Position numbers and translations under genes: made by a program. The notes below the pieces were generated by a model. It was not told the origin of the DNA and made no database searches. It worked only from the letters and a program-made list of their open reading frames with translations. From Cloeon dipterum (Eukaryota > Arthropoda > Insecta > Ephemeroptera > Baetidae): DNA of 64,000 bases. The stretch spans positions 23,271,681 to 23,335,680 of the forward strand of contig NC_088786.1 of NCBI RefSeq assembly GCF_949628265.1, given 5' to 3'. Positions 1 to 64,000 of this stretch are shown here, in pieces. The first letter of the stretch is position 1; each line of letters starts with the position of its first letter.

Positions 1-439
1 TTACACCTCTATCTGCCGCGCAATTCATTCAAATTCGAGCCGGCACTGCGCACGTCAGAAGTGGGAGGGGTCACTTTGCGAGATTTCTCAGATCTGTGTC
101 AATAATCACAACACGAACTGACTTTCGATTTAATTCGACGTGTCTGCAAAAAGCTTTGACTGTTTCTGTTGGATTCGACACTTAGCAAGGGCGAAAATGA
201 GCTTGGACGGAGGGTAAAACCGGCTGCAAGAGTCCACCGTGGCAAGAGCTGATAAGATTTCGTCGTGTGCAGTGTTTCCCATGACACGTCCCAGCTGAAA
301 TCATACACTTTACTCCCTCGACATGTTAACGTTTTCGCCGGAAACACGGAGCATGTTGCTTTTGGGTTAAAAAGCTGTCGTGTCCGTCAGTATTCCACTG
401 GATGAGGACCGCGTAACATTTATTCTTTCTCAAAATGCA
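1..439 (+). other. Upstream region and probable 5' UTR first exon of Mgat1
   Basis: No coding region is recognised here. A strong splice donor (CA|GTAAGT) at 440 ends a stretch of higher complexity and could close a non-coding first exon of the GnT-I gene, pairing with the acceptor TGTTTGCAG ending at 1291. The transcription start was not located. An 82-codon minus-strand open frame at 99-347 resembles nothing I know and is probably chance. Confidence 0.4.
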
Positions 440-1305
440 GTAAGTTAAAGTTGTTGCCTTTTTAGTGTTTATGTATTATCATTATATTATTGTAGATTTG
501 TAGTCGAGCATGTATTATGTAGAAACGGGTCTCAAACTCTGACTCCGAACGTACAATAATATAATGAATCATACTTTGGTCCCTTCCTGCTCTTTCTGTC
601 TGTATTAATATTGATCAGTTGTCTCGTTATCTGGGACTGAAAATAATAATATTTCAGTTACAAAAACGCCAGCCGTCCCTTCCTTCAAAATATTTATCGA
701 TTTGAAAAGTACATATTTTTGAGGGAGAGCAAATAAAATTCAATATTTATTTGGGTCAAGAAAATTTTGTTATCAATTTGAACTTCCTGCTAAGTTGACG
801 TCATAATATGGTATATACATATTTTGCCAAAAAAGGCAACATGACTAAATAAAAAATAATAATAAATGATTATATAAGGAAATATTGGAAGCAATGATTT
901 TTAGTCAAATTTTTATCATGTTGGGAAAATTTAATTCCCTCTAAAATATTCATTATTAGTACATAGTTGTCATCTTGTGTTGTGACTTATTATCTATGTA
1001 TCTCGTCTATTTTTCAATGGAGTTTCTTTTTATAGATGTAAACAGCAAACATTACTGCTTGCACTTATCAAAGCTGTCATAATATTTGTGTCCATGAGAA
1101 ATTAAAATTTTGTGGATATCAATCCGCACTTTATTTCCAAATAAATATTGTCTTTTTAATTTGTGCCATTTTTAAGGCGTTAAAGTTTAATGTACGAGAA
1201 AACATTGCAATTGAGAGCATGATAATATCATATTATACAGTCATACATCATTTAAATATTATACCTCAGACCGTAATTGTTCTGTTTGCAGATGATGTGA
1301 TTGCA

Positions 1306-4300
1306 ATGCGTATAAACAGACTCTACTTTCTGATTTTTGTGTCTTTGATCGTATGGGCCATCTTCACATACTTTTTATTCCAACACAAGCCAGCCAACTA
1401 CCATGCATCAGAGGTGAGTTAAAATATTGCCATATTGTTTAGTTTTTGTTGCAACAGCAAAATATAACTATTTTAAATTTTAAGATCGATATCTGGAGAC
1501 TTTTTACCATTAAAGGTCTCAATCGAAATGTATGTAGTCATTTTCATGTGGGATCTGGATTAAATCTTGATATTGATATTGAGCACTAATTTGTGTGTTC
1601 CAGGTAACCAACATTGAAGAGCAGCTTCACAAACTAGAAACTGACGTGAAGCAGCAGTACAAGGAAAACGAGAAGGTCTATTCTTATTTGTTGAACATCA
1701 TCCAAAACAAAAGTATTGTTTAGATTGTCCATGAAATGTGATTCAGTACAATTAATTTTTTTCCTCAGAAAATGAGGTTGCAAAAGCAGAAAAAACTGAA
1801 ATTGTTGGAAATCCAGAGGAAAATGTCATTCCAGATCAAGGAAATGGGCAAAAGAAGGACGTTCTCCCCCCTCCAAGCTTCAGTCATGTAAGGCTAGCTA
1901 GAATACGCAACTGGTAGAAACTAACATATGTTTTAGTCCAATATTCAAGGGCCTGTGATACTTGTCATAGTTTTTGCTTACAATCGACCTTCCGTTTCTC
2001 GATGCCTGAACGAACTCATAAAGTACAGGCCTTCCAAAGAGCAATTTCCAATTGTAGTGACACAAGATGGTGATCATGAGGAGACAGCCCAAGTCATTGC
2101 CAGTTATGGGGACAATGTAACTCACATCCGAGTAAGTTCAATTGAAATTCAATTTAGACACACCGTTGAAACTGTTGGCTTGCAGCAACCGGACAAAAGT
2201 GACATTCAAGTGCCGCCTAAGGAAAAGAAATTCAAGGGCTACTTTAAAATCGCTCGTCATTATGGCTGGGCTCTTAATGAAACTTTCTTTGGGATGAACT
2301 TTGACGCTGCCATCATTGTGGAAGGTAAGAAATGAGGCCAATCTTTGCACAGATTCAAAAGATCTTGCTGCAAAACAGATGTCTTGATCGATTTTATTTT
2401 CTTTGATATCAACACCAAGGGTCCTTTTGCAGATGACTTGGATGTATCACCAGACTTTTATGAGTATTTCCTAGGCCTGTATCCCATTCTCCAGCAAGAC
2501 CACTCTCTCTTCTGTGTGTCGGCATGGAATGATAATGGCAAAACCAAGCTAATTGACTCCTCGGCTGCCGACTTGCTTTACAGAACTGATTTCTTCCCTG
2601 GTCTTGGTTGGATGCTTTTAAAGAGGCACTGGGTGGATCTCTCAACTAAGTGGCCGCCATCGTAAGTCAAACTCAGAGTTCTGTTGCTTTCTTCTACACA
2701 TCCTTGGGTGCCTTAATTTGAGTACCAAAGCATCTTATCATGTTACTCCTCTATCAGGCTTGCAATGATGTTTGAATTTAAACAGAATTATATTTTACAA
2801 TGGTAGATGCCAATGAAACTGATTCACACGAGGATGTCTAAATGTTTCAGTTGAAATTAATATCTGCTTCCTCGGTGTTAAGAGAGCTGTTTATTTATCT
2901 ACATTCAAAAGAAATGTCCAATGTCCTGCTTAATTTTATTGGCTGCTGTATGCCGTTAATTTATGAGCTTCCCATCTCATATTAGGACTCAACAGTTGAA
3001 ACTAATTAAGCTTGACATTTCTGTATTAATATAGAAAATTATAATCAGTAAAGCGAGAAAGATTCCTATTCTTTGATTGATCAAACTCACTAAGGTAATC
3101 AAACAAAACAACCGCAATATTTTCCCTAATTATAGATATTGGGATGACTGGATCAGAAGGCCAGAGCAGCGTAAAGAGAGATCTTGCATCAGGCCCGAAA
3201 TCTCTAGGACGAGAACTTTCGGAAAACATGGCGTTAGCAAGTAAGACAACCAATCACTATTTTACATGGTGCGTTATAACGATTTTTTTCAAGTGGTCTC
3301 TTCTTTGAAAAACATCTCAAGTACATTAAGCTTAATGAAAGATTTGTGCCTTTTACAAAAATGGACTTGACATACCTTATGAAGGTGAGTGCAAAATGAT
3401 ACAAAATGAGATAATTTTTCTTATCAAATCACGTTTCGCAGGACAACTATGACATAAAGTTTGTGCAACACGTCTACAACAGCACTGTAGTTACTATCAA
3501 TGACCTGAAGAATGGATTGATTCCACACAACCAACCTGTTCGCATTCAATACAACACCAAGGATAATTATAAGCTCGCGGCAAAAGCTTTTGGATTAATG
3601 GATGATTTCAAAGTAAGTTTTTAGCTCTTTAATTCTTTAAAGTAAGATTGAAAGCTACCCAAGGGTGGAAGAAATAACGAAAAGCGTTGGAATCCATAAA
3701 ATCGGGTTTGTGTAATTAAGATTATGCTGATTATGCCGAAAATACAGCCACCACATTCCCTATGAAGTATTAAAATCAGAAATACACACTGCTTATGTTT
3801 TTCAGAGGAAAGCAAAAATGAAGATAGATTATAAATGTAAACATTGTAATTGATGAACTTTATATTTGGTCCAAAATATATTTTTTATTCTTTTTTTGAT
3901 TCAATACAATTTAAGAGTATACATTGGCAAGAAAGGGGATCAGCTGCAGATGTTCAAGGAGCCAAAGATGAGTAATGAGTGAGATATCTGACGGCAGTTG
4001 AATGTTGAGAAGGCGGTCGGGAATGAGTCAGCTATGTCACGCGATCAGACTGTTCTGGTTGTCCAGGCCCAGTGTCTTGAAAGGTGAAAGGTCAGCAGGT
4101 GTCCGTGCGTTGATATAAGGAGTAAAGAGAGTGGTGTGTAGAAATCTTGGGATCGGAACGGCGTTGTCTAGTCAGAGGCAGCCTGAGCGAATGCTATGGT
4201 TGCCAGTCGAGGCTGTCTGAGTTTTCTAGTGTCCAGTCATCAGTTGTAGGTCCGGTATTGCAGTTGTCCAGGGCCAGCGGCCCGTGAACCATCTTGTTGG

Positions 4301-4781
4301 TGGTCACCAGTTGAGAAGTAGGTGTCGGATGATTGAAGTTCGACAAGTTACTCAACTACTTATGTATTCACAACGTGAACAAGAGGTCGTGAAATCTAGT
4401 GATATAAATTCATGTCGGAATTTAGAGTTAATTTAAATTATATTGCATTAATTTATTGCTCTGCATTAGAAGCTACCTAGTACCAAGTAGTGGGGAGAAT
4501 CACCACAGAGCTATTTTGAAGCATGAATATGATAAAGATTTATTTCATCCAGTTTGTGAAAATTGGGATTGTTACTCTCTGAAAAACGCTTTTATTAATG
4601 CATAATTATTTCAAGGGTTTTTTATGCATATTAATAAATAATTTCCTAATTCTTCTCTGATTTGAAGAGTGGAGTTCCTCGCACTGGGTACCGAGGAATA
4701 ATATCATTTTTCCACAACGGAAGGAGGGTGTACCTGGCACCAAAAGATGGCTGGAAGCAATACGACCCAACATGGAGCTAG
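1306..4781 (+). CDS. Mgat1: Mgat1: alpha-1,3-mannosyl-glycoprotein 2-beta-N-acetylglucosaminyltransferase (GnT-I)
   Basis: Golgi type II membrane enzyme that adds GlcNAc from UDP-GlcNAc to the alpha-1,3 mannose of Man5GlcNAc2, opening the route to hybrid, complex and insect paucimannose N-glycans. Exons I read: 1306-1413, 1604-1675, 1777-1887, 1937-2131, 2186-2324, 2433-2661, 3136-3240, 3294-3384, 3442-3612, 4668-4781. They give about 444 residues; as I recall, human MGAT1 is 445. Residues ~7-25 are a membrane anchor, followed by a charged stem, then the catalytic domain. Diagnostic blocks are [23 protein letters not shown], the metal/nucleotide-binding EDDLD split by an intron at 2324/2433, [30 protein letters not shown] and [10 protein letters not shown]. 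The exon 2/3 junction is uncertain: the first AG (1768) breaks the frame, while the AG at 1776 keeps it. A two-codon upstream ORF (ATG ATG TGA, 1292-1300) lies just before the start codon. The last intron is long (1,055 nt). Confidence 0.93.
3910..4340. other. GC-richer, repeat-textured block inside the last Mgat1 intron
   Basis: This stretch stands out from the AT-rich intron around it by base composition and by the recurring word TGTCCAG in different contexts (near 4058, 4230 and 4266). There is no open frame of note and no terminal repeats were found. It could be an old insertion or degenerate tandem repeat. I do not recognise it. Confidence 0.35.
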
Positions 4782-6141
4782 CACTTGCAGACACACCAAC
4801 TCTCAAGTTAATCAATACTCTGGACAGCTAAGTGTACTGGCTCCTAATATTAAGATGAATGATCTCATGTTACATCAAAATCAGAAATTTTGAATTTTAA
4901 TATTGATTCTAGTATAAAACACACACTACCACAACTAAAAACCAACCAATTAATACAAAAGAGCTCATAGGCGAGGCAAAGATTTTACTGTAGTACGCAG
5001 TTGTTCAAAATTACCTCACAAGTCTTTGATTGACCCCTGTTAAAAGCAGCCGCGATTGCTGTTTAACTCTTTAACCCTCCTTGAATCTTGTACTCGGCTT
5101 GGATTTTGAGCAGTTAAAAAAATTATCGCAGTTGGTGCTAGTGCTCCAAGAGGCCTATTGAAAATAATTACGGAATAAGTGAATACAGAATTTGATTCCT
5201 GAAATTGTGATAGCAACACAAGTCTCTGGCAAAATTTCACGAATGCTATAATTTGGACTTCTAGTTGGCCAGAGTGTTGAAATTCCTAAATTCAAACTCT
5301 CTTGTCTTCTAAACTAGGGTATTGATTTTTTTTACCCTTAATTAAAGCCCCTTGAATTTTCCGACTTTCTATTGTTATCCTTAACTTTTAAAATGAATTC
5401 ATATAATCCGTGAAGGGCATTTTAACTTTTTTGCATTTCAATAATTGCAATTAAAATTGATGTTCTCAGCAAGATAATTCATAATTTATTGGTCGATAAC
5501 AACTATAACTTCAGCGGGCTAAAAGTTAGTCGTTATTGTTTGCAAAACAGTTGTTAGTACAGGGATGTAATGTATAATTAGCTGCGACTTCCAGTTTTTA
5601 AAATGTGTACATAGTTATTTTGTGTTGTTTAAAGTATTGGCATGCGCCATACAAACGATGATAAATTTTCTTGCCTGTGCCCCACAGTGTGTTAATTTTT
5701 AAATTTTTATGTTGGAACTCTCTAATTTGTAAACATAGAAATGATGTCACTCTGCAGAGATTTGCTCACAAGGCAAAATTGCGCACATTGAGTTCTAAAT
5801 GATTTTGATTTTCAATTTTTGTCCTCATTGAGTTTTAATTGTTAGTTTTGTTGGGCCAACTTGTAAATTTGACAGAGCAGTGGAATAAAAAATCAAACAG
5901 TCATGTCAAAAAGTGCTGTAATTTCTACTTGCTTAACAATACTAAAATGAAGAGTATGAAAATATTTCAACTTTTTTGTTGAATCTTTTAAAACTACGTC
6001 TCCTCTGCAATTCAGAATGTCTATTTAAGGGTAATAAAAATTGCCATATAAGTAAAAAGTCATGGAAACGTGATTTTTCAAAGCATTTTAGTGAACTTGT
6101 TTCGCAATTTGCGGAATTTTCTATTACCATAATCATTGAAC
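4782..6141 (+). other. Mgat1 3' UTR and flanking AT-rich sequence
   Basis: No coding region is supported. The proximal part is presumably 3' UTR. A canonical AATAAA at 5884-5889 is a plausible distal polyadenylation signal. The rest is AT-rich filler. Confidence 0.4.
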
Positions 6142-6285
6142 AGCCCGTTGGCCGCATTGTTAAGGCATTCTTCTCGGTGCGAGGAGACAAAAGGATGGCC
6201 ACTTTGGCCCAAGTTTCTCTGCGGCCATTCAAGCCCCATGATGTTATCCGCTTGTCGGTGTTACTGGGAATTGGGACCCGGTGAC
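6142..6285 (+). repeat. Dispersed repeat, copy A (internally deleted)
   Basis: This block matches the reverse complement of 16135-16530. Shared words are CCCGTTGG..CATTGTTAAGGCATTCT, CTCGGTGCG, CATGTTATCCG-like and ATTGGGACCCGG. Relative to copy B, copy A lacks about 230 bp between the AAGGCATTCT and CTCGGTGCG words. It is GC-rich against an AT-rich surround. The two opposite-strand copies suggest an interspersed, probably transposon-derived family. No reading frame is shared intact, and the class of element is unknown. Confidence 0.6.
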
Positions 6286-6593
6286 TATGAGCTAATAGCC
6301 CACGGGATGTGCTGAGCAGAAGAGGTTTAAAAATATAAATTTGCAGTGCTTCAAGATTCTAGACTTACACATCTTGCCATTTTCCCATCAAAACAATAAA
6401 AGCACTCAATTTTCCTTGAATTTTCATAATTGATTAAATTATTCCCTCATACATATATAGATACACAAATTTTTAATTCAATCGTCGGACACGAGGAATA
6501 AAAAGTTATTTAAACGCATTAGGTGCATTTTGAAGTGTTGTTTTGGATCATCTATCTTTTTCAACAAGAAAGTATAAAGTTTTAAATTAATGC
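6286..6593. other. Non-coding spacer
   Basis: AT-rich sequence beyond the dispersed repeat. I see no gene or structured element in it. Confidence 0.4.
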
Positions 6594-6826
6594 TTGCTTG
6601 ATGGGTTAAAAGCGCGTGCAAAATCTGTCGCGGAGGCTCCTTCGAGTGGAGAGGGCAGAATGGCACTTTGTGATAGGTCGGTTGTAGCGGTGGAGCTCAA
6701 ACAATATCAGCGCGGACGCCGGAGCTGCCTGCCACAGCTCTACCCAATTTCTAAAGCAGCCCAGCTCTGGCGCAGGCAACACGTTAACACTCCAACTAGC
6801 CAGTCGAACAACAAGAAGTGCAGCAA
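6594..6826 (+). promoter_or_regulatory. Possible 5' UTR exon/promoter region of a plus-strand gene
   Basis: A locally GC-richer block ends in a good donor (CAGCAA|GTGAGT at 6827), with AACAACAAGAAG just upstream, as in many insect 5' leaders. No conserved protein is encoded. The nearest plus-strand gene downstream is the SLC36 transporter, whose coding exon opens after an acceptor at 20395. A 13.6 kb first intron would then contain TPGS2 and the gustatory receptor. This link is inference only. Confidence 0.25.
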
Positions 6827-6829
6827 GTG

Positions 6830-9300
6830 AGTACATACACGACTTTTGTTTTAGATCTGCTAATTGTCATTATAAATCAATTTTATTAGTTTTTTACCCT
6901 CATAATTATTTCTTTAAATATCTGAAGCTCTTAAATTTTTAATTTAGAATTTTGGCATAATTAGTCCAGTACAAAAGTAAGCTATTGTCAGCTACGCGGG
7001 GCAGGGGCCGCCGAAAAGGAGCAATCGGCCCAGCCGGCACGCGAGCTATTAATGCGATCTTAACATCGTCAATTAAAACCCTGACAGCTATATGCAGCGA
7101 TCCAGTTATAACTATTTTTTAACTAATTAATTTTTTCTATCGATCACTCAATTTTTCACTTTTGTTAGCAATTTTCCAATAAGGTTCGTGAACCCATGTT
7201 ATTCGTTCGCAATGTTGATGGTAATTTCAGGTTTCCGAAGAGATAAACGGAATAAAATGTACATGTGGACTATTTTGAGCTAGAGCGATGGTATTTAAAA
7301 GATTGCTACTATGAGTTAGCAAGTGTTCAGCAATTTTGAATTATTAAAATAAATCGGAAATGTGACTTTCTCCAATAAACACATACCAAAGTTTTTATCG
7401 CATGTTAACGACTGCCATATAAATATAACCGCAGAATTAATGGTTGTATGAAAGATAAAAGCATTATTTAGAAGATGATATATAGTATATGACTGTTGTA
7501 GTGTATGTCACAGTCTACCTCAACTGCAATAAACAATAATAAAAAAACCAAACAACAGAAATCAATATAATAAAATTGTTATTAAAAAGAGCGCTCAAAA
7601 TATTTAGTCCTTATTTGCATTATTATCTTCTAATGCTTCATGACGTGTGAGAAGCTCATGCACTTCCGTTTAATATGTAGCTGGAAAAGGAAATCGTATT
7701 AAGTGATTGCAATGCGGTCAAACTCCTGTGCCTTGTGGGAACGAAGAACGAATTCGATCTTAACAGCGAAAAATTGCTTCACAACTGTTTACATTTTAAA
7801 ATAAATTCAAAACGATGCGAGTAACCAATTATAAATTAGCAGCAAAGCGAGCTTAACCAAACGAAAATGAGAAAGGTCACTCGATGTTTACACCCATCAA
7901 ACTTGTTGGCTTCTTTGCACTATTAAAAACATTGCACAGCCTTCCGCTTTCCAAGAAAGTAATTTTTTTACTGCTGACAATCCCTTGCCTCCAATCGGTT
8001 AAATAATATAATAAAAAAACGCTCAAACTGGTGCCATTGAGCATTTTTACTTGATTATTTTCCTTGTTGACCGCGCTCTGCGAATTTTCTAGAAAGTTCT
8101 TTTACTTGATCCACAAATTTTACACGATGAAGCGGACATTGGATTGGCATGAGAGAGATAGGGATAGGCTGCGTATAAGTGCCGTGGCATTCATCCTTTT
8201 AAATGCTGCGTGGGCAAAAATGTGTGGAAGCGCGCATCATGCAACGCCAAAGATTTGCCAAAATATACACGTATAAAAGTGGTATCTCTGTTTTATCATA
8301 TTTATTCCTTTTATTATTATTTATTTATTTAATCATTTTGAAAATAAATATTTTATGAATTGATCTGCAATTGCAGGCTAACTTTGTTGTGTTTCAAGTG
8401 GGATGAAGATGAGTATCTGCCTTAATTTATTGCGTTCAGAGGCTGCCGTGAGACACATTTTGCCTCTCCTTGCAGACGCTAATGGTGCACCATTACAATC
8501 AATTTAGCTGCAAACAGAGCATCATCTGAGACTTTATCATTACGCGTTAGCGCTCAGATTGCCAACAAAGACTATAGGCTGCTCGCAAAAGCCATTAGCC
8601 TAATTAGATGAAAATTCATGATCTATTGTTACTTGCCGCGTTCAGAGAGCAGCATGCATTCATTGCACACTAGATTTCACTTTTGTTTTGCGCTTCACTA
8701 GCTTTAATTGATTGGTGTTACATGCGGCGGAAACAAAAACAATCATCATTGAGATTAACCAATATACAAAACAATTGAGAATATTATTAACTGCTTCAGT
8801 GTGGTTTCTGACCAATAAAATATTTACGAAAATCTCAAAGAGCTTTCGGCCTATAGTAAGAGGTCCTAAAACCATTTTTCTTACAAAACTCCCTAAACTA
8901 TTATTATTTATAATGTGGCCTCCCTGCTGCACAAAATTGTATTCATAAATACAGCGACGGCCAAGGCCCGTTAATGTATTCATATTTCACAACCTCGGAA
9001 ACCCACATAAATTTTTAACAGGATTTTTACCTGACTGATTCCAAACATTTTATTTTTTATTTTTCATCGCTTGATATAAGGAAACGTAAAACTTTTTTGT
9101 ATTTGTGAAGATATTTATAATTAGTTGTGCCACTTTGCAATGATTGGTCAGAGATTTCGTTCAACGTTGTGCCCTTTTGGTCGCACTTTCTTATCAAATA
9201 TTGTTGTCCAAATAAACAGCTGTTGAATGTAGAGTCTTGACCCCCAATTTTATGCCTTTGCAGCGATGAAATAAAGAAAATTTTAAACTTAAAATGTTTT
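6830..9300. other. Intergenic or intronic DNA without recognised genes
   Basis: AT-rich sequence with short, unconvincing open frames (near 8064-8276 and 8660-8983). I find no conserved motif, tRNA-like fold or long repeat. Confidence 0.4.
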
Positions 9301-9554
9301 AGTACTTGTCAGAGACCTAGCACTGACGTGGAGCATATTAATCGTATTTTTCAGTTTGCAAATTTAATTCCACTAATATCTATTCAATCGTTTTGATCAA
9401 TGTGCTTTTCAACGCCGCATTGCACCACGAATTGTGAAATAAAAGTTACTAAATTCGATGTTACTCAACAGACCGATTTTAAAAAATATCCAAACTAGTT
9501 AAAAGGCTAAAATACGTAGTATACTCCATGTCAGTGCTCGGTCTCTGACTTACT
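9301..9554. mobile_element. MITE-like element with ~34-bp imperfect terminal inverted repeats
   Basis: The left arm at 9301-9336 and the right arm at 9521-9554 are inverted copies. Both contain the core GTCAGAGACC, then TAGCACTGAC or GAGCACTGAC, then TGGAG. They differ by a 2-nt gap and a few substitutions. The 180-bp interior is AT-rich and non-coding. This architecture is that of a miniature inverted-repeat transposable element. I could not define a target-site duplication. Confidence 0.5.
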
Positions 9555-10620
9555 CAAGCTTGATTTGATACTTCTAGCCTTTACAGCACTGATTAAGATT
9601 GTGATAAGTGCACGTTGAATTCATAATCCATAAAACCTCTATGTCCAACAAGGTTGTCATTTTTAATAATGTAAAAAACAGCTCAGCTTGATCTGATTTG
9701 AACTTGGTTTGTTTATCTTATCATTATTTCAAAATTTGACATGGTTGGTGGATGTACTTTTTTGAATAGATCCTAAATCGTTGAGTCACTGTTGACCTCT
9801 GATCTGGTGAAAATAGCGAATAAATAGAGCTTATCTGGTGCGTCGTCTCCAAATGCCCTAAAAGCGATCCACTCACAAAATAATTCATGTGACCATAAAA
9901 GTGACATGAGATGATCAGTTTCACTGTTTTGCTTGGTTTAAAATTGAATCAGCTTCAGCTAGCCTTTAACTATCAATATCCGGAATTTTGAAAAACAAGT
10001 GCTTGCGTCAGCAATTAAATCATGTGGAAACAACTTGTTGTACTAAAAAAGCAACCCATATGTAGTTAATGCATCTTCAAAGCATTTTTAACTTATCTCA
10101 TAATTTTTTTTATTTTCCATTCAAGATAGACTTCAATTTCCAAATACCAAAAACACAATATTATATTTTTACAATAATTTTAAATAAACAAAAAATACAA
10201 ATATATTCTTAATGTATGATTATAATCGCCACTTCTTCCAATTTTTTACTTGGCTCGCAATCTTCCTGAATGACCCTGCATGAGGCACTCTGCAAAGATG
10301 AACAAACAACACCGTGGAAATTATCTAACCAATTAAACCGAGGCAAGCTCTGGTCGCAAAATGTATCTGACAATGAGTTGGCCTTGATGCTCTCCACAAA
10401 CCCCAACGAACTCGATTTGCACTGAGATTATTTCTCTCTGAATTACTTTCAAAGCTTTTGTGTACGTTATATCATATTAAGTATTCGAAGAGCGTGCAGT
10501 TTTTTATCTTCTCCTGGAGCGATGTAGAGTAAAACTGCTTAACGTGAGGCGGAGATGACCATCTGACACATTTGCTATTTAAATTTGAAATTGCCTACTA
10601 GGGTGTCCAAAGCAAGCTGC
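9555..10620. other. Spacer downstream of TPGS2
   Basis: Mostly AT-rich. A minus-strand open frame at 10209-10406, with an acceptor-like sequence just before it, encodes nothing I recognise and is not called. Confidence 0.35.
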
Positions 10621-10630
10621 TTCAGCCAAA

Positions 10631-10636
10631 TTTATT
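10631..10636 (-). terminator. Putative polyadenylation signal of TPGS2
   Basis: TTTATT on the plus strand reads AATAAA on the minus strand, about 215 nt past the TPGS2 stop codon. Confidence 0.45.
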
Positions 10637-10709
10637 CAGTGAAGGGCATATCAAATGAATTTGAATTGTGTGCGGTCTTCAAAAACCACACTAATTACGT
10701 TGGCTTTGA

Positions 10710-10713
<4 letters not shown>

Positions 10714-10745
<32 letters not shown>
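10714..10745. repeat. (CT)n microsatellite
   Basis: About 16 uninterrupted TC/CT dinucleotides lie in the TPGS2 3' UTR region. On the transcribed minus strand this is a GA tract. Confidence 0.95.
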
Positions 10746-10750
<5 letters not shown>

Positions 10751-10851
10751 CCAAGTAAACCAGTTTTGAAATCAACCTGACCTGTCGCCATAAGCGTGTG
10801 TTCCCCAGACGAAATTAATTCCTCGACATCGCGGGAACCGCTTTCTCACTT

Positions 10852-13033
10852 TTAATTGCTCCCTTGCTGTTTGTGTTCTGTTTTTGACTGTTTGCTTTTG
10901 ATCTTGAAAATGGCCGGGTCGAGCAAATTGCACGTGGAGTCCCAATTATTGGCAGTGTCCTGAGCAGCGCTCTGCAGAAAATGGGGTGCTAGCAAGGCAA
11001 AGAATTGCTGCAAGATGATAAATGGATGACAATTAATATCACCCTGGAGGCCCGGTTAATCAATTTATACCTCCGCCCAAGGGGTCAGACCGATTGGGGT
11101 GAACTTGAATTGCCACTGCGGCAGCCCTTTGTGCACGAGCATCATCCTGAAGTAGGTGGTGAAGTCATCAGCTATGAAATGCCAGTCAAAACACCTAATC
11201 ATAATTTATTTTATTAGTTAAAAATCTTAGTGGGATGAAAAAAGAGGCACACCTGTCCAAAAGCCAAATCGTGGGCTGTTCAACGAGCGAGGGATCGCCA
11301 GGCATGATATCCTTTCGCGGGTGCGGTTGTTGGTAGACGAGACAAACTTTGCCCAATCCTTGACAGCCGTCCAATTCGAACAGCTTGCACTTGGACCCAA
11401 TGTTTGGCACCGGGTGGCGAAAATTGGTACGCTGCCGCTGGCACATTTCTACGTCCAGTGGTGTCAGAACGTCTGCGTCTTCCTGCGGTTTGAAGCCACC
11501 AATCCTCCGCAGCTCGGACACTTTGCTAATCTTCATGTTGCCTATTGGCAGCACTTCCCCTTGTTTCAAATTAAAATAATTTTACTGGGATCTTAATCCA
11601 TTTTATTTAATACCTGAATATTCGTAGTTCCAAATGAGCTTGAAACCATCCGAGGCGAAGTAAAAGTTTTTCAAATCTTTAGGTAATGTGCAGTTGTATC
11701 GTTGCTCCCATGACGTGAGAACCATTCTGTCGCAAGGATTGTATCTTGTCATTTCGACGCCTTGAACACCAGGGGTTTCCTCTAGACAAAAACTTTGAAT
11801 TTGAATATTTTAATTTCAGACAAACACGAGATATGTTAATTGCAAGTGCATTTTTACGCTATTTACTAATTACATTTTTACAAAGGACATGAAAATGTCA
11901 ACAAACATGATTTGTAATTTTCATTTGAGGAGGGCTTCCCTTATTGGTTTTCTACTCAACATACCGAAAAAATCATATTCAGGTATATTATTGAGTACAT
12001 TATGATTTCTAATAATAATTTAAAAGAAGGAGCAACAATTAAAATTCATATAAAATGTTATTGAGTCTATTCATTGTTGCATTTTTCAGCCTTTTTACAG
12101 CTGGGAGGAATTAAGGCTTGAAATTTGCGAACAATCCAAACAATAAGCAAGAATCGAATTTTTAAAATATATTTTGGATCTCAGTTCGCAGCAAATCGAT
12201 TTCAAGTACATAGGTTTGTGATCATGTAAGTATGTATCTTAAAATACATTTAGTAGAGAGCCATTAGTGGAGATTTAGATAAGATTTTCAGTATTAGGCC
12301 TCCGTTATAGTACTTTAAGGTAGCTCATTCTTTTTAGTGATTGGTTACATAGTAAATAAGAATGAAGATGAATGAACGATATAACCATTATTATTTGACA
12401 ACGCTAGTACATTATCTTAATTAATTCTGTCATGTTTTCAAAAAATTCATGTGCGCCTATTTATGCCCACACACTTATATATAGTCCATGCTCAAAATTG
12501 AATTAGATTCGGCTGCGTATATAATTTTTCAATAAATTTCTTGCTCTGCGTATTAATATACTCAAAAGCAAAAAATCTTACTCGTATACAATTCAAACCA
12601 AAATAAATTTTCAAGAATATTCATTGACTTATTTTGCTCTAACTCGCCAAGGTAAATCTAATTTGAGATTCTAATTTTTGGTCCAAATTTATTTAACTTG
12701 GTTGATAACATCTTTTGTCGCTTGTTGATATGGACGTTGTGAGAGGCTTTGAGAAAAAACACCGTGGTGTGTTGCAAACTAAAAACTGACCAAGGAATTT
12801 GCTCAGCACTTAATAAAGCAAGCAAAAGCTCGTATTAGACAGAGTCGAAACAGACGCCTTTCTTGAAACGCAAACCTTCTCGACTTAATGGTTCTCTCAA
12901 TAGACAAAACTAATTGGTAGCGAAGAGGTGCGTGCGCACATCTCATGCTTGCATTACCCAACAATTTCACCAAGCCCAGCGTGAGGCTCTCAGTGAAGAA
13001 GTTTTGAAATGATTCTTCCTCTTGGCTTGCCAT
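10852..13033 (-). CDS. TPGS2: TPGS2: tubulin polyglutamylase complex subunit 2
   Basis: Non-catalytic subunit of the TTLL1-containing complex that adds glutamate chains to tubulin in axonemes, centrioles and neurites. Minus-strand exons: 12958-13033, 11614-11781, 11253-11559, 11071-11194, 10852-11007. Phases agree throughout and give 276 residues; as I recall, the human protein is 300. The start MASQEEESF leads into LTLGLVKLLE. Diagnostic blocks are LTSWEQRYNCTLPKDLKNFY, SDGFKLIW, VLPIGNMKIS, FELDGCQGLGKVCLVY, IWLLDR, GLPQWQF and LLDPAIFK before a basic C-terminus. The LPxDLKxFY...DGF pattern recalls SMI1/KNR4-type domains. Intron 1 is about 1.2 kb; the others are 54-63 nt. The C-terminal tail after KSKQSK is shorter than in vertebrates. 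Confidence 0.9.
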
Positions 13034-16000
13034 TGTCTCGGCAGATTTAACTCAACGTGTTTTTGTTTAACATCGCTGCCATAGAAACGCGCGTAAATCC
13101 ACCTCAGCGGACGCGGCGCCGTGCTCCGCATTCAATCTACCCACCGCGCTCTGCGAATTCGTTTTATAAGTGTGCAGCGTGTAACACAAAATTTTGCTCC
13201 CTGTTTCGATTTCAACACAGAGAGCGCTACGGCCAAGAATGCTTGAAACCAACTGAAATTAGAGCGAGCTACATTATTTTAATTACAAGGGCTAGTAAGG
13301 GACTTGTATAAAATATTCGGTTGCAAAATAACGCGCACGGCGAGGCTTGGTCTCCCAAAGTGATCGAAATGAGGCTTGGCGGCAAGCGTGTTTTGCAGGA
13401 AGCACTTGACAACTTGTTGGCACTGAACGCTATTGTTTTTCTCTCGGAGTTCATTTTGAGCATGTTTTTTTCCGTTGCTTTTAAAATAAGTGCTCGAGAT
13501 CGAAAAACGCATAATTCAACTCTAAAATAAATTAAGCATATGAGCAGACGACGCTGGGAGAGTTGTGATTTAATAAAATATCGCACCATTGATGTTTGTA
13601 ATACTGAAAGAACTAGGACTACAATTTTCAATATTGGACTAACCGAATGTAATGCGTTTTACTTTTTATCGTTGCGTCTTAAGAAGCCAGCTTTTTATCT
13701 AGAGGCAAGCCTCCGCATTATAACGGTGTAAATGATGTCACACTACGTAGAACATTGATGATATTGCCCTAGTCGACCATGCTGTGTTTATGTTTCATTA
13801 ATTTATAATGCTTGGCATGAATATAAAGATGAGCAAAGTAGAGCTGGTGACCTTAGGGAAAACTTATATTATGTAGCTCAAAGAAGTGTTGAAAAGTATT
13901 TTTTACAGATTTTGTATAGGAAAATGGGTTTTCTTTTTTTATTATACAGAAAGTCTCTGATTTTGGATGTGAATAAGCATAAAATAGAGGCACCCCAACT
14001 TCAGTCACAGTCGGCAACCGAATTAAACGAGTTACAAAACCGATGGGAGAGCAAACACACCAGGACCGCGGTTAAATACGCACAAGATGAAAAAACACGT
14101 GTCAGGCACGTGTTTTTTTGTAAGTACCCAGAGTACATGAAATCACGTTGCGTTTACTGCGCGCCCGCCAAGGGATACTGATTTTTTTGGTTTTCACGCA
14201 GTAACCTCTTTAAAATGCTTGTGAAATTAACTGGAATCCATTTAGTTTAACTTCCAACAGCGCATATTTAAGCAAATCCCAGCACTTTGTTTTTTATTCA
14301 GTGCATTTGAGCTGTCACTCAAATACCGCATCTTAAAAAAACTCATCAAATCATTTAAACCCACTTTCAATTTATTTCAATGTGTGTGAGGCCGTGTCCT
14401 TCCAAACGATGATAAACGATTTTGAGAATTGGCGGCGCCACGCAATAGACTTTACTACGCACCAGGACGGATTGGTTGCACACTCCTGGTGACACTATAA
14501 TTAATCAAAATCGATGAGAGCACTGCTTTTCCTTGTATATTTGCACGTCTACTGTGCTTATAATAGAGAAACAGTGCTCGCGAAACTGTCGCCCTTGGGC
14601 GCGCGTTGCCCCCGTCAGCTTTTATTGCAAACGATCCGCCCTTAATAAGCGATCATGACGACGGGTCAGATTTGTCGCCGCCCAGAGGAAAGGACTAGTT
14701 GACACGCAGCAGTGGTGCTTGATTGCAGTTCGTGTGTCCCGTCGGCAACTCCTCTGCCCCCTGCCACTCTCTGTGATATAATGCTGTGCGCATATATATT
14801 GCTGCTTAACTCGATCTGAATGGCACTCTATGTAGAGCTGCTGGACGCAAATTGTTATGCACTCACTCTTGAGCAATTACTCATCTGCAAGCCGGCATCC
14901 GGCTCATGCCTGAGCGAAAACCGTCATGAATCAAAATCTGGCCAGAAGACGAATGCGATTTTTATGACTTTCTATCTCTTCATAGCCAAGTAGTAGGGCA
15001 TATAGGTGCCAGACAAATCAAATGGCATTTATCGAATTTTTTACCATGACCATTTTTGTGCCCCCTTCCTAAATTGGCCTGTCAAAGCGACACTGCGCCC
15101 CGGCACCTGACAGATGAGACAAGAATTTTGTAAAAATTGATGGCCCATATTGATTAACAAGAATAAGAAATTTATACTAGAACTTTGATGTAACTTTCGG
15201 CTCCTTTAACGCCATGGAATGTGCTTTAGCAATCGCTAACAGTCGACTTTTAACTCGGATCAGGGAAATACTCCCTCTCTGAGCTGTCAAGGAAAGTGCG
15301 TTTGGGTGTTTTGAGATACGAGGGTATGGGTTACCAGTTGTATGAGTTAGGGGGTCGGAAGAAACTAATCAACGTTTCTTTGGTGCTGAAGATTCTTTTG
15401 CAACATTCTGATCTTGTAAATTGTAAAAAACATTTATGTCAACAATTTGAAGAGTCGTGTGGCAACAAAAAAAGGGCGGGTCAGAGTGCAAACTTTTATT
15501 CCGAATGAGGTTCAGAGGCTGATTAGATCATCCGATTCCTTAACTTTAAAGTAGCACACATCTCGCTCCAAGGGGGGTTTTGGTGACCCCCAAGTTCACA
15601 CGAGTGGGTCAGAAATGTCAAGGTTGCTTTGATAAGCGGTGCGTGACAAGAGAGGACAATCCAATCTAGCTTCGCCTACTGCGCAGAATTTGACTTGATT
15701 GAATTTTAAAATAGATCATCTAAGAAAATTTAGTAATACTAACTTAATGTAAAAGCGTGTAAAAGTTATTATTGCCTATTACAGGACTTTAAAACGTGAA
15801 GTTTATAAAATTGAATTGAATTGAATCGCAAGAAAAATTCAGTCCAGCAGTTTCCTTTAAAAAACCACAAAACCGCTGAGCGCCTGTTCTAACCAGTGCA
15901 AATTTGAAAGAAGAGATTGCTCTATAAATGATAAACCTGTTGCTGTACAAATGGAAAACGAGAATTAGTTAAAAACACAAAAACGTGGCTGAAGTGGCTC

Positions 16001-16090
16001 AAATGATGCTGGACCACTTGTCCATTATATAATTAATTGCAATTAATTATATTCATTCTTTACTGATAGCACATATGCTTGGAAAAAAAG
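13034..16090. other. TPGS2 upstream region and gene-poor spacer
   Basis: This holds the TPGS2 promoter (not resolved) and about 3 kb in which no conserved coding exon is visible. Several overlapping open frames on both strands (13057-13631, 13912-14181, 15296-15508) have no recognisable motif. A short perfect hairpin is listed separately. A TTGAATTGAATTGAAT run near 15812-15828 resembles the simple tail of a retroelement, but nothing upstream supports one. Confidence 0.35.
14090..14118. repeat. Perfect short hairpin with CACGTG in both arms
   Basis: The 12-nt arm AAAAAACACGTG at 14090-14101 is followed by a 5-nt loop and the exact reverse complement at 14107-14118. Each arm carries an E-box palindrome. 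With a T run at the 3' end it resembles a stem-terminator, but no transcript is known here. Confidence 0.7.
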
Positions 16091-16134
16091 ATTAAAATGG
16101 ATTATCTTTATCTTTTTTTGCTCTTTTTATCCCT

Positions 16135-16570
16135 GTCCTCGGACCGGGAAGGGCGCGCACTGCACTAGCACGAATGCTGAAACCCGGGTCCCAATAATAC
16201 CGCGAACGGATAACATGGGTGCACCAGGCCGCACAGGCCCACTGAAGGGCCACTTGCCTCCGCACCGAGGACTGCATTGAAACGCTAGACATTCGTCCCG
16301 TGAAGCCAAATCACGCATGCTGGAAAGGTGCAAACCAGCAAATAGCGAGTCGGCGCCGGTGCGCCTCCCAGCCCGTTGAGCAATTTGAGCATTTCGAGTC
16401 ACTAAACTAACCACTTTTTGCCATCTCTGACGTTGGGTAGCCAGTATTAGATCTCCGAACTGCTCAAATACCTCCCATTGCTTTGACACTCCTGAGAATG
16501 CCTTAACAATGGGAGCCAACGGGCTGGTTAATCTTGAATATATTGGGAAATGAGTACCACAAAACTTCAT
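16135..16570 (-). repeat. Dispersed repeat, copy B (longer copy)
   Basis: GC-rich island in AT-rich DNA, read on the minus strand. Its ends match copy A at 6142-6285, and an extra middle portion is missing from copy A. It keeps a 147-codon open frame (16127-16570) whose product I do not recognise; a reading-frame remnant of a transposable element is possible. A second frame runs 16092-16292. No reverse transcriptase or transposase motif is visible. Confidence 0.55.
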
Positions 16571-18776
16571 ATTTTTACCGTGGATTTTTATAAATTTACA
16601 AATTCCCTAATTCAGAAAAGTAATAACAGTTGGTAGTTTGATGAAAATAGTTATAATTCAAAACGAAATTCAACACAAGTACCATGAAACAGTAGAACAA
16701 AGTGTAATGCATTTTATTTATATCGGCATTTATCGATACTACCGTCCTTTAACTTAAGAGAAAAATAGACACTCAGCCACTTATAGGCTAATGCATTACC
16801 TGCAAGTGCGTATTAAAAGGATTACTTTCGTGTACTTATAGTTTTCGAATGATTGAACTCTTAGCTCTTTGCCGAGGTTATTGACTTTCATTTGCTTATC
16901 ACTATTCACTACAAACACGACCTTGTGCGCATCTGCTACAAACCACTAAAATTACTTGAGGCTCGTCAAAACTTTAAAAAATTCCAAAACAATAAGAGCA
17001 TAATTATACAGTCATGAAACCGCCAATTAGCCACATAAAATGTTATTCCATTTATATATCAAATAAAAACAACATTTTTTAAACGCAAATGAATAAAAGA
17101 GGTCCAAGAATCTGCAATTAATAACTGAGTTCTTTCAAGAAATGAATTTTGTAATTATTTTTCTCTAAGCCACCATCCACTCAGTTAAGTCAAATATTTT
17201 AAGCTCTTAGTCTTAGCTGAACCATGCAAATCAAAAGCGTAAAGACTGTGAAGATCATCTGCAAAATAATTTAGTTGTCAATTTCACTCAAAATCATTTT
17301 GTGTGTAGGTTTTTACCGGTGGTCAAGTAGCCCGACATTGAGAACTCTGTACTATGAAAATTTTCTACTCTCGTCTCAATAAGTTAGACTGCATCTATTA
17401 AAATACAACAACAAAATAATAAAATCCAAACGTTTATGTAACCAAAATATATACCCATAATCTGCAGTTTGCATTTATTGGCATTACCCGTGTTAGACCA
17501 TTGCCTCCAATTAATTTTTAAATATCTTTTCATAATTTTTGGTGTAGTATTAATTTTGCACTTAACTAACGACCTGTTTCGTTACCGTTTTCTGTTGATT
17601 GTGCGAGTTGGTCGTAAAGATTATCAAAGTGGAGAGACTCACGCAAATAGAAATTACGTTACGTGCTGAAATTGTTGGTATGATGAGCTGATACGTGACA
17701 AAAATGCGTGGCAAAATGTGTAAGTCATTTCGCATCCAAGAGACAGAAGAACACGTCACCTAAGCCGTTCGTGACCTTTGAAAGCATGAGCCAAAGCTCA
17801 CGATATATTTTTTATCTCTTTCTGTCCGTCGACAATGGATGAACCACATTTCCGCTGCTCCTAAAATTTGGTATGATTTTAAAATTACAATTCTTCATAA
17901 AATACCTCTTGCAAGCACAAAATGATGCTGGAGACCTTTCTCAGTCCCAAACATGAGCAGTACCACCAAACGAACAAGAATATATAATATATGATTTTGA
18001 GCTCCAAACACTATGGATGAAAATTCCAATGTCGTGTAAATGCGTTACTATAGCTGGAAGCTTCAAATTTAACCGTTGCAGGTGAGAAAAATGTACAATT
18101 TGCAATCAAATAACGTTTAAAACAGAGAGACAAAGAGCTAAATAAATTTCTTTCGGCAACGTACGCGATGTATATTGGCCTTAAATTAGAGTGAAACCAA
18201 AAAAATACATTCAAATATTTTTAGCTCAATCTCTTACCTGAATGGCGTTAAAATGTAACCATGTTCCTGCTATGTAATTCTGACATGAAAATTGTAAAAT
18301 ACAGGAACACTCATCTTGTACTAAAAAATTGCGCCAGCAAAATATTTGGCAGAGTCTCCTGATGAGCATTCTAAATGAGGCACATATATTGATTATTTAC
18401 GTTATTAAAAAATGAAAATTTCTTACCATGACTGTAAAAGTACCTTTTGGCTAGAGTTGTTACAAAAATGAGTACATATTGCACTGCATTCGCAAAAAAC
18501 TGTAAATTAATTCTTTTTTGCCGATTTCAAATGAGGGGAAATTGTACCTGTTTTATGGGTAAATAGCCTAATAATTTCTGCAAGTTTAGCAAAACAAGCA
18601 TTTCCTTTGCATGCATATTTAGCTCTGGCATGTTTTAAATGATAAAATAGTGACATCTGTTAATCTTATTTTATACGTAAAACAAAATTATTTGTTCACA
18701 AAAAATTATTTTTTCACAAAGCTAGAAAATTTGGTTTGCGTTGACGCTGAAGTTAACGATTCGTTGGATTCGCTTA
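16571..18776. other. Gene-free AT-rich spacer
   Basis: Nothing recognisable beyond AT-rich sequence. It lies downstream of the gustatory receptor stop codon, so its right end may include that gene's 3' UTR. Confidence 0.4.
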
Positions 18777-20301
18777 TTATATCTCCGTTCCAAGTTGAGA
18801 CATACAGATCGTAAACGTTATTGTTGATGCTATTATCTGATTGAAAAGTTAGTATTTGAATATTTTATCACTCCAATATCGATTTATTTACGTTCGATAG
18901 GAATGCTTTTCCTGTTGTAATATAGCCTGACAGCGAAATTTCATTACTGTGGTTCTCATAAAGACGAGTGAAGAAATCAGTCATCTGCATTAGAATCAAC
19001 GCAATGATATAAATTAGATTAAAAAATTCACTTGATCGTATACCATCAATTTTTTCCCATCCGACATTTGCAACGAATTAGAAATGGACACAGCCTTTAT
19101 GATATTGTCACGTACCTGAAAATAGAAAGAGGAATATAAATTTTGAAATCAGAGATCGGAATATAAAAGCTGATCACTTTTTTCTGCAGACTGTGCGAAT
19201 ACGAAGTTATTGTCACAATGGAAATGATACTGGCTCCTATTCCCATCAAAAAGCCTATGGGAAGGCGAGGATTTATGAGCGCACTACAAATCGCGGAAAC
19301 GCAGCGTCCGAATGAGTAGATGAACAACAGACTCAGTGGCCCAGAAAGAATATTTCCCACATCATTGACCATTTTTGAGAGAGATAAGCAGGGGCGTCTG
19401 TACTCAAGCAGCGCAGATTCCAGCAATCTACTTTTTTCATTTTCTTCTACGTCGTTTACAGCAGCCTGAAAAAACCCTGAAAATTAATTAAATACTACAG
19501 AAGCCCTGAAACGCGATACCATGTAGTTGAAATAAAGATTGTCCGAAAATGACCGTAGGCATTTGCAAGTGGCCGCCCACCAAAATATAAGCAGCACCTG
19601 ATTTTCAAAAATCACGTAAAACGCAATCGATTGTTGCCAAGTTAAATTCAATTGGTCCGAAAAATATAGAGAGTACGTTAAAAGTACTCCTAAGATTAGG
19701 ATAACAAGTATTAACATGTGTTTGATCTTGACAGGGTCGTTTTGTTCCAAAGTCTTTTTTAACGACAGGCTTTTTGTGTCACACTGAAAAATAAAAACAG
19801 CTGTTAATGAATTATTCAACCCACTGAAACTATTCACACTTCCAAATTATTCCACTTGTTCAAAAAATCTATTAAGTGCTGACTTTGACAGAATGCTAGC
19901 AGTGGCAAGAAAAGTGGCAATATGCGTTGCCACAAATGAAGCTTGTTCATGATTCGAATTTTAATATCGTCTTTGATTTCCTGTAAAAGAAACAAATCAA
20001 ACAAACAAACAAATATATTCACAATGCTATAAACCTCAGCAAAAGTGTCAAGCTCTACAAGAAAATAAGAACCTACATACAATTGAAACGCAATTACGAG
20101 CGTGCAATAAACACTTAAATATCTATCAACTTTAAAGTAAAGTAAAGATTTTCGTCTATCGTGAACTTTTGCAAATGGGAAAAATCCCAGAAGTCTCATG
20201 AAACCCAGCATGAACAATGTTTCATGGCAATAAATGCTGTATTTTGCCATCTTTCCCTTCAAGCGTCTCAAAATACTAACAATAACATAAACCATGCACA
20301 T
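18777..20301 (-). CDS. Gustatory receptor (insect Gr family, 7TM chemoreceptor)
   Basis: Ligand-gated cation channel of taste or other chemosensory neurons. Minus-strand exons: 19840-20301, 19520-19783, 19178-19465, 19032-19115, 18892-18984, 18777-18836. All junctions are phase 0 and give 416 residues, usual for the family. Several hydrophobic helices are visible, for example MLILVILILGVLLTYSLYF and PIGFLMGIGASIISIVTI. The last two exons carry the family's TM7 block: ISLSGYITTGKAFLSN, then ASTITFTICMSQL, in place of the canonical TYxxxxxQF. A later start, MAKYSIYCHETLF at about 20250, is equally possible and fits typical Gr N-termini better. Introns are 47-62 nt. Inside exon 1, 19981-20034 also looks like a 54-nt in-frame intron (see findings). 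No ligand can be inferred. Confidence 0.82.
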
Positions 20302-20396
20302 ATTCGGACTATCTTTGAGTCTTGGTAAACATTATTTCAATCAGCGGTAGTGCTACAAAGTAGTTTATTTGTTTGCTTTTTCTTTTTGTTTGCAGA

Positions 20397-23115
20397 ATGT
20401 CGCCTCCCGAAAAGGGCACGGAGAAAGAGCAGGCTGTGCAAATGAGCCTTCTAGAGGCAGGTGTGGCTGAGGGCGCCAATGACAGCCTCCAAAATGGGAA
20501 CGCACCATACAACCCTCATTTGCATCGACAACTTGTGCATCCAACTACGTAAGTAATCCATTAGTGAATTTGATTCCGCAATTTTTGCCATTAAATGTAA
20601 TTTTCATCTTGCCCCTTGAGAGGCAGAGTCCATTTATGTGTTAATTTTTCGCCTGCTGTTTAATTATGCATGTGCAAATTGTATGCTCATCCTCACGACT
20701 GAATGAGCCTTTATGTGGGCTTGGCAATACATGCACGTGGGCTCAGTGGGCTGCAAGCGCGCGTCTCGAGAATTTTAATACTCTAATGTGGGAGATGGGA
20801 GATGGGAGATGGGAGATGGGAGATACCTCCTTTTCAACTAATTCGACACCCAACCGAGCCCATCTCGTAATTTACATTCTGCGGGCGAACTCGTTTGTTC
20901 TTTAACTTGCTTTCGTTGACCTATCTAACAAAATACGTAAATACCGCTTTTGCATTGCTTCCTACGGATCTGATTTTGCAGCAAATATTTCCCTAAAATT
21001 AGACCACCAGTAATTAGATTTTTTCCGAAATATGACATTGAGAGTTTAATTGCAATTATTTTCAGAAACAAGGAGACGTTGATTCACTTGCTTAAAGGAA
21101 GTTTGGGAACTGGAATCCTGGCTATGCCGTTTGCTTTCCACAACGCAGGTCTTATTCTCGGCTTGTTTGGCACAATTTTCATCGGATCCCTCTGTACCTA
21201 CTGTCTTCATGTCCTGGTAAATGAACTTATCTCTAATAGTATTTAATGCTAAGTGAATTTTGGGATTATAAAACACATCCAATGCAGTTTTGCGCACCTT
21301 AAACTTATCTACAGAAATAGCGATTTATTATTTTTAATAATAATAAACAGCGCTACACTCTTTAACTAGTTTTAAAGAACCAGATCTCTTGCTCTTTGAA
21401 ACCGCGTTCGGCGAGTTCAATTAGAGGTGGTTGTAAAAAGGTCGAAACCCGTTTCTTTTGATGATGACTCCACTCAGAGAAGTAAGTGGAATTTTCCACT
21501 CCAAATCTTTTGCCCCTCCAAGGTCACATTCTTGGTATCCGGGGACACAACAATAAAATGAGATGCAAGGAAAGCGATCACCTGAATCTTTATCAATTGG
21601 TTTTACGCTGCATAAAATTTGACCTAGAGGACGAGGTGTTCATTTTTATTTCACTTACCATTTTTTGCACCTTTAAAGAGTATTAGTTAATATAGGCAGG
21701 TATTTAACTTTATTTCGTTACAGGTCCGTTGTCAGTACAAACTTTGTAGTCAAATGAAGATTCCTGTTTTGAGCTACCCCATGACGCTCCAAGTTGCACT
21801 TGAACAGGGACCTCCGTTTTTGAGATGGGCAGCTCCATTCGCAAGGTATAAGCCGCAAATAAAACATGATGAACGATTTTTTCCACATTTGCAAATTTTC
21901 CAGCCACCTCATTAACTTCTTCCTCATCGTTTACCAGTTAGGAATTTGCTGCGTTTACATAGTCTTTGTGGCCTCCAACATTAAAGAGGTATTTGGGATT
22001 TTGCACAGCATTTTGCAAAAAAAATTGACGCTTATTTACGTTAAATTTTAGGTTATCGACGTTTACGTGGAGTCGAGTCTTGATTTGCGGTGGTACATGC
22101 TTGCGCTTCTGTTACCACTGATCTTGCTAAATTATGTGCGCAACTTGAAGTTGCTCGCGCCGTTCTCAACTGTAGCTAATTTGCTTACTTTTGTGGGACT
22201 GGGACTGGTACTTTACTTTGTTTTTGCTGAAGGTCTACCCGGACTTGAAGATAGAAAACTCGTTGGATCAGTTCAAGGAATTCCATTGTTCATAGGAACA
22301 ACACTTTTTGCCCTGGAGGCGGTGGGAGTTGTAAGTCACTCGCACACTTTTTCTTTTAAAACAATAAGCAGTTTTTTTATAATTTGTTTAGATTCTTGCT
22401 CTGGAAAATAACATGAAAAAACCCGCGTCTTTCGGTGGATACACTGGCGTGTTTAACCAGGCAATGAGCATTATTGTAGCACTTTACGCCGGAGTGGGAG
22501 CGTGTGGCTACCTGAAGTACGGCGCTGATGTCAAAGGAAGCATTACTCTCAATTTGCCAAATGAAAGCGTGTAAGCTGTTATTTTATTTTATGAAAGCAT
22601 ACTGAAATGTTTAAAAATCCCTATTTTTCATCAGTCTCGCCCAGGCAGTGAAGATCATGTTTTCCTTGGCGATTTTCATCACTTACGCCCTTCAGTGCTA
22701 TGTTCCCGTTGACATCATTTGGAACAACTATCTCAAATCCAAGTACGAAAAGCACTCTAAGTCACTGCTCATCGAGTTGGGAGTGCGGACAATGTTGGTC
22801 TTGACCACATGTAAGTTTTTTTTATAATTTTTTAAACTACTCTATACGATTTATAATTTATTTCCGATTGCAGTTGTTCTGGCAGTCGCTGTTCCACGGT
22901 TGGAACTGTTCATCTCTCTGTTTGGAGCTCTGTGCCTGTCGGCGCTTGGTTTGTGTTTCCCAGCACTCATTGAAATGTGCGTTGAATGGAGGAACAGTCC
23001 TGGCCCTTTCTTGTACCTCAAGGATCTGCTCATCTTCATATTCAGCTTAGTGGCGTTGGTTATTGGCACATCTCTAAGTCTCAAAGAAATCGTTCACTCA
23101 TTCCAGGAACCTTGA
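20397..23115 (+). CDS. SLC36-type proton-coupled amino acid transporter (pathetic-like)
   Basis: Multipass transporter of the amino acid/auxin permease superfamily. Family members move small neutral amino acids with protons at lysosomal or plasma membranes and feed growth signalling. Exons: 20397-20548, 21066-21216, 21724-21845, 21904-21988, 22052-22330, 22392-22570, 22635-22810, 22874-23115. Phases agree and give 461 residues. A hydrophilic N-terminus (MSPPEKGTEKEQ) precedes HLLKGSLGTGILAMPFAFHN, the family signature in TM1. About 11 membrane segments follow, with GTTLFALEAVGVVLALENNM and YVPVDIIWNNYL typical of SLC36. The ATG lies directly after an acceptor (TTTGCAG at 20395), so the 5' UTR is in an upstream exon. 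The start is 95 bp from the divergently read gustatory receptor. Confidence 0.9.
20788..20824 (+). repeat. Tandem GGGAGAT heptamer
   Basis: Five consecutive units of TGGGAGA lie in the first coding intron of the SLC36 gene. They provide five regularly spaced GGG runs with 4-nt loops on the coding strand. Confidence 0.9.
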
Positions 23116-24113
23116 ACAAATCATGTGTGTTTCGACCAACAATTTGTACCAGGAGCAGCACTCGTTATCAAATAACAAAAAAATTAAAAATTATTGTTTT
23201 AAATGAACTTTTTTATTAAGATCCATATTTTATGTTATCTTTATTATTGTTTGAAATATTGCTATGAATATTTAAATATTTTAAATGATCTTGGAGAATG
23301 GCAGTTATGAGCGGAACTTCAGCTCCAGCTGTTATTTTATGCTGTGCGGACATGACTTTTTAGTTGTTTTTTAAAATTTACTTTAATGATGAGCAGGAAA
23401 CAACCTCTAAAATTCTTACGCAGTGTCATTTAATAAAGGAACATATATGGAAGCCGACTGTATAGCTTGGCTTCTAGTCTAGTGCGTTGCATAATTATTA
23501 ATTTGTTTATTTGAAGTATTACAAATCATCTATGTCCTCTTTTCTTCAAAGATCTGTAAATTCTTGAAGTAATTATTTTTCACTTGCTTTGATGAATTTC
23601 ATGCCTGTGTAACTCTCATTGCTTTACATACTTCACAATTTTATCCAGCGTAAATTTGAAAATAAAAATAAGTTGGCCAAATTTACGCAGGTTGATATAT
23701 TAAAATTAACACTATTCAAACTGTACAAATTAATACACTTTGGTGTGCAAACTGTTAAAAATGAAGAAATTGAACACTCAGATAACTCTCTGTAAATCAT
23801 TCTTCTTAGTATTGTGAGATTACGTTGCTGTCATAAATGATGAAAAAGGAAAATATAAGTTTTTAAGTAAAAATTGAGTTTAATTTCCTCAGCCTTGCTA
23901 AAAGTCATAAAACTCGGAGACATAAATGTAATTTTTTAAACGTCAATAACTGAATATTAATTATTTTTAACTGCTCAAGTTAAAACAAACAGTTGTATAT
24001 CAACAATACAATTTCCATGAAAAAATTAGCCGCAAAAGAAACTGAAATGGCCATATTGATGGTTTTTTAAATTACAAAAATAAATCTCTGAGAATTATTG
24101 TCAGATATATATT
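23116..24113 (+). other. SLC36 3' UTR and flank
   Basis: AT-rich, with no gene. Possible polyadenylation signals are ATTAAA near 23182 and AATAAA at 23432-23437. Confidence 0.4.
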
Positions 24114-26279
24114 GTTACGCGTCCGGAAAAAAAGTAAATATGCATTGTGCGTCAGCGGACAAATGGTACATCTGTCAAAAGGTAAATCGTGAAAATGGTA
24201 AATATGCACTTTTGACGCAAAACGATTTTATTCCACCAATGAAAAATTCGGGTCAAAATACATGGGGTGACTCATTTTTTCATCACTAGTGACATCTATA
24301 TGCAAATAAAGGAAAATTTAAATTTAGCTTATAGCCTGACAAAAGATGTCATTTGCAAAAATCTGTGAAAAAGGTGAAAATCAACAAATTTTTGTCCAGG
24401 GATCAATGGACTTTGAAGAAAATTTTTTTGCGCAAACTTTGCCTTAATTGACCGAGAAAATAGTTGAAAAAACTCCGAATTTCTAATTTTTGCGGGTTTT
24501 GCGGGCGTTCGAAAGTCAAAATCTGGGAATTTTGAGTACTTTGTAACTTTGCTCAGGATGGTTCTAGAACAAAAATTAAAAAACCGTTTAACTCGTCTCA
24601 ACATGGCAAACAACTTTTATATTGACCTCAAAGTGGTAGGTCAAAGGTCAAGGTCATAAAATTGATTTTTTATTTAAAACTCGAATTTGAAATTGAATAT
24701 ACTGAAATTTTTTATTTTTTCCATAGCCATTTTGTAGAGTACAGAAAGTTTAGTTAAAAACATTAAAATTTGGATTGGAGTTTTTCTTCGTTTTATTAAA
24801 AAAAATGGAAATTTTGAAAAACCTTGTTTTTCGAGGTTGTTAAAAAACGATGATCGACTAAATCTCGACTTCTAATCATCTGATTTTGAAAAACCGTATA
24901 CCGTTAGACTCGTCTCGACGTCCCAAAGTGCACTAAAGGGGTACGAGACCCACTAACCCCCAACCCCCATTTAACCCCCTCAATAACGGGAAATTTAGCA
25001 TTTTTTCGTCTGTTTCAACACATTGGCACGACGTTGACGAGTAATTGCCCTCTTTAAACCCATTCAGTTACTTAGTTCACTTAAAAACTAGTCAAACGGT
25101 ACATATTTTTCGTAAATAGGACCACCACAACCCGAGATTCGGGTGCACAAAGCTTTTTTTTATCAAGACGCGATGCAATAATATGCTCGATGATCGCCCA
25201 AATCTCAACTTCTAATCATCTGATTTTGAAAAACCGCATACCGTTAGACTCGTCTTGACGTACCCAAGTGCAATAAAGGGGTATGGGACCAACCAACCCC
25301 CAACCCCCTTTTAACCCCCTCAATAACGGGAAATTTAGCATTTTTTGTCCGTTTCAACACCTTGGAACGACGTTGACGAGTAATTGCCCTCTTCAAACCA
25401 ATTCAGTTACTTAGTTCATTCAAAGACTAGTCAAACAGTACGTATTTTTTGTAAATAGGACCACTAAAACCCGAGATTCGGGTGGCACAAAGTTCCAGAG
25501 GTAGAAAAAAAGCAGAAATTGGGGTTGGTGGGGTAGGTGGGGTAGGTGACCACCCCCAAAACCCGTTGGCTGTCTAGGGGAGGTTGAGACGAGCCAAACG
25601 GTGTTCAATTTTTGCAATTCTGATGGCTCAAACCCGAGATTTGGTGATGCGTTTTATTTGATAAAAGAGGTTAGTTGCGACACAATTTATCAGAGTGCTT
25701 CATGGATAATGCACGAAAACTTTGCAATTCATTTTTGATAATTTATTGTCAACAGATGCCGCAACCTCAAATTGCAATCGCTATTTTAATTTAAGAGACG
25801 AAAAAAGACGCGTTCCAGAGTCTCGTATTTTTTGCTCAAGTCAAAAATCGACAGATTTCTTTCTTATATTGGTTATTTAATTCATTAAATACCGGTCGTA
25901 TTATGTAGTTAAATCGGTTGGCATTAGTTCTGTGTCGTGGAAATCGGTTTATCAGCTTCGCTTTCTATTTTAATTTTGAAATTTGATCGATTGATTTGCT
26001 GGCTCTCGTGCATGCTGGCAGAGAAATGTGCCATTTCTCCGTTTCTGTTGCATGTATCAAGTCGAATCATTTTTTGAAATGAGCGGCATTCAGTCTCAAA
26101 TTTAATGTCTGGAGTCGTTAAACCGGTTAGTTTTAGGTAATGTCAGCAAACAAATAAAACCTCCTCCTGTAAAATCGTGAAAAGTGCAGGTTTACCTTTT
26201 GTTCGCTGACGCAGAATGCATATGTACCATTTGTTCGCTGACGCACAATGCATATTTACTTTTTTTCCGGACGCGTAAC
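24114..26279. mobile_element. Non-autonomous DNA transposon-like element with 58-bp TIRs
   Basis: The left end at 24114-24171 begins GTTACGCGTCCGGAAAAAAA. The right end at 26222-26279 is its reverse complement, with about one mismatch in 58. The near-terminal words TGCATTGTGCGTCAGCG and GTAAATATGCA recur just inside each end, a pattern of subterminal repeats. The interior holds no transposase, only short non-conserved frames, and two tandem ~305-bp direct repeats. High arm identity suggests recent movement. The target-site duplication is unclear; ATAT occurs on both flanks (around 24105 and 26281). The superfamily is not assigned. Confidence 0.8.
24848..25492. repeat. Two tandem ~305-bp direct repeats inside the TIR element
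   Basis: Copy 1 is 24848-25152 and copy 2 is 25188-25492, an offset of 340 bp. Both start CGATGATCG, share CTTCTAATCATCTGATTTTG, CAATAACGGGAAATTTAGCA and GACGTTGACGAGTAATTGCC, and end in CCCGAGATTCGGGTG followed by CACAAAG. Identity by eye is about nine in ten. Partial echoes of the same words occur at ~24585 and ~25625. They are non-coding, with C-rich runs (AACCCCCAACCCCC). Confidence 0.85.
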
Positions 26280-26554
26280 GATATGTACTATAAAAAGTTA
26301 GACGTTAGTTGGTGTACAATTTCCCGCACCGCCGTTTTGATAGTTTCTTCTCTTTTGCTATAGATGGCAGCACAAAACGAGCAATCCAGACCCAGACTAG
26401 TGGCCGAGCAATGAATTGAAATGAATGAATGGCTGCTTCTATTTACATCGTGATTTTGGTCACAATTTAAGTGAAAAATAGCGTAACACTTACCCTTATT
26501 ATTTTCTGCATTATAAGTATTTTCCGACTGGTTGATTCCAAGAGTTGAAGTAAA
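26280..26554 (+). promoter_or_regulatory. Promoter and 5' UTR region of mRpL40
   Basis: Only 275 bp separate the right end of the transposon-like element from the mRpL40 start codon. The promoter must lie here or reach into the element's terminal repeat. No clear TATA box is seen, as usual for a housekeeping gene. Confidence 0.4.
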
Positions 26555-27480
26555 ATGCTTAGCGTAGCGCTTGCAAGGTAAGTGACTTTAAACAGTTAAT
26601 TTGTTTGTTTCTCACGAAATGAAAAAATTTCAATCTTAAGTAGTTTTTTTAACAATTCCATATTTTACAGTGTTTTTAATTATCAATTTTTTATTTCCAG
26701 ATTATCTCTTAGTGTACCAAAACTTGCGCCATCATTGACAACGCAATGCCGCAGCATTTTCATTCAAAGCAACCCAAAATTATTTAGATCAACTCCGTGT
26801 TTGATGTAAGAAATAATGATTCAAATCTGTTAACAAAAGAAAACATATCCTATTATTTTCTAATTTCAGGGCCGAACCACTGAAAAAGAAGAAGAGAATC
26901 GACCCTGCCGTTCTCAGAGCCAGAGAGGAGCGAAAGAAAAAGAAAATTGAAAAGCAGATTCGCAGACTCGAGAAGAATTCTCGTCAGCTGAAGCCAATTG
27001 ATGAGCTGGAAATTCCCCCAGCAGTGTATGACACTTTAAAGTGCGTACAAATTGCTACTCTTTGGATTTTGACTAACGCACATTCTGCAGACAGAGGGCG
27101 AGAAAACCAACAATCATTAGTCACGAAGAAATGGAGGAGAGGGCACTTTTACTCAAGGAATGGTCGCGGTACAAGATGAAAGAGAGGATGAATGATGTTC
27201 AGCTGTTAGACAAAATGATTCTATCCCAACAAAAGGCTATGGACGAGCTTCGCCTGGAATCGGAAGAACTTTACCAAGAAGCCCTAGCGGTAAACATTGG
27301 AGCAGTACAGTAATAAGAACTTTTCTTAGTAATTTTCTTCCGCAGATGGACCTGAATGTGATGCCCTTCACGATTAAAGGCCCCGTACACACCCCTCCCA
27401 TTGTCAACTATGATAGTCCTGATGGCGAATACACAGACATAACCAAAGATTGGTTCCAGCCCCTCTTCGTAAAGCAATAG
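26555..27480 (+). CDS. mRpL40: mRpL40: large-subunit mitochondrial ribosomal protein L40
   Basis: Structural protein of the mitochondrial large ribosomal subunit. Exons: 26555-26577, 26701-26805, 26870-27040, 27091-27289, 27346-27480. The frame is continuous and gives 210 residues; human MRPL40 is, as I recall, 206. The first ~45 residues (MLSVALARLSL..., Arg/Ser-rich, no acidic residues) look like a mitochondrial presequence. The body carries the family blocks KKRIDPAVLRAREERKKKK, KQIRRLEKNSRQLKPI, EERALLLKEWSRYK, QQKAMDELRLES and the C-terminal GPVHTPPIVNY...DGEYTDITK. It is strongly basic with a helical middle. Introns are 50-123 nt. Its stop codon is 303 bp from the convergent RING ligase stop codon. 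Confidence 0.95.
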
Positions 27481-27499
27481 ATATTTTATTCTGCCTTCA

Positions 27500-27546
27500 A
27501 TTAAAAGTCACTCGTTATGTACGAAAAGGATTCAAACCATTTTATT
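27500..27546. terminator. Facing polyadenylation signals of mRpL40 and the RING ligase
   Basis: ATTAAA at 27500-27505 (+) would serve mRpL40. TTTATT at 27541-27546 reads AATAAA on the minus strand and would serve the RING gene, about 240 nt past its stop. The two 3' UTRs probably abut or overlap. Confidence 0.45.
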
Positions 27547-27783
27547 CTATCCAAAAAATCCACTTGGGCTTAATGTAATAGTGAGAAATCACAAGAAATC
27601 AATCACAAATCTAGCCTAATTAAAGCATTGATGCTTCATTAGTGCAGATACACAAAAATATAATACTCATTTCGTTGGGAACATATAAGCAATGATTGTA
27701 TTTACACCTGCGGAATAATAAATGCAGAGAGTCGATGTCTGATGTGGAGACAGAAGTGAGGGATCGCAGCTGGCTGACAAAGA

Positions 27784-32541
<4,758 letters not shown>

Positions 32542-35500
32542 GATCAGAATTGCAACTAATTTCCATTTTCATCGATACCGCTGTATCATCTGTTTGCGAT
32601 TCACTTCCGTTCACTCGTGAATCAGACAAAGGGCAACAACCCTTTTTTAAACAATGGCGTATGTCTGACTAAAGTCGCTTTTTTATCTCCCATGTGATTG
32701 CTTCTTACGTTTGAATTGTTATTTATTTTTACTGCCATCAACACACAGAAAAACAAGTATTTTTTTCTTTCTTGAAGAAGGAAAATCCGTGATCTGTCCA
32801 ATCAGAGGCACGTGAGTGGTAAAATAGGCACTTCTTGGACCTCGCACTCATTGGACGGGGGTCCCGCGGTGCGGAATGAAGGGTCACCCGACGGGAGGTT
32901 GAGGGCGCCGATATAGGTTAGCCCTTTTGCCCCTCGACAACTTGTAAACAACCGCGTGTTTTAATAAATTACTACAAAAACACGCACTAATCAGCTGGCG
33001 TTTACTCAATCTCTATTTTTGCAACGCACTCATGCTCGTAAGCATAAATATAGTAATTGTTAAGTGATGGCCGAGACATAATTGTCGCGCGAATAACCGG
33101 TGACAGTGTGCTTTTAATTAGTATATCGCTAAATTTGCAAGCCCATAAACAATTTCTCTCAGCTGCTGTTATCTGAAATGTCAAGGTTGGCAATTTTGGC
33201 CTGTAAACTATCCAATTTGAACTTTTGACCCTTTCATCGGTCGGGAAAATAAATGGATCGAGGTAATCAGAGATGTTATGTCACATTTAATCGTTGCATC
33301 TCGCTTATTGTTTACATGAGAGCTTATGCTGCAGCTACAGCGGCTCCCAACAACTTTTCCCCGTCCTCTGCAATAACACATTCACTCAATTCGAATGCCC
33401 ATATTTACAAAATAATTTGACATTTCTGATAAATTAGTTCCTCATTTGATAAGGGAGGACGACAGCAGTCAATTGCGGTGAACCTTATAACCCGCCGTTA
33501 CTTTTTTCAACCCGAGCACTGCATCAGTAATTCGCGTCTAGACATTTTTGCTCGTCGCCGTTCCGCACAGAAAAATGCAAAACATGCACATATTTTAAAC
33601 GGCATCGTGACCGTTGTTTGTCTCGCCGCGTCTGCGACTAAACAGATTGTTGATCTGATTTCGTTTCATATTGCAAACTGGGAAACTGCGATGAACTTGC
33701 ATGTTCGTAATATTTGCATTAAAAATAAACTAATTGACTCACCACTATGCGCAGTCCGTTCGTCGCGAAGTCGCGGGTCTTCTTTGCCGTTAAATGAGCT
33801 GAGGGCGCTCACATTCTGCAAGCGGGCTCGCACCCTGCTGATCATCCCCATCACGAAGCACCTATTAAATTTCAAACAAATATTGCATTACTTCTATGCT
33901 GCTTAAACACCTAACAGCAATTTTTTTGTCATAAAATTGCTGTTCATTTTTATTCTAATTTTTATCCACAATTTAAAATTGTTTGTAAAATTTTTAAAAC
34001 ATTCAAATCCATGAAAAATTTTGTTTTACTTTTTAGTGAATAGCATATTACAAAAATTAAAAATAAATTTTATCATTATTCCTATCACCGTATACCAAGG
34101 CATTTTAGCATGATTCTTACTAACTCTCTGATCTCGTGCATCACTGGCAAGACTCGTCCTTGAGCCAACCATTATTGTTCGAATGAGTAATCAAATACAG
34201 TTTTTATTTTAGTTACCATTATTTATTAAAAAATAAAATAGCTACACTTCAGGAACACGTTTTTGTTCCCCCCCCCCCCCCGAGTAAATTTATTTTCAAA
34301 TTGCGTAGAACTGAGCTATCCAGTACACACAGCTTGCGGTGATTTTGCCACGTACCGTCCATTTTTAGCTCTCGTTATCCCATCAGCTGTAAAAATATTT
34401 CCAAGCCGAAACATGTGCTAACCGACTTTAAACGCTGGTACATATATGCACACACCTCATGTCTTGAGACGCTTCCCGATGGAGCAACGTCCCCCGCGCG
34501 CGTGGAACTGCCAGACTCGTGCTCGGAGCCAAAAAGGCCAACGCTCTTTCGAAAACTAGAGAGCGATTCCGGAAAACAAGGCCGTCAGGGTCAATCGAAC
34601 CAGTCAACGAAAGTGCCTCATTACACCGGATTATTTCTTCTAACAAGAGCCATTAAAGAGTTTGAGCATTGCTCGCTCGGTAGTCACACCGCGAGAAAAG
34701 ACGACGAAACTGACAAACTGCGCCTCCTGGCAACAAATCCAATGTCAAGACGGCGTGTCCCAGTGACGTTTCGAGGCTCGTCTGACCGATCTCAGTGAAT
34801 TGAGAAGCGCAATTCCGCTTCTTTGTCAGTCCTGCTTTTAATTAAATTTCAATTCGTCATTGGGAGATCTTGTGGCTTAAGTGAAATGCGAAATGGCATC
34901 TGTTTCAGCCCTTCCGAGAATTTAATTTTGGCCACAGTTTTATTTGAACGTTCCTCGATGCAATTTGGCAACTATAAAGGCATACTCCATTGATCTTGAC
35001 TGCTATTTTTGTACATTCTAAATTAATGTGATTTAACCATCAGCGCGGCGGCGTTATAAATAAATATACTCATTTACATTCTTGCAGAAATACTAATTTT
35101 CTATAGCTTTAAATCATTATAGAAAAATCAAATCAAAATTGGTGCAAATTTGAATGAATTAAAAAAATTCAGCATGTGTCAGCTAGTTATTACGATGCTT
35201 GATGACCCAATATTTCATGATTTTGTGGCGCCTAAATTTATTTGGTGGTTGTTCGCGCGTTAACTGTGTTGCATCACAGGAAGTTGTAGACGTGAGAAAT
35301 GACGACCCATGCAGCCATTCAGCTTTTGTTTGTGTCGTTAAAAATTATTTTGGTGCCTGTGCTGAACTCTTAAGGTCACCAACTGTGATTAAAAGGCTCT
35401 CTCAGATGTTGTGGGAAAATATGCTGGGGTTCTGGGAATATTGCAAGAAGAAGAAAATTTTGTTTTTTCACAGCCGCGCCGATCCGCGATAATCTTGAAA

Positions 35501-37223
35501 GTCAAAGTGCGCATAAGAGACTCAATACTACTTGCCTTTAGCTTTTATCATTCTAAGTTATCCTTGTGTATGGAACTTTCACGTGATTGTTTTGTTTTTG
35601 CGAGCAATTTCTGCTGCTTGATGACCAATTAATTCTTATTTGCCCTTTCCAAATAGAGAGCCTTGTGGAGGAATTTTCTTTTAAGTGCGTATCATGCCAA
35701 TTGAAGCTGGCTAAAAATAGCGGGCGTGCCAAAATGTTGACAAATCAGAGTGAAAAACGAGCCGAAGCAGAAAAATGTCTCACCTGCTTTGAAGTGAATG
35801 CTGAGAAAATTATTTAGGATTTCCGGTGGTCGCTCTTCAAGTGAATCAATTGGAGAAAAATAAGCGGGGTGGTGTGATTTGTGCAGAGTCCAAAGTGCGA
35901 ATGAGTCTGTACTGCTGTGGCTCGGCTCGGATCGAGAGCGGCCGCGTCGACCACTCGCCCGCCCGCTCAGGGTAGGCAAACTGCCAATTTCGGAAAGGGT
36001 CACGCGGCTCCCTCATCCGCAGTCGCATTCGCTTCTGCAAATTTAGCGCGCTAATTGGTCGTTTTCACCATGCACGTTTGTTGCACGCGTTGTGAGATAC
36101 AGCTATATGTTGTTGTTTTTGCATTTTGATTATATGCTTCTCTTGCATTTTACGGCTTAAACTCTCAGGCTGTTTTCTTCCTTGTCGGGAACAATTGGAG
36201 GCGTATTTAATTTGTCTAGAATGTGTTGCATTTATTTATCCACATACACATCATTTAATTAGCATTATTCAACTCTCTTTTCTTCTTTATTTTACAGCAA
36301 AATGTTTTATTTAATGGAAATAAATAGAATATTTATTATTTTCTCAACCGGCAAGGTAATAATGGTAATAATGGCACTATGCAGTCGTTTTAATTCAAAA
36401 TTGAGCGATGAAATCACCAACTGGCACGTGTAAGGAGATTTCAACATTTATTCTTTATTTTTCCTATCATTCCTATCATAACGATAATCACCGTGAATGA
36501 AGTTCTCAGTGCATTTACATTAATCAAAGATTTAGATGAAATAATTTTCTGTTATTTGCTTGACGAGTTGACTCGCTAATTCCAGATTAAAATCAAATAA
36601 AGCTACATTCTTATGAGATGAATTTAAAATTTTCAATGCAGAAAAATATGGTCCGCAAATGAACAGAAAGCTGGGCAGTGGAAGCACAATATCACATTAT
36701 TTTTAACTGTTTCACAATGCGGCTTTCAAAATTAAAGCAGACTGTTGCTGCTGCTCTATTTGAGAAATGGAATATAAAATTATTGCATCGGCACGTAAAC
36801 CTCTCCTTATGTTAATTTCCTCAATGATTACAAAATATATTCCCAAGCTCCAGGTGTCATGATCAGTGATATATAAGCCTTAAGATACCAACAAAAACAG
36901 ATTTCAAAACTACCCCTCCAATCTAATTCCTTCTGCGAGCAAACGTGTTGATGCGTTTCGAAAGTAGCTGTAAATTATTGTGCTTGATTCGGTGTCCAAG
37001 CCCAATCCATCCACCTCGCCTCTGTCATTTGATAAAGACGAGATTATGGCCAAGGGTGGGAGCGCGGCTGAGGCTTGATAAAAAGGGCAGGAAATTTTCA
37101 ATGATCTCGAGTCTCGCTATGCTCTCCAAACACATAACATCTTCCACGGCTCTTCTTTCTGGCTCCAACTAGATTTCGATCGTCACTCTAACGCCAATTG
37201 TGGTGATCTTCGTCTGTGTTGCA
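32542..37223. other. Intron/intergenic region between the RING ligase and neuroparsin
   Basis: About 4.7 kb without a recognised coding exon. It holds a C14 run (34268-34281) and GC-richer patches near 32840-32910, 34480-34790 and 35900-36010. The longest frames (33478-33906, 34415-34798, both +) have no familiar motif. Missing 5' exons of the RING ligase could lie in the first part, and the neuroparsin 5' intron probably covers most of it. Confidence 0.35.
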
Positions 37224-37253
37224 GTTCTCACAGAGGATTTTCCATCTGACACC

Positions 37254-39565
37254 ATGCAAGCCTCTCTCTACAAATACTCTGTCATTAGCTTGGCTTCAAC
37301 CTTATTTGGACTGTTAGTGATTGCATCAATAATGACAACTGCACAAAGGTAAATTGATCCTTCTTTTTGCATCTTTCTTAAGGTAAATTATGTTCAAATT
37401 TAAATAATTAAGTATTTTTATAAAGACAATTAGTCAATTTCAAAGAAGCACGTGAGTAATAGTGTATTTTTCACGACGGTGTGCTTTTTTACAAATTGAA
37501 TTCTTGAACACTTGAAGCAATATCAGTAGATTTTTAATACAATTGTCGCACAAGCGAAAGTCTTGGGAGCTAAAACTTGTCACTCAGCTGTTGCTCAGAT
37601 AAATTAAATGCTGGATTAATAGAACCAGCTTTACGCCCGCATTTAAATATTTTTTCGAGGGCGGAAATATTATGATGAAGCTTAATGTTTGTATTGGATT
37701 TAAAATAAAAATAATTCTCGAGTAATTTTTCATGGTTCTGGTGAACATCATTAAATTTTAGAACAGATAATTTATAAGCGCACCAACACTTAAATTATTT
37801 TAAAGATTTTCTGTTTTAAGGCATCTCTTTTATGGCAATTGTTTAATATTGGTTTGTTATTAAATTACTTATCATTAGACCTTAATTTTATATAGCAGCG
37901 AGCAAAAGCTATATTACTAAATAAATTTGGTGATCACTAGGCTACCTCCTACTGTACATAATTAAATTGATTCAAATCTATTTGAAGAACCTTTAAAAGT
38001 GTCTTCCAAATAGCTCGGTTTGTGTGACTTACATTGTACAAAAACGTGTGTCAACAAAACAACAATTGGTAATCACTAAGCAAACATCAAGCAACTTGAA
38101 AGTTAAGTAAAGTGAAAACGTGCACCATTCTCTAAGCATTTTATTATATGTATTACTCACGTGTGATCCGATCTAAACTCGACAAATCTTGCCTCATAAT
38201 CGACCTACATTAAAGGTTAAGTTAAGGAAGGTTAATTTGAAATAAATGCAGTTTTTAAGCAATTTAGATGAATGTCCCTTCTATTAGAAGGAAAAATCTT
38301 CATTTTGTTAATTTTAAATGCAGTGATCTTCAAGAGCATAGAAATTTATTAACGTAATTAACAGATTTTCTGTGTCACTTATTTATAGATAAAGCGTTCA
38401 TTAAAATTTTAACCCGTTATCTATTCTTTTAATACCAAGCCTGCTCTCAATTAAGTAATTTTATTGTTGTATCTTCTCCACAGCGGTCCTACTCGCTGCG
38501 GACCTTGTTTGCAGGGCACATGTGTCAGCAACCCCGACGACTGCCGCTATGGACACTTTCACGATTCGTGCGGTCGCATCGTCTGTTCAAAGGTATTAAT
38601 TTTCTTCATCTGTGTCTGCATTGAAGTATCATTTGTCACTAAATCAACCTCATAATTCACCAAAAGGTTAACTAATCAAATTATTTTCTGCTTTAAGTTA
38701 CCCATTTTATTTTTTATTTTAGGCACCTTCTGCTTCTAATATGGCAAGCCTTGAGAGACTTATGCGAAGGATATCTCGCACTGCTCGTTCCCTTAAAGTA
38801 AACCTTTTTCAAACTCACACATACACATTTCTCACAGATAACGTTAGCGAAATTTCTGCACAATGTGTTAAACATGTGCGGAAAGAACCGGACTAGTCCA
38901 GTTGTCAATGTTGCTGATAAATATTGATAACGAGGGCAAGTCTATTTCTTTTAAAAAAATTTAAAAATTTATGGAATTTAAGGCTATTGAATTAATGTCC
39001 ATTTTACATTAAACTAAAATATAAACATTTTTGAAAATGTCTCTTCTCTATGTGGTTAATAAAACTAATTAAGAAAACTATATAAATGAAAATTTCAAGG
39101 GAAAATTATTCTAGCACGTTCTGGTTCTCTGCAGCAGACAATTTTAGCCCTTTAGCGCTGCTTGTTAGAGAGGGGCTGAGACAGTTCGAGAACGCGGAAA
39201 AATTAATATTGTATTTATATATACTTAAAATTTTACTTTGCTACCCATCCTGTTACAATGATTCGTCAAATAGAGCCTTTTTCAAAAATTGGTAAACATT
39301 TTCTTATAGCTTTTACAAATTTTTTCTTTTTAATCTAGTGTTATGCAGGTTGCATAACATAATAAGCCTTTAGAAAATTCAAAAGCTACAAAGACTGTAC
39401 TTATTTCCATTTTCTCGCATGCTTCAGGGTCCCGATGAAAAGTGCGGCGGCCTTTACGACTACTTTGGACGTTGCGGTCACGGCCTGGTGTGCAGGTGCA
39501 ATCAGTGCGTTGGCTGCTCCGAAGACACCATGGAGTGCTCGACCATTAACAACCCAAATTGCTGA
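37254..39565 (+). CDS. Neuroparsin prohormone
   Basis: Secreted cysteine-rich neurohormone of the neuroparsin / ovary ecdysteroidogenic hormone family, related to IGF-binding N-terminal domains. It is made in brain neurosecretory cells and has roles in reproduction and metabolism. Exons: 37254-37348, 38484-38592, 39428-39565, giving 113 residues. Residues ~1-33 form a signal peptide (MQASLYKYSVISLASTLFGL...). The mature part has GPCLQGTC...DDCRYGHF..CGRIVC, then SKGPDEKCGG, GRCGHGLVCRCNQC and GCSEDTMEC. The KGPxxKCGG and CRCxxC blocks are family hallmarks. There are 14 cysteines against the 12 I recall for locust neuroparsin A. An extra phase-0 exon of 75 nt may be alternatively included at 38723-38797. 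The ATG exon opens with a UTR acceptor at 37223. Confidence 0.92.
38723..38797 (+). other. Candidate in-frame cassette exon of neuroparsin
   Basis: A long pyrimidine tract ending TTTTATTTTAG precedes 75 nt with no stop in the neuroparsin frame, followed by AAA|GTAAAC. Both flanking neuroparsin junctions are phase 0, so inclusion would add 25 residues (APSASN... with MRRISRTARSLK) between the VCSK and GPDEKCGG blocks. It is basic, cysteine-free and contains a dibasic site. It is not needed for the canonical protein. Confidence 0.45.
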
Positions 39566-41322
39566 TTGGCCGTGGACGCCGCTAGCACGTTCCGATCTCA
39601 CAAATGAGCCTCCAGCCAACAGTATTATCCATCTCTCGCCCTCTCTCTCAAAGTCCCTGTCGCCAGTCAACTTGTTTGCATTTCTGTTCAAGCATTATTT
39701 GTCCACTGTTATTTAAGTAATCTTTTTTACCAGCTAAAAGCTGCCATTTATTTAGGCCGCGAAAAGTTTTGCGCATTGTCCGGCAATATTTGAGGCAAGT
39801 TGAATTGTTTCAACCCACTCTTGAATAATTAAACTCTGTCTACTTATCCGAAGTTACGCAAAAATACCGCGCAGCCGATTCATTTTCTTTTACAGGCAAT
39901 TGCCTTTAAGAGCAAAATATTCATTTTCTATATTTTCTATTTTCATGATTTCCATCATTAAGGGAAACCAATTTCAAAGCTCTGCGTTGGATCTTTTGTA
40001 ATGTTATTTATCTTTCTGTGATGCTGATATTTTTTGTCCCCTTCATATGTGAGATGGACCGTAATAAAGACAAACCGAAAATCCTTTGTTTTAATTTAAG
40101 AAACTATGTATAAGCACATACAAGATTCCTCTGAGAAGACCTTCAGATTTTCCGGGCGCAGAAAATGAAATTTGAAACCATAGATTTTAAAAAAAAATGC
40201 TTCCTCCACTACATATAGCGAACGGCGTCGCAGCACCTGGTTGCTTTTTGGGTAAATTTAGAACACATATTCCCTACACGCCAGCACACACGTCATTCAA
40301 GTGAGGGTGTTGCTTCACTCGGCGCGCGAGTAAAAATCCATGCATAATCCATACGTGTTTGTCAATAAATATTCCGTTCCCGATAATGCGGGTGATTTCA
40401 GCGTTCGTGACAACCTGCGTCTAGTCCAAGTGCAACTGGAAATAAAAATAACGAGTTACGACAGGCTGACAAAGGCAGCCCCGAAAACAATCCCAGCGGA
40501 TTCTTGAATGCAGCGTACAAACAAACTGAAAGGATTATTTATAGGAGCGGCCATGGCGGAGTCGTTTTGTGCCAGAATTAAACACGCCGCGCTTCATTTC
40601 CAGCCTCAACCTGCCGTTGTCGAAGTGGGTTGGTGGCCGAAATTATGGATGCTCCTGCCGACTGCTCAATGTGAAGTCTGTTGAGAGGTGGAGTGGCGAA
40701 TTATTGGCCAGCATTTAGCGCTGCAAAGAGTCCTAAATAATTGCAGCACCTGCTAATATGCTACGACTCTTGTCAAAATAGTCGTAATGATTGGCAGCCC
40801 GCCGTACAAATTAAGAGGCTTGTTAACATCGGGGTTTTAAGAGAGGATGAAGGATTGCACACACGTCATGACTTGCTCAATGATAAAGTGACGAATTTCT
40901 TGAGACTTATGCTATTTATTGGTGACCTCATTTGCTTTCCAATACATATGTACACGTATGTAATATTCACATTTATATAGCGTAAATAATAACAATATTA
41001 TTAAATCTATATCGATAGAAAGAGATAAGAGACACAAAAAGTATATGTGCGCGTGGTAAATGAGTAATATCGAGCTAAATACGTAAAATAACAGGAGAAA
41101 GGCGAGTTATTGCGCGTTAAAACAACGAGAAAAAACTGATATTAAGGCGGTTCTCGTCTCGAAATAGAGAAATGGGGCAGCAACAATAAGTCCGCACACT
41201 GGCGGCAAAGAAAAGACGTGGCCGCGAGACCATTAAAATGACGATTCAACACGGGTTCATTTTTCTCACTCACCCCCGACCGAGCACACTCATTCCTGTC
41301 GCTCCTTTGCACACAATTTGCA
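39566..41322. other. Convergent 3' region of neuroparsin and the IQ-protein gene
   Basis: AATAAA at 40063-40068 (+) is a plausible neuroparsin polyadenylation signal. TTTATT at 40915-40920 is AATAAA on the minus strand for the IQ-protein gene, about 400 nt past its stop. No other gene is visible. Confidence 0.45.
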
Positions 41323-42489
41323 TTACTTGTTCGCGTTTCTCATGCCTTTCACCTCCTGCCTCGCCTTGTAGCCGCGGAATCCAGACTGAATTTTGAGCAC
41401 GGCATCGTTGATCTCGTCAGGGCTCGGCTCGCACTGGGGCGGCTGCGGGGCCGGCTCCTTGTCCTTCTTCATTCGTTGCCTGGTGAGGTAGCCGCGCACG
41501 CCGGCCTGGATCTTGACGGCGCTCTGCTCCTCCTCCTGCGTGGCTGCGGCGACGGGCGATGGTGTCTGCTGCTGCTGCCGCTCTTTCATCTCCTTGCGCA
41601 CCTTGTAGCCGCGGAAGCCGGCCTGGATCCTGGCGGCGGCGTCGTGATCCTGCTTGGAGGCCGGCGATGGTGGAGGGTCGCTCTTCTTCTTCAGGTCACT
41701 CCTGGCCCTGAAGCCGCGGAAGGTGGCTTGGATGCGGGTGGCTGCCTTGTCGAGAAAGTCCATCTCGGAGCAGTTATTGGGCATCCCCTCGGGGTCGACT
41801 AAAGGCTGCTGGCTGTCATCTTGCTGGTCGGCCGCTTCTGCTCGCTCTGACGGACTTGGCGAACGGCCAGCAGCTTCGAGCAGCAGGCCGGTGTGGAGCG
41901 CCGGTGGCAACACCAAACTGTCGTGGAACTCGCCCGAGTGACGCAAATCGGCCGCAGGTGCGTCAGCGCCGCCGCTCGCACCGCCCGCTACTATGGCGTC
42001 CTCTCGCCGCCGCGGCAAACTCTGGCGTGCACGGTGGCCGCGGAAGTGCGCCTGAATCTTGGTGGCTGCCGCTGCCTCCTCGCTCAGGGTGGCGTCGTCC
42101 TGCTCCTCACAGGGGGCGGCCGCAAGGGGATCGGTCAGACTGGCACTCACGTCGCCGCACTCACCCGAAGAGAAGCTTAGTTTGCGGCACCTGGACGCGT
42201 TGTCCTGAGGCAGGAAGGCCACGGGGGTGGCGGCCGTGTGCGTGGACGTGAAAAAGAGCTCCTCCACGGCCGAGGCTGGCGTGCTCTGCTCTGCGGGTCC
42301 ATCCGGGGTGGGGGTGGCGTCGGAAAAGTGCGGCCGCACGTCGCTCAAGGTGCCGTCGGAGCAGGGGCTGCCCACCTCGTCGCCACTGGGCGTTGCGGGC
42401 TCGGAGGGTTTGCTTTCTACGTGCGATTCAGATTCGTGCTCATTTAGGATTTCGTTTGTTAAAATATTATTTTCTTCAATCAATGGCAT
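41323..42489 (-). other. Terminal exon with five IQ motifs, possible separate short product
   Basis: The exon begins exactly with ATG (MPLIEENNILTNE) after TTGTTTCAG, in phase 0. It can be the C-terminus of the long protein. If a different non-coding exon splices to it, it could instead be translated alone as a 388-residue acidic five-IQ protein, closer in size to neuronal igloo/neurogranin-type proteins. The five IQ repeats are spaced about 40-80 residues apart and separated by Pro/Glu-rich linkers. Confidence 0.6.
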
Positions 42490-45400
42490 CTGAAACAAGA
42501 AAATATTTTGTCAACATAAGGTAAAAAGCTACAATGTTTTTCTGTATTAAATCCGAAAATAAACCGTGCATTTAATGAACTAAAGTGCAAAATTAAAAAA
42601 TAGTTTAAACCATATTTACGTGTGAAATTAAAATTAAAGAATACCAAAAAACCCAGGCATTTACTTCTTTTGTAACATGCAAAATAATAACCAAGTTAAT
42701 TCCATGCAGCTATGTATTACAAAATTGAAGAATATAATGTTTCTTATTTATTATATTTTCCGTGTTGACGGCATAGTAACACGGGTGAGTTTCGTGCGCT
42801 CTACAATCGACTGAAAAGAGCTAGTCAAGTACTCCCATCGATTGCATGAGACACATTTCTTATTAAATGATAGTTGTGTTAGTCCATTGTCAGCAATCAC
42901 CAGTTCCACTGCATGCGGAATTTGTAAATAAATTTAACCTTTTTATATCGATTTGGCTCCGAGGCGTGTTGGTTTCTGCAGCTATACTTTATATGATTAT
43001 GATATTTTTCATTAGCCTACTCTCATTTATTCCACCTAGATAAAACCAGAATATATTTTTTATTATCTATCTAAAAATTTATTACATCGTAATTGAAATC
43101 TAAAAATACTTTATTATTAATCAAACTAAGATACTTAAATTTGTGCTGGAAAAGTAATTTTAAAATAACGAAAGAAATCTAAATCTACTAAGTTGTAACT
43201 ATTTAAAAAAATAACTATAGTAGAAACTGAGATCTGAATTGCAAGTGATGGAGAAAATTTTTAACTCTTTCTTACAACATCCTTTTCCGCGCCTCCCTCG
43301 TCTGTTTTGTCATTCAGAGCTTTCCTCGTCTTATAGCCCCGGAAGGAGGCCTGGATTTTGGTTGCGGCGTTCTCCAGGTCTTCTTGGCCTTTCGCCTCCG
43401 GCACACTGCTAATCTCCACGTTGGAAATTTCCACGCTGCTCTCCTCTTGAATCTTTTGAAGTCCTGCGGTCGTTTGGATTGTCTCGGGCGACTCTTTTAA
43501 CGTCGAAAGGTCGATGGGTTCGATAACGACAGCACTCTTCTTCAAGTCATCCAACTCGAGGGAAGGGGCGTCCTTGCTGCTCGCGGTCTGCTCGGAAATC
43601 ACGTCGGCGGCCTCAGACACCGTCGCCTGCCCTTCGCTGGCTTCCTCGGTGGGAGAGCTCTCGTCGGAATTGCGCACAGCCGAAATCAGGGTGTCGGCGA
43701 TTTCTTTGTCCTTCTGCACCAAACTCTCTTCGGCTTTCTTCCCCTCGGTTTCGGCGCTATCCTCCTCCTCACCCTGAGCACCGTTCACGCCTTCAGAAAT
43801 TGAATAACGAATAACCACGCTGCTAACAGCACCGAGACCTTCGTTTCCAATAGGGGCGCTGCTTTGGCTGTCTGAGGCTTCCTCCTCCTCCTCCTCTTGT
43901 CTGACCAAAGCTACAGCACTTTCAATCAGGATGGTCTTCTCTCCACCATCGTCGGCGGTGATGACGACCACGTCATCTTCAATGACCTCCATTTTCACGC
44001 CATCTTCGTCGTTATTATTTAATGCATTTTGTGTGTTTTCAATCAAGCTCTCGGCGTCGAATTTTACGTTATCGAAAATGTTTTGCTCCTCCTTTGAAGG
44101 GGACGGAATTGGCGTGGCTGGAGTGACATCGATGGTAGTAGCTACCGGAATTCGTAGGCTTGTGGGCTTTGGCGATTCTACTTCTGGCTCAAGAGGGTCG
44201 TGTTCGGCGTCGATTGCCTCGTTTTCGATGGACACAGGGCTGACCACGATAGGCTCCAGCTGCGCGATCTCTTCGGGCAAACTGGCCAGTTCGCATGGAG
44301 AGATCTCGACGCCTTCCTTGCTCGCACTTAGCTCCTCATCGAGGAGGCACGCAGTGCTGATTTCATCACACGTTGATGGCTGCTCTGGGCTTTGAATGGC
44401 TGCGACAATTTCCACGACAGCGTCGGGGATTGCTGCCTTCGGTTGGTCTACGAATTTATCTACTTTTGAAATAACTTGCTCGGCCTCTTTGACAAGAGTG
44501 CTTGTAAGTTCTTCTGCGACCTGGTCGTCGGTTGAGGCTTTTACCTCTGCGACGCCCTCAGACAACGCTGATGAGGCTCTTTCTAAAATTTCCTCTGCAG
44601 CGTGTTGTGCTTCAATTATAATTTCGTCAACAGCACCAATAATTTCTTCTTTTTCCGACTCCGCTGTGCTGTGCAGACTGGACAGAGCATTTTCTGATTC
44701 CTCCAAAAGATCATTTCCTGCTCCCTCGGACTCAGTGACGATTTCCACCACTGAGGCTGACGCATCAGGAACAGCCGTTTGAATTTCCTCAGTTACGAGT
44801 ACTGCATTTTCTAGCGTTTCCTGTACTTGCTCTTCCGCGGCCTGCGCCCTATTAAAAGCTTCCTCTACATTTGCTTCAGTTCCAGATTGCAAGTTTTCAG
44901 CCTCAGAAGCGGCAGCTTCAAATAAGTTAAGGGAATCAGCAGCAGTCGATTCGAGTTTGCTTTCTGCTTCTGCGATGACGTTTTCAATCACTTCCAAGGC
45001 GCTCTTTTGCACTATTTCGAGCTCGTCCGCGATCTTCTGTTCCTTTTCTTCTCTAGCGGCCTCGGCTACGGCTACTCGCTCTTCAACTAGTAAAGCGCCT
45101 TCAGTGACTGCAATTCCGGCCACCTCAGTAACTTTATTCTCAATTTCTGTTCCTACAGCGCTGGAAATTTTCGCTTCTTCTTGTTCAATAAGATCTTCAG
45201 TTTCTGAGAGCAGATCAATAGCCGCCTCCCGTTTGCTATCGATTTCCGAGCTTATCTCGTCTTTGATTTCAATTACAGACGTTTCAAACTTGACTTTGGC
45301 ACTGGAAACATTTTCGACAGCTGTGGTTTGAACATCAGAAAATGCTTTTTCGATATTTCCGACTTGATTTTGCAAATCATTCTCGGCCTCCTGAGAGAAA

Positions 45401-48400
45401 TCGTGGGCGCTTGAGATGACCGAGGTGAATTCATTTTCGATGACACTCACTTTCTCATTCAAACCGCCTTTTACTCCTTCAAATTGTTCGTTTAATTTAT
45501 TCTCAGCTTGTGTGGCGGCCGACTCTATTTCAGTATTAATTTCGGTGATTCTATTTTCGACTGCAGTCTGCACTTCTTCAACTTGACCCTGAACATCTGA
45601 TTTAATATCTTTAAGCTTTTCAGTGGCTTCCGACTCAATTTCTGCAGCTTTGTCTTCAATTGCACTCTTGATATTCTCTGCCTCGGTGATTTTCTTTTCG
45701 GTCGCTGCAGTAGTTTCATCGATCTGATTTTCAGCTTCAGATTTCACTCCCTCAATAACAGCTTCAATCTCGGATTTTACTTCCACAATTTTTTCCTCGG
45801 CTTCAGAAGTCACTTCAGTAATTTTATTTTCTGCTACAGCAAGTGATTCCTCGAATTTTGCCTCAGCCTCGGCGAAGAGATTTTGTGTTTCACTTTTTAC
45901 CTCCTCAATTTTATTTTCTGCCTCAACAATCTTGCTGGAAACTTCAGACCGGATTTCTTCTACTTGGCTCTGAGTTTCAGTAATTTTGTTTTCAGCTTCA
46001 CTCTTCATCAACTCAACTTTGCTCTCTACTGCGGCAGCGGCGTTAGCTGTTTCGACCTTCACTTCTTCGATTTTAGCTTCAACATCGGTTTTCAATGATT
46101 CAACTTTGCTCTCAGTTTCGGTTTTTACTTCTTCTGCTTTGTTCTTCACCTCGTCAACTTTGCTCGAAATCTCAGACTGAATTTCTTCCAGTTGGCTTTG
46201 AGCTGCAGTAGTCGCCTTGTCTACTTCATCCTTTGCCGCTTTCACATTGCTCTCCGCCTCTTCTTTAATTTCCGAAATTTTAGCCTCAGCGGCTGATAAA
46301 GTCTCAGTAGCAATGTTTTCGGCGTCAGATTTAACATTTTCCGCTGCGCTCTCTGCATCTTCTTTGATTTCAATAATTTTGCTCTCTGCAGCTGAAATTG
46401 TTCTATCCAACTCTGACAGAGCCCTCTCCTCGGCTTCTGCGGCTTGACTTTCAACGTCGGATTTAATTTCCTCTGCTTTTGCCTCGGCATCAGAAATAAT
46501 TTTTCCCGCATTCTCTTTCGCTTCGGTGGCAAAACTCTCGACTTGCGATTTAGCCTCCGCAACCGAACTTTCAACTTCACTCACTTTGCTGGTGACTTCG
46601 CTTTTTGCGGAGCTGATTCTGCTCTCAGCGCCTGATTTTGCGGACTCGGCGGACCTTGTGGCATTGCTCTCGAATTCCTCAGCCTTGGACACAGCCGAGC
46701 TGAGACCTGAGCTGATCGACTTTGAACCTTCAGAGAGCAGGTCCTTCACCGGAGAGCCGAAACTCTTAACATTGGTAAAGCCAAAGCTTCGCTTCTCGGA
46801 CTTGCTTTCTGTGCTGACAGGCGATTCGATAACGTCGCTTCCCAAAATTTTATCCTCTGAAGAGGTAGCACCCGACTGGATCGGAGAACCGCTAGTGACG
46901 GGTGTTTTTGAAGATTCTTCGTCTGAGAAGGCTTTAGTAATGGCTTGCTGCAAAATCGGGCTCGGCAGCTTTTCTCCGGCGGTAGTAAGCCTCGCCTTCA
47001 CAACCTGAGCTTGATTTAGAGAATTCGCTGGTGAGCTGGTGGCGCTTGCCTTGCCAGAGTCGGTCGTTGGTGAACGTGGCGGTCGGACAGGAGGGTCTTC
47101 TTGGGCTTCGGCATGGACGGTGGTGGGCTTTTCTTGCACAGCGACTTCCTCAGCTTTTGCCGTCGTCACGCCCGACAAAGCAGCAGTTTGAGCTGAAAGT
47201 TGAGGAATAGCATTAGGATTGTGATTTTGAATAGAGCCATAAAATACATAATAACTAGAGGGCACGTGAATTTTAAAATCACATTTTTGCTTTAGCTTTG
47301 TGATTCGTTATGTTGTGAAAATCGCGATCAACATAAAATAAAATGGAACGTGGCTTAGACAGCCGGCTTTGCACGGGTGTCAAGCGTGTCGCCTACATTC
47401 ACATTGAGAAATGACGAAATTAATTTTTAGCTCTTTCTATAACTGTTCCTCTCACGAATGAATTAGCTCAAATTTAATATTTTTCATTATTATTAATGCT
47501 GAAAGCCAAGTTATATCAATAAACAACAAACTCATTAATAAGCTTTCTTGCAAAAGTGAAAGATTGAATACACTTTGTTGGATAATATGATAAATTCCAA
47601 CTGCAGGTTCTGGTATCTATTAAGAACTTATTACACAATTAATTGTATCGATAAAATTATTGAATAAAAAAACAATTCAGCATTATTTGAACAAAAATTT
47701 AAATTTCAAAACTAACAGGTTTGCTTGATTTCTAAACCTCATATATATTCATGAGTTGGACGGTATTGATGACCGATAAAAGCAATGCGGTATTTGGTGT
47801 CGCAAAACGCCGAACAATTGCGCTCCCTGCTTATTAAAATGAAAGGATGTGGGCCTCCGCACGCGCCAAAATAGTGCCATTTAAAGATTTTAACTCGCGT
47901 TCCGCGTGCCTGCACGCTTAATGACCGTTTTGTTTGTCGCACCCGACCATAAATTTAAAAAAAAGCTTTCATGGGAAGAGCATAGTGTGCGGTGCGCTCG
48001 TGTTTGCTCGCCGTCGCTTAAATGGGTGTCGTATGCAATTCCACACTCCAGCTCTGTTATTGCATCACCCAGCTCGTTGCTGAATTGCATTCCGAGAGGC
48101 GACAAGCAGCGTGAGCATGTGTGTGTTTTTCTGTAATTGTCTGCAAAGTCAGAGGCCAAGTATTGCATAATTGGAAACGCGATCCAATCCCGCGCTCAGG
48201 TGACAATGAGTTGATCATGGTCGGCACCTGCGCGCTTCGATATTATTCGCACAGATCTTCAGCCACGCCGCCGGACAACTTCTCCTACGAGATCGAGTTG
48301 TTTTGAACCATCAGCTCAACGCAAGCTTGAATTAGCATATTAGCTGTCTTCGGAATGCAATTTACTTGTCGGTTGATAGTGTGCGAATTACGTCAACGTG

Positions 48401-51400
48401 CTCTTACTTTGATCATAATCCGACGCGCGTCACAAATTACGTCTTGAATTTCCTTTCAACTCGGCCTGAATTGATTTAATGGTAGCTGTACTCGCGCATC
48501 TCTAGCATTAAAAATCTTAATTCTTAAATAGCCCTTTACTTTGAGCAATCTATATTATGCTCCACTTAAAAGTTTTAAATGTCTATTATATTATTTGTCA
48601 TACGTCAGGGTGAAAGAACAGTAATAAAATAGGTCAAAATAATATACTAAAAATTATTATTGGTACATTATCACCCGGTAATATTGCAAAACATTCTTCA
48701 TTTGATGTGAAACGCGGACACAGGCTTTCTCTCTTATTTAAAAAGTGCCAAATTTTATATGCGACTGATTGGCATATTATAGTTGCATGTTTTTGTTCAA
48801 ACTCATACAATTTATTTGTATGAAAATTGTCCTGATCATTCGTTTGAGATGTGTTGCTACAACAATGCATGATGTCGAATTGTTGGGCAGGTCGCGGGCG
48901 CACCGAATGCGACTTCTGGCACCTTAAATCAGAGTAAATGTGCCTGAGCAGTGCTCACAGGTCCAGTGCTACCGTCTGTCACCGAATCTTTGTATGAACT
49001 CCATAGTGCATTCAAACAAAAAGTCAGCCAAATATTTCTCTCGGAATACTGGACCGACGACAGACTGATGTTACCAAAATTATGTTTCCAAATTTAATTT
49101 TTGTTACTTCTTTTGGATGTAGAGATGTAAGGGGGAAAATTGGATTTCAAAGATAAATATTGAGGAAATAATTTCTGCCTCAAATGTTTTTGTAATTTCA
49201 GAAGTAGAAACTTTGAGTCACTTCTAAAGAATTCATAACGGTACTTAATACATGTAGAGCATGCAGAAGAGTTCAAATTTTTAATAAATTAGTCTATCTT
49301 GAGAAACTTAATTTTCACGTAGAGTTCACCGTGCTAACACACTTGAAATATTTAATATAAAAATGGTTGATTAACTGTGACCAAAACTAATATTTGTGTA
49401 GAAAGTTTTTTTTGGCTTTCCTAGAAAATTGTATTGTCAGGGTTTACCTGACGATATGACCGTCGGTACCAATAGTGTTGATCGTAATATCGTCAGGTAA
49501 ACCCCTGACATTGTTATTTAATACATGATTTCCTGTTTAAAAATTTCCCTGATAGTGGAGTAGGCTCAAGAGAAACTGTTGTAAATAAAATTGCTGATAA
49601 GAATTCTGTGTTTGATCTGCGTTCGCGGGATCCACTCTTGAAAATAATTGTTCATCGAACGCACTAATTGCACGGCGAGTGCGAAATAACTCGCCCAACG
49701 CACCTGCTCTTTGTGGTCCAATTAACAAAGCGGCGGCTGCGGCCGCCTCGAAATGCCACGTGCTTACTCGCCTCTGACTTCCTCGCACCCACTCTACTTC
49801 GTAGCTCGTCGCGAATTCAATCAACATGGGAGCCACGTGGTGCAAAAGCAGTGCGTGCCATTCGGGATTCTATTTTCACAAATGGATCAAACCTAATGCA
49901 AACTGAAGGCTACTAGCCTGAAACCAAAAGCCGTGAAGCAAAAGACTGATAAACAACGAACGCTCTTCTCTCCACCTTATTCTCGATCGTATCATATTTT
50001 AGCATGAAGACCAGTTCTAAATTAAAAAATGCAAGATATAATAAAGTAGAAACGTTATGGCTACTAATTAGCCGCAATCAAGTCTTTTGGCTCGAGCTTG
50101 CCTACACACAGGCTTGTTATGCCCACAAATCTGCAGCAATGGGATGCCAATTTGGGCCAATCAGCAGCTCAGTCAGCCCTGAACCCAGATTATCGTGACC
50201 TGCTGCCGTCGCGCTGCCAGAGCAAAATTGCGATTTATCTGCACGCTCATGTGCCAGCTGAGATGATTCGGTTATGTAAGACAATGACAGTCCTTGTAGG
50301 CTCAAATTACAGACACATTACGATTCGCGCGCTCGTATATTTATAGCCACGTCGGCTTGAATGTGAGAAGATTGAAAGGGAGCGGCGATAGAACACACGA
50401 TTTACATTTGCACAGGAAGTCAAGTTGGTTAGGCGCCGCCGCCGAGTGCATTTAGCAAGAGATTCTGCTCATTTCCCCTTTCTCTCTGACTGCACTCTTT
50501 TTCAAAGCTAAAATTGTGTTTCTATGCCAATTAACGAGCTGCCGCTGCGATAAGTTTAATTGGAGTAAGGGTTATTGTATTTATCAGTCCGAGATTATTT
50601 CTTGTTTTATTTGATGATTTCCTCTCACTTAACTTGTTTGCTGCTAAAACTCTATTTGTATCGAGTCAGCTTTTTAATGATGAAAAATTGGGTTAAAGAG
50701 CGAAAAGGTAAGCTTTCTGCTTGCGAAATTTATTAAAAATATTAATAACATTTAATTATTCATCAATTCATGCATAAATAACATTATTTCATTACTTCTG
50801 TGTATTTTAATATTTGAGGATGCCTCCCCCTTCCTAAATTTTAATTTTATTTATTTTATGAAACAAAAATCAAAGGAAAATGAAACCGTGTTATCATTTT
50901 CAATAATGGATCTTTATCTTGTTTGGAACTATCATTTGATAAAACGAAACTTGAGACATAAAAGGGGCTTACTGAGGTATTTGAACTTTTCCTAAATGAA
51001 TACCGTTTTTTTTAAATCAGACATAGAAGCAGTTTTCAAACAATGCTCAATTTCATCAGAATTACATCACACTCTTGTCCTAGAACACGGTACCTGTTTT
51101 TAATAGGTTTTGTTTGTTCATATTTGTGAGATAGAGGCAGAGTCATTTCAAAATATCCTCTTACATTTTTAATTCAACGCACTTCTAAGAAAACCAAGCT
51201 TCCTACTTTCCACGCATCAAATTCAATGTTTAATTGCTAGAAAGATATTTTTGAACTCAATAACAGGAATTTTTTATAAACTCATTTAGTTGTTCGAATT
51301 AAGATCAACGACACTCGTGCGAATTTCTCTGCAAAGATAACTTTTGACTCCACTAAATGCTCTGCGACGTGACTTTTGTGTGTCAGCGGGCATGACATGT

Positions 51401-52189
51401 GAGAGCTGCAAAAACACTTGCGTTTCTGAATGCTCGCTGCGCATTCGATTTCAGCAAAAGCGTTGATCTCAACGTTCGCTCACTGAATTCAGAAACGAGC
51501 AGGCAGGAGGCGAGGGGTACAAGCGAAATCGGATGTTTGCTTAGCAAAAAGGCAGTAAAAGAGGAGAATTTATGTCACTTTTGCGTCCAGCGATTGGCCG
51601 GCAGGCCTGTGCGCTTATCAAGTTTTCTAGAGAGTGCTTTTGCCATGAAATATCAAAATACGTGTGCGCGTCGCTATTTTGGGCCGTCCGTCGGATCGGC
51701 GGCCACATGCACAATTATTCAGCTGGCCGCTTCCCAAAAAGCCCACTGTCTTCAATGCAGGCGGCAGCACACACTTGAATTAATCGGCACGGCACACAAT
51801 TAAATTGCGCACACGCCTTGTTTACACACCTAGCCGGCAATCGGAAACAAGCGGCTCGAAGTTTTGTTTCTTCCAATCTAAATCAAGAGGAAGTTGCTAG
51901 ATTGATCAAGAGCCGCGTGCGATTTTATCTTGGGAATGCCGGCTGGCCGTTTAAAATTAAAAAAAGCGTGACCCAAATCTGCGAGGGGATGACCACAATC
52001 TTCCAAAAACCCAAAAAATAAAAAAAAATCCAATCACGTGGATTTGAGTGCTTGAAAGAGCACACAAATTGCGAATTTTAGGTCGATCAAGTTGCCCAAG
52101 GTTAAGAAATCTGCGCGGAATTTCGCAATAAAATAAACAAGAAAAGAAAGAAACAAACCCTTTTTGAAATAAGACTGTAGACACCCCAT
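41323..52189 (-). CDS. Igloo/GAP-43-like IQ-motif coiled-coil protein, acylated-N-terminus isoform
   Basis: Predicted calmodulin-binding membrane-associated protein. Minus-strand exons: 52159-52189, 43276-47192, 41323-42489 (31+3917+1167 nt, 1,704 residues, frame continuous). The first exon encodes MGCLQSYFKK: Gly2 with Ser6 fits N-myristoylation and Cys3 fits palmitoylation, as in Drosophila igloo and analogous to the acylated GAP-43 start. Next comes a Pro/Ser region, then several hundred residues of Ala/Glu/Ser/Lys-rich helix with 11- and 7-residue periodicity, then an acidic region. One IQ motif (AATKIQASFRGYKTRKAL) ends the large exon. The last exon adds five: KIQAHFRGHRAR, RIQATFRGFRAR, RIQAGFRGYKVR, KIQAGVRGYLTR and KIQSGFRGYKAR. 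IQ motifs bind apo-calmodulin. The large body is not part of the short igloo I know, so orthology is tentative. Confidence 0.75.
43261..47192 (-). CDS. Large central exon; alternative C-terminus with single IQ motif
   Basis: If the donor at 43275 (GTT|GTAAGA) is not used, translation continues through VRKS to a stop at 43261-43263. That gives a protein with only the first IQ motif (about 1,320 residues with the 52159 first exon). The exon opens after a good acceptor (CCTCAACTTTCAG at 47193) in phase 1, so the ATG visible upstream at ~47265 is inside the intron and probably not used. The helical segment repeats words such as EIKSEVESK, SEAENKI, EEVKSE and AEAEAKF. Confidence 0.6.
49435..49510. 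repeat. Near-perfect 23/24-bp inverted repeat hairpin
   Basis: TGTCAGGGTTTACCTGACGA and on to 49457 pairs with 49487-49510, with a single-base indel in the G run and a 29-nt spacer. It lies in the long intron of the IQ-protein gene. It could be a MITE remnant (ATTG is adjacent to the left arm and just after the right) or a hairpin RNA. Each arm is itself nearly palindromic around GTCAGG...CCTGAC, allowing a cruciform. Confidence 0.75.
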
Positions 52190-52600
52190 GGCTGCTGGTC
52201 AGGGTAGCGCAGCAACGAGCATCAGGTCAGCGGACAGAGGGGTGCGTGACTGACGTCAGCGGTCACTTTTTGGTGAACGCGCGGCGTACGGGCGTGCTCG
52301 GTGTGGTTGGTTGGTGTTCGCACGACTATTGAGTAGGGACTGAAGCGCTATTTTCATCCGCCAGCATTTGCCTTCGAGGGAGCGAGAGAGGAATAGGTGC
52401 TTCTCGCACTCACACACACTGTTCTCTTCTCTCGCTGCTGCCGCGAGTATGCAACTCGGCGCGGCACTGGCCCCACAAAGCTCGCGCGCGAGAGAGTGAG
52501 GTACAACACACACTCGTCGTTCCGTTCCCCCCTTAATCGCAATCAACATTCACACTCACTCGCATTGATTTAATTTTTAACACTCGTTTCCTCTGCAAGT
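52190..52600 (-). promoter_or_regulatory. Promoter region of the acylated first exon, with CRE
   Basis: This GC-richer block precedes the MGCLQS start on the minus strand. It includes a perfect palindromic CRE, TGACGTCA, at 52251-52258, about 62 bp upstream of the ATG, and GAGAGA-type stretches near 52380-52500. No TATA box is evident. It is oriented by position only. Confidence 0.4.
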
Positions 52601-54997
52601 CTATTTTCATTGCGACAATATTTCCACTTGGCGATATTTTTTTTTAAAAACCGCACAGCTTTTGTGACGAGTCAAAGCTAGTTTCCCGTAATCCCCTTCC
52701 TTCGCCTCTTGTTTGAACTAGGATTTGCAGCATTGTTTTGCAACGTGCAACAACAGATAAGTTGCCAAGAGACCAAATCCGATCTCAAATCCAAATGATA
52801 CAGTGTACGAAGATAGGTGTAATGTTTATTTACGAAATTCTGCTGGTGTGCTCTCACCAGCCATCCGTTCATATTTTATGGTTCGCAATGTGAACCAGTC
52901 CGTCTATAAGATCGTAAAATACTCGCTTTAGCTTCATACACACAACATTACAAGTTCTGAGATGTTTTTTCTTTCTCTTTTTTCTGTCCCGAGACGATGC
53001 AAGCACGCCCTGTTGCTCCTCTCCGCTAGAGGAGCAGCACACAGGCTAGTTGTTGCTTCTGGGATGCTTTTTTATTTCCTCTCGCAGTTCTCCGTGTATG
53101 ACATCATTCAGAGAGAAAAAATATTTGCCGAGACGAGTGCATGCGTTCGTCACTAATTTATTTTTTACCTCGAGTATCATCCTGCTCATATAGAGGACAG
53201 TCATTCGTTCCGTACTCATCGTTTTAAGTTAGGGACAAGGAAATTAAGCACGTGAATGCGTTAAATGTTGAATCGCCATTTAAAGTGATCCTTTAAGTAT
53301 CAAATAATGTTTCCAATTTTTGAAACCAAAACACGAAATATTCAGCCTTATGATTTTAGTACAATCCGTCCATAAAAGAAAATCGTACAAAATGAGCATC
53401 AAATTCTCTCCATTTCACGTGACCTGAAATTCACCATTTACCGAGTATCACCGTTAATTACACTTGCAAGCGAATAGCATGCAAAAGAGAATGAAATTCA
53501 ATTTGCAGCATATGACAGCACGTTCAGTTCTCGAAAAATCTTCTCGCGCGGTCCTATACAATCTCGGCGCTCTCTCGCTCTCAGCTGTGATATTTAACTA
53601 CTAACATGGTTTTCACACTCTGATGCTCCGCAGCGGCAATTACAACCAGCAGCTTGTGAGTGGAGCTAATTCATACAAAAAATGTATACGAGCACGCATC
53701 AAAATCATATAAAGCGCGGCGCTTCCCCGCATTACGTGTGCGCCGACACGCATCAATAAGAAGTCGGCGTGCGCTTCCTGCTGCGGTGCTCTATAGGTGC
53801 ACACGCAATGGCTATATAGGAACTCCGAAAAGAGTTCGCATTTCCACAACAGGAGCGTCTCCAACAAAAGTTAATTGAGCGGGGCGCGCTCTTCTCTTTT
53901 GCCAGCGCGAATCAGGTTCAATTACTTGATTCGCGACCGCAGTTCAAATTGGGTGATTGGTTGCTGCTGATTCAATTAGGAAAATCGGATGCGATTGGCG
54001 AGGAGCGAAATTTTACGAAAGTTCTGTTTTTATACCAATAGCCTTTAAATAAAAAAACACGTGCTGTATTTTTGGAGATGAAATAAACGCACGAAACGCG
54101 CTATACCATATATGTATTATACTTAATTATCCGACTTTTTCTTTTTGTAAGGGAAGATAATGTAATGGGGACAGCACACAACAACGTTGACAAATAGAGA
54201 AAAAGTAATTCAATCGCTAGAAACAAATATTGACCAACTCTTTGAATACTTTTTTCTAAAGTATTTGTCTGGGCTAATGAAGAGAGAAAAATCACTGAAT
54301 TCGTGCAATAAAAAAGCCTTTGAAGGTAGCCACCACAAGAATTCTACTAACCTAATCCTAAGTGTTACAGAAAAAGTTGCTCTCGCTGAACAAGCTTTAA
54401 ACCAAACTGCACTTAAATATTCTAACTAAACAAAATCATGACCTGCGACAGCCTTCTCGACTGATAAAATAGCACCAAAACTAAGGAATTTTAATTTGTA
54501 AGTGTTGTAAGTTAAAATCAGCAGTAATGCGTTAGTTAAATTAGTGTAATTCGCTTCCCTCCGCTTTTCATTCTTGATGCGAGAGCCGCAGCGACGGCAG
54601 CAGCCAGTTCCAGCTAGATCTTGCTAATGCCGTGCAGAATATTTCCGGCAGCCTGACGTCACATTTATTTATGTGACGTAATAAAACCATCCTGCCTCCA
54701 CCGCCACCCATGAGTGTGTTTAGTGTGCCCCAGTTATAGCCATATAGCACACTTGCACCGCCATATATATATTAAAGAAGAAAAATCACGCTCTGATGAA
54801 CACCTCGATTCAGTTCTTTCGTTAATACTCTCCACGCATGAGTCCACCCTGCGGCCGGCTGCTTATCGCACTTTAGCGCATCATTTATCAATTCAGGTCA
54901 AATCAGCTCGGGGCCAGCGGGCAGACGCACGGAATCGGCTTTCACATATGCGTATAATTACGATGTTCTATATCAAAAAAACTAGAGAGCACCCCAC
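52601..54997. other. Spacer between alternative first exons
   Basis: No recognised gene. Several short frames on both strands lack conserved motifs. It may hold further 5' UTR exons or regulatory sequence of the IQ-protein gene. Confidence 0.35.
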
Positions 54998-55165
54998 CTG
55001 CTTCCCTCTGGAGCAGCAGGCCCTCGAAGTGGATGGCAGCGAACTTGTAGATGTTCTTGGGCTGGTGGCGCAACACTTCTCTGGCAAGGCCCTCAAGCAG
55101 CTCTTCCATCCCGTTGGGCACCCCAAGTCGTAGGAACAGAGGCCCAGAAGTCATCACGACGGCCT
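54998..55165 (-). CDS. Alternative first coding exon with RIIa dimerisation-docking domain (SP17-like)
   Basis: Read on the minus strand, the exon opens after TTTTAG, has an ATG at 55152-55154 and ends GAAGCAG|GTGGGG in phase 1. That is the phase needed by the acceptor at 47192 on the same strand. It encodes MTSGPLFLRLGVPNGMEELL then GLAREVLRHQPKNIYKFAA and HFEGLLLQRE. This is the RIIa/DD fold of PKA regulatory subunits, SP17, CABYR and ropporin, which dimerises and docks AKAP helices. Vertebrate SP17 also ends in an IQ motif, so joining this exon to the IQ-rich body gives a matching RIIa...IQ order (about 1,746 residues). The acceptor at its 5' end implies a non-coding exon further upstream. 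Confidence 0.8.
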
Positions 55166-57811
55166 CTAAAACATCCAGAAAATATAGCGCATGCAACTAG
55201 GAAATAAACATATTAACATATTTCTATATATTTTAAATTTTGTGCAAAGTGTCTCATGAAATGGACAGCGAAATTAAAGTAGCTCTCTATAAATGAATAT
55301 GTTTTTATAAACATATAAATTAAAAAAATTACTTTTATAATTATTTCTAAAAAATATCTCTTTTGAAAATGATTTTTCCTGTTGATCGCATCTCACCGGG
55401 TTATTTAGCTGCTTTTACTATCGGTAGAAAATAATGCATAATGAATGCGGCAAAAATCATTTTTTTTTTTAAATGTTTATACAATTATACTTTCATCGGT
55501 CACATTTTGTAAGTAAAAGTGATCGCATTATATTAATCTAAAAAATATCTTTAGCGGGGAACAAATTCATTCTATTAGTTTCTTCGAAAAAAAAAATAGA
55601 AAATAGAGATTATTTGATAAAATATTGTAAATATTAATACACACAAAACATTAACTTAATTTTCTAAATTAAGTTTTAGCATAATATTATCGCATTCATT
55701 TGTGATCATGCCTAAAGTCAAATTTAAATGATTAATTTGCTCTATATTATTATACACAATAATAATCTGCACAATTTTCTATAGCATACTGATTTTAGGG
55801 GAAAAGCCGCGCAGTGTATAAATGAGAGCAAACCAACCAGACAGTGTAAGAGAGTGACCTCAGTGGGCTAAAATATGCATAGGTCAAGATTTCAATATGG
55901 ATTTTCCTACGTCGCGTGCGTCCCAAAAGCAATGGAACTGCTAACTTGGAAATTGACTGATCGATAAAATATGGAAATTATGTGTTGCAAAGAATACATG
56001 TCATACATTTTTTATTAAAAATATTATACCTTTTGCTTTTATGCAGTTCGTATGAAACCATATATTATTATTTAAGAGATAGCTTCGTAAAAATATCAAA
56101 AATTTAAACTGCTACCTGACATTGCCATGGAAAAAGCACCATGTAAAATAATTATTAATTCAATAAATTAAATTTTAGGGTTGGAGGGACTAATTTTAAT
56201 TGAATGTAACTGAAATCAATGTAAGCTCTGACGACAGTGGTGGAAAATATAGAATTAAAATGGAACGAAAGTAGAATACTTTGCAAAATATATTGAATCA
56301 AATAAATTATTTTAGTTCAACATAAAATAAGCTGTGAGATGTGTAATGAAATAACGAGGTGAACAAACAAACGCTTGCTATTACCTGTTTGATAATTTGC
56401 TTGTGTGACCTCGCACTGCTTGCCTCGGAATGACGGCATTTCAGCATCAGGGGGGTGAACAACACACAAGGCTAGACAACGAGCGTGTTTGTGGCCCTCG
56501 CAACCCTATTGATCAAACCTGCGGTGGCGTGCTCGAGTGCGGCACTGGCGGCTGAATAATGTAAAAAGAGCATTTTTCCAAAAGAAGCGGACTCTACCCA
56601 GCACACTCAACTGTCTGAGTGTGTATGCAACCTGCGCTGTACGTGTTATGCGCACCTTGATTTGGTAACCAAATTCCCTTTTGTTTTACAGTGACAATAA
56701 TTCTCTACAAAATGTAAAATAGGGTAATGCACGCCTCAACCCGAAAAAAATTTGCATGTAATTTGCGGATATAAAAAAGGTTTTTGATGCAGTGTAGTTG
56801 ATGGCAAGATACAATACAAACAGGAAAGAAGGTAAAATCCAATAACAACAAAACTATTTAAATTTGTATAACAAATTGGCTTCATTATTTTCGCATTTCA
56901 CTTCACATTTAATTGCCTGGTATTTTTTTTTAACAGAAATCGGCAGTTGAAACATTTCCCTGTGGACATTATATAAATAATGGATTTGACAAAAAATATC
57001 TTTACTCGTTAGACACACATTGAAAATTGATAGTGAAGTCTTGAACCACGTCAACAGTCATGGACTTAACAAATAATGTTACTCCAATGAACATATTTTG
57101 GGCATAATGCGTTTTTAACGGAATGTAACAATGCGTTAATGTTTAAATTATTCCAAAGCCACTTCAAAATTAAAACTTAGACGTAAAACAATGCAAATAA
57201 ATGTTACAGAAAATTCATCATGACATTTTTGTGGAAGTACTTGTATCACAATCATACATTTAACGCACCACGTCTGGAGCACACAATTCTTAACACTGTT
57301 TGAATTCTTGCTCTTTGAAACTTACAATAAAATTTCAAAAATCGCATTCCGAAATTGCACATGGATTTTAAGAGGGGGGAGAGGAGGTTTGGTAATTTTG
57401 CAAGACTATTCTTTAGTGAACCCACTAAACCATACGGATCTAGGTCTAGATAGTATTTTTAAAGCTTCGACTTTGCACAATAAATGAGCGTTCAGTGTTC
57501 AGTTGTAGAGTGATAATCAGCAGACGAAAACTAAAATGCAATACTTGACAGAATAAATGAATCAACCCATCTTACAAAGCAGTCAAAGAGGATATTAAAT
57601 AGAAATTTAATAACTGGAAATGCCTGGGCGTTTCAGCTTGAAACTGAAAGACAAAATAAAAGAGGAACCGTAGGAATGCAGTTGCAGATTTAGCATATTG
57701 AATGTGTGGAGTAATATAAATAAATTGTCAGGAGTGATGCATCAAGTATGTGGAATGCAACTGAGACGGAAGCTAGCTTCGGCCTCTCTCCCTGCGTGTT
57801 GCGTCTACCTT
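55166..57811. other. Gene-free AT-rich spacer
   Basis: No coding region recognised. The left part is upstream of the RIIa exon and should contain its 5' UTR exon and promoter. The right part is presumably 3' flank of ZnT7. Confidence 0.4.
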
Positions 57812-60022
<2,211 letters not shown>

Positions 60023-61010
60023 TTTGTTTCAAAGAGAATGTGGTTGTGGTTTTAGTTTATGCTTGAGCACGAATCTGCGCTGTAGGCTCTGAGTTACACC
60101 TGCAAACCATGATATAAACATGTTAGAAGAAATACACAGCTGCAAATTTTGAATTGATATACATACTCGCCAACAATCATGAGCTTTTTGATAATTTTCA
60201 TAGCCATGTTGCGTCAAAAGTTTATACCCTTTCAAAGGTTCAAACCGACGCATGAATTATTTATTTACTTCTTGTCAAGCTCATTCAAGAACTGTGTGTC
60301 AATGAAAAAGTCAAAAATTTTATTTAAGACACCATTTTTTGCTTTTTGCCATCAAAAAAACAAACTAAAAATTAGACACTTAAAAGAGAACAACAAAACT
60401 TGTTAATAACAAATGACAATGACTTTGCCAAAGCAATCCACACAATTTTATTCAATGTTTTCAAAGGTTAATTGAAAGGGTGTTGACTCGAGTTTGGTTT
60501 TTGGTGTATTACATATAATATATACGTTATCTTTTGAAGTTTTGAATGTATTAAAATGAACCTACTACACGGGAACGATGTTCAATAAATTCTAAAATTT
60601 TCCGGCTGCCTTGAGAGGTCATTTAGGGTGAATGATCCCAGTAAATTTTAAAAAATAAACTAAGTAAATAGGGAGAACTTTAAAGTCTCTTCATCTTTGT
60701 CGTCAGCATGTCAGCTGGAGTTGGAAATAATGGAATAACAATACCAAGTCCAAGCTTGCCAAATAATCGTAATATTAGCAATTATTCTGATATTTTTCCT
60801 CCTACTGCATTCCATCGAAGTCTATTACATTGAAGTCATGCCAAAGGTTGAAAATAATGTTTCAAAAGCCTCTAACATTCGGGAAAAACAATCGTAAATA
60901 GAAAAATAAATCGGCATAAATTTTTAAGAGGTGCCACGTTCGCGCGAGTATTATGTTGGCAACAGTGTGCTCAGACTCTGGACGCGCCCAGCGCTACTCA
61001 TTTGTTGAGG
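60023..61010. other. Region between ZnT7 and RpS25 starts
   Basis: Divergent upstream region of the two genes: ZnT7 5' UTR on the left, RpS25 promoter at the right end. No additional coding exon is recognised. Confidence 0.4.
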
Positions 61011-61016
61011 AGCAGT

Positions 61017-61077
61017 CTTCTTTGCCTCTTGCGACGGCCATACCACGTTTTCCGTTTCCGTTTGAAGCACAGCCATC
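61017..61077 (+). promoter_or_regulatory. Probable 5' TOP leader of RpS25
   Basis: A pyrimidine-rich start (CTTCTTTGCCTCTT from 61017) and a short leader ending TTTGAAGCACAGCCATC before the ATG fit the terminal oligopyrimidine 5' UTR of ribosomal protein mRNAs. The exact cap site is not determined. Confidence 0.5.
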
Positions 61078-62448
61078 ATGGTGAGTACATTTAGCTGACA
61101 TGTGGCACTCTATTTTGCCTAAATTTGCTGGTATTTTCCGACTTTTCCGACCAATGATTATCATTAACGTATTCTCGAGGTAAAATTCGTTTGATTGATC
61201 CATAAATTGTGGGTGACCCTTGTCCAAATTTGTCTGAAAATTGAATTTGATTCCGGCGGCTTGGTATGGGCACGGTGTGCGTGTTTACGTACAACTAGCG
61301 TGCCATGCAGCATTGCCGCTCAATATAAATTGTTTGTTTCTGGTAAACTCTCCTGAGTTTTTGCCCCCTGATTGCATCTGAATGATGATTCCTTATATTT
61401 GTATCCAGATTTTATGTGATGGTTACAAAAAACTGATTTAATGAGACTGATAGATGTGATCACTTTCCCCAGGTATGATAATGTAGATATGTACATGCAT
61501 CATACACTCTAAAGTTATTTTAAGCTACCTAGCAAATGGACCTGGATTTAACTTGATATTAAAATTTCTATGTGATTTCAGGCGCCTAAAAAGGATGCGA
61601 AGGGATCCTCCTCCAAACAGCCCCAAAAGACTGTGAAGAAGAAGGAGGGAGGAAGTTCTGGAGGAAAGGCTAAGAAGAAGGCAAGTTAAAATTTAACTTC
61701 CTCCTTATTGCTTGGCATTCTATGTTCCTATTGAGGACCATTATTATATATAAGAGTGATGCATTGTTTTGTTTCTTGTTTACATACGATACAGCGCGAT
61801 ATTATACAGATAATATCTAGTGTCTAAAATAACATTGCTATATCCATTATCTAAATAAATGCTTAGCAATAACAATTATTATCTCATCGCAAATTTTAAT
61901 TTACAAGCGAATGCTGTAGAAATTCCAATTAAATTGATATTTAACTTTATGACCTACGTTTGATGAGTGGTATAAGAGCATTACTGCCCAGTTTTTTTGT
62001 TAAATATCTAGTGAGGTCTAAGGGGATTAATAACTTAATTAACTATATCAACTCTGAAATTAAATTAAAATTGTGTCTTGGTTTGTATTATTTCTTACTA
62101 ATTTATAATTTACACTTGCAGAAGTGGTCGAAGGGAAAAGTCCGCGACAAGTTGAACAATCAGGTACTGTTCGACAAGCCCACATACGAAAAGCTTCTGA
62201 AGGAAGTCCCCTCATATAAGCTTATCACCCCCTCCGTTGTAAGCGAACGTCTCAAGGTCAGAGGCTCGCTCGCCAGGAAGGCATTGGAGGAACTTCTGCA
62301 GAAAGGTACCTTAATATTAAAACGTCTTGGCCACATCAATGTACTGAGACCCAACCTTTCTCTTACAGGTTTGATTAAGCAAGTTGTCAAACACCATGCT
62401 CAGATCATCTACACCAGAGCAACCAAGGGCGAGGATCAGCCTGCGTAA
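61078..62448 (+). CDS. RpS25: RpS25: ribosomal protein S25 (eS25)
   Basis: Eukaryote-specific 40S subunit protein, needed for efficient IRES and some non-canonical initiation. Exons: 61078-61080 (ATG alone), 61582-61680, 62122-62305, 62369-62448, giving 121 residues. It has a Lys-rich flexible N-terminus ([20 protein letters not shown]), then the winged-helix core with [39 protein letters not shown] and [22 protein letters not shown]. The junction KAKKK|KWSKGK requires exon 2 to end AAGAAG|GCAAGT, a GC-AG intron instead of GT-AG. Intron 1 holds a candidate snoRNA. The start codon is fixed by the ATG|GTGAGT exon typical of ribosomal protein genes. Confidence 0.96.
61374..61457 (+). ncRNA. Candidate C/D box snoRNA in RpS25 intron 1
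   Basis: C box ATGATGA at 61382-61388 and D box CTGA at 61447-61450 are 58 nt apart. They are flanked by a terminal stem CATCT (61375-61379) with AGATG (61452-61456), extendable by a G-U pair. A C'-like TGTGATG is at 61415-61421. The size (~84 nt), strand and position in a ribosomal protein intron are typical. The rRNA target was not identified, and another CTGA at 61433-61436 makes the guide region ambiguous. Confidence 0.5.
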
Positions 62449-64000
62449 AACCTTTCCACATATTTTTTAAGTTAAAGTTTCTGTTCCGAAGCAGAGATGA
62501 TAAAATGATGAAAAATCCTTAAAATCAAATCTTTCATTGCACAAAATCCACTAACTCTTGATAGATTAAATTAAATACAATAAGGGGCTTACTCTCCAAA
62601 GTCTTTTAATGTGGGAATAAGGCTGACTCCAGTATGCTAGTAAATTGATGAGCCTCTGTAAAATACAAGGGAAGGAAAACCAAAATACCACTGCATCGAA
62701 AGCGTTAATAAGCTGTTCCCCTGTGCCTCTTTTGCTACTGAATCTCTGGATGGTTATCTATTTTAAAGATCAGTCGATTCTAGTGTATGTACAGCAGGGT
62801 TTTCACTTAAGAGTTTGAAAGGGCGTTAAGTTCACAACCAGATTTTAGTTCCATGGGGAAAGTGTCCCAGAAGTGAAATATTATCAAATTTAATGGTTCC
62901 CAAATGTAACTTCAATACATTCAAACCGGAATTTAGTAAAAGAAACGAAGAATTAAACTCGTTAGCAAGCAGGGGTCTACACTAACATATATATAATATT
63001 ACAAAAGCCTCTACTAAAGGGCTAACCTGGTGCAGGGCCAATTTTGTCGTATGTAATGATCAAGTAAGTGTTTCCAGTCAGTTCTGTGGCTTGGGATTAA
63101 GGGAATTTGAATGAAACTTGTAGCATTTTTATTATTCATCATTCATGAAATGAAATATCTTTATTGCATACACATTTTCTTGTTCACAAATAATCATGTA
63201 CAAAAACTAACGCAAAAAATCGCCTACCACAATCAACGAGTATGCAATTTTATCTTGTTGCGGATTATAATGCCCATATATGTACGTGTGTATCCAAAGA
63301 AACGGCTGGTAATCAGTGCAAGGGATAGGGAAGCCATTTAAACTTAACAAACCACAAAATCGGTCGAACAACTCAACAGAGCTACAAGTTTACGACTTTC
63401 ATACGTATTCAGTCTTTTCATATTTATAGCAATTTGAAAATGCAGTTTACCTTTGCTCCTCAGCCACCAGAATGAGAAATCATTCGTTTGAAACAAGGTT
63501 TTTTCGTGAGTTCAGTGCATTGGAATCAAAACTCATGTACGGAGTAGGGTCATAGAACAGTGAGAGGATGAGTGCATTGGAATGAACCAGTAAATGCAGC
63601 AACTGAATTGGCTAGTAATGCTGATTATTCCTACTACACATTTAAAATTGCAATATCCACGAGAAATCAAATTGGAAAATGTCATACTCTGGTAATTTCA
63701 TGCACGCCCCATGATAAGATAGCTTTTTATGCTGAAAAGTTGCGACTTGCTCCACATTTAGTTGCAATAATTTTAACAGTGAAACAACATTTTTTTTCTC
63801 CACTTGTGTTCTTTTTTATATTTTAGTGTAATGTAGTTGCGGTGGATATAATACTGATTGACATTGATTTTGGTTCAAATAAGGACAAAGGTGGAGAATT
63901 TTGAAGTAGATATTATGCACTAGTTTTATAAATCACGATTTTTCACTTGTTAATAACAACAATGATGAGATTGAGGTTTCTAAAGTGGAAAATTTCAATT
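62449..64000 (+). other. RpS25 3' flank to window end
   Basis: ATTAAA at 62565-62570 may be the RpS25 polyadenylation signal. The remaining ~1.4 kb is AT-rich and without a recognised gene. Frames at 63111-63341 and 63572-63826 look like chance. Confidence 0.4.

Follow-up and report, generated by a model that had tools for sequence, protein, structure and literature searches.

The minus strand of the window, a 64,000-nucleotide stretch of the Cloeon dipterum genome (contig NC_088786.1, positions 23,271,681 to 23,335,680), probably carries one gene with alternative first exons, giving an igloo/GAP-43-like form and a form with a SPA17-type D/D domain that would sit on radial spokes. Exon 1b runs from its ATG at 55154 to 54998 (donor CAG/GTGGGG) and contains an RIIa, or D/D, domain at 54998..55154 (MTSGPLFLRLGVPNGMEELLEGLAREVLRHQPKNIYKFAAIHFEGLLLQREA). 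Exon 1a runs from its ATG at 52189 to 52159 (donor AGG/GTTTGT) and encodes MGCLQSYFKK, a possible acylation start (Gly2, Cys3) in the context CAGCCATGG. Both donors are in phase 1. Exon 2 (43261..47192; 1,309 whole codons) would be common to both forms. When left unspliced, it reads to a last sense codon ending at 43264 and a stop at 43263-43261, and AATAAA sites at 43115, 43083, 43064, 43031 and 42752 could terminate this short form. In the long form, a donor after 43276 (GTT/GTAAGA) leads in phase 0 to exon 3 at 42489 (41323..42489; 388 codons with five IQ motifs, stop at 41325-41323). In silico translation gave stop-free fusions of 1,320 aa (short) and 1,704 aa (long) for exon 1a, and of 1,362 aa (short) and 1,746 aa (long) for exon 1b. 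The upstream neighbour on the same strand (57815..58051) translates into C-terminal codons of what we take to be an SLC30A7-like zinc transporter, below which approximately 2.7 kb remain for an exon 1b promoter.

Splice sites were scored with a generic matrix and compared with the same-strand sites of 59000-47190. The 1b donor ranked 4th among 614 GT sites, the 1a donor was only moderate (rank 63 of 614), and the exon 2 donor would place 46th. The acceptor at 47192 was strong, its score being attained by 5 of 638 AG sites. The initial annotation had placed the exons at 52159 and 54998 on one strand, both ending in phase 1 and both fitting the acceptor at 47192, and we confirmed these coordinates and phases. 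It had also described 47192 as the single phase-1 acceptor; a loose acceptor score of 2.0 was passed by 29 intron AG sites, 47192 among them, so 47192 is the best-supported acceptor but not the sole one. Behind acceptors scoring at least 1.5, the longest phase-1 frame upstream of 47192 was 83 codons. As for cassette exons between 54998 and 47192, a candidate at 48140-47943 was rejected with a codon score of -0.41, within the non-coding background (mean -0.83, sd 0.36), and a second phase-compatible candidate at 51877-51830 was set aside. Joining exon 1b straight to exon 3 breaks the frame (phase 1 to phase 0). With matching phases and a strong donor and acceptor, the predicted junction 54998^47192 is likely to be used.

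The RIIa domain proposed for the 54998-55154 exon was borne out by the Pfam profile (44.4 bits, E 1.3e-11, cut-off 22.4). In the PDB, the best match of exon 1b was SPA17/Sp17 (7my4, E 5.2e-9), and the matches to PKA RII (E 1.2e-5) and RSP7 (4.3e-5) were weaker; by these two comparisons exon 1b has the R2D2-type D/D core of SPA17. Within this core, 24 of 43 residues are identical to human SPA17. The codon score of exon 1b was +0.30, higher than in 358 of 358 non-coding windows, and by its sequence the exon looks coding. For the stretch behind the D/D core, tblastn with the corresponding human SPA17 segment gave no convincing match, and W[GA]xx[VILM][ED], derived as a motif from the human sequence, was absent from the minus strand at 47-56 kb; because this stretch was not found, the locus was not filed as SPA17. 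The R2D2 motif Pxx[L,I,V] is described as lying in the N-terminal flank (PMC8339350). Exon 1b reads PNGM at this position, where SPA17 itself has PRGF and PQGF.

Six strict IQ motifs were found in the window, all on the minus strand and all inside exons 2 and 3. The first (AATKIQASFRGYKTRKAL; 43324..43365) lies in exon 2 and is GAP-43-like, and the five in exon 3 have their low ends at 42025, 41701, 41596, 41479 and 41359. Between 47192 and 58000 there were just loose-pattern matches (minus strand, 48439, 54383 and 57273; plus strand, 53359). The IQ profile, which the initial annotation had expected on the translated body, exceeded its Pfam cut-off with 107.3 bits over five stretches of exon 3. 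IQ was the only Pfam family to do so in exons 2 and 3, with other families below their cut-offs, and an NCBIfam search yielded matches far below cut-off only. Three of the six IQs were compared with the PDB, where matches are short. Among the PDB alignments listed, the exon-2 IQ scored best at a single site against the neuromodulin IQ (18.2 bits; RSP23, 17.4 bits), and its AATKIQASFRG is identical to neuromodulin over 11 residues, internal serine included, as in a GAP-43-type IQ. The last IQ of exon 3 was nearest to Sp17 per site (21.3 bits, with three of the six IQs compared). When whole chains were scored, RSP23, a spoke protein with multiple IQs, stood above Sp17 and neuromodulin for all three IQs compared, and CFAP91 for two of the three. 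PDB searches with the entire exon 2 and the entire exon 3 returned nothing at 0.001, and at 0.01 the exon-3 IQ region had no match in the genome other than itself. Taken together, the SPA17-nearest D/D domain, the GAP-43-like exon-2 IQ and the Sp17-like last IQ give the earlier proposal that two families are united at one locus a good footing in the sequence.

We regard it as improbable that the RIIa exon is instead part of a small independent D/D gene located in the interval from SLC30A7 to exon 1a, one that has a short 3' exon of its own and is never joined to the IQ body. Phase-1 acceptor-like sites do occur downstream, for example at 54273 (score 4.4, 57 open codons), and the two starts are 2.97 kb apart, a distance that also makes separate promoters likely. 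However, the frame at 54273 had a codon score of -0.70, which is background level, compared with +0.30 for exon 1b, and it was rejected as a local terminal exon; the 54998 donor and the 47192 acceptor form a strong pair with matching phases; and strict IQ motifs are absent between 47192 and 58000, so that a separate gene would be SPA17-like without an IQ. A place for the RIIa exon within SLC30A7 was also rejected, the C-terminus of that gene already ending upstream, at 57815. Doubt may likewise fall on the other first exon. An acylatable N-terminus marks igloo and GAP-43, and MGCLQSYFKK in exon 1a is predicted to provide one. If exon 1a were no real start, the locus would be a long SPA17-like gene (RIIa domain, body and IQs) whose likeness to GAP-43 arose by convergence on a common IQ consensus. 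We hold this to be very unlikely: the exon has just 10 codons and a moderate donor, and the IQ matches are short, but the start context is good, the 400 bases upstream are GC-rich (0.56, compared with 0.26 for exon 1b), none of 100 first-order Markov resamplings of the region (a test picked post hoc) produced an exon that starts with MGC and whose phase-1 donor equals or exceeds that of 1a, and the identity of the exon-2 IQ with neuromodulin extends over 11 residues.

Under the favoured reading of one gene with two starts, the inner promoter (exon 1a) would produce an igloo/GAP-43-like protein that starts with an acylatable MGC, continues with a very long charged helix and has between one and six IQs, by which calmodulin would be kept close to the membrane. 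With the outer promoter (exon 1b), the same body would acquire a SPA17-type D/D domain, expected to form a pair with ROPN1L and to clasp the RSPH3 amphipathic helix, and the calmodulin-binding body would thereby be placed on the radial spokes of sperm, acting like SPA17 (RSP7 in algae). We think it reasonably likely that the choice of promoter depends on tissue, and the radial-spoke role of the 1b form seems to us slightly the better bet. Exon 1b was the only SPA17-type D/D found in the 190-Mb genome, in a search limited to best candidates, which might overlook a D/D interrupted by an intron. The SPA17 D/D core matched exon 1b with 38.4 bits and then a ROPN1L-like gene with 17.2 bits (E 1.8). 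This gene matches Ropporin-1-like protein at 1.1e-26. An RSPH3 gene, the homologue of the spoke protein RSP3, is also present, as are exons elsewhere in the genome that we read as PKA RI-like and RII-like. A count of just three RIIa domains in the genome was discarded because the ROPN1L-type domain, at 15 Pfam bits, falls under the cut-off. Apart from its own locus, the peptide of exons 1b and 2 had one match, on C4 and at chance level (14.7 bits, E 6.7). Pattern matches were obtained in viral contigs (16 and 18 stretches with two queries) and in a genome-contig collection (258 stretches with one query), neither collection being animal, and 0 were confirmed as relatives in either.

The 1b isoform could also be made and yet lack any sperm role, the scaffold then serving more generally for AKAP docking or dimerization, in neurons or in other cell types. 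AKAP binding by D/D domains is known from several contexts (PMC8339350), and Drosophila RSPH3 (CG32392) is also listed for ciliated chordotonal neurons (PMC6367277). However, the nearest match of exon 1b is SPA17, its partner ROPN1L is encoded in the genome, and fly ROPN1L (CG10014) is given as testis only (PMC6367277); we therefore rate this alternative as unlikely. AKAP18 binding has been reported at 82 nM for SPA17-ROPN1L heterodimers and at 9.6 uM for SPA17 alone (PMC8339350).

SPA17 is described as an RII-like domain followed by a C-terminal calmodulin-binding domain (PMC11276731). The locus resembles it in having a D/D core and, provided the proposed splicing occurs, IQ motifs behind that core, the last of them Sp17-like. 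In contrast to Sp17, with 147-151 aa as solved, the forms predicted here have 1,362-1,746 aa and a body about ten times longer, the locus has six IQs, no counterpart was found for the stretch behind the D/D core, and the D/D domain is one of two alternative starts. With the calpacitin group (igloo, GAP-43 or neuromodulin, and neurogranin) it shares a putatively acylatable N-terminus and an IQ, but the helical body is far longer here. As in algae, where RSP7 and RSP11 sit on RSP3, the genome encodes a SPA17-like D/D together with homologues of ROPN1L/RSP11 and of RSP3; unlike the algal case, RSP7 is a poorer match to exon 1b than SPA17 and the spoke location would be an inferred one. The domain belongs to the RIIa family, as in PKA RI and RII, but exon 1b is nearer to SPA17 than to RII, and Pfam detected no cyclic-nucleotide-binding (cNMP-binding) domain behind it in exons 2 and 3.

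A survey of the fly motility machinery includes ROPN1L and RSPH3; the gene entered there for RSP7 is TpnC41C, a troponin-C gene given as not detected, and "SPA17" is absent from its main text (PMC6367277). The portion of the D/D superfamily study consulted names metazoan representatives without any arthropod group (PMC8339350). An RIIa alternative start goes unmentioned in the consulted parts of three igloo papers (PMC9618489, PMC6917273, PMC9751288), and titles and abstract openings of the open-access literature contained no description of an igloo form with RIIa. Should the junction be real and general in insects, a "neuronal" gene would provide, as a promoter variant, an overlooked counterpart of SPA17, and two calmodulin-binding families that have been studied separately would meet in one locus. 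We tentatively suggest, at somewhat less than even chances, that in this lineage no separate gene occupies the SPA17/RSP7 position on sperm radial spokes, which would instead be taken by an alternative-promoter product of a GAP-43/igloo gene, one exon swapping the same calmodulin scaffold between neuronal membrane and axoneme.

The body shared by the two forms proved to be a helix of a different kind from that first proposed. Its hydrophobic period peaked at 99.1 degrees with a power of 54.6 (maximum of 500 shuffles, 9.6), which rules out a heptad coiled coil with its period near 102.9 degrees; at 102.86 degrees the power was 0.06. The initial interpretation thus stands with respect to one body and two compatible N-terminal exons, but not to the term coiled-coil. 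The body is proline-free for 660 residues. The axonemal repeat measures 96 nm, and a helix of this length, calculated at approximately 99 nm if fully extended, might conceivably span one such repeat, although we consider this a very long shot. A lag-7 correlation is present in the body, along with lags 11 and 18.

A single minus-strand gene, directly downstream of a same-strand gene at 57815-60028 (last codons ending at 57815) that we take to encode an SLC30A7-like zinc transporter, His-rich loop included, has two candidate first coding exons in the window (C1:23271681-23335680 of a genome of 190.1 Mb in 10 contigs). Exon 1b (55154-54998) codes for a RIIa docking/dimerization (D/D) domain, exon 1a (52189-52159) for MGCLQSYFKK. 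Each ends in phase 1 and fits the acceptor of exon 2 at 47192, which opens a frame of 1,309 codons that stops at 43263-43261. A donor within exon 2 (GTT/GTAAGA after 43276) joins exon 3 (42489-41323) in phase 0. The predicted proteins have 1,320 (1a) or 1,362 (1b) residues in the short form, without exon 3, and 1,704 (1a) or 1,746 (1b) residues in the long form. Five AATAAA signals lie at 43115 to 42752, at one of which the short form could end, and another lies behind exon 3 at 40920. An in-frame ATG also opens exon 3 immediately after its acceptor and may serve as a third N-terminus, for a protein whose only IQ motifs would be the five of exon 3.

Splice sites were scored with a generic matrix against the minus-strand sites of 59000-47190. 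Among 614 GT sites, the donors of exons 1b and 1a ranked 4th and 63rd, and the exon-2 donor would rank 46th. The acceptors at 47192 and 42489 scored alike, at a level reached by 5 of 638 AG sites. In a post hoc test, an MGC-initial exon with such a donor occurred once in the real region and in 0 of 100 first-order Markov resamplings. With a codon score trained on exons 2 and 3 of the same gene plus one SLC30A7 frame, exon 1b reached +0.30, higher than any of the 358 background windows (maximum -0.03). In-frame stops lie upstream of both ATGs, 12 bases away for 1a and 45 for 1b, so that each could be a true start. Coordinates, phases, open frames, domain and splice scores thus confirm the initial annotation in its observation that two phase-1 first exons fit one acceptor. 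Exon 1b could also be preceded by a 5' untranslated exon, given a weaker acceptor-like site at 55165. The GC content of the upstream 400 bases is 0.56 for 1a versus 0.26 for 1b, which fits two promoters and is uninformative on tissue. Exon 1b is also CpG-poor (5 CG against an expectation of 13.5; post hoc Poisson P about 0.008), and of 51 overlapping windows of its length in exon 3 none is as low; this possibly reflects germline methylation of the exon, or chance.

Profile searches placed both domains above the Pfam cut-off: RIIa in exon 1b (44.4 bits, E 1.3e-11, cut-off 22.4), and IQ with a single match in exon 2 (22.8 bits) and five in exon 3 (107.3 bits). Among solved structures, exon 1b was nearest to SPA17/Sp17 (7my4 5.2e-9, 9fqr 6.7e-9, 8j07 8.2e-9), followed by PKA RII-beta (1.2e-5) and RSP7 (4.3e-5). 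The comparison of IQs with solved structures covered three of the six. Among five aligned matches, the exon-2 IQ scored highest at a single site with neuromodulin (GAP-43; 18.2 bits, AATKIQASFRG identical), ahead of RSP23 (17.4), Sp17 (15.7), neurogranin (14.2) and CFAP91 (12.6); by whole chain, multi-IQ RSP23 leads (1.8e-7 versus 0.0039). For the last exon-3 IQ, Sp17 led among three aligned single sites (21.3 bits, versus 19.4 for RSP23 and 19.1 for CFAP91), and by whole chain RSP23 (8.2e-7) and CFAP91 (1.6e-6) were both ahead of Sp17 (5e-4). The IQ at 41479 gave the whole-chain order RSP23 (8.5e-5), CFAP91 (0.0026), Sp17 (0.0053). Because the motifs are short, these IQ matches are hints, and those of the exon-2 and last IQs hint in the same direction as the two starts. 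The igloo label rests on architecture and one IQ motif. The SPA17 stretch C-terminal to the D/D core was searched for at the locus and not found, so the 1b form is not filed as SPA17, and it may work like SPA17. Some insect gene models are called "sperm surface protein Sp17", and should these sit on igloo loci, part of the finding is already implicit in databases.

The body had been described as a coiled coil, and its periodicity is not that of heptads: over residues 180-650 of the 1a form, power at the heptad angle is nearly nil (0.06) and the hydrophobic period peaks instead at 99.1 degrees, with a power of 54.6 against at most 9.6 in 500 shuffles. Hydrophobicity within the slices 150-400 and 400-650 is correlated at lags of 7, 11, 18, 22, 29, 33, 36 and 40; lag 7 can be accounted for as 18 minus 11. 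A helical rod of the 11/18-residue type, or an amphipathic helix of the lipid type, seems a better description of the body than a classic heptad coiled coil. A Pfam apolipoprotein model scored 47.3 bits on it, under the cut-off of 90. A stretch of 660 residues is the longest without proline, and as a fully extended helix it would measure about 99 nm (0.15 nm per residue).

A genome search with PF02197 gave three matches, namely exon 1b and two exons labelled from their translations as PKA RI-like and PKA RII-like; this count is an incomplete census, because it missed a ROPN1L-like gene on contig C4 (15 bits). The minus-strand frame of that gene (L009:1123-1608, a piece of C4) matches Ropporin-1-like protein at 1.1e-26 and falls below the Pfam RIIa cut-off. 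When the SPA17 core of 7my4 was searched against the genome, exon 1b scored 38.4 bits and the C4 gene appeared at E 1.8. No second SPA17-type D/D was found in the genome search, in which only the best candidates were scored and an intron-split D/D could escape. Dpy-30-type matches occurred at five places, the PKA RI-like exon among them. In addition, an RSPH3 gene was found on contig C3; the genome therefore has both the known partner of SPA17 and its spoke anchor. PDB entries 8j07 and 9fqr contain both Sp17 and Ropporin-1-like protein.

According to one study, SPA17 alone binds AKAP18 weakly (9.6 uM) and the SPA17-ROPN1L heterodimer binds it at 82 nM, and a related pair in algae, RSP7-RSP11, sits on RSP3 (PMC8339350). 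The predicted role of the 1b form is to pair with ROPN1L on RSPH3 and so deliver its IQ/calmodulin body to sperm spokes. By analogy with igloo/GAP-43, the 1a form would be located at neuronal membranes. Igloo is called a calpacitin and a GAP43-like gene in two papers (PMC9618489, PMC6917273), and igl appears in another as a marker of fly R7/R8 photoreceptors (PMC9751288). The main text of a Drosophila sperm proteome paper contains no igl, igloo, SPA17 or ropporin (PMC9494239). The proposal that one locus unites two families, with neuronal and testis use, is well supported as a hypothesis at the sequence level and unproven at the level of RNA and tissue.

Elsewhere in the window, the plus strand carries what we take to be an mRpL40-like frame (26820-27477) and an RPS25-like reading frame (62100-62445). 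Opposite the former, on the minus strand, lies what is presumably a RING-finger membrane E3-like gene (27787-29865), and minus-strand exons just past the window (C1:23335681-23340000) are presumably neurexin-like C-terminal exons. A long TA-type microsatellite at 28707-28953 translates as (IY)n in several frames.
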